NCBI GenBank assembly: GCA_021927905.1
Contig: BLLK01000027.1
Span: forward strand, 310,001 to 374,000
Direction of reading: 5' to 3'
Origin: Chaetoceros tenuissimus
Taxonomy: Eukaryota; Bacillariophyta; Thalassiosirophyceae; Chaetocerotales; Chaetocerotaceae
Length of the DNA: 64,000 nucleotides
A program made the position numbers and the translations under genes. The notes beneath the pieces were generated by a model. It was not told the origin of the DNA, did not search any database, and saw nothing but the letters and a program-made list of their open reading frames with translations. Positions 1 to 64,000 of the stretch are shown piece by piece (positions within the stretch are counted from its first letter, which is position 1; each line of letters opens with the position of its first letter).

Positions 1-1
1 G

Positions 2-310
2 TTACGAGACCAAGAGGCAAAGGCTAGAAAGATGAAAGCAAGTATTAGCGTCGAGGAGGTTACTGAGAAATTGCAGCAAGAACCACTCGTAAAAACTCCA
101 AACCCAAGCCCTAAGTCTCCTGAGCCTTTGCAAGAGGAAATGCCAGGCTTCTCTTATGATTTCAAAGATTATACTTCAGAGCAGACTTCATATGCAAGTG
201 ATGATGAAATTCTTCAACGACCAAATAGAAGAGTCAGTGCTTTTTCTGACTACACCACTTCGAATGATCAACGTGTTGGTCTATATGGAAGAGTTGGATC
301 TAGTAGCTAG
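2..310 (+). CDS. 3' end of an unknown gene (5' truncated)
   Basis: The reading frame is open from base 2 to a TAG at 308-310, so this is the C-terminal ~102 residues of a gene that begins left of the window. The visible part starts with a charged, helix-prone stretch (RDQEAKARKMKAS) and then becomes a disordered Ser/Pro/Glu/Asp-rich tail (NPSPKSPEPLQEE, SYASDDEILQ). An in-frame ATG at 32 exists, but there is no reason to start there because the frame continues upstream. No domain is recognisable, so the function is unknown. It converges on the transporter gene that ends at 592. Confidence 0.55.
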   Translation, partial: LRDQEAKARKMKASISVEEVTEKLQQEPLVKTPNPSPKSPEPLQEEMPGFSYDFKDYTSEQTSYASDDEILQRPNRRVSAFSDYTTSNDQRVGLYGRVGSSS

Positions 311-591
311 TATTTTTTCGAAGCTACAGTTTCGGGGACCACAGGGAAAGTTTTCAAATTGGGTTTGATTGATTGTAAGTAAATAGAATTGAGAAGACTG
401 CAAACAAATGTTTTTATAGAGTTACATGTTGAAGAGATTAAGAAAGCATGAGTATTATTATAAATTAATAATATTATTTGGCTTCTACTAAAAAGGAATA
501 ACTTTATTCGATGGAGGAGTGCTTTTGCTTCACTAGAAACTTTAGATTTGATTAGGAACTAGCTAGGTATTTAGATTATTTATTCAATATA

Positions 592-2463
592 CTAAATTTC
601 ACGTAACTTCGATTTTCTTCCATCTTCAAGATCGAAAGAATAGGAGTCAGTGAAGCAATCGTCTACCAAGTCTTGGAGATCACGATTGTCTGAGTTTGAG
701 AGTTTGGTGTAACGAAAAGGACCGTATCGTTGTATGTAGAACAACAGAGTATCAACGTTGACACTTTTTAGGAAAAGGGCAATGATAAATATCATCATTC
801 CTACCAAATGCATAGGTGTGCATCTATTGTTCTTGAATGCAATGAAACTGATGAATAAGGTGAATGCTTTCCTTGTAGTAGAAGTGATGCTCATGGACAA
901 GGCACCAAATCGTTTTGTAATTGCTCCAGCACAAGATGATCCACATAGACCAGTCAAAGTAAACAGTATAAGAACCACAATTTTGCGACTTATAGTCCAA
1001 AATATTATGCTGTCTTCCTCGGATCCATCAGCGAGGTTTTGAATTTGAGGTATCGTTCCATGTCGAAGGAAAAAGTGCTGGAATCCCGGTATAAACTCTC
1101 CGCTTATTATGGTCGCGACAAGCATTGCTACAAACGATATCGAGTAGATGACAAGTTGAAATTCATCTTGTGTAGTACGATGATTTACCATGATCAATTC
1201 AGAATAATTCGCAACAGCACCATCACATATCAACGATACAGTCTAGATATATTGGCAAACATGAAAGAGTTTGTGAGATTATGAAATATTTCCTACAAAA
1301 TCAAATCAAGAAGAATAATATGAATTGAAACTTACCAACATTGCGAGTCCTAGTGGGTGAAAGACAGTTGTTTTGGAATGCATATCTGCATTAATAAAAA
1401 GCGATAGACCTGTTACCAATAGACCAACCATCCAGTAGTCTTGTTTCGAATATGTTCTTTTTCCAATTACAATTCCACCAATCATGGTAAACATCACTCT
1501 AGAACTCTTGATGAGGGTTTTCATGGGATAATTTAAGTAGCGCATGGCAGCGTTCGTCATACCAACATCAGTGGCTCTAATCAATGATAAAGTCAGGTAC
1601 AATTTGATTAAAGCCCAACGATGATTGCTGCTCTCTACAGATGGTTTCGTTTCTAATATAGTCGAATCGGTGTTGTTGCTTGTAGGTTCAAAGACTATCG
1701 ACTCATCATCAGTTATGGACTCTGTCGTCGAACTTCCACTTGTCGACACTGGACCTTCATTTCTATTCCCAATGGAGACAGGAGACATGGAAGCAGTACT
1801 CATAAGCACTAATGATGGAGAGGAATCAGAAAGTGAAGCCTCTTGTTGCGCTCTTTTTTGTTTCATATAGCATCTTAATCTGTCCAACATTGTCAAAATA
1901 AAACTCCAGAATGCATATCCTAGAAATTGACAAGTACTGAAAAACATTGTATATTTTCTTCCAGTAATATGAACAGCAATCAGTTCTTGTAGATATCCAT
2001 ACACAAGAGTAAATGAGAAAACCCCACATGCACAAACGTAAAACTGGAAATTGGGCGAAAGATGAGAAAGGTCCATTCCAAACAATACCAAATCTGTCGA
2101 TTCTTGTTTAGAATCTAGCCTTTGACTCCTTCTCCTACGCTTTGTACTATCTTTTTCCCCGTCGAAAATATCCCTCATTGAATTATTTTTTCCAGATGGT
2201 GTTCTACTTCTACGGTGTAATTTACTTGGTGTGATTCGAAGAACATCGTCTTCGTCTTGACTTTTAGAAAAGGAGGGTAATATTACTTCATCACCGTCAG
2301 CACTTTCATCACGGGATTGTGATAGATAAGAATATAGCTGCTCATTATCTATTTCCCTTGAATGAAGAGGGATGTCGTTTGCACTAGTCAAAGTTTCACC
2401 AACAGCTGTATGCTTCTTGGAACTCGATGGATGATGATGCGATTTTCTGTCGGGTGGGCACAT
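592..2463 (-). CDS. SLC35B-family nucleotide-sugar / PAPS transporter
   Basis: Two exons, 1336-2463 and 592-1242, joined in phase 0 across a 93-nt GTAAGT...CTAG intron, give a 592-residue multi-pass membrane protein. Residues ~1-130 are a disordered, charged cytosolic extension. The transporter core starts near 'VYGYLQELI', a signature of the SLC35B2/B3 PAPS and SLC35B1 branches. It continues with 'YLNYPMKTLIKSSRVMFTMIGG' (split here only as a motif) and, in exon 2, 'GALSMSITSTTRKAFTLF', matching the conserved TTRK segment. Family members exchange PAPS or UDP-sugars across Golgi or ER membranes. A Ser/Thr-rich insert of ~80 residues lies between the first and later helices and is longer than in animal relatives. 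ATG at 2463 is preferred over an in-frame GTG at 2475. Exact substrate cannot be read from sequence. Confidence 0.85.
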
Positions 2464-3248
2464 TTTTGGACGCACACTAGAATTAGTTATGAAGCGTAGT
2501 TTGAAATTTCCATCAACCCTAGAACCTCTAGAACAAAGAAATATGGATGAATAAGACCTAGGCCTTCTCAGTTCCAGAATGGAATCGGGTCAAATACGTT
2601 TTGTGAAGAAGAAGTAAACAGTTTTGTTGCGGGTCGTTTTTAAGCAGAAGAGAAGGGTCTGCAGTCTTGTAGGTAGAAAAAACGGAAAGGAGCGTTTTCG
2701 TCCGTTAAATTTTTGTCACATTTTTTGAAAACAGTGTTGCATCATTGGTATTTTATTGAAACTTTATAAAAAATTGAATTAGCAGACTCGAACAGGCATC
2801 TTTTTCTATCCTACAATCCCTTTCTTTAAAAACTAGACAACTAGAAATTTTAAAAATTATCAGCATTTATAGAGATGGACTCGAATCGACCTGTTCGTAA
2901 TCTGATTTATAAATATCAAATTTGCCGATGTATGCACTCAGTTCACTATGATCAGTGACTAGAGAAATGAATATTCGTCAAGCTACGATATAAGATATGG
3001 TATGAAACTTTTCTGCAGCAAGAATGGAAACTTTATTCTTCAGTTTTGAAGAAGATTTGTAAATATATTTCACTTTCAAAACGTATTGTATTATTTTTTC
3101 ATGGACATTGATAGATTTTCTGTCCAAAGGAACTCAATCAGAAAACATATTAAAATCAAAACTAGTTTATAGAATCATTCAATGCACCAACATTTCAGAA
3201 AATCACATCTGTTCAAAATTAGATGAAGAATCTAGATGTGCTTATTGT
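2464..3248. other. Intergenic, 785 bp, nothing recognised
   Basis: AT-rich spacer upstream of the transporter and downstream of the MIC19-like gene. Both strands are broken by stops. A tRNA-like 'GACTCGAAT' string near 2880 does not fold into a T-arm. Confidence 0.5.
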
Positions 3249-3879
3249 CTATGAAACGACTGCCTTTTTGGTACATCTCTCCATAGCTTTGACAATGTCA
3301 TCGCAGTCTCTAATATCTCCACTCTTGTTGCTATAACAATTCATCAATTTTGTTCTTTCATCCAGACACATACCAGTTCCTTTCTCTTGGCCAAAAACAG
3401 GCACAGAACCAATTCGCTTTTCCAATTGATCCACATTGAATTGTAGTTCGACTTCTTTATCAGCAAATTTGGCATTCAGACTATCCAACGTGTTGTTCAA
3501 TGAAGACTGAACTTCTTCATTATGCTGTCTCCATTGTGCGAGTTCATTTTGAATTTGTCCAATATGTTCAGCTGCTGTAATGACACGTTCATTGTGTGAA
3601 GTAATAATTTTTGTTTGGAGTTTCTCCCATTCTGCTTGGAGGTTTGATGTTTGGAAGGCGTTTACAATCTCAGCTAATACATTAGTGAGAAATTTGTCAG
3701 ATGAAATTATTTCAGAAATTTGATGTCCAGAAATTTATATTTCAATAGAACTTACTTTGTAACTCGTTTGCAAGAAATACTCCAGACTGTGTAACCACAG
3801 TAACCTCTGATTCCTCACCAGATGGAGCACTTGTTGGTGCTGCGGAAGTTTCTACTGTTTTGCTACTTCTATTTCCCAT
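3249..3879 (-). CDS. MIC19/CHCHD3-like twin-CX9C protein (MICOS subunit candidate)
   Basis: Exons 3756-3879 and 3249-3673 (phase 1, GTAAGT...TTAG, 82-nt intron) encode 182 residues. The N terminus MGNRSSKT is a good N-myristoylation site, a known feature of animal CHCHD3/MIC19. The middle is a charged coiled coil (residues ~45-135). The C terminus carries four cysteines (144, 154, 165, 175) spaced as two CX9C motifs, the Mia40-imported CHCH fold of the mitochondrial intermembrane space. Myristoyl signal, coiled coil and C-terminal CHCH in that order is the MIC19/MIC25 architecture, so a role in cristae-junction MICOS is inferred. Another CHCH protein with a similar layout is possible. It diverges from the riboflavin gene at 4226. 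Confidence 0.75.
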
Positions 3880-4225
3880 TTCTCCTCTCTTTGAATAAAC
3901 TTTATTTTGGTGCTTATATTGTTGTATCTACGTATTAGTCAAGCCTTGCGATTAGTTTTAATTGTAGCGATTGGTAGTACTTAAAAGTGTTGTAGCAATA
4001 GACAATAGATACAAAGCAAAGCCATGCGCCAGCAGCCAGCAGGTACCTATTGTTATGAAAATCTTCTTTCCTTCGCTTTTCTATCTCTTTCGATCTTCCA
4101 GCAAGTACGTATTACGTAGGTATCATGATGTATCACTCAAAACATCAAACATCTCCAAAGATCCAAAATCCATTGTTTTACTATTTCATACATAATAGGA
4201 GGACTTGAATGATAGAAGAAAGATA
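3880..4225. promoter_or_regulatory. Divergent intergenic region
   Basis: 346 bp between two head-to-head genes (MIC19-like on minus, riboflavin reductase on plus). It must hold both promoters. I see no specific element to name. Confidence 0.35.
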
Positions 4226-5110
4226 ATGATTACATTTCGAAGCTTATGGGTTCTTTTCTGTTACATAACGTGTACACGTAGCTTTTTCGTCGCATCATTC
4301 TTGGTGGGCAACTCGCAATCCTTCAAGTCAAGCTCGTCATGTCTGTCATCTACAGACAAAGATATCGATATTGTAGATGTGGCAAAAGTGGAGGGGGTTA
4401 CTTTAAAGATGGCCTTTGACGAAGATTACGCTGTTGCAGACGCGTCAGCTACCGAGTCAGTTAGGTTTACATCACCTCCATCTTTAGATTTAGTTCATCA
4501 ATTAAGACGAAATTGTGACTGTGTTTTGGTAGGTAAAGGCACTGTTGTAAGAGATGACTGTACTCTCACAGTTCGAAGGGTCGATTTATTCCCTCATCAG
4601 AATAACATTCAGCCAGCAAGAGTAGTGATTGATTCAAACCTAGAAATCTTGTCTCGTGATGATGATGTATACAAGTATGCATTGTTGAAAGACGGCCATC
4701 GAGTCATCATTTATCACTCTTGCGATCAAACACATGAGCATGAGAAAGCTTTACAAGATATTCCAAATTTGGCGCTGGAAAAACTGTCTAAATCAAAGGA
4801 CGGCAACATTTCTGTCAGAGATGTACTTCAAAATTTACGTGAAGTCCATGATATTCATCATTGTATGGTGGAAGGTGGACCGGCCACTGCGCTTCCATTT
4901 CTCCAGGAAAAGTTTGTTGATCGAGCAATGATTGTAAAAGCACCGATGAAATTTAATGATCCAGTTGTTTCAAATATTAATAATGATGTCTTGATAGATG
5001 CAGGATTAGAATTGATAGACACTATAAACGTTGGTGATGATGTCGTTGAATATTGGGTAAAAAGTGGTCAAGAATGGCCTACAAAGAATGTTGCAGATTG
5101 GCCAATGTAG
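4226..5110 (+). CDS. 5-amino-6-(5-phosphoribosylamino)uracil reductase (RibD C-terminal domain)
   Basis: A single exon of 294 residues. Residues 1-25 form a signal peptide-like hydrophobic start, and 'SFFVASF' follows, compatible with plastid bipartite targeting. The body is a RibD_C reductase fold: 'SPPSLDLVHQLRRNCDCVLV' with the following GKGTV, 'ARVVIDSNLEI', and the signature VEGGPATALPFLQE that binds NADPH and substrate. The enzyme reduces the ribosyl side chain of the pyrimidine intermediate in riboflavin synthesis. There is no deaminase domain, so it is a stand-alone reductase like yeast Rib7 or plant PyrR. ATG at 4226 was chosen because the frame upstream offers only a TTG. Confidence 0.85.
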   Translation: MITFRSLWVLFCYITCTRSFFVASFLVGNSQSFKSSSSCLSSTDKDIDIVDVAKVEGVTLKMAFDEDYAVADASATESVRFTSPPSLDLVHQLRRNCDCVLVGKGTVVRDDCTLTVRRVDLFPHQNNIQPARVVIDSNLEILSRDDDVYKYALLKDGHRVIIYHSCDQTHEHEKALQDIPNLALEKLSKSKDGNISVRDVLQNLREVHDIHHCMVEGGPATALPFLQEKFVDRAMIVKAPMKFNDPVVSNINNDVLIDAGLELIDTINVGDDVVEYWVKSGQEWPTKNVADWPM

Positions 5111-5883
5111 TGACTTTGGAGCAACATATAAAAGCTTTAATGAAGTGAATCATTTGTCCATTGATATTGGCCTTCCTTTTTGAAACACTATCGACGTTGT
5201 AGAGAAATGGAAATAAATTTCCTGAGTCTAGAATGAGGAATCCAAGGTTTCTGGTGCATTTGAAGAATTCATATTTATATACATCACGAATGTAAGACGT
5301 CCGAACAAGTTGAGATGGAATTGTACTGATGAAATTTAATCTAAAATGAAAGAATTTCGATGAAAAATGGAGATGTGAGGAAAACATAACGATTGGTTAG
5401 AAAATCTGCCACCACTTTTTTAAAGTCTAAATTAAGAATACTGTAGCACAAACACAAGATCTATTCTTTGTGTTGTGATAGATAGAAAGAAAATATAAAT
5501 GTTGCAGGTATCTCAATGCCATACAAAGAGCAACATGTACTTGTACTTCAACAGTACTTCAACATTTTGATTCCGTCTTCGTGATTGACGGTCGGTCACA
5601 TGACAGCATTGATGAGGGGCACACAGAAATTACAATATTCTTTGGATCGAAATTACCGTAGCCCCTCTGGAAAGACATGTGACAATGACTTGTTATTATT
5701 TATTATTTGTGACCCGTCAGTCCTAGTTGTTTTTGAGGGTTTTGATTGATTTTGAAGAGGAATGTAAGTCGATAAGTAGGTGTATGCTCTGAGAAATCAA
5801 CTGAATATAAGCTAACAAACTGTATGCGTTACATTAGTTCTTTCTCTCCATTCCGAGATTATTTAGAAAGAAGGTCAAATAAA
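5111..5883. other. Intergenic, 773 bp, nothing recognised
   Basis: AT-rich spacer between two co-oriented genes. It includes the presumed 3' UTR of the reductase and the promoter of the next gene. A short opposite-strand frame around 5079-5387 looks random. Confidence 0.4.
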
Positions 5884-6432
5884 ATGTCAATCATTGGAAA
5901 ATTATACATTGTGTGTATTCTATCATTATCACTGGTGAGTCGAGTCGACGAGCTTATTGTTCGGTCTCAGCAATTTATCACATTTTGATAATTAACATTT
6001 ATGATTTGCTATCTTCTGACGAATTTGTCGCACCAATTCCAATAGGGTAATGTTTGGGCCAGCTTAGGCCTTCGTGGTAGTACCAGTATCTGTCCATTCA
6101 GTGATGAGCAACTTCTACGATCTGCTATCAGGCGTGCGAATACTGGACAATTAGTATTGGAGGAAAGTTCTTGTATTCAAGAAAACTCCAGAATTAGTAT
6201 TTCATATTGTGATTCATACATTCAAAGAGATGGAATGCTTCGATGTATAGGATACCATGAATGGACAGCCTTGCAAATTGAGAAAACGCAAGCGCTAGCA
6301 GCAATAGAACATAGACAGAGTTGGAATTCTTTTTTCGGTACTTTGACTGAAGAAGAGTTTTCTGCATGCTGGGATATTATCAATAAGGAATGTGCTAAGC
6401 TGGATCGTTCAAGGATAGAAGCTACTGCTTAG
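5884..6432 (+). CDS. Small secreted Cys-containing protein, unknown
   Basis: Exons 5884-5934 and 6046-6432 (phase 0, GTGAGT...ATAG, 111-nt intron) give 145 residues. Exon 1 alone encodes the hydrophobic signal-peptide core (MSIIGKLYIVCILSLSL) and exon 2 continues GNVWASLG, a plausible cleavage region. The mature part has six cysteines (in CPFSD, SSCIQ, SYCDS, LRCIG, SACWD, KECAK), probably three disulphides, and is largely helical in character. I recognise no family. The intron between signal sequence and mature protein is typical of secreted-protein genes. Function unknown. Confidence 0.6.
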
Positions 6433-6591
6433 TGCTCCCATGGGAAAAGCAGGTAAATCTATGAGAAATACTTTTGATTGTACGTAGTGGTACACAAATT
6501 TAGGGGGTTATGTAAAGTACAATGTTAAGAAACTAAAGCTACACTTTCTTTTTTGCATGCACGCCCGCAGCTTTCATTAGAAGTAGTAGCT

Positions 6592-7455
6592 TTACACAGA
6601 TTCGAGAAGGCGCATGGAAGTTTGTGGCCCAATTTTAATCACGTCGTCAAGCATGCCTGAGTATATTGATGATCGTAAGATATTGTTTTGTGCATTCCTT
6701 TCGCTATCCAGCTGATTTTGCATTTTTAGCAGTAAAGAACCGTTGATAGATTCGCCTTCAAATTCTTTCAGCCCAGAAAATAATGCATATTCTTTGCACA
6801 TTAGTAGCGTTTCCCTGGTTTCAATGCTTTCTTCTCCAAGGACTTCCCGATAACCTGAAAGAACCTGTTGGATCTCTTCGTATGCTTCCGAAATAAGCCC
6901 AGCTTCACACAAACATTCAGCAAGTTTCCTTTGCAGAACAATTTGTATCATATAATCATTCGGACAATCTGTTTTCTCTTTTTGTATGACTAATGCACAT
7001 CTTAAAGCAGCGCTTGCTTCTACATCACGCTTGAGATTTTTGTAATGTTCTGCAATCTTGGTCAAAGCAAAAACTTCTTTAGGTAAGGCATCTTTAGGAT
7101 CGATCGTGCACTCGTTATCACATGGTTTCTGCTCAGGATCGTGAAAGTATCTTTCTTCTTCCAGGGAGTTTGGATTGTAGTGACATTCAGCAAGCTTCGC
7201 TTCCAATTCATACTGAAATCTATCTGTATTTGCTTTTGATCCCATCTTTGAACCAATGCTATGCAATTTTATTGCGCATTTGAAAGCTACAATAGCTTCA
7301 ACTTCTCTTCCTTGAAGTTGAAACTCTAATCCTACGTCCACGATTAGCTTTTCGTAAGGAGTCAATTTTTCAGCAAAACTCAATGTACTCCACAAGAGTT
7401 TCTCCTGTTCAATATTCTCGATAGAATTTGCTTGTTTACAACACAGTGCTCCCAT
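6592..7455 (-). CDS. Dually acylated TPR-like protein
   Basis: The start at 7455 gives MGALCCKQ, a myristoyl-Gly plus palmitoyl-Cys signal for membrane attachment. The frame also runs 52 codons further to an ATG at 7611, but that extension (hydrophobic, MFCFVLLLHS...) looks like translated leader. The 287-residue product has two similar helical blocks, each with 'EVEAIVAFKCAIKLH' or 'DVEASAALRCALVIQ' followed by 'LEAKLAEC' or 'LQRKLAEC', which is TPR-like packing. Such proteins usually act as scaffolds at membranes. No enzyme motif is present. It is head to head with the glycosyltransferase at 7902. Confidence 0.65.
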   Translation of the reverse strand: MGALCCKQANSIENIEQEKLLWSTLSFAEKLTPYEKLIVDVGLEFQLQGREVEAIVAFKCAIKLHSIGSKMGSKANTDRFQYELEAKLAECHYNPNSLEEERYFHDPEQKPCDNECTIDPKDALPKEVFALTKIAEHYKNLKRDVEASAALRCALVIQKEKTDCPNDYMIQIVLQRKLAECLCEAGLISEAYEEIQQVLSGYREVLGEESIETRETLLMCKEYALFSGLKEFEGESINGSLLLKMQNQLDSERNAQNNILRSSIYSGMLDDVIKIGPQTSMRLLESV

Positions 7456-7901
7456 TATTTGCTCGTGGTTTATTCGTTGTCTTTTGATAGGTAAATGCCA
7501 GGGTTGCTTCTCAATTATTCTTATAAACAATAGACTAAAGATCGTGATGCTTGTGGAGACGCAATAGGTCGTAAACAACTGCGAGTGTAACAACAACACA
7601 AAACAGAACATCGACTTTGTTCTAAAAGTTAGGGTTCTCTTTCAAAACATCAAATAACTCAGTCGTGGTTTTATTGGTGGGAAAGGGGAAATGGATAAAA
7701 CCAAAAACAAATATTGAAACAATGCTGCTGCTCTCTCTTTTTTTTTGTTCAATTCAAATACCAGGGTCATTTGAAAGAGATACTATCTTTCTATTCGAAC
7801 AGGTGGCGTCAATACAGTGTACAGGCGGGTAAAGCTATTGAAACCTTGAGAAGTGGCCATTGGGATCTATCGGCAAATAGTCCGTGACTGCAGTAAAGGA
7901 G
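7456..7901. promoter_or_regulatory. Divergent intergenic region
   Basis: 446 bp (less if the upstream ATG at 7611 is used) between head-to-head genes. It contains T-rich and CT-rich runs (around 7729-7748) but no element I can name. Confidence 0.35.
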
Positions 7902-9734
7902 ATGAGGAAGACTTTCGTATTTGCTAGAAACACACGCCGGAAATCAATCCTAGCGCTGGCTTTTCAAGGCATCCTTGTTCTACTTGGAACATATGTACTC
8001 ATAGCATCATCTTCCTCGCTAAATTCCGCAAATTTTACCATCGCAGATTTTAGAAATGATGGTCAAATATCAGTTTCAAATGAAAATACGAGTATACTGA
8101 TACCACCGAAAGACCCTCAACCCACAATACTTGATCCAAGAGATAGTACTTTGCGCAGTAAAGCAATTGCAAAAGCAAAAGATTATCAAGAAGGAATTCT
8201 ACAAAAAGAAAAGAAGCTAGAAAAACATCAACAAAATATAATTGACAAATACATTGCAGGCATACAACAGGAAGAAGATCTCAAAAATGCGAAAATACAA
8301 AAAGAGGCTGAGGAGAAATTAGAACTGAAATATTATTCATACTATGAAGATGACGATACAAAAGATGCTACAGTCGTAGGTCAAAGTCATTCTCAAGACA
8401 TTAGAATCTACAAAAGATTCGTGGGAAGTTTGCGATATAATGGCTTCAAGGGAAATGTGATTATCGGTATTGAAGAGCAAACTTCAAAAGAAATAGAAGA
8501 TTATCTCTTGTCTCAAAATGTGACAGTAAAGAAGATGCTACCCATAGAATGCAATTTTGAATCTGCAAAAGATCGGCAAAAGTGCTATAGACCTTATCCC
8601 AATATCAAGAGAGAATGGGCTCATTTTCCACTCATTCGAGATTGGCTAGCTGCTTGTGATTCTTGTTTCAATGGGCCAGTACTCTATGCAACTGTTGATC
8701 ATACATTATTCCAAAAGAACCCGTTCGGAGAAAGCATGCCAGTTGTGAAACGTCTGCATTTGTATGAACAGCATCCAGCAGTTGATGTTTCAAAAACCCC
8801 TGCTGCAAAACTACTCAAACCGTGTGTTGATATTGATTTGGAAGAAGAGATGAAAGAAGAAGATCCTGAAGTTGAACCAAGAGGAATCTTATCTTCAGCA
8901 ACAGCTATAGGTCAGCGAGACGATATTATTGATTATCTTGGACTTGTTTACACTGTTCTTCGTCGATGGATGCAAAAAAGCGAGTGTCATGTGAATGATG
9001 ACTCTGGTAGAAATGGTGGTGGTACAGCAGCCTTGAATTATCTAAGAATCAAGGAAATGCTTCCGTATAGAACAAGGATTATGGTTCATAGAACTGGTAT
9101 TGTTAGTAACATAGACTATGAAGGTAGGATAGCTTTTGACGGTCATGTTCACATTGGAAAGTTCATGGGTCTGACGCCTGATGAAGCAAAACGGAGACCT
9201 TACGATGGATCCATGTACGAGAAGGAATTTGCCGAAAAGGGCACAACGAAATATGAAGGTGGTTGGATTGACACCGACTACATGGTCACAGACTCTGATG
9301 GATCATTCATTGACGTCTTTTTCCAAAAGAGTGCTGTTATTTATGGATATGATACTTTTGGACCGCCTTTCATGAGGTGGTTCGATTATCATATGAACAT
9401 CACTAAATCAGATGATGCAAGTAGCCAATTAGGGCCACCAATCACCACCAATGAAGACTCTCAGCTTCATGAAGATACGAGTAAGCCGAAGACAAAAGAG
9501 CAGAAAGAAAAGGAAGGCTACTACATGGATAAAACCACCGAAGCCCTTGCAAAGAACAATACGAAACCAGAGCGTGCCCAAAAAGAAGAAATAACAAGCG
9601 ACCACAAAAATACAACTGGCTTAGTCACTACTGAGGTAGTGATTACCAAAGGTGTAGAAGATGATGGCCAACAAACTCCTCAAGACGCTCCGCTTGAAGA
9701 TGACGACAAAACCCCACGAAATCCAGCAATATGA
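7902..9734 (+). CDS. Type II membrane glycosyltransferase-like protein
   Basis: 610 residues with a short basic N terminus, one TM segment (about residues 14-35, LALAFQGILVLLGTYVLIA), a coiled-coil stem (~85-145), and a lumenal catalytic-like domain to ~510. An acidic, Lys/Thr-rich disordered tail follows. The domain opens with 'IRIYKRFVGSLRYNGFKGNV', includes YATVDHTLFQKNPFG where a DxD motif would sit, and ends with a 'FDGHVHIGKF' block. This layout is that of Golgi nucleotide-diphospho-sugar transferases conserved in plants and algae but poorly characterised. VDH instead of DxD raises doubt about metal-dependent activity. ATG at 7902 replaces an upstream in-frame GTG at 7884. Confidence 0.65.
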   Translation: MRKTFVFARNTRRKSILALAFQGILVLLGTYVLIASSSSLNSANFTIADFRNDGQISVSNENTSILIPPKDPQPTILDPRDSTLRSKAIAKAKDYQEGILQKEKKLEKHQQNIIDKYIAGIQQEEDLKNAKIQKEAEEKLELKYYSYYEDDDTKDATVVGQSHSQDIRIYKRFVGSLRYNGFKGNVIIGIEEQTSKEIEDYLLSQNVTVKKMLPIECNFESAKDRQKCYRPYPNIKREWAHFPLIRDWLAACDSCFNGPVLYATVDHTLFQKNPFGESMPVVKRLHLYEQHPAVDVSKTPAAKLLKPCVDIDLEEEMKEEDPEVEPRGILSSATAIGQRDDIIDYLGLVYTVLRRWMQKSECHVNDDSGRNGGGTAALNYLRIKEMLPYRTRIMVHRTGIVSNIDYEGRIAFDGHVHIGKFMGLTPDEAKRRPYDGSMYEKEFAEKGTTKYEGGWIDTDYMVTDSDGSFIDVFFQKSAVIYGYDTFGPPFMRWFDYHMNITKSDDASSQLGPPITTNEDSQLHEDTSKPKTKEQKEKEGYYMDKTTEALAKNNTKPERAQKEEITSDHKNTTGLVTTEVVITKGVEDDGQQTPQDAPLEDDDKTPRNPAI

Positions 9735-9948
9735 GATGTCTTCGCTATATTTGTGGAGAAATAGTTTCAATCATTTTGATTGAGCTGCAACAAGAAACTT
9801 TCAACCTAGAAATCATAGTAATAACTATATTTACTATTTTAATTCAAAGAAAATGGTAATTACTCTTTCATATCTTTTTGAAGTATGGAGTTGAAACAAT
9901 TTTCATGTGTACCTTCAAATTACTTTCAGTCTATATAAAGCAAATTTT

Positions 9949-10512
9949 CTAAAATCCAAGTCCTGCAAGCCATTGCTTTACTTCTCTAACCCTGTTCCCA
10001 TTAATCTCATAGGTTGATCCAGATGCTCTAATTCTAATACTATCTTGGTCTTCTACCCCTATTCCAAGAATGGCTCTAAGATCATTCAGAAAAGCTTCTT
10101 TATCTCCTGAAATCTTCTTAACAATGGTAGTATGCTTAGTTCCTCCTAATCTTGTTTGTGAGTATACAGGAAGAAAACCGACTGCATGATTTGGCTTGTT
10201 ACCTGTTCGTTTCACAGAGAAAGGAAGTTCTTGTCTTTTCTTCAAAATGTCCTCATCTTGAGGGGGAGCGCTCCATCCGTTAGGCAGTATATTGGCTTCA
10301 AAAAATGGTTGATGGGTCAGTGCTGGTGGCTCTGACGTTATTGCTTTTGGAAGGAAATTATCACGCTTAGCAACACGGATGAAGGCAGGATGCTGTTTGA
10401 AGATGCGTTTTATTTGTGTTTTACTGTGTTTCGACCTTGTAAACACTGATGTCGCTGTGCCAGAAATCTGGCTTAGTTTATTGCTACTCGATTGAATTAG
10501 TGAAGATAGCAT
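9949..10512 (-). CDS. Mitochondrial large-subunit ribosomal protein mL49
   Basis: 187 residues. The first ~60 are Ser/Lys-rich and lack acids (MLSSLIQSSSNKLSQ...), a mitochondrial presequence. The last ~90 residues match the Img2/MRPL49 domain: 'ELPFSVKRTGNKPNHAVGFL' with the following PVYSQ, then GGTKHTTIVKKISGDKEAF, and the ending VREVKQWLAGLGF typical of the family. mL49 is a mitochondrion-specific protein of the large ribosomal subunit with an IF3C/SUI1-like fold. The ATG at 10512 is used; the frame upstream to 10641 begins only with TTG. Confidence 0.88.
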   Translation of the reverse strand: MLSSLIQSSSNKLSQISGTATSVFTRSKHSKTQIKRIFKQHPAFIRVAKRDNFLPKAITSEPPALTHQPFFEANILPNGWSAPPQDEDILKKRQELPFSVKRTGNKPNHAVGFLPVYSQTRLGGTKHTTIVKKISGDKEAFLNDLRAILGIGVEDQDSIRIRASGSTYEINGNRVREVKQWLAGLGF

Positions 10513-13139
10513 TGGTAATAAGTTATGTAGATTGTAAGAAAATGTATTGTAAATGTTTTTTGAAGCGATGCCAGTGAAAATCTTCAATGTGTTGTGTTGG
10601 TGTTCATACCAGTAAATTTGCGGCTGGGGATAGGAGAGCAAACTCCTTACTTGAAGTGGTTAAAAGCCATGTTTCTTCCTGTCTTTACATCTTTTTAGAG
10701 TACCAGTGCGACATTTATTTTACAACCATGAATGCATGTAGAATGTGAACAACATCTAACTAAATAATATGCAATGCTTCAGTAGATAGAATTTCTTGAT
10801 AAAAAAAATGATATATGAGTCTTCACTATTGCTATTGCATTTTTGGCTTGGTTTTACAATGATCTTTACTCTAATTGCCTCAAAAAGATTAAAACAGACG
10901 TCTTCAGGAATGTTCAGGGACAATTTGTTAGCTTGGGGTAGGTTTAGACTGTGAGCCATTATCATATACGTACATGAATAAAATATGAAATATACGAAGA
11001 TTATTTGGAGCAGAATCCTTTCCTTTCAGTCATGACTATCATTATTCCTCGTAAATATTCTTCATGGGTTGTGCGATTCAACTCATGTGTATGAAAGTTT
11101 GGAGACAAACAGATATAACATTGACAATCTTTCTTCTGGTCTCGGTTCTGCTTAGAAGAGCAAGTTACGACAGTTTGTTTGGGAAACATCTTAAACGCAA
11201 TAGAAGCCCTGTGAGAATGATGAAACCTCGGTTTGCAGAAAGATGAAGATGTAAAAAGATGAAGATCGGTTTACTATGTTGGAAAGATGGTATACGATAT
11301 ACGATACACTACTTTTGGATGAGTGAGTCTAATTATTAGGTTGTTGGAAAATATAGCTGATGAAACAACTCCTTGCGACGGAGATGGCTCGTATTTCGAA
11401 CATAGAAATATCTGTACCTGTGGTAGGATAATCTGCTCCCAGATGATGCAGTATAGATCAGAAGAGGCGTTATCCTCCCAGGACTGAGACGGACCTTATC
11501 TCTTGTAGAGGGGAACTGAAGATGACTAGTGGGGATTCTTATGCTAATCCTTCGCCTTCCCTTAGTATCAATGAAGTACTGCCTGTGATAAAGATATTGC
11601 TTAGTTTGTTTAGAAAAAAAAACATTAGTTAAAGCATCTATCACATCAGTTGACCTTATCTCATCTCTTGTAGGACTTTGTGAAATATATAGCCCAACTC
11701 AAAGGTAAAGGACTTGTGGATGAACTCAATCGCCCCGCGAAGTTCGTTGAGGATCAAAACTGTATTGTATAAGACCAAAGATAGTGCAGTGTACTATTTT
11801 ACAGAGAGGCTGTCAAAGTAGGTCGGTCACAAGTAAGATCAAATATCATATCTTCGACAAAAGCAGTATTGCACAAAAAGGCAGTTTGTGATGATTGGGC
11901 TGTAATAACCGAGGTCGACTCAACAACTTGGACTAGCATCCGTCGTGCAAAAAAAGAGAGATATTCAAGCTAAATGCATTCATAACAAAACTTGTTGCAA
12001 CCAATTTTCCTAGGAGTGAACTTGGTAGATAAACAAAATTTCAGTGCCAACCTATGCCCATGCTGCAATTAACTTCTGTCTGTTAAATTTCTAGCAGTGT
12101 CCCAAACGAGAAATGGACTTCAAGAGGATATGAATAGTTAACTTCAATCCAGACAGAATGAACCCGAGCAAGGAAGTTGAATTATTCAAATCCACCTCCA
12201 TTCTTTCTAAAGCCCAAAAGCAGAATCAAATTGGATGGTATTCGACTTCTCTAGGGTTCATTCACAAATATTTGACATGACTCTTTTTTGAAATCTACAC
12301 TACACAAATAATTAAAATACAGAAGAAATGAAATATCATAGACGAAGAACGTTGTCAAGACATTCTAGAATTTCATTTCTCATTTGTGGGCAGAAAGAAA
12401 TCGCCTACTGTAGAGAAGAATTTCAAGGCATTGTAGCATTGGGATTCTCTATGAGATGAAATTGAGCGAGGAGTTTGCAACTTGTCTAGATCTATTCATT
12501 CAAATTACTTTCAACTTACTCAATTAGAGCTACCAACAATAGCGATAGATTATATAAGTCCTGGCTCGTACTTATGAGATCAGTTTGAGAAACTCAGATG
12601 GATGTACCAGTCGTCGAGTTTTCCCATAATGATATATTTCGTGAATGGATGGACTCGAAATGATTAGTAGAACACAATCTTTTCAGCATGCTACAATTCC
12701 TCTTGTTCAGGAAGCCCAGGCTTCAGCTCTCTTCGGAGGTACTTGTGCTGTTCATGCTTGATCATCTGGTATGAGTACTAATGGTGAGACTTCAAAGAAT
12801 TCTTTTGGCTGTAGGACGAGGTCTTGTTAAATAAAGGTACTAAAATAATCTCAACAATATTGTGTTATATATTATATACGTAGGATTGAAATATAATCTA
12901 CGAGCATAACACTTGGAAATTCTTGACGTGAATGAGATAAGGACTTTTGAATTTCTGGTCCTGAAAGAGGAAATACATGGATATGCAGGCATGGAGATCG
13001 ACTCGAGCTATTTCAAGTGTATAAAACTATACTTAGTTTCAGTTGGTACTTTCAGCTTCAGAAGAAATATGCATGTTTCTAATTCAAAAGTTCAATTACA
13101 CATTCCCAAATTATATTTCTAAAATTTAATCTTCCCCCA
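10513..13139. other. 2.6-kb gene-poor stretch
   Basis: No convincing coding frame, RNA gene or intact mobile element is visible between mL49 and KNL1. Short frames on both strands lack composition or motifs of real genes. A near-repeat of about 20 bases ('gaccttatctc...ttgtag') occurs at 11492 and 11652, and a stretch at 11815-11975 reads as ~50 open codons without a recognisable domain. This could be a decayed transposon, but nothing diagnostic remains. Confidence 0.4.
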
Positions 13140-16100
13140 CTAACTCTGAAATGACTCAATGCCGTCAACCGATCTTGTCAGGTAGCCGAAACCTGGCTTG
13201 GCATTCTTTACAAGATGGCTTTCGAGGCTATCCATGTTGGCTATCTCACCTGAAAGATTGATGTTTAAAACAAACGGATATGATTCACCGATTTCAAACA
13301 GTGCTTCAATCTTCTCGCCTTTTGCATTGGATTTGGACAGAATAAATTCATATCCACTAGTTTCAGGTGACTTGGCTAATTTGCCACTTTGTCTTAATTC
13401 AAGTGTTGAGATTTCTTTCCCTATCGCCCATAGACGTTCCAAGTACCACTCAGTTTCCACAACTACAGATGAAATTTCAGCTGCAGATCCCAATTTAGTC
13501 GCCTCTATTTTTTTACGTAAGCCCTGTGTCCTATGTATAAGGAAGTTTTTCACACTTGAGGTAAACCTTGGTTTCTTGTCTGATCCTCTCGTTGAAGATG
13601 CATCGCTTGTCTTACAAACGACTTTCCCAGAATCAAATAGGAAAAATTCAAGTCTAAAACCCATTTCAGGAACACTATTCTGACAGGCAAATTCGACAAT
13701 GATACTCGTATCCTGAGCTGAGACAAGTTTCCATGACTGGAGACCTTCAACAGAATTCAAAGTTTCAAGTGCGTTCTGAGCACGAGCCTTGTTCTCGAGA
13801 GCATTGGTTCGTGCAGTATCTTTGGCGTTGTTTGTTTCTATCAAGGAAGAAACTCTATCACGCTGAATCTTGTTCTCCAGATTTTCGCTTTCGGCTTTTT
13901 GAATATCCATCTTCAATTGTGCAAGATCAGATTCAAGTTTATCAGCTTCCTCCTAAAGTTCAAATGGAGAGATTTAGTAAAGATTACAACGGAAAGTTGG
14001 CTGAATACACTTAAATTTTTGACTTACCCTTTTCTGTGCTAGAAACTCTTCACGAGCCTTGATGACAAGTTGCCGAGACATGATAGATAATGATTGATCA
14101 ATGTCATCAGCAAGGCCAACCTTTGCTGCCAAGTTCTTGATATCTTGATCGTAGCCTTGTGAAATATCAAGAACAATATTGTCCAAAGCTTGCATTACTT
14201 GTATCTCCCATTCTATATGTTCGCTATTAATGTTTGATCGTACAATATTAGAAAGTTCCTTCAGAACAGCTTCATGGTGCTCTTTACATTCTTCACCACT
14301 TTCTCCTCTCAAGGCACGCTGGATCCTATCAAGTATAAGCTCGTCGCAGTCTTCGAGGTGATCAGATACGAGGTCAGTAGCCTTGATATCCTCAAGAGAA
14401 CTGTTTTCTATTTCAGAACAAACCTCTTGTAAGAAATCAGTAATCTTTCCAAACGTTTCGGGGGAGTTGTACTCGGAAAAGATAAAGTTTGCTCCTTCAA
14501 GTAGAACATCATTGTTGGAAGTCATAACATCATTCAAGTTTTGCTCGTGTAGAAAAGGCTGTGACAATTCCCTCCAACTCAAATCAACAACAATATTCTC
14601 AACACTACTGTCTTTTTCAAGAGCACTAGAACCTTGGTCAGCCTCATACATGCTTTCATTTTGTACTGGAGATATGGAAGAGATGTCACAAGCAGGAGTC
14701 AAACTAAAGCGTCTGCTACTTCGTCTTCCACTCTTACTAATATCAGAGGATTCGTCGTCTACTTTTTGTACAAGAGACTGAAGTAGATCTGACGTATTAC
14801 TAAAGTGTGTAGTGCGCGAAGAAGAACTGGATTGTTTCTGTGAAACTGTAGCAATATCAATTGTACTCAAGGATTTCTCTTTCATGTTTGTAGCTGTATC
14901 TAGCATTGCTTTCAAATCATTTTCCAGGCCAATTGTGTCGCCCTCTGATTTTTGAAGAATAGAAACATCATTCAAAGAGATAGTTGTATCATCGTTTGCC
15001 CCAAATGATGGTTCAGTAATTCCATTCATCATTTTGTGCATGTCACTTTCAAGCTCAACAGTGTCGACATTGTTGCAAGTTAGGGTCGATTTTTTTTCAA
15101 ACGAGGCCTCCTTGTGAATAGACTTATCACTCATAATAGATACTTCAGATTGAGAAGTTTCCTCATCTGCTTTTGCAGCTCTTTCCAAAACTCCAGCAAG
15201 ATCTGACTCGAGTCCAATGGTCTCTCCCTCAATTGGTTTCATCATTGAAATATCATGAAGAGATAAAGTACCAGTGAAGCTTAAGTTTGGCTTCGATTCA
15301 CTTTCCTGAAGCTTAAGCACATCGGCCATATTTTCATCAAGATCAACGGTTCCTTCCTCAGTATTGCGTGGAGGCTCGGAATTAGTGTCTGAAGTGAAAG
15401 TCGATGACTTATCACAATTCTCCTCAGTAGATTCCACTGAATCACCGTCCTCTCCTTGGAGTTTGAGTAAATCAGTCATTTTTCCATCTAAGTCAACTGT
15501 GTTCTCTTCCGTTTCATCAGATCGGCTTCCAATAGATGATGCGGAAGACAATGATGCAAAGCTGTTATCAATGCAATTAGAGTCTCTTGGTGTATTTTCA
15601 GTGGTTTGATCGGCTTGGACATTTAGGATATCAGCCATGTTTTCATCAAGTTCAACTGTTTGCTCCTCTGTGGATTCAAAAGAATTTTGCACGGATGACA
15701 CAGCAGAAGAGAGACCCAATGATTCATCATCGCCTTCGTTACAACTCTGATCTCGAAGCAAATCTTTCATGTTGGAGTCAAGGTCTACAGTTTGATCCTC
15801 GTCATTTGCGTTCACATTTCCAGAAGTCTCGGAAGAAGATGACAAAGACTTTTCTTCTGAACTGTGAGATGATCGCTGACTATTCCCATCATTGTAATTC
15901 AAGAGCAAACCTTGGATATTATCTTCAAGACCAATAGTTTGAGTTTCACCATCGATGATGCGAAGCATAGACGTGTCTTTCATAGACAGTTCTCTAGTTT
16001 CGTCCTCTGATTGAATGCTTACATCACTCTCTTCTTTGCTTGGAGATTCTCTAGAAACATTAGGCTTCATCATTGCTTCAAGAACATAATTATTGTTGTT

Positions 16101-19100
16101 TTGAAGTCCAAGAGTTTCATCTTCATTCAAAGTGCCCTCATCCATATCGTCTTCATCATAACTATTACTTGATGATTTAGAGAGGAAAGATTTTTCTTCA
16201 GACTTTTTGGGAATTGAAAATAAGTCTTTTGTAATCTTGGAGCACATCGGAGTAAAGTTCTTAGCTGGGCTACCAATATTGTATTCTGCTGCAGTTGGAG
16301 GGCAAAATTCAACATTTCTCTTGGGAGTCTGTTTCCTTCCAGTCTTGAGAATGCTCTTTGGGGTTTGATTTGTTGCTTTTGGTTTGTTACAAAGTTCAGG
16401 GGAACGAAAGGTATCTGATGTGGCCTTTCCTTGCTCACAACTCAATGGGGATTGGTTATCGTAAGCTTCTTGAATAGGTAATAATGAAGATCCTCTTGTA
16501 TCTAAATCACTAAGAAGTCCCTTGAAATCTTGAGTATTCGCAGTCTCAATCTCAATCTTTTCTTTAGACTTTGGCTTAGCAATCAAATTTTCTCCTGTTA
16601 TTGATGCCTCGCTGAACATTGAGCTCCTTCTGTCCCTTTTCTTTTTCATGTTGACATTGAAAACATTTGTGTCGTCTCCCAAATCATTCATAATATCCAT
16701 TAGGGCTGCAGTATCAGCAGTAGCACCATCATCTCCATCGATTCTGGAACTATATTCGCTGCTGGCATTGCTATCAGCAGAAATGATGCTCTCATCGTCG
16801 GAATTCACGTTACAGGAAAGCGGACTTTCAATACTAAGTTTATTGGACTTTGTTGTGGAAGGAGGAACAAATGGAGAGCTTGAACCTGACGTAAGAGACT
16901 TATTTTGAAGTAGATCCAAGGTTCCAATAGAGGACTCTTCACCTTGCTCGAGAAGCTTGCGAGTCTCTTCTGATGACTCTGACTTGCGGGCTGGTACCTT
17001 TGTTTCACAGCATTTTGTCGAGTCGTTTACTTCATTAGCATCAAGAACACTATTCTCAGATTGACCTTTCAAAATATCCATAGTTCTCACACTAGCTTCT
17101 GGGGATGTGCATTCCAAAGGAGTCTTTTCACTGGTGCAAGTCATGATTGCAGTAGCACTAGTTTCTTGAGAGTTTGGGATTTGCTCACTTGCCTCCATTT
17201 CATTTTCATTTTGTGCCTCACTTCCCGTTCCAATTAATTGGGAAATGCTTTCATCCTGAGAATTTTGAGACCAGAAAGGATTCATAGATGTGTCTTGACT
17301 TTGGGACAAATTTGCATTTTTTGGCAAAGCAATATCCTCTTCATTGTTATTCACAGAGGGTGCTCCAGGTACAAGATAATTCATCAGCGTCTCCGTATTA
17401 TCTTCATCCTGAATAGAATTGACACTTGAAGTCTGCGATGCTGCAGAAAAACGACGAGACAGAGAGAGTTGTGTGAGTGATTTTCTACCACTTCGTTCAG
17501 GAGTGGCTTTTCTATCAGACCTTTTTCTACTCGACAGAGCTACTGAATCAGCATCTGTACTCATTCGTTTCTTTGATCTCGTACTACGAGCAGGAGAGGC
17601 AACGTAAATACGTTCTGGTTTTCGTCCCGAGTTGGAAAGACGAAGATTCCCAATATAAGCTTGGGAGTTTCCAGTATTCTGTTCGTCTTCTTTACTGGAC
17701 AAATCCAATTTCGCAGGAGACGAGAAGTCTTTAGTCTCATCCATAGTATCATTGTTTGCATTCAGGTCAGTTAAGATATCATTGATTCCATTATTTGTTT
17801 CATCAAAAGTTGCATTCAAAGCATTATTTGTGTTTTCAATTGCTTTTTGCGCGATTGGTTTCATTGGAAGGCTTGTACGATTACCTCTGCGTAACTGCTG
17901 TCTCATTTGTCTCGACTTTTGGATGGATGCAGTGAGCTTCCTATTACTACGAGTAACATTGCGATACAATTGGCTCGATAACGGTGAAGCACCTGAAATA
18001 CTGTGTCTCTTTCCAGCTTCGAATGAATCACGGCGAATGGATTGAGATATACTGAGACGAGTGTTTGTAACGAATGGAGAAGTAGCAAAACTTTGACTCA
18101 AGGCGATACTCTTAACTTTCTGCGAAGAATTTGTGGATGCTTTCTGTCTCACTAAAAATTCCCTTTCCTCTTTATCTACTTCTACTTTCTTCTCAGCCCC
18201 TTCTTTGTTAGTAGTAGTTTCCAAGTCATCATTCTCTTGACCAGTTTCTTCATTTTGAGACAACTTTTCAATCCTGTCACTTGATGCTTTCGGCTTGTCA
18301 TCAGATCTGATAGGAATCTCTTCCATACTCTCATCGGCTTCCTTGTTTTCTTGATTAGTGCTAACATCTCGAAGATCCTCGACATCTTCATTGCTATCAT
18401 TAAGATGGTCAAAATTTAGTAACTCATCCATTGCTGCAGTATCAACTGTATCATCCTCTTGTCGTGATATACTAGAAGCATCATCCTTATTTGTAGAAAC
18501 TGATTGATTTTGCAAAGTGTCAATTTCAGCAACGTCCATTGTCTCATCATTACTCGTTTTAGTCGAGGTGGTAGATTCATTCAATAAGGCATCAAGATCA
18601 CCTCCATCAACTGTCTCATCTTTACAAGTACTCTGCTCTTTCTCATCAAGCACTAATTGAGCCTTTTGACGTTCTTGTTCTTCTTCCATCTCTTTCTTGC
18701 GTCGCTTCTCTTCCATGACCTCCTTCACTCTCTGTTCCAATTCATCCTGTTTCTTCTCAGCATCTGCTTCAGATTTCATCTTTCGAGACTTTTCACAAAA
18801 TACAAAGTTACTAGCAGTCAATTCAGTAGTATCACTCAAGACAGACTTATTCATATTATCAGAAATGATGGAAGATGCATTTGAAGTACAGGTAGTATTC
18901 AAATCACCAAGCTGATTCAACAGGTCAGCAGTATCATCTTGTCTTGAAGGAGTTTGACGAAATGACGGTGCAGGAGATAAGAGAAGAGAAGTATCGGCAC
19001 TCAAGTCATTCCCAATCTTTTGACTCTCTAATTCAAGTGTATTTAAATCTCTCGTGTGGTCTTGTTCCTGTTGTCGTTCGAGTAATAGACTTTCATTCAC

Positions 19101-19283
19101 TCGTTTTTGAAACTGTTTTCGTGCTGACTTGACTGCTGGCGTCTTTGGAACATCTGAAAAATAGTAACTTGATGCTGCATCACTACTAAAAGCGGATTGC
19201 CTCTTTTTTGAAGTGCGATTGAATTTCCCATGTCTTGCAGACGAGAAGGAGGCGTTGATTTCGTTTTCTTTGTTTGTGTTCAT
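13140..19283 (-). CDS. KNL1: KNL1/Spc105 outer-kinetochore scaffold
   Basis: Exons 14028-19283 and 13140-13952 (phase 0, GTAAGT...TTAG, 75-nt intron) encode 2022 residues. Residues 1-1580 are disordered and hold many repeats of the form [DE]xT[VIM][DEG]xxxx[ML]xxLL, the place and style of MELT repeats that recruit Bub1/Bub3 after Mps1 phosphorylation. Residues 977-980 (SILK) and 988-993 (KRNVEF) form a paired SILK plus RVxF PP1-docking module. From ~1580 the chain becomes helical. A coiled coil spans the exon junction (about 1730-1830), followed by an RWD-like C terminus beginning LNSVEG and SWKLVS, as in Spc7/KNL1. The protein bridges Mis12 and Ndc80 complexes and the spindle checkpoint. Identity rests on architecture; sequence divergence is strong, as expected for KNL1. 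Confidence 0.82.
14889..15950 (-). repeat. C-terminal block of MELT-like repeats in KNL1
   Basis: Residues ~1112-1465 carry eight units spaced ~38-53 residues apart: QTIGLEDNIQGLL, QTVDLDSNMKDLL, QTVELDENMADIL, NTVDLDGKMTDLL, GTVDLDENMADVL, ETIGLESDLAGVL, DTVELESDMHKMM, DTIGLENDLKAML. The Thr is usually in an acidic context, with Asp/Glu at -1, -2 or -3. The regular spacing within a low-complexity region indicates tandem expansion. Confidence 0.85.
16305..16355 (-). other. SILK + RVxF PP1-docking module in KNL1
   Basis: The codons encode SILK, a seven-residue gap (TGRKQTP), then KRNVEF. Paired SILK and RVxF motifs bind protein phosphatase 1 in animal KNL1. Here they sit in the middle of the chain, between two groups of repeats, rather than at the extreme N terminus as in vertebrates. 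Confidence 0.7.
18414..18623 (-). repeat. N-terminal MELT-like repeats in KNL1
   Basis: Three units at residues ~221-290 (DETVDGGDLDALLN, DETMDVAEIDTLQN, DDTVDTAAMDELLN) with ~24-31-residue spacing. They share the [DE]xT[VM]D...LL pattern with the larger block but have lost the central Leu-acid pair. Confidence 0.7.
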
Positions 19284-20033
19284 GATGGGTGGAGCAGTGG
19301 ATTTGATTTTGAATCACTTGCACAGGTTCGTCTTCAATGCCTTTTCTCTCTTCAGACCCCAAATCAGAGATGATATTCAATGTGGAAAATAGAAGATGTA
19401 GAATAGTGTATTTATTGAAAGTGGTAAGTCTACCAGTGGTACTTATTGAATGTACTCGTAGTCTAATTGAAAAGAAGAAGAAAACAAAAAGTGGCCGTTT
19501 TTTTTCAAATTAAAACGTTATAACTGCTTTTCATTTCTTCATTTTTCTTTTTGTCTAATCTGTTAGGAAAGCAGTACCCTAAAAAGTAGACTGAATTCAC
19601 TAGCAAATTAAAATTTGTAATGACGCTTCATTAACTAGATTTATTCAATACTTAGTTACAGTATTTTACAATCTGTTTTATTGTTTATTTGACTTACACA
19701 GTCATACGTACATTTCTACCAGTCGTGAGTCGAGTGTGTGGTGCCGAGAGCGAGAGTAAACATTTTCACGGCAACAAGAAGCAATTGGATCTTGAAAAAT
19801 ACAATATTGAATCTTATTTACATCTAATTGGATACACGATGATTGTTTTCTTCCGAGACGCATGAAACGTTGGGACCTTTCCACGCCAGTCGAAAGTTTC
19901 TGTCTAATTACCTCTAACTGCTTCCAAAGTTTCTGTCAAAATACCTCAATTGGTTTTCGGTCCACCGCGTTCCTTCCAGTGAAACTTCCAGATATCTATC
20001 CATAATTTGCAAACACAAACATTATACACCAAC
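19284..20033. promoter_or_regulatory. Divergent intergenic region
   Basis: 750 bp between head-to-head KNL1 and the C-type lectin gene. Includes a T-rich run near 19500. No specific regulatory motif is identified. Confidence 0.35.
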
Positions 20034-21700
20034 ATGATTTCTTCCAAACTTATTTATCAATCTTTCCTCGGTCTTGTTGCTTTGAGCATGAGGTCTAGCA
20101 TTGTCATTGCTACAACAGCCCCTACTCCAGCACCAACTGAAATCCAACCTGAATGGGTTCCATTTTACAATACTGGGACTTTCGCTTCTGAAGATGATGT
20201 AGCTTCAAATGAAGAGCTTGTGGAAATTTGGAATAGAAGTCCTAACCAGCTTATTCACAGGAAATGTCCAGCTTGTATGCCATCTCATCAAGATATCTTC
20301 TATCGCCGCTTTGATACGAACGGACTCCCACAGTACATGGACTTACTTTCAACCATGACCGAAACATGGTCCTCCTTTGGCAATCAAGAAATTCTTGGTC
20401 AGACTTTTAAATTGTACTCTACATACAATGATGCCATCAATGACACAAATGCATGGACATACTGCAACTATGACTTGGAAGATGTTGGCTTTCCACGGGA
20501 GTGTGGTGTTACTGTTCACACTGGAGGCCAGTACAATTCTATCAATCTACCAAGTTGGCCTGATATTGCATTTTACGTCGAGGCTCTTCCTGTAACATCT
20601 AGTCCAACAGAAGCTCCGACAGCTTCACCAACGCGAGCAGTAAGTGTTTTCATGAATCATAGTAGATATGACAGTGGTTTCTTGACATTTCATAGACTCA
20701 TTTGCTCACCGTCTACTTACATACTTTGGAATCTTCCAACTTCGATCTTTTCTTTGCATCTAGCCTACAAGTTCTCCAACAGAAGCTCCAACAGCCCTAG
20801 ATCCTGCAGGTTACATCTGTCTACAGACATCCGAACTTTCATGGCAGTATAGTCAAGATGCAGCGAATACAAATGGAGCAAACTTGGTGTCAATCCATTG
20901 TTCTGAACAAAACCAAAGATTGACTCAGTTCTTAAATAGTGATGAGCGGGTATGGTTAGGAGGAAGTGATTCTGCAACTGAAGGTAACTGGTTATTTACT
21001 GATGGAAGTTCTGTATCATCATATACCAACTGGGGAAGTGGTCAGCCAAATAACTCATACGGCTCTGAGAATTGTATGGAATTAAATTATCCGTCCTTTG
21101 GCCTTTGGAATGATGCACCTTGTACATTAATCAGAAAGGCAATTTACTATTCCCCAACTCCCATCACTGGAATGACTTGCATGAGCTATGTGTGTAAGTA
21201 TTACAGATCTTGATTGTTGCTTTTTTGAAATATGAGAACATTACCCTGACTGTATTTCTTTTCTTCGCAGCCTGTATTTCTCAAACTGTTTCACCGACAT
21301 CCAGTGTAAGTTTTCTAATCATTCCCTTTTGGAAAATCGAGGTTTTGTCTTCTAACTGTTCCTTATTCAATAGCCAACAACTGCTCCAACTTACAGTCCA
21401 ACCATAAGCCCATCAGTTCCTTCTTCTACAAAAGCACCATCGACGTCTCTTCCTTCTTTATCTACCGGAAAGGGTAAAGGAAGTTCGACAAAATCTCCTT
21501 CGTCCAAGGCTCCAAAATCGACCAAAAGTCCAAAGTCTGCCAAGACTTCCAAGGCACAAAAGAGCTCGAAGTCCACTAAGTCAACAAAAACCACTACAGG
21601 ATCTGCGAACAATGTCACCAACTCAGCTGGAACTAAGCATATTTTGGCGTCTCTAAGTTATGCAATGGTAATTGCTTCTGTGCTCATTAACATTGAGTAG
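20034..21700 (+). CDS. GPI-type surface C-type lectin with Lys/Ser-rich tail
   Basis: Four exons (20034-20639, 20764-21193, 21271-21305, 21374-21700), all GT-AG with consistent phases, encode 465 residues. A signal peptide is followed by an unnamed ectodomain (CPAC...WTYCNYDLEDVGFPRECG...FYVEA) and a Pro/Thr linker (SPTEAPTASPT). The C-type lectin domain then shows VWLGGSDSATEGNW, YTNWGSGQPNN, and NCMEL...GLWNDAPC. The QPN triplet stands where EPN or QPD sets sugar choice. A second Pro/Thr linker leads to a Lys/Ser/Pro repeat tail (KSPSSKAPKSTKSPKSAK) and a hydrophobic C terminus ending in LINIE, a GPI-anchor signal. A role in cell-wall or surface carbohydrate binding is inferred. The tail is homologous to the next gene's product. 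Confidence 0.8.
21461..21600 (+). repeat. Lys/Ser/Pro-rich repeat tail of the lectin
   Basis: Codons for short KSP, KSTK, KSSK and KAP units in irregular tandem. The composition is like diatom silaffins (dense Lys and Ser, few acids), and the same units recur in the gene at 22270. Confidence 0.75.
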
Positions 21701-22269
21701 ATGAGAACGTGTGAGAAGCGGCAATGATGAGAATGTAACATTTTTGTGTATGCAAAAGCTGAATTTTCCACCATCTGTAGATTGCCATATCGAAGTATGC
21801 GTAGCAATAGTTTCGTATTGTATTTATATTATACGAAACTTGTATTTAATTGCTCTTAAAAAGTTATAAACTAAAAGATACTGATAGAAACGCAACCTTT
21901 ACTATCACAATTACAATTAATGTACATCCTTGAACTATTCAATCTTGAAGTGAGAATGATTTCACTGCTAATAATAACCCTTCTTTAGAAATATTTATTT
22001 TCAACTCCCTGGTCAAATCTTCCCCCTATCACTTGGATCATCTGTCTTGTGACCGCACTTTTTCCACTGTCCTTGTCCATCAGTCAGTCAATGGTACCAG
22101 TCGTTACCAGTCAAGGTGAATCTGTCGTTTTTTGCCAACTCTGTCGGTTTTGATCAAGTCGTCAAGATTGATCAGTTGTCGGCATTTATACATCGCTCAT
22201 AATTTTCATTCGTCAAAAACTCACAAATATTTTATTCTCCAAACTTCTTTTCCAGTACCTCACTTGATC
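21701..22269. other. Intergenic, 569 bp
   Basis: Spacer between the lectin and the silaffin-like gene on the same strand. It presumably contains the lectin 3' UTR and the next promoter. Nothing else recognised. Confidence 0.35.
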
Positions 22270-22650
22270 ATGTTTTCTCCAAAGGTCTTTCTTTTCACTC
22301 TCACCTTATTCCTTGCCTTGAGCAACCTAGACTTTACCACAGCGACTCCTTCTGGCACTATCGGTCCTCTTTCGAAGGGAAAAGGTGGATCCAGTAGAGC
22401 ACCTGGAAAAGGTAAAGGCTATTCAACCAAGTCTCCATCTTCAAAGGCTCCTGGTTCTACCAAAGCTCCAAAGTCATCCAAAAGTCCAAAGTCTAGCAAG
22501 AGCCCGAAGACAACCAAGTCAACTAAGACCAAACATTCAGAGACTGGTTCTGCTGGTAATGTCGTTAACTCTGCAACTAGTGATGACATTGTAGTATCTG
22601 TCAGCATTGCAATGGCGATCGGATCTATCCTCATGATGAACATCATGTAA
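22270..22650 (+). CDS. Silaffin-like Lys/Ser-rich GPI-type surface protein
   Basis: An intronless gene for 126 residues. Residues 1-25 are a clear signal peptide (MFSPKVFLFTLTLFLALSN). Residues ~36-93 are almost only Lys, Ser, Pro, Thr, Gly and Ala in KxxK-type spacing (KGKGYSTKSPSSKAPGSTK, then repeated KSPKSSK). Residues ~94-126 go from a small-residue site (TGSAGNVVNSA) to a hydrophobic end (VSVSIAMAIGSILMMNIM), as in GPI-anchored precursors. Such Lys/Ser blocks are the substrate type for phosphorylation and polyamine modification in silaffins, which guide silica formation. Homology to named silaffins cannot be shown by eye. No RXL cleavage motif is seen. Tail and GPI region match the lectin gene just upstream. 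Confidence 0.75.
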   Translation: MFSPKVFLFTLTLFLALSNLDFTTATPSGTIGPLSKGKGGSSRAPGKGKGYSTKSPSSKAPGSTKAPKSSKSPKSSKSPKTTKSTKTKHSETGSAGNVVNSATSDDIVVSVSIAMAIGSILMMNIM

Positions 22651-23999
22651 ACGAAATTGATGCATACACGCACGACAACGGTGGTAGAAATTACGAAAGT
22701 AGTTATACTTCTCCATCTGTAGGTTGTCTTTCCCAAAGTAGTAGTGAGCAATACTTTAGGAAAACTTTTAGATTGCTTTTTCCTGATTGGAAATGAAAGT
22801 GTAATTACACTGCTACGTTTAAATCAACATGTAAAATAACTTTTCAAATTGAGATGAGATTCTTGGCTCTTCCATATATAATTTTACCTTTTCAAGCTAG
22901 AATTCAGAGATCTTATCAGTCTAAACTAATCAAAACTTCTCCTCATCTGAAAAATCAGTCAGAGTGATTGGGGTACAAGTCCTTTGGTGGAATATGTACT
23001 TTCCTTTTCCTTTCTAGAGCCCGTGTCCATTGTCAGCAATGATGGAGTAGCAATTAACTGTGGTTGGCATAGTTCTTACTTCATTCTCTAGACCTCAAGT
23101 GGCAGCGAATTTCTATCAAAACTTTCAGAAATCTTATAGCTAGAACAAGTCAAATTATGAATATGGCTAGATGTGGCTATTCATCACTGTTGATTGATGT
23201 TGAAACCTCGATTTCTTTCTGCATGTCGCTTTCGCGATCCTTTCCTCACATGTTTATATCTTCCTCCCAGTCAAAAGTCAACATTTAGTCATACTTCCTT
23301 GTCTGAATATACGCCGAGTATATCATGTATATTGGATACACTACCCTGCGACTCAATTATTTGAACATTTCCACTCTGATATTGTTTCGCCAGTTCTCGC
23401 CCTCTTATTTGTTATTAAAACTTTTGGTTGTAATTTTGCCACGTAGAATAAAGATTTACAAACTCTTCAATACTTTGACTTTTATGAGAGCTAGATTATA
23501 TCCAAATAGATGTTTCCCTTCATAGGTGAAATGGAATTGTGGGTGAATGAAGAATGGCTTTACTTTAAATTTGTCTTTTCTCAAATGATAAAAAATGAAG
23601 ATAATATAAACGTTATAATAGGGTTGGAGATATTCATATGGTAACCGCGTCCATTTGGGATGCAGCTACGCACTACGTCTATCCAAGTGATGAGTGGATG
23701 AGAGCTTCAACCAATCACTCAGTTTTCTTTACAACTCACACACAATTAGTTCAATTTGATTTGAATTGAATTCATTTGGTACCTATCAAGGTTTGCACAA
23801 CACAGATAGTACTATTCGTAGGTTTTATCAGATTTAATTTTTGGTCTTAAACGAAAGTCAAAGTTTCAGTAGATCGGCAACAAACTTCTGAAGCAAAAGC
23901 ACATTCAGATCGAAATCAGTTTTTGAGAAATACACATTAGCACTTTTCATTCACGAGGATAAAAGTTTACTATTTACAAATACAAGAAAGAAAGAAATC
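22651..23999. other. Intergenic, 1.35 kb, nothing recognised
   Basis: AT-rich spacer before the IF-2 gene. A 66-codon frame at 23325 lacks any protein-like composition. No RNA gene or mobile element seen. Confidence 0.4.
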
Positions 24000-26900
24000 A
24001 TGACTAGATTATCAATCATTCATAAATTGATCATTTCGCTATCTGTTCTGTCGATAACATCGGCGTTCGTTGTTCCTTCCCAATATGGATTGGTACAAAG
24101 AATTGAAGCTGCTAATTCAGTTGTTGACAACAGAGATGAATTGAGAAAAGTGATTAATTCCTGTGATTTTGGAGTAGGATATTGCAATTCATTCGGGTGA
24201 GTAGGCACATTGCATATGGGAGATAAGTCTCTTTCAAAGTTTTTGGACTCATTTTTGTTTTTTTTTTAGTGTTTTGAGCATGAGCTCAACCGAGCAGAGA
24301 AGTGGTAGAGGTGGCCGTGGAGGTCGCGGTGGTAGAGGTGGAAGGTAAGTTTTTGTGTTTTTGTGAATTATTTTGAGCTGTATTAAGCATCTCACCACAC
24401 TCTCTGAAACAGAGGAAGAGGTCGTGGTGGAAGAGGAGGCCGTGGTGGAAGAGGAGGTCGTGGTGGTGGAGGAGGACCATCGTTGAAACTTGAAAATCCA
24501 CTTAGAATCCAGAGAATTCAAGAAGTTCGAGAAAATAATGGAGGTAGAGGAGGAAGAGGCAGAGGACGTGACGGAGAAGACAGAGGAGGAAGAGGAGGAA
24601 GAGGAGGAAGAGGACGTGGTGATGGTGGTGGAAGAGGAGGTGGTGTTTCCAACAGAGGGCCAGCTGCAAACGCTGGAGCTGTGAACGATGGACCAATTGG
24701 TGAGACTCAGATACAATCATACTATCAACGTGGGCATGATCAAATATGTGAATAATCAATATGTCCTGAAAATGAATTGACAATATTGCAAAAAATGAAG
24801 AAATATCTGGTTCTCAATTCATGAAAAGAGGCAATTGATTGAAAAGTATGGTCGCTCATTACTATTCGATTGAAGAAATCACTATGGATTCTCTTTCAAT
24901 TGCCTAGACAAACGATCATGTCCACTTTTACGCTTTGAAAATCATACAAAACATCTGACTTTTAATTCTTTTCTTTACTAGGTGGTAATGACAAGGGTCC
25001 AGGTCGTAATTTTGGAAAGAAGAAAACAAGAGGAGGAGGGGATTATGAGAAGAAGCCACGTAACTCTCTCCGTATTGGTACTGGTAAGAAGGGACGTTCT
25101 GCTGAGAAGAATATGAAACGTGGATCACTTAGAAGACGTGACAGAAGTGCAGAAAAGGCAGCACGACTTGAGGCTGCAATTGAACGCAAAACAGTTTCAC
25201 TTCCAGAGTAAGTATCTGCTTTGAAGATTTGTTTGCTCGATCTTCATGTTTTCTAACTTCCTTGATGACAGTGGACCAATGACTGTTGCAGATTTGGCTG
25301 AATTGATGGATGAGAAACCTGTTGCTGTAATCAAATATTTGATGACTGATCTCGGTGTAATGGCTGCAATGACTCAAAGTCTTGACCCTGCAACATGTGA
25401 AGCAGTTGTAGAAGGCTTTGGACTTTACATTGGAGATGATGAAGACGACGATTATGACGACGAGGACGAAGATGAGGAGTAAGTAATCAATTCTTGAAAT
25501 TTCTCAAGGTCATAGATGTGTATCTTACAATTACTTTCCATAGAGAATCTGCTCTTGATGCTGGGATTGCATTTGAGGAAGAGGATGAGGAAGATCTTGT
25601 AAAGAGACCACCTGTAGTAACTATCATGGGACACGTTGATCACGGAAAGACTTCTCTTCTTGACGCAATTAGAAACACAAAGGTTACTGCTGGAGAAGCA
25701 GGAGGAATTACACAGCATATTGGAGCATACCAAGTTGAACAGAATGGAGAAAAGATCACTTTTATTGATACCCCAGGTCATGCTGCTTTCACTGATATGA
25801 GACAGCGTGGAGCAAATATCACTGATATGGTCATCTTAGTTGTTGCAGCAGATGATGGTGTCAAACAGCAAACAGCTGATTCCATTGCATGTGCACGTCA
25901 ATCTGGTGTCCCTCTACTCGTAGCAGTAAACAAGATTGATAAGGAGACTGCAGATGCTCCAAGAGTAAAATCAGAATTGACTCAATATGATGTGTTGACT
26001 GAAGATCTCGGAGGAGACGTACTTTGTTCAGAAATTAGTGCAAAAGAGAAGATTGGACTAGATGACTTGCTTGAGAAAATCTTGCTCCAAGCTGAGGTTC
26101 AGGACTTAAAGGCAAATCCTGATAGACTTGCACAAGGAGCTATCATTGAAGCACGTCTGGAAAGGGGCCTTGGTACTGTTGCAACCACGTTGATCCAGAA
26201 GGGAACTATCAAGGTTGGTGATATTTTTGTTGCTGGTGCAACTTCTGGCCGTGTAAAGGCACTAATCCTACCAGACGGAAAGACCAGAGTAAAGGAAGCT
26301 GGACCTAGTAGTCCAATTAGTGTTGTTGGTTTCGATGGAATCCCTGACGCAGGGGATCTTCTCGTTGTTTGTGAAGATGAACAAATGGCAAGAGATATTG
26401 CTGCCAACCGTGCAAGAATTGCTCGCGAAAAAGAATCAGCCGCGTATCAGGCTGGTCTCATGCAATCAGTAGCTGCTACATTTGCTGCTGATGGAAAATT
26501 CAAGGAGCAACGTGAGATGTGTGTTGTTGTAAAGGCTGACGTACAAGGATCTGCGGAGGCACTTACTGCCGCTCTTCGTGACTTGAAGTTGGAGAATGAC
26601 GAAGCTATTGTAACAATCAAGGTGCTCGTTAGTGAAGCGGGAGAAGTATCCAAGAGTGATGTTGCAATTGCAAGTGTTACCCCTGAAACTACCATTATTG
26701 CATTCAACTGCGCAGCAAACTATGCAGCAACCGAGGACGCTAGAGCACAAGGAATTCCAATTGAATATTACAGCATTGTGTACGATGCAATTGAATCTGT
26801 TGAGAGCCGTATGCAGGAGGTATTATCTCCAACTCCAGAGGGAGAATATGTTGGACAAGTTGTTGTCCAAGAAGTATTCAACATTGGAGGTGTTGGTAAC

Positions 26901-27116
26901 ATCGCAGGAAGTAAATGTACCGATGGATTCATCAAGAAGGGAAGCAACGTACGTGTCATGCGTGGAGATAAGATTCTATGCGAAGATAAGATCAAGTCTC
27001 TACGTAACTTCAAATCTGAAGTTGATAAAGTCGAGGCTGGAGATGAATGTGGTGTAGGATTGGTTGATTTTGAAGACTTCCAACCGGGTGATGTAGTAGA
27101 AAGTTATATTGAGTAA
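24000..27116 (+). CDS. infB: Plastid translation initiation factor IF-2
   Basis: Six exons (24000-24196, 24270-24344, 24413-24699, 24982-25207, 25272-25478, 25544-27116), phases consistent, encode 854 residues. The start is a signal peptide ending SAFVVPS, the plastid bipartite signal of diatoms. Residues ~75-165 are an RGG-rich low-complexity insert encoded by exons 2 and 3. Then comes a basic stretch, an IF2_N-type helical module (MTVADLAELMDEKPVAVIKY) and an acidic linker. The GTPase domain follows: G1 GHVDHGKT, G2 GGITQHIG, G3 DTPGH, G4 NKID, G5 SAKEK. After it are the domain II and IF-2 domains ending in ECGVGLVDFEDFQPGDVVESY. IF-2 places fMet-tRNA on the organelle ribosome. A mitochondrial copy would need a different presequence, so plastid is favoured. 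Confidence 0.92.
24300..24660 (+). repeat. RGG-repeat coding tract in IF-2
   Basis: Purine-rich GGTAGAGG / GGAAGAGG-type repeats encode Arg-Gly-Gly runs. The tract is interrupted by the intron at 24345-24412 and by a normal ~25-residue segment (SLKLENPLRIQRIQEVREN). Confidence 0.85.
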
Positions 27117-27532
27117 AACTGATAGATTGCATAGTAAAGAATCCTTAAAATTGCTATACTACTCGTTTGTTTCAACAGAAAATTGCTTGTCTGATAGAAC
27201 TCAAATTGTATTACTTTTTTTATAAAATCAAATTTATGAACGAAACCGAAATTTAACCCTACGTATGTATGGTAGAAGCACTAGAGAAATACTTTAGTCG
27301 TAGTAAGATTAAAATATTAAAAATGATAAAAGTTCCCAAAATTGAACGGAGGAAGCAACGAAATTTTTCTCTACCGTATCCAGTACGAGTTATGAGTTAT
27401 GAGGAATGAGCCTGTCAAAACGATACACTGTCTAGTTACGCACTAATACAAGACGCAATCAAGTACAGTTCTATAAGATTAGATCTCCATATCATTCCCT
27501 TATCAAAGAAATATTCGCACAGAGAAGAGAAA
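27117..27532. other. Intergenic, 416 bp
   Basis: AT-rich spacer between IF-2 and a small membrane-protein gene on the same strand. Nothing recognised. Confidence 0.35.
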
Positions 27533-28191
27533 ATGTCAACAGCGAGCAATAATGGAGGAAAAGAGAGTTGGCGCAACACTGTAAGTCTTCTCAAGTGGAT
27601 ATGTTGTTCTTTTTCCAGAACTATTCTCAAAGATCTGACATCTCCTCTACATAAAAACTTCTTCTCATGCATTAAATAAAGTATCAAAACACTAAGCCTC
27701 CACCAAGTACTAGGAATAATCCTAGCTCTATCCATTTCCGTCGTGGTAGGCATCAACTGAGTATGAGAGAGTCTACACGTGCTAATTTTTTTACAAGCCT
27801 ACGTGCGGGCCAAACAGACCTAGATGAGGATGTGAAGGTTGTTCCTTCATTGTTGAAAGACAACGTGAGATTATTTACCACTAATAAAATTGGTTCAGAA
27901 GGGCTTTTATACATGAAGGAACAAGCATTCTACCGCAGAGAAGAAGATCCTGAGTATGCGCTCTCTGTCAGCCCTGATATTTACAGAAAGTTGGTGGATG
28001 AAATCAATGATGCGAATTCAGTTCCTCTTGGATTATACTTTTGTTGCCACGGAGGAGATGGTGCTCATTCTGGAGTAGCTGATGAAGATTATGTTGACAT
28101 TGAAGTCGCATACATTGTAGTTGGTTTCTTTTTTGTGATTATTATTTTGCTCGGCTGGTTGCTTCCAAACCCTGATGCAATGGCTGCATAA
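27533..28191 (+). CDS. Tail-anchored-type small membrane protein, unknown
   Basis: Exons 27533-27580 and 27682-28191 (phase 0, GTAAGT...AAAG, 101-nt intron) give 185 residues. The N-terminal ~70 residues are polar and basic (YQNTKPPPSTRNNPSS, RRGRHQLS). The centre is mixed helix and includes a small Cys/His patch (FCCHGGDGAHSG). The only TM segment is near the C terminus (EVAYIVVGFFFVIIILLGWLL), leaving ~8 lumenal residues, so a tail-anchored topology is likely. No signal peptide and no recognised family. Confidence 0.6.
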
Positions 28192-28645
28192 CTCCAAAGT
28201 GTTACATTGTATTCAAAACTATCTCAACTTGAAACAGTATAGTTCTTGACATTATTATTTATTGCATTTTTATGAGGCAAAGGAAAATAAAATAAATATC
28301 CTTCTAAAAAATATTTTATCCAGTATCAAAATGGAATTCTTCCCTTTCATCTCGCCTATTGCGATTCAATTATGATAATATTATAGACATACACGAAGAA
28401 TTTATACTTATTATTCACCTATATATCTTATTACCATTTGGTTAAACTGTGTTGTAATGATGATAAGAAGGTGGACCTGATTAGAGATGCAAGGAAAAAT
28501 GACCATATTCGTTTGTCCGTGTTACGAGTATCACTTGCTGCCAAAAAAAAAGACGAGAGAGAGTAATAAGCAAAGCCTATCTCTCATACGAGGTACTCAT
28601 CTAATTGCTGTATCAATCTATTCCAAGTATCTATTTATCTCATAG
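28192..28645. other. Intergenic, 454 bp
   Basis: Very AT-rich spacer between two plus-strand genes. Nothing recognised. Confidence 0.35.
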
Positions 28646-29938
28646 ATGTCTCGTAAGAATATATTCAAGAAGATCAGGAACGTATGGAACACGCTAGTTT
28701 CAAAAGAAACACCAAGAGAATTACAAGAGAGGAATGATCTCTATAAAGTTGCACTTGCAAGTACCTATCGTAAGATTCGTCTAGATAACTGCAGTTCGAA
28801 AGCGGTAAAGTCTGGACTAACAAACGAGGAGCTAGGTGATATATTTGATCTGGCTTCCGAGTCTCTCGAATCGGAAGCAAAAGCACATGAACTCCCGATC
28901 AGATCATTAAGACATCACGTTCAATCTTTAATTCAACCACAGGCACTCGATATTTTAAATGCTTGCAAAGAAGTTGATACCGAACTGCAAGTAGTAAATG
29001 GCGATCATGATAAAACTATGATTTTGATTGAAAAATGCCGAGTTATTCTACTTCATGAACAATCAAAACTCAAAGAGAAGTTAGATGCAACAACATCGAA
29101 CAAAGTGCAACAGGAGTATTTCAAGCAGAAGTTTACTGCTATTCAAATTCTCTCAGATTACTATGATTGGAACTCTCCATTGAAAAGTGCTATGTGTGAC
29201 TATGATTTCGCGGCTGGATTGGGGAAAGGAGATGCATTTGGATACTATTTGAACAAAGACGAAAGTATCAATAAAGCCATCAGACACTACCAACTCATCA
29301 ACATGACAAAAGCTCTACTATTACGTGATCGACTTGGATATTCCTCCATATCTTTAAAATCTACTATAACGGACGCTGGTCGTGGGGTCTTTATTGATGG
29401 ATTTGCACCCGCAGGATCTTTGATTGCATTTTTTGGAGGACGTGTTTGGCCCAAAGAGTATTTACTAAATGTCAACGCTTCTTCTAACATGTTTGAGAAT
29501 GATCCAAAGCAACAGCTATCAATGAGATATGACGATGTTTTAATTGACTCCAGAAATTCTCCATATACGGTGCTTGATAATGAAAATTCCAACGCCTTTG
29601 CTCTAGCCCATATTGTCAATCACCCGGCTAGACTAGAAACTCCGAACTGTAGCACTGTCATGGTCGATTTTATGGAGAAGATGAAACTTGGAAAAGATGG
29701 ACTTGATAAATATGTTCCAAATACATATATTAAACCTCCAATGTTATTTGGACCAAATACAATGGACAGAGAAAAAGTTTCCATGCACAGCTTTGGACTC
29801 GTGTCAACACGTGATGTAGAAAATGAAGAGATTTTTTATGACTACAGACTTTCGGGAAATAAATCTGAACATCCTGATTGGTACCATATTGTAAATGAGG
29901 AAGAATCAAGGAATCGATGGTTGAACTCGAATAGCTAA
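28646..29938 (+). CDS. SET-domain protein, SETD9-like
   Basis: A single exon of 430 residues. The N-terminal half is helical and charged. The C-terminal half shows SET landmarks in order: GRGVFIDGFAPAGSLIAFFGG (first part of the motif) near residue 245, the pseudoknot pair AHIVNHPARLETPNC near 320, and EEIFYDYRL near 400. The end (HPDWYHIVNEEESRNRW) resembles the tail of animal SETD9. SET proteins transfer methyl groups from S-adenosylmethionine to Lys. The NHP-x(n)-C form departs from the usual NHSC, so substrate and even activity are open. No post-SET cysteines and no targeting signal. Confidence 0.75.
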   Translation: MSRKNIFKKIRNVWNTLVSKETPRELQERNDLYKVALASTYRKIRLDNCSSKAVKSGLTNEELGDIFDLASESLESEAKAHELPIRSLRHHVQSLIQPQALDILNACKEVDTELQVVNGDHDKTMILIEKCRVILLHEQSKLKEKLDATTSNKVQQEYFKQKFTAIQILSDYYDWNSPLKSAMCDYDFAAGLGKGDAFGYYLNKDESINKAIRHYQLINMTKALLLRDRLGYSSISLKSTITDAGRGVFIDGFAPAGSLIAFFGGRVWPKEYLLNVNASSNMFENDPKQQLSMRYDDVLIDSRNSPYTVLDNENSNAFALAHIVNHPARLETPNCSTVMVDFMEKMKLGKDGLDKYVPNTYIKPPMLFGPNTMDREKVSMHSFGLVSTRDVENEEIFYDYRLSGNKSEHPDWYHIVNEEESRNRWLNSNS

Positions 29939-30318
29939 TGCGTTTTTCCCATCACAATCTGGATTTTTCACAGGCCTTTCAAATAATACATTGACATTTT
30001 AAAAAAGAAGTAAAAAGTCAGTCGCGAAGAAAATTTAATTTTAGCTACCAGGTACATGGTCAAATTAGAGTTTGAAAAGAAACTCAACGCATTCTGTTCT
30101 CTTTTTCTAGAAAAGCGGTTTTTTTTTTGACTAATATAGCTCCGCTTTGTGGCTGTTCCTTGTGACTTCATGAAGTCCTACCCTATTGTACGTGATCCAT
30201 TAAGTACATCTACGCACGTGCAAAGTGCTACGACTTGAGATTTGAGAGTGGTTGTTGTGTGTTGTGATGGCTTTGATATCTTTAGAATCTTTTCTTTCGA
30301 TCATAAATAGATTACAAA
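29939..30318. other. Intergenic, 380 bp
   Basis: AT-rich spacer with poly-A and poly-T runs near 30001 and 30120. Nothing recognised. Confidence 0.35.
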
Positions 30319-31690
30319 ATGGGTTCTAAGAAACGAGTTCAACTATTGTATTCGTACACTTTTATAACATTATTGTTTTTGATCATAGGTTTTCTTGTCT
30401 TAACATGTGGAAGAGACAGGTTTAAAAAGGTAAATCTATCCAAAGAAAAGGTTATACCCAAGCAAAAGGTTTTGTTGAGACCGAGCACATTAACTCGCAA
30501 ATCATCTAGTGAATACAAACATATCATGTATGATGGTGTTGTACAGTCGAAGAAATTAGAAAAAACAGATGATTTTCTTGACCAAGATGCAGTGTGGATT
30601 GTTGATCCTCTTGCCTACAATTGTGAAAAAGAGCTCATACCTGAAATTAAGAAGAGATTGGAGAAGATTCCAACACCATGGAAAATAATTTTCTTAGACT
30701 TCTCCGACATGGGAAGAGACTATGGACCATGCTTTTACGAGATCAAAAATAGCTTGTTCAAATCAGGAAAATATACGTTTTTTGCAAGACGAGCTTTTTA
30801 CTCAGAAGAAAGAAACATAAATTTCGATGCTTCTGATAATGAAAAGACAAACTTTCACGATCTCGGTGAATACATCGATTGGGATTCCTACTTTGTAGAA
30901 GATGATAGTCAAGAGAAACTCTTGGGCGGACTAGTTCAACCGTTGAGGTATTCAATACGAAGTGACTTTGCTGATGCAATATTCAACATCACCAGCACTA
31001 TGGGTATTACCTACTTACCTGATAGTTACAGAAGACACGGAGCCATACATTTCTGGAATGTAAAGGTTGATTACGATGATCCAAACAAATCTTCAACACT
31101 CCGGAATATGGTGACAACTGCAATGTTAGAGCTCGCTGAAGAAAATGACATGAAAAACAAAGGCATTCACGCTTATCAAGTTGGAACAAGGGAAAATACT
31201 GGTCGTAGGAATGTGCAAGAAGGGTACTTGAAAACAATGCTATCTCATAAAATTGTGGTTGTCTCACAGCGAGATTACTGGGAAGACCATTGTGAGTTTT
31301 TCTATATGACTTATTTTCTTTTCATTCATTCAATAGTACTTATAGCTTCCTTTCTTTCTTGTTACAATAGATCGTCTGATGGAAGCACTGGCATCAGGTG
31401 CGCTTGTATTGACTGACCCTATGAATCCATTACCATCATGGTATCAAGATGGTGTTAATATTGTTGTCTACAGAAATTTATGGCAGCTGAAGAACTATAT
31501 ACGATACTACCTAAATCATGAGAGTGAACGGTTAAAGATAGCGAAAGCTGGCTTCGAACTAGCCATGTCAAAGCATCGCAGTTCACACAACATGGAGAGA
31601 TTAGTTCTAGGCAACTGGAATCTCCCTAATTTTGGAGAATTTGCTCAATATGGAAGCATCATGGACATATCAACAAGTACCAAAAACTGA
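30319..31690 (+). CDS. Type II membrane glycosyltransferase (exostosin/GT1-like C terminus)
   Basis: Exons 30319-31291 and 31371-31690 (phase 1, GTGAGT...ATAG, 79-nt intron) give 430 residues. One TM segment near the N terminus (YTFITLLFLIIGFLVLTCG) is followed by a stem and a lumenal domain. The C-terminal part carries YRLMEALASGALVLTDPM and DGVNIVVYRNLWQLKNYIRY, the nucleotide-sugar-binding region of Glyco_trans_1_2 / exostosin-like enzymes found in many algae. The splice joins DH|YRLMEAL exactly within that conserved motif, which supports the intron call. A Golgi enzyme acting on cell-surface glycans is inferred; donor and acceptor unknown. Confidence 0.75.
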
Positions 31691-31843
31691 AAATAGATAC
31701 ATATGGATCAAAAATGCATCTGTACACAATAAAGAAAACAAAAGACTAGAAAAATAAATAGAATAAAGAATGCAAAATGCTAGAAAAGAATTACGAATAG
31801 GACAAAAAGCACCCAACTATAATTATATAAAAACTGTACTTTA

Positions 31844-32830
31844 TTACAAAAAGAATCTATTTAATTGACCATCGTCATCAATGTCATCATCCGTTTTACC
31901 TGCATTGTTCGATCCATTATGATTATTGCCACTTGCATGAGAATGGTGACTATAGAAAACAATTTTAAATATCAAAAAGAATACAAAGTGAATGCATACA
32001 ACTGCCATACACATCGATGCTCCCCATCTAGAATTGCTTTTCATGATTGGCCCCATGAGATTTCTCGCGATGAGCAAAAGAGAGAGAATTGATGCAGCTA
32101 ATAAAAATATTACTTCGAGCCAACTAGATGGAATGAGGCATAAAATCGTCACTGGAAGATAAGGCACTAATGAGTATCCATACAATGCTATGATTTCGAC
32201 AAGCCCGACATTCACATTCACACATTGCATCATGATAAATAAAGCAGATGGAACACAGAAAGTATAAACCATCAATATCGAAAAAGCTTTGCTCAAATGG
32301 CTAATGTCATACTCTACATCCTGCGCATCATTCTTGAGATACTTGGAAGTGTTGCCAGTCACCGCAAACAAAAACATGAGAGTCATTGATATCCACACAG
32401 GTCCGTATAGATCTGCTTCTTTGGTCCCATTTGAAGTCAAAACTTGTTCCCTAAAATGATCTGGTGTATTTGCATGAATGATGGCAGATTTCACTCTTTA
32501 AATAGTCATGGTCAGCAATGAATTATATCAATATCGGTAAACGAGTACGTTCATGTAGGAGCAGTACACAACTCACCTGTTCTGTACATCAATTGTATCC
32601 ACATTGAAATGTCTCTGCAATGTTGAAAGTTGGAAGCAAGAAACCAGCCGTTTGTACCAAGGTAGATTTGGATCATTTGTATTATTGATGTTATTACTTT
32701 GCATGGGTGCGGAATTTTGAAACGAAGGAGCAGTATCCATTCCGCTGCTATTAGAGCCTATCTGAAAACTTGAGTCATCGTCATCAATCTCAAACTGATT
32801 AATCCCTACTGGCGTGTCCTGTCTCATCAT
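31844..32830 (-). CDS. YIPF1/2-type Yip1-domain Golgi protein
   Basis: Exons 32577-32830 and 31844-32495 (phase 2, GTGAGT...AAAG, 81-nt intron) give 301 residues. The first ~65 residues are acidic and Asn/Ser-rich, then LPWYKRLVSCFQL leads into the Yip1 domain. The conserved ADLYGPVWISMTLMF is followed by five hydrophobic spans, including YGYSLVPYLPVTILCLIPSS, the family signature. The tail is His/Asn/Asp-rich. Yip1 proteins bind Rab GTPases and work in ER-Golgi vesicle traffic. The short distance to the glycosyltransferase end (153 bp) marks convergent transcription. Confidence 0.85.
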
Positions 32831-33182
32831 ACTATCACTTATTTATTTTATTTGACGACTGTGTACACGGAATAACTATTTGTAGTTATATGGTAGAGGT
32901 CCATAAACATACAATAACATTGAAAAACGAGAGAAGTCAGCTCTGTTCTCTGTTCCCTTCTGTTGCTGTCGTCTTCTCCTTTAGAGTGTTTTTGACATTG
33001 AGAGACACTCTACATTCAAAATGATGCCATCATGCATCGTCCGTTGGATCCCACTTTTGACCCACTTGACCACTTTTCACCCTGTGATTGATGATGATAC
33101 TTTCTAATACAAGCAAATCAATTACACTACCGCGATAGAGTTTAGCCATCATACATCATTTCAATTGCAAAGAATAGAAAGA
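32831..33182. promoter_or_regulatory. Divergent intergenic region
   Basis: 352 bp between the YIPF gene (minus) and the next plus-strand gene. No nameable element. Confidence 0.3.
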
Positions 33183-33860
33183 ATGCGAGAAACGACAGAG
33201 AAAAACGGAGTCAATTTGAGTACGGACAATGATGAACTTGAGAATATCATGTCTCATGGCAACGTGTATATTGAAGAAGAAGGCTTTGTAGATAATCCAG
33301 ACACTGTAACTTGTACAGCAACATCAAATGGAAAATTTCTCAAACCTGCTGTAGCAGGAAGAATAGCCCAAGCCTCGAATAATCCACCATGCTTACTTTT
33401 ATGTTGTCCTTCCAATAACGCAAATATTCGATGTTCAATGACTTTTAGTAGGAGGTTCATACAAATAGCTACATTTCTTGCGATAACTTTAGTGACAACA
33501 TTGATAGTTTTGGCGATAAATAAGAAAAGTAATACAGACAATTGGTTCGAGAATCCACAATTTACAATAAGTGATGAATACAATTTTACATTTGGGAATC
33601 GAAGATCATACTGTGTTTTATCAGAGGAATCTGGAATTTGGGATGAGCCTGAATTTTACGAAATGCCTGGAGCTTTAGATTTGGATGACTGCATTGAACA
33701 AATAAAATCAATGAACTACAAATATGTAGAATATTGGGCGTTAGATGGAAGATGTCGAGGACTGAATGACTGTCCATATGAATACAATTGCGATGTGAAA
33801 CTTGATTGCATTCCATATGATGGACAAGGAATAGGAGTTCGAACGTTCACACTGTACTAG
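33183..33860 (+). CDS. Single-span membrane protein with Cys-rich exterior, unknown
   Basis: 225 residues, one exon. ATG at 33183 is used instead of an in-frame TTG at 33165. The N-terminal ~95 residues are polar, with a CLLLCCP patch that could be palmitoylated. One TM segment (FIQIATFLAITLVTTLIVLAI) follows. The C-terminal ~105 residues contain seven cysteines (YCVLS, DDCIE, GRCRG, NDCPY, YNCDV, LDCIP and others), suggesting a disulphide-bonded exterior in a type II orientation. No family recognised. Confidence 0.6.
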   Translation: MRETTEKNGVNLSTDNDELENIMSHGNVYIEEEGFVDNPDTVTCTATSNGKFLKPAVAGRIAQASNNPPCLLLCCPSNNANIRCSMTFSRRFIQIATFLAITLVTTLIVLAINKKSNTDNWFENPQFTISDEYNFTFGNRRSYCVLSEESGIWDEPEFYEMPGALDLDDCIEQIKSMNYKYVEYWALDGRCRGLNDCPYEYNCDVKLDCIPYDGQGIGVRTFTLY

Positions 33861-34010
33861 TTAGTTATAGATATAGTAGAGTTAAAAATCATAGACAAAG
33901 ACATTCATTGAGTTCATTACACTTTACAAGAATACATCTCATTCTATTTGCCTTGAATCTTTTAAAAAATCATCAACCTTCCACATGTCTTTTGATTCAA
34001 TTGCGCTCTT

Positions 34011-35260
34011 TCAAGGCTCTACCTCATGAGCTTCTTTTGTTTCATTCTCGCTGTTTTGGTCAATATTTTCTCTACGATCATTCTCTTCATCACTTTGACC
34101 AAGAACTTGTCCCAATGTTGGCATTTCTGCGGTGGAAACAGGCTGATGTTGTGTATCGACAGCACTGAGATAATCTTCATGACAAGCACTTGCAATAGCA
34201 AATGTCAGCAGCAATGCCAACCAACTGCTGTAAAATAGGTTACCAATTGCAGCAGCGGGTCCTTCATCAGAAGTTAAGAATGTAACTTGAATAATTGAAA
34301 TCAAACACATCCAGAAATTCATCCCTACTTCGATTAAAAAAGGTGCTGCGAATCCAGAAACTATTTTCATACACAGTATTCCGCCTGAGATTACAGCCCC
34401 AATGATGCCTACAACAACTCCCCATACACATCTTTTACAAAATGGTTGTATTTTTTCATCTCCTTTGCATAACATGAGATGATAGTCAGAGCATGATGCT
34501 AATATCATGATGTACGCAAAGAACAAAAACACCCACATCGGAAATGTTCTTGTTTTCCAAATTGCGCTTTGAGATATTGTAAAGTTAGACGACGCTGTAA
34601 TATATCTCTCAAGCAAAACAATTGAACTGAAAAGTATTATCCACGAGAAGTAATATTGATTTCCATATGCTATTGAATCGTCATTATCAATCGCAAGACC
34701 CTTCACCGGCCTAGTAATCACAATTGCTAAGATAACAGACGATATAACTGTTGTAATCGTCACAAAACCTTCAATTTTCGTTCCTACAATCATTGAATAT
34801 CCAGTCTGACTTGCATTTGCGAAAACCATGACTGTGCTTAAAACAATGGACACGATGGGACTAAGAAAAACAGTTTTGTGAGTAAAGTGAAGGTAGGGAA
34901 AGTAATTATTACTCAGAATTATCGTGCAATACTCACAATATTTCACCCAAAGTTTCATTTACCCCCTTTTCTCTTTTATCGTTCTACATGAAAGAGAGGA
35001 AGAAATAGGACCATACATGAGCTCATTGCTCGAAAATAGATGGGAAAGTTTCACTTCATTTTAACTTACTCTAGATTTCGCAAATGTTGTAATAGTCAAG
35101 ATAATGACATAAATCAGATGGAACACCCATGCCTTTTGAAACAAGAAAAAATAGTTGAGATGTTTGAGATAATGGGAATGTTGAATATTATTTTGGCTCC
35201 ACCCAGAAAAGCAATTCAACTTCCTACCTTGGTCATTGTGATTCGGACTCCAGAAGCCAT
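34011..35260 (-). CDS. Multi-pass membrane protein of an uncharacterised algal family
   Basis: Rebuilt from four exons: 35228-35260, 35070-35132, 34937-34983 and 34011-34860, phases 0, 0, 2. Together they give 330 residues with no internal stop. Exon 2 alone encodes the first TM helix (AWVFHLIYVIILTITTF). Seven or so further spans follow, in two blocks with similar 'W..FF' and 'GN.Y/FY.SW' pairs (YGNQYYFSWIILFSSIVLLE; IGNLFYSSWLALLLTF), suggesting an internal duplication. The tail is acidic and disordered. I recognise the style from stramenopile proteins of unknown role and cannot assign a function. The simple ORF starting at 34958 reads through an intron and should not be used. Confidence 0.65.
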
Positions 35261-35653
35261 TGTTATCCAAAAATGCGAGTTTTTATATATGCCTCGGGTA
35301 TTGTCTTGGATCTCTTCGATTGTAGTTGGAAGAGAGAAAATTTTTGTCGAAGAATAGAGAGGTGCACCATTACCAACTTAACTAACTACCTTGTCCTACC
35401 TTCACACATTCTCACTCTCATCCATTTTTTCCGCACACCACCACCACGCACGTGAGAACTTCGGACATATAGCTAGGGAACATGCCAAGAGAGAGAGCCT
35501 TGTCCGTTGAGTGATCGCCTATTTTTATTCTTAGCCGTCTACACGACCGAGCCAGCCTTCAAAAAGAAGAAGAAACATTACGAATACACATCATATCTAA
35601 TACTTTTCACAGGTCTATTTATTCATCACAAGATATCTGAAATTGATTCTAAT
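35261..35653. promoter_or_regulatory. Divergent intergenic region
   Basis: 393 bp between the four-exon membrane protein and the Cys-rich type I protein. The plus-strand frame is open upstream of the ATG at 35654 but has no ATG before it that gives a signal peptide. Confidence 0.3.
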
Positions 35654-37184
35654 ATGAAGTTTCAACCATCACTTGCATTGGTTTTGACCCCATTTTTCAG
35701 TGGAATTACAGAAGCAGCAAAGATCACAAAAAATGAGTTTATGCAAGCTATGCGTTCCGCAAAGATTGTTGATGTGAACAACAGGGAGCGTAAACTTCGC
35801 CTACAGAAGGCTCTCATTGATGCTGCTGTTCCAGCTGATTCAGTAAAGGAATCAAAGCGTGACCTTGCATATTATGCAGGTGACGATGATGCCTACAATG
35901 GATACGGGTTTGACATTTCATCTTATTCTCTAAAGTATGCAGGATGCTCCTCTATCGCAACCTATTCTGATGATCTTGCACAAGATGAAGATGCCACCAC
36001 AATTTTTGAAACTGATCAGTATGCTGTATTCCGCCTTTGTCCAAGCAGTTCTTGTAGCGACACTTCTTCTTATGGTTGCATGAGTGATTATGGAGAATAT
36101 ATGGTTCCAATTGCTACATGGGGAAACATCATTGCTGACTACAGAGCAGAAGAACTAGAGAGATACTGCGAATATTGTGAGACATATTGTCCAGAAGACG
36201 ATGATAACAACAAAAATAATTATTATCGTGATCTCGCTGGAGACGACGCTGCTGCAGGGGATGATGCAGCTGCAGGAGACGATGCTGCAGGAGTTACATG
36301 CGAGTATGAAAATAAATGCAAAGGATACAGCGATGTTTGTCAGAATAATGACCACGTGGATTACAGCAAGTTCTTTAACTGCAAAGCATATCAAGTAAAT
36401 AATGGTTTGACCATTTACCTAGGACCACATTGTGCTAGTGATAAGCAGACCATTGTTCTTGGTGCTTTCACAGATGAATATTGTTCAAACTATGCTGGGA
36501 ATAAGTATGATATTGGAACTCTTACTGGGCTCACAATCAGTTCTGATAGCTTGTTAGAATACTATGAAACTGACTGCATTCCATGTAAAGAGAGTGTAAG
36601 TATTTTCAGTTGTCTTGACTGCAATCATTTGCTCTTGCTTGCAATTCTAATTTTCAACTCCTGTTTTTCAGAGTTTGGCATTTCAAAGCGCTAATGATAA
36701 CAATGACGCAGATGCGATTACCGAGGTTTGTGAAACTCTATATGGGAATGCAGCAAAGTGTAACAGACACATCGGTGGAGCTACTTCGAAATCTTATCAA
36801 TCATACCAACAAGAGGATAACGAGTATTCTGTATGTTCTTTCATAGCAACAGTTGTTACTGGTACCTATGACGAATATGGATACATTTATGTTGATCCTA
36901 CATCTTTCAGTCAAGACAACAAATACAACCAGTATCAATATTCTTCCCTTAAGACAAGAGATGTCGTAACTAAGGGACAGGTTTTCGGTATCCTTTTTCT
37001 TCTGGCATCACTTATTGGAATATTGGTTTACGCAAACACGCTGAGAAAACAAGTTGAAGACAAGGCTGAATTTCTTGCAAATGGATCACCAGTCGGAATG
37101 GGCAGACAAAACAGTGGAATCATGATGGCAAGGTCACAGACTGTAGACGGGAATTACAGAGCTCCTTCTGGTCGTCTTGCTTAG
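35654..37184 (+). CDS. Cys-rich type I membrane protein of diatom type, with RXL motifs
   Basis: Exons 35654-36595 and 36672-37184 (phase 0, GTAAGT...TCAG, 76-nt intron) give 484 residues. Signal peptide at 1-21. Two RXL sites (RKL at 46-48, RDL at 69-71) precede the folded part. The ectodomain has 18 cysteines, with KYAGCSSIATYSDD, 'RLCPSSSCSDTSSYGCMSDY' and YCEYCETYC. An acidic-Ala repeat (GDDAAA units, residues ~196-213) sits in the middle. One TM span (residues ~417-436) and a 48-residue basic/Ser tail follow. RXL cleavage, Cys-rich lumenal part and single TM resemble silicanin-type proteins of the silica deposition vesicle. Related proteins also occur in non-silicifying stramenopiles, so this link is inference only. 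Confidence 0.7.
36236..36292 (+). repeat. GDDAAA triplet-unit repeat
   Basis: Three tandem copies of an 18-base unit encoding AGDDAA, directly after a second RDL motif (YYRDLAGDD). Confidence 0.8.
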
Positions 37185-37509
37185 GATTATTGAAAGAAGA
37201 AAGCTTTTGTATTGTCCCACATTACGTTAGAGTACTATAAAATGGTAAAAATATTAATATGACAAAATAGTTGATATTAGAAAAGCGTGTAAAAATCAAA
37301 GCAAGCGATCAAAGAAAAAGTTGGAAAGTTGAAAAGAATTTTTGAAAAATGACACGATAGAAAATGTCGTAAGAGGACTTTGTCAGCGTAGAAGCGCAGA
37401 ACGTTCCGAACAATTTTTGAGATCCCTCCTCTTCTTGTTGATACTCTTACTCGTAACAAATCAACAAACAATTTCAATTTGTGCAATTTTCAGTCTAGCT
37501 AATAGAGAT
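37185..37509. other. Intergenic, 325 bp
   Basis: Spacer between two plus-strand genes. The downstream frame is open back to 37342 but starts only with TTG, so it is treated as 5' UTR. Confidence 0.35.
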
Positions 37510-38694
37510 ATGACATCTTCAAACAATCAAAACACAGTGAATTCACAGCAACGGCGGCCAGCGCGAAGAAAATTTGATCGGGTAAACACTGCAGCTTCAG
37601 GAGAACAGAACGATGAAAACGACACTTCTGGAACTCCATCAGACCAAATAATTGTAACGATACTAGATTCTGCTCAGAACAAGTTTCAAATAAACTTAGC
37701 CTCGGATAGCACAGTTCTTGAGTTGAAAGAGAGAGGACATGAGGTTCATTCTATACCACCAGAGAAACAGCGACTCATATGTATGGGGCAATTATTAAGA
37801 GATGAGAATTTAATCACGGATCATAAAATTACCGATGGCAGTATTGTACATTTGTTCCCTAAACCAACAGTTGTCATTCAAGAATCAAGCGATGCAAATG
37901 GCACTCAAGAAAATCAAAGCAATAGCACTACGGAGAATAATAATGGAGTACAAAGCCCAGGTGCTCATGTGCCACAGATAGTTATGGATTCAAATGAGCT
38001 TGACATGCAGTCATCGATATTGATTTTATCCACACATGAAGCCTATGAGACTATGCACCGTATTCGGCTGCTTTCATTTTTGCTTTTGATGTATTCAACC
38101 ATGACATTACTTCGTGACTTTTCCATTTGGGCTGCGCCGCCTATAGATCCATCAGACTCATCCGTAGTCATACCGCCTGGTGATCCAACAGATACAAGAT
38201 TACCCGGAATGTCAAACAGTAATGGTAGCGATTATGATGAAGAATTACCACAATGGCAAGATCGTTACTATCTGGAAGCTGGAATTTGTACCTTGGGTAC
38301 ATATGTTGCTCTCCTAGGCATTAAATCCACTTCGGAACAGATTTCTCTGTCTTTGACACGTCGATTCGTGGTTCTACTCTTTATTTTAGGAGTTTCATGG
38401 AGCAGCTACTTATTTTGGTGTGATTTTGACATACTGAAATCTCGAGAAACTGAGGCAGATTATGAAAGTGGCAAAGTATTTTCTGATGCTTTGTTTGCGA
38501 TAGCGCTTCCCTTTTTCCTTTGGGTCATGTTTTTTGTTAGAGGAATTCAATATTATATGCTTGTGAAAGAGGCAGAAGACGATGCAAGGAGAAGGTCAAG
38601 AAATTTAGCCGATGCTGTAGATCAAATTTCGGATGCTAATAGAGAGGAAGGACACGATCTAGAACTTCAAATGAGTGACAGATCTATTGTATAA
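37510..38694 (+). CDS. Ubiquitin-like-domain membrane protein (TMUB/HERP-like)
   Basis: 394 residues from ATG 37510. Residues ~45-120 form a ubiquitin-like fold (IIVTILDSAQNKFQINLASD, then PPEKQRLICMGQLLRDENL and DGSIVHLFPKP), with the core Leu/Ile/Val pattern and the LI-x-G hydrophobic patch region. Then come an Asn/Ser-rich linker and four hydrophobic spans (LLSFLLLMYSTMTLL, TLGTYVALLGI, FVVLLFILGVSW, ALFAIALPFFLWVMFFV), ending in a charged tail. UBL plus C-terminal TM helices is the layout of TMUB1/2 and HERP, which act in ER-associated degradation. ER location is inferred. No C-terminal GG follows the UBL, so it is not a conjugated modifier. Confidence 0.75.
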   Translation: MTSSNNQNTVNSQQRRPARRKFDRVNTAASGEQNDENDTSGTPSDQIIVTILDSAQNKFQINLASDSTVLELKERGHEVHSIPPEKQRLICMGQLLRDENLITDHKITDGSIVHLFPKPTVVIQESSDANGTQENQSNSTTENNNGVQSPGAHVPQIVMDSNELDMQSSILILSTHEAYETMHRIRLLSFLLLMYSTMTLLRDFSIWAAPPIDPSDSSVVIPPGDPTDTRLPGMSNSNGSDYDEELPQWQDRYYLEAGICTLGTYVALLGIKSTSEQISLSLTRRFVVLLFILGVSWSSYLFWCDFDILKSRETEADYESGKVFSDALFAIALPFFLWVMFFVRGIQYYMLVKEAEDDARRRSRNLADAVDQISDANREEGHDLELQMSDRSIV

Positions 38695-39378
38695 CTAACA
38701 GATTTGTACCTACTCGTACCTAAATTTAGTAAGGATTCTTCAGTGATTTTAACGTATGGTCGTAACATTGTTAGAAGATACTATTTTATTCCTTTGAAAT
38801 ATCTCTAAAGTAAGTAAAATACCAAGATTCCAAAGTAAGAAATTGGTTTACTTTTGTGTGTATATGAAATAAAAAGAATAGGTAGATGGATACATTAGAC
38901 TTTCAAGTTAGTTTAATTAAAAACATGAATACCGCTACTGCTGATGTTTTTCGCATACCTTACTATTTTATAATGCATAGTTGAAAGTGAGTCGAGTTTA
39001 CTGTAAACCATGAAGAAGAAAGAAGGACTGGCGTGCATTTCCATAACAAAACATGGGCTCGAACATACATTACCAATGACAGTCACGATGTCAAATCAAA
39101 CCGTGAAGGCTTAGTAATACTTAAAATCTCCCAAGTCGGCAAATATAAGGACATAGATGCGTTCGCATTCATCCCTCGTCTCCATCAAATTCTTTTGGTG
39201 TGGTTGAAGATCGCATCACCTCATCATTTCAAAAATCACTTGACAACTTACGAATTGCGATCTTTTAATCAGTTCTTCTACAACCTGAAGAAATCTGAAT
39301 TGGAAATAGCGCACTCATTCCTAAATCTCACTTACAACCCTAATTATATTTCTGAAGAAAGTTATTATATTTTTGAAA
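38695..39378. other. Intergenic / 5' region of the aminotransferase, 684 bp
   Basis: AT-rich. A 148-codon frame at 39033-39479 overlaps the aminotransferase first exon in another phase and lacks protein-like composition, so most of it is probably leader sequence. Confidence 0.4.
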
Positions 39379-41078
39379 ATGAAATTGAATACATTGTTGC
39401 AATCTTGGCTGCTTTCATCATTAACACTGAACGTCGCAGCATCCACAAGCTTCTTCAAGGAAGGTATGTAGTAGTATAATTCCTAAATTTCACTCTTATT
39501 TGACAAGATCTAACAAATCTAATGAAAATTTAGTTGTTCCAACAAAGAGACTGACAGAGGACTCAATGTGTCAAAAACTGAGGAACATGGAATACGCAGT
39601 TCGTGGAAAGGTAGTCATTAAGGCTGATGAAATCAATACACTTTTGAAATCGTCACCAAAGGGAACATTTAATTTCGACCACATTGTTTATACAAATATT
39701 GGCAACCCACATTCTGTTGGACAGAAGCCACTGACTTGGCCGAGACAGGTATTGGCTTTGGCAGATCTTCCAAATGAGTTCGGTATTGATCATCCAGATG
39801 TTGAAAAGATGTTTCCTTCTGATGCTATTGCTAGAGCTCGTCAGATTAAGGATGCACTTGATGGTCATGGGACTGGAGCATATACACATAGTCAAGGGCC
39901 GCTTCAATTTCGTCAAGAGATATGCGACTTTATTGAAGAAAGAGATGATCTGAAGAAGGGTTCTGTGGACCCAAAGTGTATTTTCATGACCAATGGAGCT
40001 AGTTCTGGTATTGAAATGATTTTGAATGCTCTGATTTCCAGTCCAAAGAGGTAGGTTATGATCGCAAGAGAGTTGATATTTGGTAATTTTATTTTGTAGT
40101 GACAATTTCTCACTGTAATTTTACAGCGGCATCATGATTCCTATTCCACAGTATCCAATATACTCTGCTACGATAGATCGATTTGGGGGTACACAGGTTG
40201 GGTACTATTTAGATGAGAATAAGGGTTGGGACATGAATGTAGCTGAATTAGAACGTGCTCTTGCTCAGGCAAAGAAAGAAGGTGTCGACGTAAATAGTTT
40301 CGTTTTAATCAATCCTGGAAATCCTACCGGTCAAGTTCTTAACAAGAAGGCTATCCAAGATATATTGAAATTCTGTTCAAAGCATAACCTTTTACTGCTC
40401 GCAGATGAAGTATACCAGGAGAATGTATATCGTGAAGATGCAGAGTTTTACAGTTGCAGACGTGCTGCTAGAGACATAGGATTAGACCAGTCTGGGTTGG
40501 AACTAGTATCATTTCATTCCACGTCGAAGGGTTTGTATGGGGAATGCGGACGTCGCGGCGGCTACATGGAATTGATGGGTTTCGATTCTGCAGTGAGAGA
40601 TCAATTATACAAGCTTGCATCATCACATTTATGCAGTAATACTCCGGGACAAATCATGACCAGTTTAATGGTTAATGGACCAAAGAAGGGTGACGCTTCA
40701 TACGAAAAACACGAATCAGAAAAAAATGCAATTTTTGAGAGTCTTGCTAAACGTGCAAGTATTGTAAGCGATGGGTTCAATAAGATTCCAGGGTTTTCAT
40801 GTCAAACTGTTGCTGGATCAATGTATTGTTTCCCACGGGTGGAGATGCCACAGGGAGCTATCAAATATGCTAAAAAGACCGGAATGCCAGTTGATACATT
40901 ATACGCCGTATCTTTATTAGAGAAGACCGGTATTTGTGTAGTCCCAGCATCAGGATTTGGACAAGAGGAAGGGAGACATGGATTCCGCACCACTTTCTTG
41001 CCTTCTGAAGAAGAGATGGTCCGGGTAGTTGGTGCTGTACGGGACCATTACACTGCTTTCTGCAATGAGTATAAATAG
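39379..41078 (+). CDS. Alanine aminotransferase
   Basis: Preferred model: exons 39379-39463, 39534-40050, 40127-41078 (phases 1 and 2) giving 517 residues, the usual length. The protein begins with a hydrophobic/Ser leader (MKLNTLLQSWLLSSLTLNV). Landmarks: NMEYAVRGKVV, YTNIGNPHSVGQKPLTWPRQ, SQGPLQFRQEI, NGASSGIEMIL, then NPGNPTGQVL, LLLADEVYQENVY and the PLP-lysine site SFHSTSKGLYGECGRRGGY. It interconverts alanine plus 2-oxoglutarate with pyruvate plus glutamate. The exon 1-2 junction is ambiguous: using acceptor AAG at 39526 instead of TAG at 39533 keeps a different upstream frame open. The choice decides the targeting leader. Confidence 0.9.
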
Positions 41079-41252
41079 AACTTGATCATGAAATGATGTA
41101 CATGTATATCTACAGTACAACTGAGAATGCTTGTAATAATAGTTTACTTAATAGTCATTAGCAAACAGATGTGATTATTATATGAAGTGTTTTTATTTTT
41201 TAATTTATAACTAGTAAGCCTATCTCCTAAAGTACAAGTTGTGAAATGATGT

Positions 41253-42929
41253 TCATGATGAAAAGACACTTGAGACATCTTGGATGAGGTGCGATGAAAT
41301 CAAATATGTAGCCCCTGTGAATAGTGCCATTGGTGGAACTACACCACCTGGAATAATTTGCTTCTCTCTGTCACTTTCATCATTGAAAATCTTACTCAAA
41401 GTCACCTTTGTATTCTCGACTATGCCAACGTCCATCTTCTCAATTTCATCAAAGATAGCATTTCTCTGAGAAAACGCAAGTACAACAGGCACGACTCCAT
41501 ATAGAAGAGGTGATCCATACGATCCAGCTACCGAGAGAGCTTGCACAAATCCATCACCTTCTGCAAAGAAAATCCCAGCTACCAGAGGTGCAGCAATTGA
41601 TAGGGCCACCGAAGGAAATGAAGCAGTTTCGTCAACGTTGACGTTTTCTTCTGAAGGTGCTTCTATCAATTCGCATTCTTTTTCGTTCTTCATTGAGTCG
41701 AAAAACACTCCAATCTCCTCAGAGATTGAAATCACACACGCTGTTGCACTCCCAAATACACTAGCAGTAGTGATTCCGGTTAGAAACATATTTCCACTTC
41801 CAGCTCCTGGCAAAGCTCCACCTCCCAAGACAGTGAAACAAAATAGGATATACATGATCATAGGAATTGCAGACCCTCCAATGATTGCCTTGGTGGATAG
41901 CTCGCGGTCATAGTTGAGTCTCTTGACTATTGTAGGCACAATATTTTGGTACACCATGGCAGTCAAAAGAACTGGCACTAAGTTTGAGATATCGTGCATA
42001 AAGATTTCTCCTCCAAATTCACTGGTTCCTTTTGCTGCAAATGTAGCCAACGGATCATGAATCATTGCAAGTCCTGGTAACACCAGGCCTGCAAAGCATG
42101 CAAATAATGTCATGCAACAGATGGACGCGATGCTCGATAAAGCAGCTCCACTTTGTGTGGATACAAGTAGTACAAAGAATGCGGCAGCAATCGATATTCC
42201 TGCTGAATCAAAGGATTGCAAAGCATTCACTATATCATTTCCAGCGATATTTTTCGAGAATTCGCTTGTGATTGCTTGGTTCGTTAATCTTCCAGCAGTC
42301 ACGAGATCATACGAAAGTACACACGTGTTGATGAATAATGATATTGCTGATATCATATTTCCAGCCAAATTACTTTGTAAATTTGCATCTGCAAACTCTT
42401 TGAATGAAGACGGAACTTCACACGATGATCCTTTGGAAGATTCATATTGGTTGATTGCAACTTCTGCAATCAGCAAACCTGATAGTAAGTTCACTAGGTA
42501 CACTGCAAAGAATATACAGCTGGAGGTGATCATCCCTGGTCCTTGAGCTAAACCAGGTAGTACCATCATAGAGGCTCCTACAGTATTTGAGGTGATTAGT
42601 AGAGCAGCAGAAACTATAGCTGCAAATTTCTTCATGTCCGTACTTTGTTCTGGCATCCAGCTCAGCAGTGGAGATTCATCATCCTCAAAGCTAGAGAAGC
42701 TATCATCTGATATCGTCGAAGCTGATAGAATGTTTTTCTTAGAACTTGAAAAATCTTTTGTGTTTGTTCTTTTGTCGTTCATCATATGTAATGTCGTCGA
42801 GCCCCTCGTTATGTCGGTTGACACCATGACTTTGAATTGACCTTGTGGTTGAACGAAGGCTGCTCCATATTCAGGGAGTGTCGAGAGTAACAGTGAAAGA
42901 ATTGAAGCGTTTATTGATAAAAGTTTCAT
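41253..42929 (-). CDS. Plastid-targeted tyrosine/tryptophan permease (HAAAP family)
   Basis: 558 residues, one exon. A signal peptide ends in GAAFVQPQ, a classic diatom plastid cleavage motif with Phe at +1. After a Ser/Asp linker, about eleven TM segments follow. The first is SAALLITSNTVGASMMVLPG (the TxGAGxLxLP half-helix of the Trp_Tyr_perm / AAAP fold), and later ones include SCIFFAVYLVNLLSGLLIAE and AMVYQNIVPTIVKRL, the conserved 'YxNIVPTI' block. Bacterial TyrP and Mtr move aromatic amino acids with protons. As the shikimate pathway runs in plastids, this carrier likely exports aromatic amino acids across a plastid membrane. The C-terminal helix ends near the last residue. Confidence 0.85.
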   Translation of the reverse strand: MKLLSINASILSLLLSTLPEYGAAFVQPQGQFKVMVSTDITRGSTTLHMMNDKRTNTKDFSSSKKNILSASTISDDSFSSFEDDESPLLSWMPEQSTDMKKFAAIVSAALLITSNTVGASMMVLPGLAQGPGMITSSCIFFAVYLVNLLSGLLIAEVAINQYESSKGSSCEVPSSFKEFADANLQSNLAGNMISAISLFINTCVLSYDLVTAGRLTNQAITSEFSKNIAGNDIVNALQSFDSAGISIAAAFFVLLVSTQSGAALSSIASICCMTLFACFAGLVLPGLAMIHDPLATFAAKGTSEFGGEIFMHDISNLVPVLLTAMVYQNIVPTIVKRLNYDRELSTKAIIGGSAIPMIMYILFCFTVLGGGALPGAGSGNMFLTGITTASVFGSATACVISISEEIGVFFDSMKNEKECELIEAPSEENVNVDETASFPSVALSIAAPLVAGIFFAEGDGFVQALSVAGSYGSPLLYGVVPVVLAFSQRNAIFDEIEKMDVGIVENTKVTLSKIFNDESDREKQIIPGGVVPPMALFTGATYLISSHLIQDVSSVFSS

Positions 42930-43772
42930 GTTGTAGAATTTTGTCGGTTTTATTGTGAAAAGCTTTTGATAGTGTCGAAAATAATAACTGTGAGTGGCAA
43001 GGTATGCACCATTTCAACTCCAACCAGGAAAAGGAAAAAGAATTGTTTGAAAAGTGGAGAATTTCCTGCCAATCCCATAGCCAATCAGAATTGTTCAAGA
43101 TATCACCCTTTTTGCCTACGTCACTTTAAAAGGCTTTTATTACGTCATAATTCATAGAAAAATAGCTATAGACAGAAATTCAAAGAATGATGAGGCATCC
43201 ATCCTCACAAAATGCATAAATCAATGGCTGGTGAAGACCCAAAACTCGCGCGAAGAATGAACACGTAAGAGGGGTCTGTATGGAAAATAGAAAACGTGTT
43301 ATGAGTTATGAAGATCAATGCAAATACAACCGATTGAAGAGCAATTCCATCGCCTACATAGGTGCTACCGGTACTACAGGTACCCTGGAGAACTGGAAAA
43401 TGATCAAGAATTCTTATGAAGACAACTGCCGGAACTTCTTGGACCAACAACAATTTGACAACTACATACTGTTTCTTCTACATACATACTACTCGTATGC
43501 TCAATTAATTCTATGTCTGTATTGTATTGGCAACACCGTTCATATATTATGTCTACAAAAGGTATTATATTTCAGTAATTACAGGCTAATCTTTATTTAC
43601 TCTGTTGTTTCAAATTGTTTGAGATTTTCAAGTTTCCTCTACATGTGTACATTCACAGGATGCATTCATAAAGGAAACTGTCATTCATCCACTTGTCAAT
43701 GTTGCTACAACTAGAAAACTTCAAAGATTCCGTTCTGTAATCTACATGTCACTTCCTCTTGAAACTTTGTCT
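42930..43772. other. Intergenic, 843 bp, including 3' UTR of the Sec-type gene
   Basis: The part next to 43772 should be the 3' UTR of the minus-strand peroxiredoxin-like gene. A 144-codon plus-strand frame at 43280-43714 is hydrophobic and Cys/Tyr-rich with no family likeness; I do not call it. Confidence 0.4.
43631..43679 (-). promoter_or_regulatory. Hairpin in 3' UTR, weak SECIS candidate
   Basis: Read on the minus strand, AGTTTCCT and AGGAAACT form a perfect 8-bp stem 94 nt after the stop codon. The loop begins TTATGA, so an AUGA stands just inside the stem, as at the base of a SECIS core. By eye I cannot build the long second helix with unpaired apical A residues that a real SECIS needs, so this is only a place to look first. 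Confidence 0.15.
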
Positions 43773-44538
43773 CTACAAAACTTGCAAAATGCTATCCATT
43801 GAGCAATTATCACCGACCTTTTCATCGTAATGTTCAAATATTAATTTGTTGCCCCTGAAAATAAAAGTTCCACCTTGTCTAAGTGTATCTTTCATTTGTT
43901 CTGGAGCCAATTTCTTGAAACCAATATTGTCCACCGCATTCTTAAATGACTCTCCAAGTTCTTTCAATGAATCTTCATCATTTCTACCCATCATTTGATC
44001 AACTGCAGGTGGGTTCCACATCGTTTTCAATCCCTGTTCCAAAGCCAATTCATCTCCAATCTTTCCGTCTTGGTCTGCAAAACAAATCGTTGCGTCAATG
44101 TTTAGATTGTCTGCAAATTCTTTTGCAGCTTCTGCAGATCCAATTCCGATGAAAAACAATTTTGTATTTCCATCTTTTTGTGCAGCTGGAAGAATTACAT
44201 CACGGAGTTGAGATGCATGCTCCCAGCATAGGAATCACCCAAAGTGTCTATTTGTAACACGCAATTGAAATAAGCGTTTTAGTCACACTCAATGAAAGTG
44301 AAGGTTCCAGAAAATACGGTCGAACATACCTTAAGAATGCACAGACTGCAGTTTCATCAGCTATTCCGAAGGGCGTGTTTTGCCTCCATTGTTTTGTCAG
44401 AACGATAGATTCACCATCTGCTGCTCTCAAAAGAGGAGTAGAATCTAGGCCATCATATATGGATGGTTTTGCTGCAATAGACGCCGAGAAGGCAGAGGAG
44501 TAGTTTACTAGAAGTAAACACAAAAGTGTTCTTATCAT
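43773..44538 (-). CDS. Plastid peroxiredoxin-like (SelU/PRXL2-type) protein with in-frame UGA (selenocysteine)
   Basis: Exons 44330-44538 and 43773-44247 (phase 2, GTATGT...ATAG, 82-nt intron) give 227 residues if the in-frame TGA at 44235-44237 is read as selenocysteine. A signal peptide ending SSAFSAS marks plastid targeting. The AhpC/TSA-like fold shows AVCAFLRHFG, then Sec74-Phe-Leu-Cys77, then WEHASQLRD and KLFFIGIGSAEAAKEFA. Relatives have CxxC at this point (FGCxxC.EH), so the UGA replaces the first redox Cys, giving UxxC as in SelU-type proteins. About 150 codons after the UGA stay open and family-like. The alternative, a nonsense mutation, is unlikely at this precise residue. A SECIS is not proven. 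Confidence 0.75.
44235..44237 (-). other. In-frame TGA, selenocysteine codon candidate
   Basis: The codon lies between GGG (Gly73) and TTC (Phe75), three residues before Cys77, at the catalytic position of the family. No alternative acceptor downstream keeps the frame: AG at 44223-44222 shifts into a frame with an early stop. Confidence 0.75.
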
Positions 44539-44756
44539 TTTTTATATTTTTTTATGTTTGTGTAGAGCGAGAGAGCGAGGGTGGGTATTTTGTATTATTC
44601 GCGAAGAAGCCATTATCATACGACAACACTGAGTCACACCTCCGTCATTTTTCTGTCCTGGAAAATGAACTAAATGTACCCTTGTCATAAGAAGCAGCTA
44701 GTTGGGACTCGAAATAATAGAAATAATAAATATTTTTTATAATAACAACGCTACAA

Positions 44757-47666
44757 TCAATCCTCTTCATTTTTGACTTCAACTTTTGCATCCTCAGCAC
44801 CACTAGAACTTGGACTTTCGGAAGAAGTTGCGGTTTCAATGTCATTTTTGCCATCGTCATCATCATCTTCTTCATCATCGTAATCACTAGTCTCATCTGA
44901 GTCTCTGACTCTCATGCTACTCCAGCCGGGACAATGTTCATCTAGAATGTTAGCATGGTCATCAATCCAAACTAAGAGCTTCGTAACTTGCTCAGGAGTT
45001 AAAATTTCTTGGCATTTGGTCATTCTATCCCCAAAAAGCTTCTGTTTCTTTTGACAAATAGCCTTCAAATTTGCAATTAGTTGAAGAACTTCTTCTATGT
45101 TTTGACATAATTTTTGTATCTTTGATCTTTGTGCCAAAATTTTCCGACCTTGAGCAGGAGTGATATCCAACTCTTTTCGAAGAATACCTGAGATTGGATG
45201 GTTATTTGGATTTGTGAAAAAGGACTCTTTCTGACCCAAAGTCCAAAGAGACATTTTTGTGAAAGTAGTAGGAGCTGCTAGTTTTTCAAGTTGATTCAAA
45301 TGGAAGAAAAGCTCATCTCGACGATGCTTACCATAATCCGAATATGTCTCTGAAAATTGCGCGAGATTTCCTTTCAACTCTTTTTGCCATAACTCATTAT
45401 CGCCCTTCGCCGAAAGCATCACTAGCTCTTTCATTTTCTTTTCTTGAGCATGCCTCTCTGCTTCGAAACGAGCCTTCTTATTTCGCACCATATCGAGATG
45501 TCTCTTTAAAGTTTCGTTTTCCTCTTTCAAAAGTTTCAACTTCTCTTCGCAATCTTCTTTTGTCGGCTTCTTCTTTCGACGTACAGGGATTGGTTCTATC
45601 TTAGTCTCTATATCGCCCTGCTTCCGTTTCCGACTATCGACCGCAGATATTGCGGCCTCTGCTGTATCTTGCAATTGTTTCATGAAAACAGGTGTATCTT
45701 TGGCATCATCACGAATAAGTTGAAGCATGGATTTTGTAACAACTTCACCTGCTTCCCTTTGGGTTGCAGCAGTTGTTAAATCTTCGAGAAAATTATGTGG
45801 AAGAGAAAGTCCAAGCCTAGATGCGAGTGTTTGAAACTGGCTGACTAGATTTGTAGCCTTGGCTTGTTGACTTAAAATCTGTTGAGATGAATGGATAGGA
45901 TTGGACAAAGGCATTGCTCCTGACATAGCAGGTAAATTAGCTGTGGGATTCTGAGTGTGAGATAAAACAGGTTTCATAGCTTGTGGATGCTGATGAGTAA
46001 TATGTGGTTGTTGATGCATCGTTGGTGTCATGTAAGTAACATTGGCACCATGAGCATTGACATATTGCGCCTGTACCTGGTTTGAACTAACTGTTACACT
46101 GGGCCTTCTTGATGTCAATTGTTGCTGATGCTGTATTGCCTGTTGTTGCGGCTGTTGTACATATACTTGTTGTTGAACTATCCTTTGCTGTTGTTTAGCC
46201 ATTCCATTTGCCTGAGCTTGAACAGTTTGATTAGTTTGGACGTACTGAGTCACATACTGAGGCTGAGAAGGTGCGTGAGCAGAAGCAGCGTGTACTGGAG
46301 CATGAGTAACAGAAACTTGTGCAGAAGGAGCTTGAAGAATTGGGGCCATTGGTCTTGACTGTACATTCACTTGCTGACCCTGCTGTGGCCTGGTTTGTTG
46401 GCTCTGCATCGTCTGTTGCTGAGGCGCTACTCTCTGTTGCATCTGAACTTGTTGTTGCTGTGATTGTACTTGCTGTGGCTGAACCTGCTGTCCTTGCTGT
46501 GATTGTACTTGTTGGGGTTGCTGTGATTGTACTTGCTGTGGTTGAACCTGCTGCTGTTGCTGTACAAAGTTTTGTTGTACTTGTTGGGGTTGCTGCTGCT
46601 GAGAACTAGGTGCTTGCACTTGTGCATGCTGTCGTTGAGTAGCCTGTTGAGGAGTCACATATTGTGGCTGGTTTGCAGCTGGCGCTGCAACTGGAGTCAA
46701 ATTTTGTTGAGGCTTCGAATTCGCAGGTGCAATATTCAAATGTTGCGATTGAGAACTAGCTGCAGTATGCTGCTGTTGCTGTTGGTGTTGAGGTACATGC
46801 GAGAGTTGCGCCTGATTAGTATTTACAGTTTGTGGCTGATGAGGTGCAGAAGCTGCTTGGATATTGACGTTAACATTGGTATACGTCACAGGGGTCGGTT
46901 GTGGTTGATGTTGCCCTTGCTGAGTATAATAAGTTGTTTGAGGTTGAGTTGTCACTGTAGCTGGCATTGGAGCTATATTCACATTTCCTGCTGGATGGTG
47001 GTTCAAATTAGAATTTATGACGTGAACTTGGGCATTTGCTTGTACTGGGACAGATGTTGTATGAACCACCGTTTGTGGTTGTACATTGTGTCGGATGCCT
47101 TTGGGTTGGTATTGACTATTTTGAGATTGTACCTGTTGTACACCTTGGTTCACATGTATTGTTCGTTGTTGTGTTTGAACAGGATTTGGCTGAATTTGCT
47201 GTTGACTTTGCCGTGGCTGTATTTCGACCAAGTGTTGTTGCTGCTGCTGCTGATTCGACTGTGCACCTTGTTGAACACGAATAGGTGAAGCTTGTATATT
47301 TACTCTACCATTCTGAGACACACTGTTTACTTGCACACTTTGCTGACTCTGAATTGGAGCTGGAGCTATATTTATGTGTTGTGACTGCTGATTGTACTGC
47401 ACATTTGGCTGTTGCTGCGGAACAGTAGCGACAGGTGCTGGTGCAGGCGTAGATATCTGAGAATTCGTATTCATAGCAGAATTATTAGGTGCTTGACTGA
47501 ATGCATTGTCATCCCAATTGTAGAGATTGTTGTTTTCCATCATCATCATTTCATCATGGAAGATGGATTCAAGAAGAGCAATGTCAACTTCATTTCCATC
47601 GTGATGACTTTCAGATGACCCACCTCCTGAATGGGAGAGATCACTAGATTCTGTATTCGAATCCAT
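44757..47666 (-). CDS. Gln-rich bZIP-like transcription regulator
   Basis: 969 residues, one exon. Residues ~1-75 are acidic, ~75-545 are a Gln-rich tract with scattered V, N and P, and ~600-680 form a helical block (QFQTLASRLGLSLPHNFLED). At ~685-745 a basic cluster (SRKRKQ, VRRKKKPTK) is followed by a leucine-zipper-like coiled coil (EKLKLLKEENETLKRHLDMV). The next ~160 residues are helical and contain YSDYGKHRRDELFFHLNQLE and LTPEQVTKLLVWIDDH, recalling the DOG1/TGA-factor tail of plant bZIPs. The C-terminal 55 residues are Asp/Glu-rich. The standard NxxxxxxxR basic-region signature is not evident, so DNA binding is inferred. The Gln tract is typical of activation domains. Confidence 0.65.
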   Translation of the reverse strand: MDSNTESSDLSHSGGGSSESHHDGNEVDIALLESIFHDEMMMMENNNLYNWDDNAFSQAPNNSAMNTNSQISTPAPAPVATVPQQQPNVQYNQQSQHINIAPAPIQSQQSVQVNSVSQNGRVNIQASPIRVQQGAQSNQQQQQQHLVEIQPRQSQQQIQPNPVQTQQRTIHVNQGVQQVQSQNSQYQPKGIRHNVQPQTVVHTTSVPVQANAQVHVINSNLNHHPAGNVNIAPMPATVTTQPQTTYYTQQGQHQPQPTPVTYTNVNVNIQAASAPHQPQTVNTNQAQLSHVPQHQQQQQHTAASSQSQHLNIAPANSKPQQNLTPVAAPAANQPQYVTPQQATQRQHAQVQAPSSQQQQPQQVQQNFVQQQQQVQPQQVQSQQPQQVQSQQGQQVQPQQVQSQQQQVQMQQRVAPQQQTMQSQQTRPQQGQQVNVQSRPMAPILQAPSAQVSVTHAPVHAASAHAPSQPQYVTQYVQTNQTVQAQANGMAKQQQRIVQQQVYVQQPQQQAIQHQQQLTSRRPSVTVSSNQVQAQYVNAHGANVTYMTPTMHQQPHITHQHPQAMKPVLSHTQNPTANLPAMSGAMPLSNPIHSSQQILSQQAKATNLVSQFQTLASRLGLSLPHNFLEDLTTAATQREAGEVVTKSMLQLIRDDAKDTPVFMKQLQDTAEAAISAVDSRKRKQGDIETKIEPIPVRRKKKPTKEDCEEKLKLLKEENETLKRHLDMVRNKKARFEAERHAQEKKMKELVMLSAKGDNELWQKELKGNLAQFSETYSDYGKHRRDELFFHLNQLEKLAAPTTFTKMSLWTLGQKESFFTNPNNHPISGILRKELDITPAQGRKILAQRSKIQKLCQNIEEVLQLIANLKAICQKKQKLFGDRMTKCQEILTPEQVTKLLVWIDDHANILDEHCPGWSSMRVRDSDETSDYDDEEDDDDDGKNDIETATSSESPSSSGAEDAKVEVKNEED
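46000..47430 (-). repeat. CAG/CAA-rich low-complexity tract (poly-Gln-like)
   Basis: Codons for Gln dominate, in QQQ, VQPQQVQSQQ and similar short units. Exact tandem copies occur near 46470-46560 (QPQQVQSQQ repeated). The tract may vary in length between strains. Confidence 0.8.
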
Positions 47667-48469
47667 AGTGTAATTAATAAGAAATTGAGATGCTATACTT
47701 GACTCTTTTCCCTTTACAGAATTACAGAATGTAGCAGTCTAAAGTGCATGCAGTACTTCAAGTGGTGTCAACTTTGAACTTGAAGAAGAAGAAGAAGTAA
47801 TCGTTTTCTATTGACTATACTTCTGATTTTGACCAATTTACAACCGTCACTGCTTTGACTTTTCTTGAATACAAACTCTATATGGAATCTGGGTGATATC
47901 TGATGAATACCAAATTAGGATCAAAGCCGATGTTCACTATTACAGTACAGTAGCTTTTGTGTTGAGTGTTGATGGAACATTGAACATGACACACAATGAA
48001 CATGCGGCCGTGGGGTAGCTAGCTCGTAGTAGTAGAGTACGAGTAGTACTAGGAGGGGGATGGAGGGTTTCTCACTATTAAACATCTCTTCTCTAGCCAT
48101 ATAGTGATGGTCGCCTATTAATTATTCCCTTTTAAAAAATTGGTTAAATAGTGACAGGTGAATACATATTATAAAATATACGAGTATGTTACTTTTCGAA
48201 GAATGGAATGATTCCTTTCGACCTAACTTTTATGTGTTAGAGTGAAAGAGGTGATGCAATGATAGGTTTGGATAAGAACGTTTTTTTTTATAAAAATATT
48301 GTTTTAAAAATATGTTTGGAGTTTGGCAGTGATTGAAATCTACCATGATTATAATTCTATTCCACAGTGTCCGAGAGAGTTCCATTCAACTAGTGGTCCT
48401 TGAAACCTCATCTTTTTCGTTACTATACACCAATACATTGTAATGGTATCATCACACAATAAACAGCCG
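47667..48469. other. Intergenic, 803 bp, nothing recognised
   Basis: AT-rich spacer upstream of the Gln-rich gene and downstream of the CX9C gene. It contains a GTA/GAG-rich stretch around 48015-48060. No gene, RNA or repeat array is evident. Confidence 0.4.
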
Positions 48470-48673
48470 CTATGAAAAGAAGTACTTTGGATTCTTATTC
48501 ATACATTTGATCAAACCATCAGTCTCTGATGGACATGCTTCAAGTTTCATCTTCATATTATTCACATCAATTCCTTTTTCTATGGCACATTTTCCCAACA
48601 GCTTGTATAGTTCTGAACATGGTCCATCTAAAAGTTTGCTTTTCCCTCTGTCTTGTGACGTCGATTTCTCCAT
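48470..48673 (-). CDS. Small twin-CX9C intermembrane-space protein
   Basis: 67 residues, one exon. Cysteines at 19, 29, 47 and 57 form two perfect CX9C motifs separated by 17 residues, the coiled-coil-helix-coiled-coil-helix fold imported by Mia40 into the mitochondrial intermembrane space. Small proteins of this type (CMC, COX assembly and MTCP1-like groups) mostly assist cytochrome oxidase or respiratory-complex assembly. The sequence is too short to choose among them. The spacer is longer than in COX17. It diverges from the plastid-protein gene at 49048. Confidence 0.75.
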   Translation of the reverse strand: MEKSTSQDRGKSKLLDGPCSELYKLLGKCAIEKGIDVNNMKMKLEACPSETDGLIKCMNKNPKYFFS

Positions 48674-49047
48674 TCTACCACCCTTTTTCAGATTTCCTGT
48701 TGCTACCTCAATACAACCTTTTCGATTACAGTATGAAAATGCGTATGGATATACTGACTGTGTGAACCTTGCAATAAAACACAGTGAGAAAGATTCTTGA
48801 AGTATTGTAAATTATTATGCAAACAACAAACAACTCATCACTCATCATTCCTGGTAAAACCGACCGATAACGGCTTCATCGCACGCCATTTTGTAAACGA
48901 ATGGCCATCATCACTCCACCACATCCAAAGAAAAAGATGACGACGACCTATTATGTTCCACGAGGAAAATAATAACTTACCCGCATTGCTCTCAGCATCG
49001 AATACACATTGATAATCACGCACTCCATACTTTTAACTGAAGTCAAG
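48674..49047. promoter_or_regulatory. Divergent intergenic region
   Basis: 374 bp between the CX9C gene (minus) and the next plus-strand gene. No nameable element. Confidence 0.3.
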
Positions 49048-51354
49048 ATGAGACTCTCAACTGCAACCCTAGCGCTGTTTCTCATTTTTCAGGGTGGAAA
49101 CAGCTTCATAAATAGTTTTACTTCATCAAGAGTACCCATCACAAAACAAAATAAATCCACATCAAACCTTATAGTTTCTTATAGGTCATCAATTCTTCAC
49201 AGTTTCGGAGATGGATCTGAAGAATTTGTGAACGACATATTGAATCCACCAGGAAATCCAAACTCTCCTTCCAATATATGCACACATATGATAGCTATTC
49301 CACTTGAACAGAATCATGACTTACAAATAGAACTGGAGTCCATTCAGAGAGGAATCCTCTATAACTGTCCCTTATTGATTCAGGCTTGTATTGCTCCAAT
49401 TGTCATGCGAATGCCATTGTTACTTGTTGATACAAATCATAAATCGCGTGACGAAAGAGGTATCTCAACTGATGACTTGTTCGGTAGAAAGTCTGGAGTT
49501 GCTGCTACAAATGCAATGTTTTCCATGGAAGATGATGAAGATACCGAAACTCTATTAACAAGTAGGGATCCAAATACCAAAGCTATTAATGAAATTGTGA
49601 ATGATGCGGTGCAAAAATATATATATTCTTCGAATTCAATGCTTGACAGAGAAGTAGACGATGATGTAGATGCACGTGAAGGAAGAAACAGTGCTAATGT
49701 TCAACCACTTCTAATAAAATTTGAAGGCCTTGAAATTGATGGCGATGCTAATAATATCCTTCATGCTATTGGCACAGAGGAGAATGCTACACCTCTACTT
49801 CGGGAAATGATGAATGAAATCATACTTCAGATCGAGAAGAGGGGATGGAAAGCCTATTTACCTCCGGATGAGCCACAAGGTAAAAATGGAGGTTTGAATG
49901 ATGATGGTGTCACTTGGCGACCAAGAATTCCATTTATGAGACTTCCATCTGACTTTGTCGATACTCTTCCAAATCCAAAAGGTAGTGATGGCAACTGGGA
50001 GGAATATAGTGACGAAGCGAAAGCATGTTATGTTCGTAAACCAGAAGAAGGAGGGAATGGAATATCTCCTATATTTTGGTACAAATGGTGGGATGATAAA
50101 CTTTGTAACGGCAAAGGGGTTAGATTGCGAGAAATAGCAGTGTATGGTAGAACAAGTCAAGCTGGTGTCTCTGAAAATGCATTTTACATTCCACACCTCA
50201 AAACAAAACTACCAGATGGAAATTCCCAATTGAAGAGAGAAGAAGATGAAGATAGGAAATACGATCGCATGCGAAGGGATGACAGCGAGATTTCCATGGA
50301 TTTTGATACATTTGATGAAAATGATGAAGAGCAAAAGTTTGAAAAACAATTTGCAAACTTTAAATCTACTGCAGATAGACGGATGCTAGAAACAGTTTAC
50401 GATTTATCTCCCGACCAGGCAGAAACTGTGAATGAAATCGCAGAAAGCATCAAAGAAGAGACCCGTGAAGAACTCAAGAGGACGTCAATTGATGTACAGG
50501 GAAAAAACGACGAGGCGACAAAAGACAACATCGACACTTCGAAAACTAAGGAAATTATCGATAGTATCGCCAAACCTATTAAAACTGGTGACTGGTCTAA
50601 TACACCAAAAAAGAAGAAACCACTACCAAAGGACAATCCAATTTTGAAGAATTGGAAAGAGCGGGTAACAATGGCAGCAGCTGTGGAACAGAAATCAGTC
50701 CCAATACAACAGATAACTGCTCCATACCCATCAGACGAACACTTTGCTGGGATTTGGAAGTTACTTTCAACTCCAACAGGATCTGTCATGGACGAAGAAG
50801 AGTACTTCGGAGATGCTTCAACTTCGTCTCCATCCTCCAAAAATGAAAACCTGATCCTTCGAATTGATGGAACGACTGCTGGAGGCCCAATCCTTGATGT
50901 TCAAAACGGACACAGAGCAGCTGGAGGAACTTGGAAGATCTTTTCAGCTGAATGGTGTGGCGAAGATGAAGACGATGAAGGATCAGAACCGGTAGTTCAA
51001 ACAAGATTAAGAGTCAGATTACTCATACCACCAGCTAAGGATCAGATTCTTGTAATGGAAGGGGAAGTGAAAAGAGGAGCAATCGCTTCAGCAGAGTCTA
51101 TTTCTAGGGAGAATGCAAGGGAATTATTTTCATCATCGTCATTCGGAATGAATAATATTGCCAATACAGAGATAGATAGCAATAACGACGAAACAGTACT
51201 TTCTGTCGCTGGCGAGGCGTGGATAGAAAATGTGTCATACACAGGGGATATCAAAAGATCAAAACTAGGAAGATTTTCAATGATGAAAATGGAAGACAAA
51301 ACAAGAGATCAATACCAATATTCAATTCCAGCCCCAACACGTTATCAAGACTAG
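49048..51354 (+). CDS. Large secreted or plastid-targeted protein, unknown
   Basis: 768 residues, one exon. ATG at 49048 (MRLSTATLALFLIFQGGNSF) gives a signal peptide with Phe right after the cleavage region, so plastid targeting is likely. An in-frame TTG start at 49009 is rejected. Residues ~80-300 form an alpha/beta part beginning ICTHMIAIPLEQNHDLQIEL. The middle (~300-400) has WRPRIPFMRLPSDFVD and ISPIFWYKWWDDKL. After a charged linker (~415-600) a beta-rich C-terminal domain starts FAGIWKLLSTPTGSV and ends GDIKRSKLGRFSMMKM, which looks like a small barrel. Similar proteins occur in photosynthetic stramenopiles as far as I recall, without known function. Confidence 0.65.
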   Translation: MRLSTATLALFLIFQGGNSFINSFTSSRVPITKQNKSTSNLIVSYRSSILHSFGDGSEEFVNDILNPPGNPNSPSNICTHMIAIPLEQNHDLQIELESIQRGILYNCPLLIQACIAPIVMRMPLLLVDTNHKSRDERGISTDDLFGRKSGVAATNAMFSMEDDEDTETLLTSRDPNTKAINEIVNDAVQKYIYSSNSMLDREVDDDVDAREGRNSANVQPLLIKFEGLEIDGDANNILHAIGTEENATPLLREMMNEIILQIEKRGWKAYLPPDEPQGKNGGLNDDGVTWRPRIPFMRLPSDFVDTLPNPKGSDGNWEEYSDEAKACYVRKPEEGGNGISPIFWYKWWDDKLCNGKGVRLREIAVYGRTSQAGVSENAFYIPHLKTKLPDGNSQLKREEDEDRKYDRMRRDDSEISMDFDTFDENDEEQKFEKQFANFKSTADRRMLETVYDLSPDQAETVNEIAESIKEETREELKRTSIDVQGKNDEATKDNIDTSKTKEIIDSIAKPIKTGDWSNTPKKKKPLPKDNPILKNWKERVTMAAAVEQKSVPIQQITAPYPSDEHFAGIWKLLSTPTGSVMDEEEYFGDASTSSPSSKNENLILRIDGTTAGGPILDVQNGHRAAGGTWKIFSAEWCGEDEDDEGSEPVVQTRLRVRLLIPPAKDQILVMEGEVKRGAIASAESISRENARELFSSSSFGMNNIANTEIDSNNDETVLSVAGEAWIENVSYTGDIKRSKLGRFSMMKMEDKTRDQYQYSIPAPTRYQD

Positions 51355-51405
51355 ATCTAAAATACGAGTGGCTAGCTTCACATCTTTATTTTCCAATTAT
51401 AAAAT

Positions 51406-52866
51406 TTACATGTCTTCATCTGTTTTCCTATCTTTGCCGTAATATTTTCTATACTTTTTCTTCAAGTAGTCACGAACTTCCGAAGCTTTAGCTCTATCTT
51501 CTGGTTTATATCTATTACACATCATCATGGCTTTGTAAAATGCTCTATCTATTGCATGGTCACTATTCCTAAAATCATTACTAAACTTTGGCAGTTTCCC
51601 TTTCTTGATGAGTTTGACTATGTCTTTACTTTCTAGTCTGAAGTCAGAATAAGATTCAATACTAAATACAATACTGTAGATGATGTTTCCCAGGGTGTAG
51701 ACATCTACTTTTTCATTCAAAGGCTGTACAAAATATTCCTCTGGCGCGCGCTGAGTCCCCTGATGCCCTTCGTCCCAAGGATAGGGGCATGTAGATTGCT
51801 TTTCTTCATTCCAGTAGAAGATATGCCCCCTGTTGAAATCATTGAGTTTAAATCTACCACCGACTCGTACAAATTGACTGAGACTCAGATCACCATGCAT
51901 AAATGCTGCGTAGCCATTTTTGCCCTCAATGGTATGAAGATCTGTTACTGCTTCTGCAACTTCGATGGCCAAAGATAATTTTTGCCTTCGAGTCAAGGGT
52001 CGTTTATCTTCCGATTCTGGATCCTGTAATACAACGTCTTCTAGAACCTCACCATCAGCAAACTCAAAGAACCCACCAAAGCCACAGTATCCATATATAT
52101 CCATCACCCTTGAACTAGGTGACATTCTTTCATAAATCAAAGCATCCACACGATGTTTATCGTAGAAAAATGGTGTGTACAAGTATTCAACATCTTTTAG
52201 TACATCTTCAAATTCTTTTGTTAAAACTTTGTGTCCATGAAATGTCTTGAACGCCACAGGTTCATCTCCAACGTCAAGAATTTTATACACCGCTCTGAAT
52301 GCACCATGAGCTAAGTAACGAGAGTACTCATTGTCAACCATAGAATGATGTAATGATGTCTCATGAATATTATTACATGTAGGAAACGATTTCGTTGCCC
52401 AGGTGTGCATAGATTTACATTCCTTCATGTCATGATACTCGGGAAGTAAGAGCCATTCACCATCAGGGTTTTCATAAAGTCCATCATTCCATAGCCTTTT
52501 CTGCATAGCCTCATCTTGTTTTGTCCAGGTTGAGATTCTGCGAGATTTCAGGTGACGAAGACCGTCTATTCGGTCGACTTTGTTGAAAGAATTGCCCAGT
52601 TGTAAAATCATCGGATGATGAGATAGTCGTTCATTAGTTTGAAAAGTCTTTAAGGCACGAAAAAGAGACGAAGAATCCGCTTCCAAATCATCATCGAAAA
52701 AGTGGACCTCTAGAAATATGATTGTGGCAAACACAACGAAATAGTTTAGGTATGCCGACTTCTTCTGTTGTGGTTTTCTAGTTTTATCGTAATCACCCAA
52801 CGCTGCTGCATCTTCTGACTGCAAAGAGTTCAGACTACTCTTCTTTATACGTCTCTTTTTAATCAT
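51406..52866 (-). CDS. Membrane-anchored kinase-like protein with degenerate motifs
   Basis: 486 residues. A basic cytosolic start and one TM span (residues ~38-56) put the kinase-like domain in the lumen or outside. Motifs: an atypical Gly loop (AHGAFRAVYK, ~187-195), VAFK with Lys207, catalytic loop HGDLSLSQF (324-332) with Asp326 but Gln in place of the metal-binding Asn, DFN (343-345) instead of DFG, and APEEY (374-378). The HGDLSxSQF and NDFN forms recur in secretory-pathway kinase-like proteins of stramenopiles. Loss of the metal-binding Asn argues for altered or absent catalysis. Substrate unknown. It converges with the gene ending at 51354, only 51 bp away. Confidence 0.75.
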   Translation of the reverse strand: MIKKRRIKKSSLNSLQSEDAAALGDYDKTRKPQQKKSAYLNYFVVFATIIFLEVHFFDDDLEADSSSLFRALKTFQTNERLSHHPMILQLGNSFNKVDRIDGLRHLKSRRISTWTKQDEAMQKRLWNDGLYENPDGEWLLLPEYHDMKECKSMHTWATKSFPTCNNIHETSLHHSMVDNEYSRYLAHGAFRAVYKILDVGDEPVAFKTFHGHKVLTKEFEDVLKDVEYLYTPFFYDKHRVDALIYERMSPSSRVMDIYGYCGFGGFFEFADGEVLEDVVLQDPESEDKRPLTRRQKLSLAIEVAEAVTDLHTIEGKNGYAAFMHGDLSLSQFVRVGGRFKLNDFNRGHIFYWNEEKQSTCPYPWDEGHQGTQRAPEEYFVQPLNEKVDVYTLGNIIYSIVFSIESYSDFRLESKDIVKLIKKGKLPKFSNDFRNSDHAIDRAFYKAMMMCNRYKPEDRAKASEVRDYLKKKYRKYYGKDRKTDEDM

Positions 52867-53149
52867 TTGATAAATGGGAAATTGTACAGATGTAATGAAT
52901 GTTCATAATATATGTTCGCTAAATCGAAACAAAGTTTTTGGCGTTCGGCGATAGTGATGTGCGTTGTGGTTTTGGAGATAGAAGATGCGCGATAACAACA
53001 AAAAAAGACAAAAAGAGAATTCATTGTACGGGATTGATTCAAACTTGTTAGAGGTCGAATTCTTTTGTAGAAAGTCGACAATATTCCTAATCAATGCTAT
53101 TGTGTAAATCTACCCAACTATCTCTTAGTTAACAACCATTTCTTCTTTC

Positions 53150-54232
53150 TTAATAGATTTTAGTTTCATAATGAGTACTTTTCAAGGTCTCCAACACATC
53201 ATGAGCATCTTCTACTAGAGATGTGCGTAAACCAAGGTCCAAATCATTCTTTTTGAATAGATAGTAATCTCTCTGTTTCTTATCAACATTATCCTCACTT
53301 TCATTTTTCTTTATAGACAAAAAGTGTTTTACAGACTCATTCATTTGTTTTGGCTTTGGATCTGCATCACAAGTTTTACTGCTTTTCGGACGACCGCACA
53401 CTGGACATTTCATCCGTTCAAATGGTATTTGCTTCTTTCTACATAATTTACACGTCCAATAGTTATATTTGCACAAGATTTTTGGTCTTACTAAACTCTG
53501 CAAATGTGCTGAAACTCTAGAAAGTTGCTTCACAGAAAGAACTCGCTGGTTGGCCTTGGCTAGAAAAGACTTTATAAATAGGTCAACTTTTGTAACATTC
53601 TCGTCTATATCAACGTCATTTCCTTCATGCGCATCAACGATAATTTTATGGAGTGCATCTACTTTCTTTAGAAAAGTAGCATTGTATGAATCGGTATTGT
53701 ATTGGCCATCTTCCACACTATTCAATCGTTTGATATGCGCGTCAATAGTTTCTAGGAATTCGCGTAAGATTACCTTCGCATCACGCCCGGAAGGAGACTT
53801 GATGATATTTATAGGAGCCTGATCAGTAGCAGTCATGGACTTTGTCTTTTCTCGTAGTTTGATATAACTCTTTGATTCTGGATCTTCTCGCAAGTCCATG
53901 TTCATTCTTTTGATTGCCAACGATAAAAATTTGTCTTTTTCACTAAAATTTAGATTTGAGTGTGTAATAGCCTTTTCCAACTCCTTACTAGTATCTATGG
54001 TAATGCTTTTCACTGAGTTTTCGAGTTTTTCTTCTCCTGCACCCATAATAATATGCTGGGGTCCATCTATGATTTTACTGTCATTGGAAGTGTCACTCTC
54101 TACACTTGCACCAAGGATCGAGTCTAGAAGATCCAAAGAAGTCATGGGATCTTCAACCACACTCTCTATTTCATAATCATTTAAAATGTCAAAAAAACTA
54201 GTATCAGCAACATGCTTTTGCTTAATCGTCAT
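53150..54232 (-). CDS. Zinc-ribbon (RanBP2-like) protein, unknown
   Basis: 360 residues, one exon. The first ~100 residues are acidic and disordered, the middle (~100-255) is helical, and residues ~265-292 hold WTCKLCRKKQIPFERMKCPVCG, a CX2C-x11-CX2C zinc ribbon with the leading Trp of RanBP2-type fingers. The Asn of the RNA-binding RanBP2 subclass is missing. A charged Lys-rich tail follows. It may be a nucleic-acid or ubiquitin-binding adaptor; I do not recognise the family. Confidence 0.6.
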   Translation of the reverse strand: MTIKQKHVADTSFFDILNDYEIESVVEDPMTSLDLLDSILGASVESDTSNDSKIIDGPQHIIMGAGEEKLENSVKSITIDTSKELEKAITHSNLNFSEKDKFLSLAIKRMNMDLREDPESKSYIKLREKTKSMTATDQAPINIIKSPSGRDAKVILREFLETIDAHIKRLNSVEDGQYNTDSYNATFLKKVDALHKIIVDAHEGNDVDIDENVTKVDLFIKSFLAKANQRVLSVKQLSRVSAHLQSLVRPKILCKYNYWTCKLCRKKQIPFERMKCPVCGRPKSSKTCDADPKPKQMNESVKHFLSIKKNESEDNVDKKQRDYYLFKKNDLDLGLRTSLVEDAHDVLETLKSTHYETKIY

Positions 54233-54671
54233 TTATTACTTTTACATTTTCGAAAGGAATGGGAGTGTTTTTCATTGTTTTTTTGTACCACCTCTCACAA
54301 GCAATGTCAAGTGACAATGCATCTGGTTAAAGAAGTATACATATGGCCTTTTTTACTACTACCAAGCTAGCTCAAAAGGTGAAAACTTTCAGAGGAGACT
54401 GATAAAAAATGGAGCTGACTTATTCGAAATCAAACCTTTTTCGAACTTCCTCCGATTGTACTCGTTACTTAGTCCTCAAATCTGTTTATATGAAAATTTC
54501 AATACATAGGTTATGAACCTTCATCGAATGCGTCACAAAGTGGAGAAAGCGACAGCCCAGCAAATTCTTTGCCACACACACACTTTTCTATTCAGCATTC
54601 GCCCTATCACCTACCTCTTCGCTTGATTCGATTGCAACAAAGCAACATCTACAATCATCGTGTAGAAAGAG
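54233..54671. promoter_or_regulatory. Divergent intergenic region
   Basis: 439 bp between the zinc-ribbon gene and the plastid-protein gene. Nothing specific recognised. Confidence 0.3.
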
Positions 54672-55547
54672 ATGAAGAATTTGACGCGAGAATGTATGCT
54701 GTTGGCACTGGGAGTTAGAGTTTCCCAAGGATTTTCAACTACAAATGCTTTTGTCGCCCAGTCATCATTTGAATCAACAAATACAATCAATTCTTTTTCT
54801 CTTTTTGCGCAAAAACATGATGCAGATAAGCCAGAAGACGATGAAGAGACGATTGTCTCAAGAGAAATGTTTCTCCGTGATATGCTTGCAGATCCTGAGT
54901 CGGCATCAATTACAGATGGAGACATTTCGACATCGGCGTCTGTAAAGAGAAAGAAAAAGAATGGAAAACACTATCGTACGCTCGATAATAGAGACAACCT
55001 ACCATTCCTTGTGAAAGTCCAAACTCCAGATCCATACACCTCCAATGCAAAAATGAAGAAGGAAGCAAAGGAAAACACGAAACGAGCAGCTGAAAAAAAC
55101 AAAAACAAGAAGAATGGAGAGGGATCTGGAAAGAGACGAACAAATTTACTTGGTGTAAATGGCAAGGACTCGATCGCCTCTTCAATCTACTCAAGGGGCG
55201 AAGATGGAAGTATGCAGAAAATTGTAGGGGAGTTTGCTTTAGATAAAAGTACAAACTGCGGTGATGTCATAGAAGTAGGCGACGGAACTGAATATCAAGT
55301 CCAGAAAGCTAGGTAAGTTGTTTGAAAGTTACTTTTGAAATAATTTGTTCTTTTTGAATGTCTCTAAACATGTTGAAATAGATGTCAATATAAATATGCT
55401 GGAGGACAAAGGTTTGTCATGGTAAGAAAGATTTTGGAGGTGAAAGAGATAAAACGAGTTCTAATCGAAAAAGAAGTAAAAGCACTGTTTGACAAGGACA
55501 TAGATCATGATGAAGGTGAAGATGAAAATAATCTTACACTAGAATAA
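54672..55547 (+). CDS. Plastid-targeted conserved protein, unknown
   Basis: Exons 54672-55312 and 55382-55547 (phase 2, GTAAGT...ATAG, 69-nt intron) give 268 residues. The leader ends FSTTNAFVAQ, a diatom plastid signal. The centre is Lys-rich and disordered (residues ~95-165). The C-terminal ~85 residues are a small beta domain (GEFALDKSTNCGDVIEVGDG...YQVQKARCQYKYAGGQRFVMVRK..., then EVKEIKR) that also exists in plastid proteins of plants, as far as I can recall, without known function. The splice joins KAR|CQYKYAGG inside the conserved block, which supports the model. Confidence 0.7.
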
Positions 55548-55610
55548 ATAAATTAGAATAGACTAGAGAACATTCGAAGTGTAATATATCACTTTATGAT
55601 CATTGTCAAC

Positions 55611-56666
55611 CTAGTAGTCCTGGTGAATATTCTCTATACTTCCATCAACAAGCATTCCTGAATTTATTCTTTGTTGGAATCTTATTTGTTCTGGTGTCCT
55701 TTTGTACTCATTATTGACAGCCATTGCAGAGAATAACAATCCCATCAATCCAAAGTAGCTTCCTCCAATTATCATCTTTTGTGCTTGTGATATATTGTAA
55801 AAGTTTCGAGGTAGGGTTGTGTCAACGATTCCTTTGTGTTGATTCCATAAACGCATTCCAGATTGATATCCTCCAGCAAGAGTGATCAAATAGATGATAG
55901 GATTGGAAATCATCCCTGTATAAATCATTGAGCCCGCAAGTCCAACCCCAGCAACACCGACGTATGGCGAGAGTGCATTTCCAATTCTACCACCATCTAA
56001 CATACCAACTGGGAGCAAATTGAATAAGTTAATCATGAATCCAAAGTCAGCAAGAGCAAAACACAGCTGAGAGTTGGTCAAAATTCCTGCACCAAATACA
56101 CCTGCTGCCCCTAAACTGCCCAATGCAGGCCCGGCTAATGCTATTAGTGCATCATCATATGCGTTCTTTGGAGGCTTTTTTGCAGCAATTGCTGCACCCA
56201 TAAATGGAACAAAAATCATTGGGCTATATGGTATCCCCTTTTTCCTCATCATCAAGAGGTGTCCAGTCTCATGGACAAATATTAGGCCTACCATCCCAGA
56301 TGCATATGGAAGCCCATATATGCTTGTATATGCACCTACGGTTAATAACATTGAACCCAGCGATGCAAATTTGGTCAACTTGAGAGCTGCTAGAATTGAC
56401 TTTGATTTCGTTAGTGACAATACCGCGATAGAAGATATTGCCCCCAATTTGGAAGAGCTTATTTTTGGTCGCTTTGGGTTTACATTTGATGCATGGAAAC
56501 GACTCGGCTGTAACGTTGCTAAAGATCCAAGAAATATAGAATGTTGTACAGATGCACAAGGTTTGGAAAGAAAAGGTGATGATTTCTTTACAAGGAGTTT
56601 TCCATGACGGAATTGATGTAGAGCTTTCCCATTTCGCATGGTCACTGTTCGGGTAACAATGTTCAT
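55611..56666 (-). CDS. S2P/M50-type membrane zinc metalloprotease
   Basis: 351 residues from ATG 56666 (an in-frame TTG at 56681 is not used). The first ~65 residues are Arg/Ser/His-rich without acids, a likely mitochondrial presequence; plastid is less likely because no signal peptide is seen. About six TM spans follow. HETGH at 132-136 is the HExxH zinc motif inside a TM helix, and NLLPVGMLDGGRI (~216-228) supplies the third ligand as in site-2 proteases (LDG motif). There is no PDZ domain. These enzymes cut membrane proteins within the bilayer. Substrate unknown. Confidence 0.82.
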   Translation of the reverse strand: MNIVTRTVTMRNGKALHQFRHGKLLVKKSSPFLSKPCASVQHSIFLGSLATLQPSRFHASNVNPKRPKISSSKLGAISSIAVLSLTKSKSILAALKLTKFASLGSMLLTVGAYTSIYGLPYASGMVGLIFVHETGHLLMMRKKGIPYSPMIFVPFMGAAIAAKKPPKNAYDDALIALAGPALGSLGAAGVFGAGILTNSQLCFALADFGFMINLFNLLPVGMLDGGRIGNALSPYVGVAGVGLAGSMIYTGMISNPIIYLITLAGGYQSGMRLWNQHKGIVDTTLPRNFYNISQAQKMIIGGSYFGLMGLLFSAMAVNNEYKRTPEQIRFQQRINSGMLVDGSIENIHQDY

Positions 56667-57131
56667 AATTCTGGTAATCAAGAGGAATTGGAAAGATGCT
56701 TGTATTGGTATGAAGAATACAACAATAACAACAACAACACAACTTCTAATTCTTCACTTCCTTTTCATTCGGTTTATGGTTGAATTACCGACGAGACGTT
56801 TGTACGTTGTAGACACGTTAAATCACTAGACCATAGGTCATTGGGATTGACATATCATTTTTATAAAAAACAAATAGATGTTTCTTTCAAATCGTGCTTT
56901 GCAAATTATAGCTGGAAGTATCTTTATATTTTCTGCAACAAATTTCACGTCATGGTTCCAAACTTTCGCCTACCATAAATACCTTGCGATGAGTAGATTT
57001 TTTTAAAAGGTCATGAAATATTTTAACAAAAATCGTACTTTAAATATAATTACAGATGGATAAATCTCACGATGGATTACTGGTTTCTAAAGCAAGTGTT
57101 TATATTGTCATTGAGATCACACTTTCCCTCT
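56667..57131. other. Intergenic, 465 bp
   Basis: AT-rich spacer between two minus-strand genes. Nothing recognised. Confidence 0.35.
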
Positions 57132-58574
57132 TCAACGCGCAATTTTCGACCCTAGCATTCTAAAAGACCAGCTCGGTACAGCTCCATCCAGATCCATAGA
57201 TTGCATTGAATCATCATCACAAAATTCAACAAGAGATACTTCAGATCCAAATGACGTAACGGATGCAACATTTTTTGATAAAGTTGAGTCCGGAGCTATG
57301 GTTGGGTCCGTTTTGCATGTCGGGCAGATTGCATTGACACAGTCGTCATGGGAGAACGAGCCAGAGAGCCATTTGTCAATGCAGCTGGTATGAAACCTGT
57401 GCTGACATGGGAGAATGCGAAGTTTATCCCCATTGTGAAAATTTTCTAGGCAAATTACACATTTATCATCCTTGTAAGACTCAGCAGGGTGTTCTTGTGC
57501 GATACTAGTAAGAGATCCAACTGATTCAGAAGGATCTTTTGGAACTGTAATCCAGCTCCATTCTAGACCCGCTCGATCCTGATTAGGTTTTACTCCTTCT
57601 TCTGATTTAATTGTATGTCCTCCATCTGTATCATATGTATTCGCAGAGCTGAACACTCCCTCACTCGAACTTTCTTCTTCAAACGTCATAGTTGGTAGTC
57701 TGAGGATGCTTTCAATGTCTAAGTGATTTCCTGTTGGACTTTGGCATCTTAATTCTTCTGAATCAATACTAGATATAGATTGAAACATAACACTTCCTCC
57801 TTGGCTTTGTTGTATATGAGTATCACTGGTCGCGCCATGGCTACTCTCAATTTGAAGGGTATCGTTGAAGTTAGTCCCAATAGAAAGACTAAATCTGTTC
57901 TGGAACAAGCGTTTCATCAATGACGAGAGAAACGAAGCAAACCTATAGAGAGGATCTCCCTCTTCCACACCTTCAAAAGATCTTCCAGCATCAATGTCAT
58001 TAGCAATAGGAAAAAGGAACCAATGCGCTAGCTTGTTCAACATTTCAAGAGAATCAAGAGGGTTGTATGTTTCAGACACCTGAACCTGCTTTGATGGATA
58101 TGAATATTGAAATAAGCCTGCTGATGGGGTAGTCTCAAACCAGTGGCAAAAAGAGTAAGAAATATCTTTCTCACTTCCTCCCATGAGACGACCACCACAG
58201 CACCTATTCTTTCGCATGTAGTTAACTAAAACATCAATATTCTTAGACTTCCTAGTATTTTTCTCGGAACCGCTTGGCGGAGCATGTCGAAGAAACCCTA
58301 CATAAGGACTAGATTGGCTATGAAGAGGAAATCTTTCTTTCGAGCTGACATAGTCCATAGAGAGAGAAGGTGCATGTCTGATATAACCTAGGTAGGGGGA
58401 AGAATTCTGATGTAATTTCATACCTCCCCTGGACCTAAAATGACGAGTTTCTTTTTTGTAATAATCGAGAACAGGACTTCTCTTCTGAATGCTATGAGCT
58501 TTCTTCTTCCTCAGACCTAGTTTTCCATAGCTAGGAGATTGATATGAAGTAGATAGTTGGACTTGCAAGATCAT
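57132..58574 (-). CDS. RING-H2 E3 ubiquitin ligase with N-terminal short repeats
   Basis: 480 residues, one exon. Residues 372-421 are a RING-H2 domain: CVIC, then [17 protein letters not shown], then CPTC, giving C3H2C3 ligands with a longer loop ([13 protein letters not shown]) before the last pair. The N-terminal ~100 residues hold short Ser-Pro-Tyr units, two of them clear ([12 protein letters not shown] at ~58-69, [12 protein letters not shown] at ~88-99). The middle is Ser/Glu-rich and disordered, except for [17 protein letters not shown] near 150. It is predicted to transfer ubiquitin from an E2. No TM segment is seen. Targets unknown. Confidence 0.8.
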
Positions 58575-59122
58575 ATTTATTGCACTAGGATAACAATGAT
58601 ACTGCCGGTAGTTTTGCTTATGTCAAAGAGAATGTTTCAATTTAATTGAGAAAACTCAAAAATGTCTGTTTTCTTAGAACAAGGATTTGCCTTTGGAAGG
58701 AGAAAATGCTTTTCGTGATATGCTTTGTGAAGAATTAAGCAGTTCTACTCCTATGCTAAAACAGAATGTTGTCCAAAGCTTTAGGTATGGTAGATGTGTT
58801 CTGAAACATAACAGTTCATTCTTTCTCACTCTTCAACAATTCGAAAAAAAGGCAACGTGTGACATGAGAATTCTTATTAGGTGTCAATCAGGGTCAATGT
58901 GTTGACACAACTTGAAAAGGAGATATAACCTATTTTTTGGAACTGTATTCACGCTCGGAATATCCAGTACGTACTGTCATAACACTTTTTTTCTTCATTC
59001 TGATTTTTGAATTCAAAGAGCCATTGATGGCAGTTTTTGATGACGAATAAAATGATTAAATGTTTCATATCAAAGTAAAATAATATACCTACGACAAAGT
59101 GATTAGTCCACATTTACAATAG
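58575..59122. other. Intergenic, 548 bp
   Basis: Spacer between RING and patatin genes, both minus. A 72-codon plus-strand frame at 58687 lacks support. Confidence 0.35.
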
Positions 59123-60001
59123 TTACTCTAGTTTTCTAAACTTGCCACTCTTTTCCATTTTCACTGCAAATCGTCTTCCACTTTCAAGTAAATCCCAGAT
59201 TCCATCTTCACTAGCTTGAACTGCATCACCTAAAGTCCTATCTCGAAGTATTGGATCTTTCTTCCAGTCTAAAATAACGGCTGACTTGTCATTATTGTAG
59301 TCTCCTATTTGTGATAGAAAGCTTCCATCGATATATGGCAAATCTCTAAATTTGGTGATTACCTTTCCATTCATAAAAAGTGGAATATGAACCGATGCCA
59401 TATTTGCTCTAATCAAATCCTCTTTTGATGTGAAGTTATCTACTTTCTCCTTTTCCAAAGTAGGAAACTTTGTGATCAAAATGTTAACTTTCCCGTTGAC
59501 CTTCTCAAGATTTTCCAAATCATTTGATGGGATTAAATCATCAAGCCAGTCATATACTATATCGCCCCAAATACCATATAAACCAAGTGGTCGATCCCAC
59601 ACCTGTGCTTCTCGCGACTTCTCTAACGCAACTGAAGTTGCCTTTTCAAAACTTATACCTAGTGCAGTTAGAGTAGCACATAATGCCCCTGCTGATGCAC
59701 CAGTAAGACTCACGTTTGGATCGTTCAAGTTGTAACCTTTTTCCCTAAGATATTCAATAACTCCAGCTTTCCAATAGAAGAATATACCACCTCCAGGAAA
59801 AACAATATTAGTCCTGGTCTTGATATTGCTATCTGTAGAAGAAACGAGAGACTTTGAATTATCTGGCAAGATTAGTTCAGATGGTCGTGCCTTTTGAACA
59901 GAGAATGAATACGCAAAGGCAGGAATGCTTAGCAGAAGAAGAATGTATTCAGCGATTCTCATGACTCTTACTCTAGCTAGGATTGATATTTTTATAGTCA
60001 T
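59123..60001 (-). CDS. Patatin-like phospholipase / acyl hydrolase
   Basis: 292 residues. The hydrophobic leader (EYILLLLSIPAFAYSF) may target to ER or plastid; initiation could be at 60001 or at an internal ATG at 59962. The patatin fold shows the oxyanion loop FPGGGIFFYWKAG (~68-80), the nucleophile elbow GASAG (101-105, Ser103) and the catalytic Asp in IDGSF (Asp225, a DGS variant of DGG/DGA). This Ser-Asp dyad hydrolyses acyl chains of membrane lipids. It is about the size of single-domain patatins. It is head to head with the heliorhodopsin gene, 288 bp apart. Confidence 0.85.
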   Translation of the reverse strand: MTIKISILARVRVMRIAEYILLLLSIPAFAYSFSVQKARPSELILPDNSKSLVSSTDSNIKTRTNIVFPGGGIFFYWKAGVIEYLREKGYNLNDPNVSLTGASAGALCATLTALGISFEKATSVALEKSREAQVWDRPLGLYGIWGDIVYDWLDDLIPSNDLENLEKVNGKVNILITKFPTLEKEKVDNFTSKEDLIRANMASVHIPLFMNGKVITKFRDLPYIDGSFLSQIGDYNNDKSAVILDWKKDPILRDRTLGDAVQASEDGIWDLLESGRRFAVKMEKSGKFRKLE

Positions 60002-60289
60002 ATTGAATGAAATGAATGCATATCAACATTCACATTGGTTTTATGATGCTGTTTACTGTTTGCTGTGGAGAGTGTTCAGATGCTTTTGACCGTCAGAATG
60101 GTGACGTCACCAATTCAAAATTTGACATCTGTCAGAACAAAGTATTCTACACGACTCATCAACTCATTCCCATTTTTGCCTTCTTCTTACTTTCAGCGCG
60201 AAGATCTTCCGATAATTGTGAGCCTCAGTGCAAAAGTTTAGTGCATACTGCATACTCACATCAACATTCCTCTCATAAACAAAACAAAG

Positions 60290-61276
60290 ATGGGTTTCTT
60301 TGGATGGAATCAAGAGCTTGAACCCAAGGAGCCTGTGTCTCCAATTGCTAGGGATGATGACGACTACGATAGAGAATACACTGTAGAAGATCATCACTCT
60401 CTTCCAACTGACAGAGCAGGAATTTCGCCTGACAAATATCGTACAGTTTTTCGCCTCAACATCGCAGCTGCTGTGTTCCAAGCTGCTAGTGCAGGCGCGA
60501 TTTTTGCCTTGACAGCTACTTCTGATTCAGGGAATGATCTCTCTTTCTACACTAATTATCCAGCAGCTGGGAATGGTGGCCCTGTCACAAGTCCAAACGC
60601 AGTCGAGGCCTTCAAGCTAAACGTCGGTTGGTTGAACGGAGTCTTTTTGGGATTAAGTGCTCTCGACCATCTTCTTGTCTGTACCTGCTTCAAAGGAGTG
60701 TACGAGCGTCAATTGAGTAAAAATTACAACGTGTTTCGTTGGATCGAATATGCTTTCTCAGCGTCTATCATGAGAATCGTAGTTGGTATTTTGAGTGGAT
60801 TAACAGATTTGCATATGCAGTTTCTGAACTTTGGATTGACAGCGATGACTATGATATTTGGCTTAGTCTTTGAATTGGAGAATAAGAAGAACAGACTATC
60901 TGAACACAACAAAGTCAGATGGTATCTGTATTGGTTAGGTTTCATCCCTCATTTCTTCTCCTGGACTGTAGTTATGGGATACTGTGAGTTATTGTGACTT
61001 TCTTTACGAGCAATTACGTCTGCTTACAATTTCAATCAATCTCACAATCTTTTAGTTTTCTATTCTCTTTCAACAGGAGATCCACCAGGCTTCGTTTATG
61101 CAATCATATTCATCATTTTTGCATTGGATCTTTCCTTTGCAATAGTTTTGGGCTTACAATGGCTTGCGAAGTGCTGTTTCAGACCCTATGTCAATGGTGA
61201 AATTGCATTCATCATCTTGTCTTTTACGTCGAAAAATCTACTGGCTTGGATCAATTACTTTGGAGCTACACGTTGA
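60290..61276 (+). CDS. Heliorhodopsin
   Basis: Exons 60290-60983 and 61080-61276 (phase 1, GTGAGT donor; acceptor read as GAG at 61079) give 296 residues. The other AG at 61076 would create an in-frame TGA, so the junction is tentative. Seven hydrophobic spans follow a polar, acidic N terminus of ~50 residues. Diagnostic heliorhodopsin features: SALDHLLVCTCF, then YERQLSKNYNVFRWIEYAFSAS with counterion Glu153, and in helix 7 SKNLLAW with retinal-binding Lys283. PPGFVYAIIF matches the conserved region before helix 6. The family takes retinal and has the N terminus inside. It is usually regarded as a light sensor or regulator; no pumping is established here. Confidence 0.85.
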
Positions 61277-61346
61277 TTACATAAAGTGTCTGTAGCCGGT
61301 TATACTTAATTTAAAAGGAACATATAGTAAAGCTTACATTTGTAAT

Positions 61347-62300
61347 TTATATTTTCGTTTGTTGAGCCAAGTCGAATAAAAAGTCGTAGACGAAGCCATC
61401 TGCAAAGCTTTCTCCAAAGACTTTCTTGAACATGGCATGAGCTGGATCGCGTTCAGCTGAATATTGATCATATGCTTTGTGCAATTCGAGAATTTCTTCT
61501 TGATCAAATGCATCATCAAAGAAACATTTTTGAACAGTGTCAATGTGCGTTAAAACATATGTTTGGAAAGCATGCCAAAGTGTCATGTTATGTTCACTTG
61601 TCCCCTCTTGTTCCATTTTTAACAAATCAATCGCTTCTTCTTTCGTGAATCTTCCAAAAAGCATGTGATCAGAAAAATATTGATCATGATCATAAAACCT
61701 ATTGCTCATTTTACCTCTCAAAAGATCCGGCATAGTGGGCCAAAATGCCGAAATACTTTGTATAGATTTCTTTTCCTGCAAAGGCTGAAAGTCGACTACA
61801 ACTAAAAATTTATTACGGAATTGCAGTAAATCGATACCAAGCAGTGGAAGATCTGACCGTGGATACCATAGTGAGTTAAATACTTGAGCTGAAGAACCTG
61901 CATCATAGTATGTCATTCTTATCTTCCTATATTCATCGCTCTCATAACTTTCACTATATAATCTCGCAGTATCTTCTTTCTCAATGTGATTATAACCTGA
62001 AGCTGGGAGTTGCTTTAGATTGGATAATGACCCTAGCAATCCTTTTGTCCATTCATAATAAGGCATGAAAGTCAGAGGCTGATTTTCTTGGAGAGAGCAT
62101 TTCCAAGGGACTCCGCAAAGATTATTTGACTGAGCTGCAGTATTGGATAAGGCGGAGATCAGCCCATCTTCAATTGGCAATTGTTTTGACAAATCTATTT
62201 TTGGATGTGGGACTGGTGGAGATTGAAATCCTTTGCATTGCCGAAATGCAAATAACTGGAGAACAACACTAGTAAGAATTTTAGGTTTTGCGCAAGTCAT
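61347..62300 (-). CDS. Ferredoxin-dependent bilin reductase
   Basis: 317 residues, one exon. A leader (LTSVVLQLFAFRQCKGFQSPP) with Phe at the likely cleavage site suggests plastid import, where ferredoxin is available. The FDBR fold is marked by YRKIRMTYYDAGSSAQVFNS, LWYPRSDLPLLGIDLLQF, LVVVDFQPL and the C-terminal block YDQYSAERDPAHAMF...FADGFVYDFLFDL, as in PebA, PebB and HY2. These enzymes reduce biliverdin or dihydrobiliverdin to phycoerythrobilin or phytochromobilin. Diatoms lack phycobilisomes, so the product may serve phytochrome or signalling. Which subclass it is cannot be settled by eye. It converges on heliorhodopsin, with 70 bp between the stops. Confidence 0.82.
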   Translation of the reverse strand: MTCAKPKILTSVVLQLFAFRQCKGFQSPPVPHPKIDLSKQLPIEDGLISALSNTAAQSNNLCGVPWKCSLQENQPLTFMPYYEWTKGLLGSLSNLKQLPASGYNHIEKEDTARLYSESYESDEYRKIRMTYYDAGSSAQVFNSLWYPRSDLPLLGIDLLQFRNKFLVVVDFQPLQEKKSIQSISAFWPTMPDLLRGKMSNRFYDHDQYFSDHMLFGRFTKEEAIDLLKMEQEGTSEHNMTLWHAFQTYVLTHIDTVQKCFFDDAFDQEEILELHKAYDQYSAERDPAHAMFKKVFGESFADGFVYDFLFDLAQQTKI

Positions 62301-62622
62301 ATGGCTGTTGTTTTGTATATGATAGAATACTCTTTATGGTCATATCCTCCTCCTCTTCCGATAAGAAAAGACAAGATCATCTGTGATGATCGTTGTGTTT
62401 TTTCTTTTTCAATCGTATATCATCTTGAAAAAGTAAAAAGTGTGTCTTGGAAAAAGCAGATAATTACGTCACGACCGTTATTATCTTCACAATGACGTTT
62501 CAAGTTTCTATGAGCTAATGGATCAACGAAAACCCTCGCGACGTACAAAATTTATGAATCCCACACCGTAGAATCAACAACATTTTAAATTTCGAGTTAA
62601 TTTTATAGTTATGACTCGAAGA
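62301..62622. other. Intergenic, 322 bp
   Basis: Spacer between two minus-strand genes. Nothing recognised. Confidence 0.3.
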
Positions 62623-64000
62623 TCATAGCCGCCAATGGCGTAAGAACCGAAAAGGTTGCACTGGTACATCATATTCCACCAAATCTCTACTCCAGTATTC
62701 GTCAAAGTCGTTACTTATGCTGCTTTGATGCTTTTCAAATTTGAGAGCCCAGAACCTTCCTACTGCTCCCTCCGCTCCATTCTCCAAAATCTTAAGAAAC
62801 ATTCTAACATGATGCCATGGATGCTCTACTTTCACAGTCACAATATCTTTCTGAATTTCATAGGTCCCAAAAACTGTTTGGATATGGGTTGGTAGTCCTG
62901 CTTTTACTTTCTTGAAAGCTGGAATCATCTCATGCGGCGGCCTTGGTGTCAACGCATACAATACCTTCCCATCTTCATAGAAATCAAGGTATCTATAGTA
63001 TGTCGTTTCTAAAATTGCCCCTAATGGGACCTCAGTCCACATATCGCGTTGCACCTTTTTTATTTTCGAGGTTTTGAGAATATAAAGACCAGCGCCAGTT
63101 TTCACTCTAAATCGTTGTTCCAACATATTTCTGTAACTTCCGAATCGGGCTACATGTAACGCTTTTCTTTTGCTTTGCTTAAGATAGGCTCGCTTACACA
63201 ATTCTTTATACGCAAGTTCACTTCTCGTGAAACTCTTCCAGTGTGGAGACACAAGTGCGCATACGGCAAACTGTTCAGTAGAGATGTAGGAGAAAATATT
63301 ATGTAAGATAAGTTCATCAGGCAACATAACTATCAATCCACCTTCATTGACATCACGATCATCTTCTTCATTTTCGACATCAAGAAGTATGTCATCATCT
63401 TCCGAAGAAGAAACTGATTCTTCTCCATCTTTGGCTGGTAATTTGGAGTCCATAGCATCATTCTTTCCTGCTCTTTTTGCAACCATGGGTAAACCATACC
63501 TTTCTGGTCTTTTCTCCAGTTCATACAAGTCTTCATTTTTGTACATTGCATCATTTGAGTTATTTCTTACTGCAGATGACTGCATAGACATTTCATTTGC
63601 GTCATCGTCTGCATGCAATGCCCTCGACAGAATGACTTCCTCTTCAAAGGCTCCAATTGTTTTAAATCCATTTTGCTCAGCAATATCTTTTCTCTCTTTA
63701 TGTGGCAGCATGTGCCACAGAGGCCATGTTAACTAGTTAGGGTTAGGGTTAGGAAAAAGAGATCATGAGAAGTCAAAAGAATGAGACATGAGAATTGAAA
63801 AAGAAGGAGACTTCACATCATGTGACTCAAATTCAGAAATGTTCAAAATCAGAATGTGAACTGACTCTTAGCCACATACCTCAAAATCATCTGACCCATT
63901 AGCAGTACGGATATATATAGGATTCAAAATTGTTCCTCCATCATCTGATTTCCGATGTCCTGGTGTATTTGATATTGTCAGTGATTCTCGGATTGCATCT
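62623..64000 (-). CDS. F-box protein, FBXO9-like (5' part beyond right edge)
   Basis: The visible exons are 62623-63732 and 63880-64000. They join in phase 0 (GAG|GTATGT ... CTAG|TTA, 147-nt intron), so the true start lies right of the window and the ATG at 63711 is internal. After an acidic linker, an F-box reads LPDELILHNIFSYISTEQF...CALVSPHWKSFTRSE. The C-terminal domain carries GLYILKTSKIKK, TTYYRYLDFYEDGKVLYAL and FGTYEIQKDIVTVKV, the FBXO9/Hrt3 region. Such proteins give substrate choice to SCF ubiquitin ligases. The upstream exon (DAIRESLTISNTPGHR) is polar with no identified domain. Confidence 0.8.

Follow-up and report, generated by a model that had tools for sequence, protein, structure and literature searches.

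Does the minus-strand gene described here, the reading frame of which is interrupted by a TGA codon, encode a selenoprotein that is imported into the plastid, or does the TGA codon simply terminate translation? The question is of general interest: selenium is among the trace elements that many marine algae require, and its role in the plastid is little known. We analysed the gene in the context of the window, that is, the entire 64-kb stretch of Chaetoceros tenuissimus DNA that contains it, and of the complete genome assembly (41 Mb, 68 contigs).

A reading frame that continues past a TGA codon

Under the standard code, the open reading frame is split at the TGA, as the earlier note had pointed out for a simple ORF view, and standard gene callers would cut the gene at this point, so mis-annotation is likely. 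The placement of the TGA at 44235-44237, in frame after removal of a phase-2 GT-AG intron (44329-44248), proved to be exact (Table 1). Exon 1 leaves the donor in phase 2 and exon 2 opens with ACACTTTGGG-TGA-TTCCTATGC, i.e. (R)HFG-U-FLC; the predicted spliced frame reads CAFLR/HFG-U-FLCWEHASQLRD (the slash marks the exon junction), and the product comprises 227 residues with a single in-frame UGA in the sequence FLRHFG-U-FLC.

Table 1. Features of the selenoprotein gene predicted in the window (window coordinates)
Feature	Position	Strand	Description	Basis
Exon 1	44330..44538	-	opens with MIRTLLCLLLVNYSSAFSAS; signal-peptide-like leader MIRTLLCLLLVNYSSA/FSAS (slash, predicted cleavage) and initial portion of the domain, through ...CAFL + AG	
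Predicted intron	44248..44329	-	82 nt, phase 2, GT-AG, GTATG...AATAG	sequence; intronless paralogues L011 and L012
Exon 2	43773..44247	-	UxxC motif and AhpC-TSA_2 domain; stop TAG 43775-43773	
In-frame TGA	44235..44237	-	residue 74, first position of UxxC; read as selenocysteine	
Type II SECIS-like element	43627..43684	-	ATGAC - 13-bp helix - AA - second helix and loop - AGGAAACT - TGAA	

One alternative is that the TGA is a true stop, as the split of the frame under the standard code would suggest, in which case the locus would be a pseudogene or the source of a truncated protein of 73 residues. Against this explanation, 153 open codons separate the TGA from the terminal TAG; the earlier note had counted 157 such codons, which is to be corrected, and had called them family-like, which holds, given that the match to the AhpC-TSA_2 domain (PF13911) lies downstream of the TGA. 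This match (E 3.3e-13, 50.4 bits against a gathering threshold of 27, with U replaced by Cys in the query) spans residues 90-212 and so is carried by the post-TGA part of the protein alone, which indicates that the open frame is more than a product of chance. The same explanation also has to contend with divergent relatives that all have the TGA at the same domain column and with the SECIS-like element downstream of the gene, both of which are described below, and we consider a true stop highly improbable.

Relatives in the same genome

A search of the genome revealed three relatives that, together with the window gene, share an in-frame TGA at a single column of the domain; all four match PF13911. 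In L011 and L012, the respective stretches, ...VVFLRSLG-U-PFCQE... and ...VVFLRHMG-U-PYCWT..., are each encoded in one uninterrupted exon. These two proteins show 28-31% identity to the window protein, with the FLR, the G, the U and the downstream C invariant. The third relative, L015, contains the classical SelU motif (...VVRRPG-U-VLCREQ...). Judging by these sequences, the genome holds at least four such predicted Sec-type genes, the window gene included. The relatives were also sought in viral contigs, prokaryote genomes and plasmids, where no candidate passed and no orthologue from another species was detected.

The paralogues bear directly on the proposed splice. The TGA is located only 10 nt 3' of the acceptor, a position that invites the suggestion of an alternative splice form that removes this codon and yields a mature protein without selenocysteine. 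However, when exon 2 was read by eye, starting at the proposed acceptor, about 40 codons went by without an AGN codon in frame, so the same donor cannot bypass the TGA in frame within that segment. Furthermore, such a form would drop the FLRxxG-U-xxC stretch that is retained by two intronless paralogues; because L011 and L012 read FLRxxGUxxC without an intron, they support the splice proposed for the window gene. Removal of the TGA by splicing is thus, if anything, even less probable than a true stop.

Two additional loci in the genome encode PF13911-related proteins with plastid-like leaders in which the active-site column lacks both Cys and Sec (LGDFDSSE and YASDFNAIE in L018 and L019, respectively). 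The match to PF13911 is above the cut-off for L018 (C32:2634602-2634850, minus strand) and below it for L019 (C48:538327-538518, plus strand). From their sequences, these proteins may be non-catalytic relatives.

Family assignment and the active site

When a profile built from the four relatives was compared with all solved structures, the top match was human prostamide/PGF synthase (PRXL2B, SelU3; E 3.1e-7), and in this alignment, U74 falls over Cys44 and C77 over Cys47. The claim of the earlier note that UGA takes the place of a Cys in a CxxC motif is thereby borne out, and the three paralogues agree. The AlphaFold model of the window protein, which reaches a mean pLDDT of only 54, shows a strand at residues 63-68 followed by a helix at 75-95, which would put the UxxC pair where helix 1 of a thioredoxin fold begins; a Foldseek search with this low-confidence model also returned human PGF synthase as the top match (E 3.9e-5), and VIA-align grouped the model with peroxiredoxins in general, a comparison that speaks to the fold only. 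A phmmer search of the PDB with the window sequence alone produced only spurious matches to repeat proteins, and the four-sequence profile succeeded.

Among NCBIfam models, the best one for the window protein, L011 and L012 is that of a SelL-related redox protein, NF040769 (E 4e-16 to 5e-13), which L015 does not match; the window protein scores 57.6 bits against this model, under the curated cut-off of 120 bits, which leaves it outside the family as curated. By sequence, then, the window protein belongs to the PRXL2/AhpC-TSA_2 superfamily and is of the UxxC type, and the SelU-like gene of this genome is L015. Of the original designation "SelU/PRXL2-like", the PRXL2/AhpC-TSA_2 part stands and the strict SelU part is doubtful: the closest solved structure is SelU3/PGF synthase, and the best NCBIfam model is the SelL-related one, albeit below its cut-off. 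As far as the sequence comparisons go, the name "SelU" appears too narrow for the window protein.

The SECIS-like element

The earlier note had directed the search for a SECIS to the region within ~1 kb of the stop, and a SECIS-like element with the core ATGAC/TGA indeed starts 88 nt after it. In this element, AGTTTCCTTTATG pairs with CATGTAGAGGAAACT; next come two unpaired A residues, a second stem (TGCAT/ATGTA) capped by an apical loop, and TGAA, an arrangement that corresponds to the type II SECIS consensus. A strict scan of both strands of the 64 kb detected two elements at -13 kcal/mol or lower, one of which is this element; in Markov-1 random sequence with the same dinucleotide make-up, the expectation is 0.6 elements for the two strands of 64 kb, which corresponds to ~0.0007 per 150 nt on one strand. 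The stability of the 103-nt fold compared to shuffled sequences is ordinary (z -0.08). The support for the predicted SECIS is therefore the motif and the geometry, not the free energy.

The element was further compared with the 3' UTRs of the other Sec-type genes, eight genes altogether: the window gene, L011, L012, L015, three glutathione peroxidases (GPx) and one SelT-like gene, the latter four with in-frame TGA codons in SKUGLT, SRUGAT, SEUGKT and CTSUG, respectively. All eight carry the hexamer AATGAC, with which the SECIS core begins, 39-87 nt downstream of the stop, compared to a background of 3.7% among random 100-nt stretches of the window. In seven of the eight, a helix that terminates in NGA can close the 3' UTR element, although this helix is modest in L015, L022 and L023; no good canonical SECIS fold was obtained for L012, and the helix of L022, a GPx gene, is weak or non-canonical. 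The elements could not be aligned with MAFFT for the construction of a covariance model. The Rfam SECIS_1 model had no match at the window gene or anywhere in the 41-Mb genome, a null result that is uninformative because the GPx and SelT-like genes of this genome escape the model as well. We conclude with high confidence that the window contains a real nuclear selenoprotein gene with an in-frame UGA, as indicated by the sequence evidence.

Selenocysteine machinery and a possible reaction path

Five tRNA-Sec genes score above the Rfam cut-off, and three are called with a TCA anticodon. SepSecS (E 5.6e-113) and SelD (E 1.5e-75) are present, each over its cut-off; PSTK-like and EFsec-like genes were also found, both below the cut-off, and, on the strength of these matches, both factors are likely present in the genome. 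The UGA would then be decoded as selenocysteine by Sec-tRNA(UCA), via the standard eukaryotic route, with the SECIS in the 3' UTR recruiting this tRNA through its binding protein and EFsec.

Several features of these genes deserve mention in their own right. In one tRNA-Sec-like gene (C34:1126986-1127071, plus strand), the anticodon loop is altered to CTTAAAT, and another one (C54:1808110-1808207, plus strand) contains a 12-nt insertion directly 3' of the anticodon, possibly an intron. The best SelB/EFsec-like gene (C27:954629-955489, plus strand) is located ~1.5 kb from a tRNA-Sec gene (C27:952991-953076, minus strand). SelD (C19:93680-94678, plus strand) makes up the C-terminal portion of a fusion with Ndh (Ndh-SelD) and has a Cys-type motif, GGCGAKV; this type of fusion has been described in marine metagenomes (PMC2398784).

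The product of the window gene is probably a thiol/selenol oxidoreductase or peroxidase with a UxxC redox site. In this scheme, the selenol at residue 74 would be the attacking group that reacts with the oxidised substrate, and Cys77 would be the resolving thiol for the selenenyl intermediate, by comparison with the Cys44/Cys47 CxxC pair of PGF synthase. Recycling by a thioredoxin-type donor would be likely for a plastid protein of such a fold.

Predicted location in the plastid

Diatom plastid preproteins carry a signal peptide, a Phe at position +1 after cleavage, and a basic transit peptide rich in Ser and Thr (PMC4329603). The leader of the window protein consists of a hydrophobic stretch followed by SSA/FSAS, i.e. 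an Ala-type cleavage site with Phe at +1, and the signal peptide together with this Phe would probably route the protein to the plastid. The subsequent segment is a weak transit peptide: of its first 20 residues, counted from the predicted cleavage site, 5 are S or T, 1 is basic and 2 are acidic. This composition speaks for a selenoprotein that is secreted or resides in the ER or the periplastid space rather than in the plastid stroma, an alternative that we regard as less probable than a plastid location but far more probable than the two considered above. It is opposed by the Phe at +1 behind an Ala-type cleavage site and by the nearest paralogues, L011 (VHS/FTFS) and L012 (VQS/FSVV), which have more typical Ser/Thr-rich transit peptides, also with Phe at +1. 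Going by the leader motif, a plastid location of the window protein is the favoured reading, held with reasonable but not strong confidence.

A broader proposal is that the window gene, L011 and L012 encode three divergent, plastid-imported UxxC PRXL2 selenoproteins, distinct from the SelU-like L015, that form a selenium-dependent thiol-peroxidase branch in a diatom-type plastid; we would put the chances of this being the case at about even. If true, such a plastid-imported UxxC set would tie selenium supply to photosynthetic redox control.

Relationship to known selenoproteins

The closest counterparts are the SelU/PRXL2A-C proteins, PGF synthase included, which share with the window protein the AhpC-TSA_2 domain and the GCxxC/GUxxC site and are recovered by both the profile and the fold comparisons. 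Nevertheless, the window protein is only ~20% identical to human PGF synthase and differs from SelU/PRXL2A-C in having FLRHFG in place of RRPGU and in its algal organelle-type leader. SelL is a UxxU protein, whereas the window protein is UxxC.

Selenocysteine forms of the SelU family are reported from fish, invertebrates and algae, including Thalassiosira pseudonana (PMC2375036, PMC3473315). In the former of these papers, Lobanov et al. 2007 report from T. pseudonana a pair of SelU selenoproteins and a pair of selenocysteine-containing peroxiredoxins (PMC2375036), which, going by their description, appear to be of the same Sec-containing kind as the window protein. The SelU and peroxiredoxin selenoprotein class is thus already known in diatoms, and the window gene adds a member. 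The expectation that this gene would be a neat addition to algal redox biology is thus upheld with respect to the selenoprotein itself and has to be toned down with respect to novelty.

For predicted plastid selenoproteins, there is a precedent in the two predicted chloroplast Sec-GPx of Chlamydomonas (PMC3095285), although these belong to another family and to a green alga; a chloroplast transit peptide was predicted for none of the 24 selenoproteins of Ostreococcus tauri (PMC8834552). A paper on a plastid PRXL2-type selenoprotein did not turn up in our search of the open literature, a result that does not prove absence; nor did a study of PRXL2 proteins in the chloroplast or a Chaetoceros selenoprotein paper bearing on the window gene.

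Adjacent genes

The upstream gene (44757-47666, minus strand) encodes a very Gln-rich protein of 969 residues without a Pfam match. On the other side, also on the minus strand, 41253-42929 encodes a protein of the Trp/Tyr permease family (PF03222, E 6e-25) that has a plastid-type leader, GAA/FVQP.
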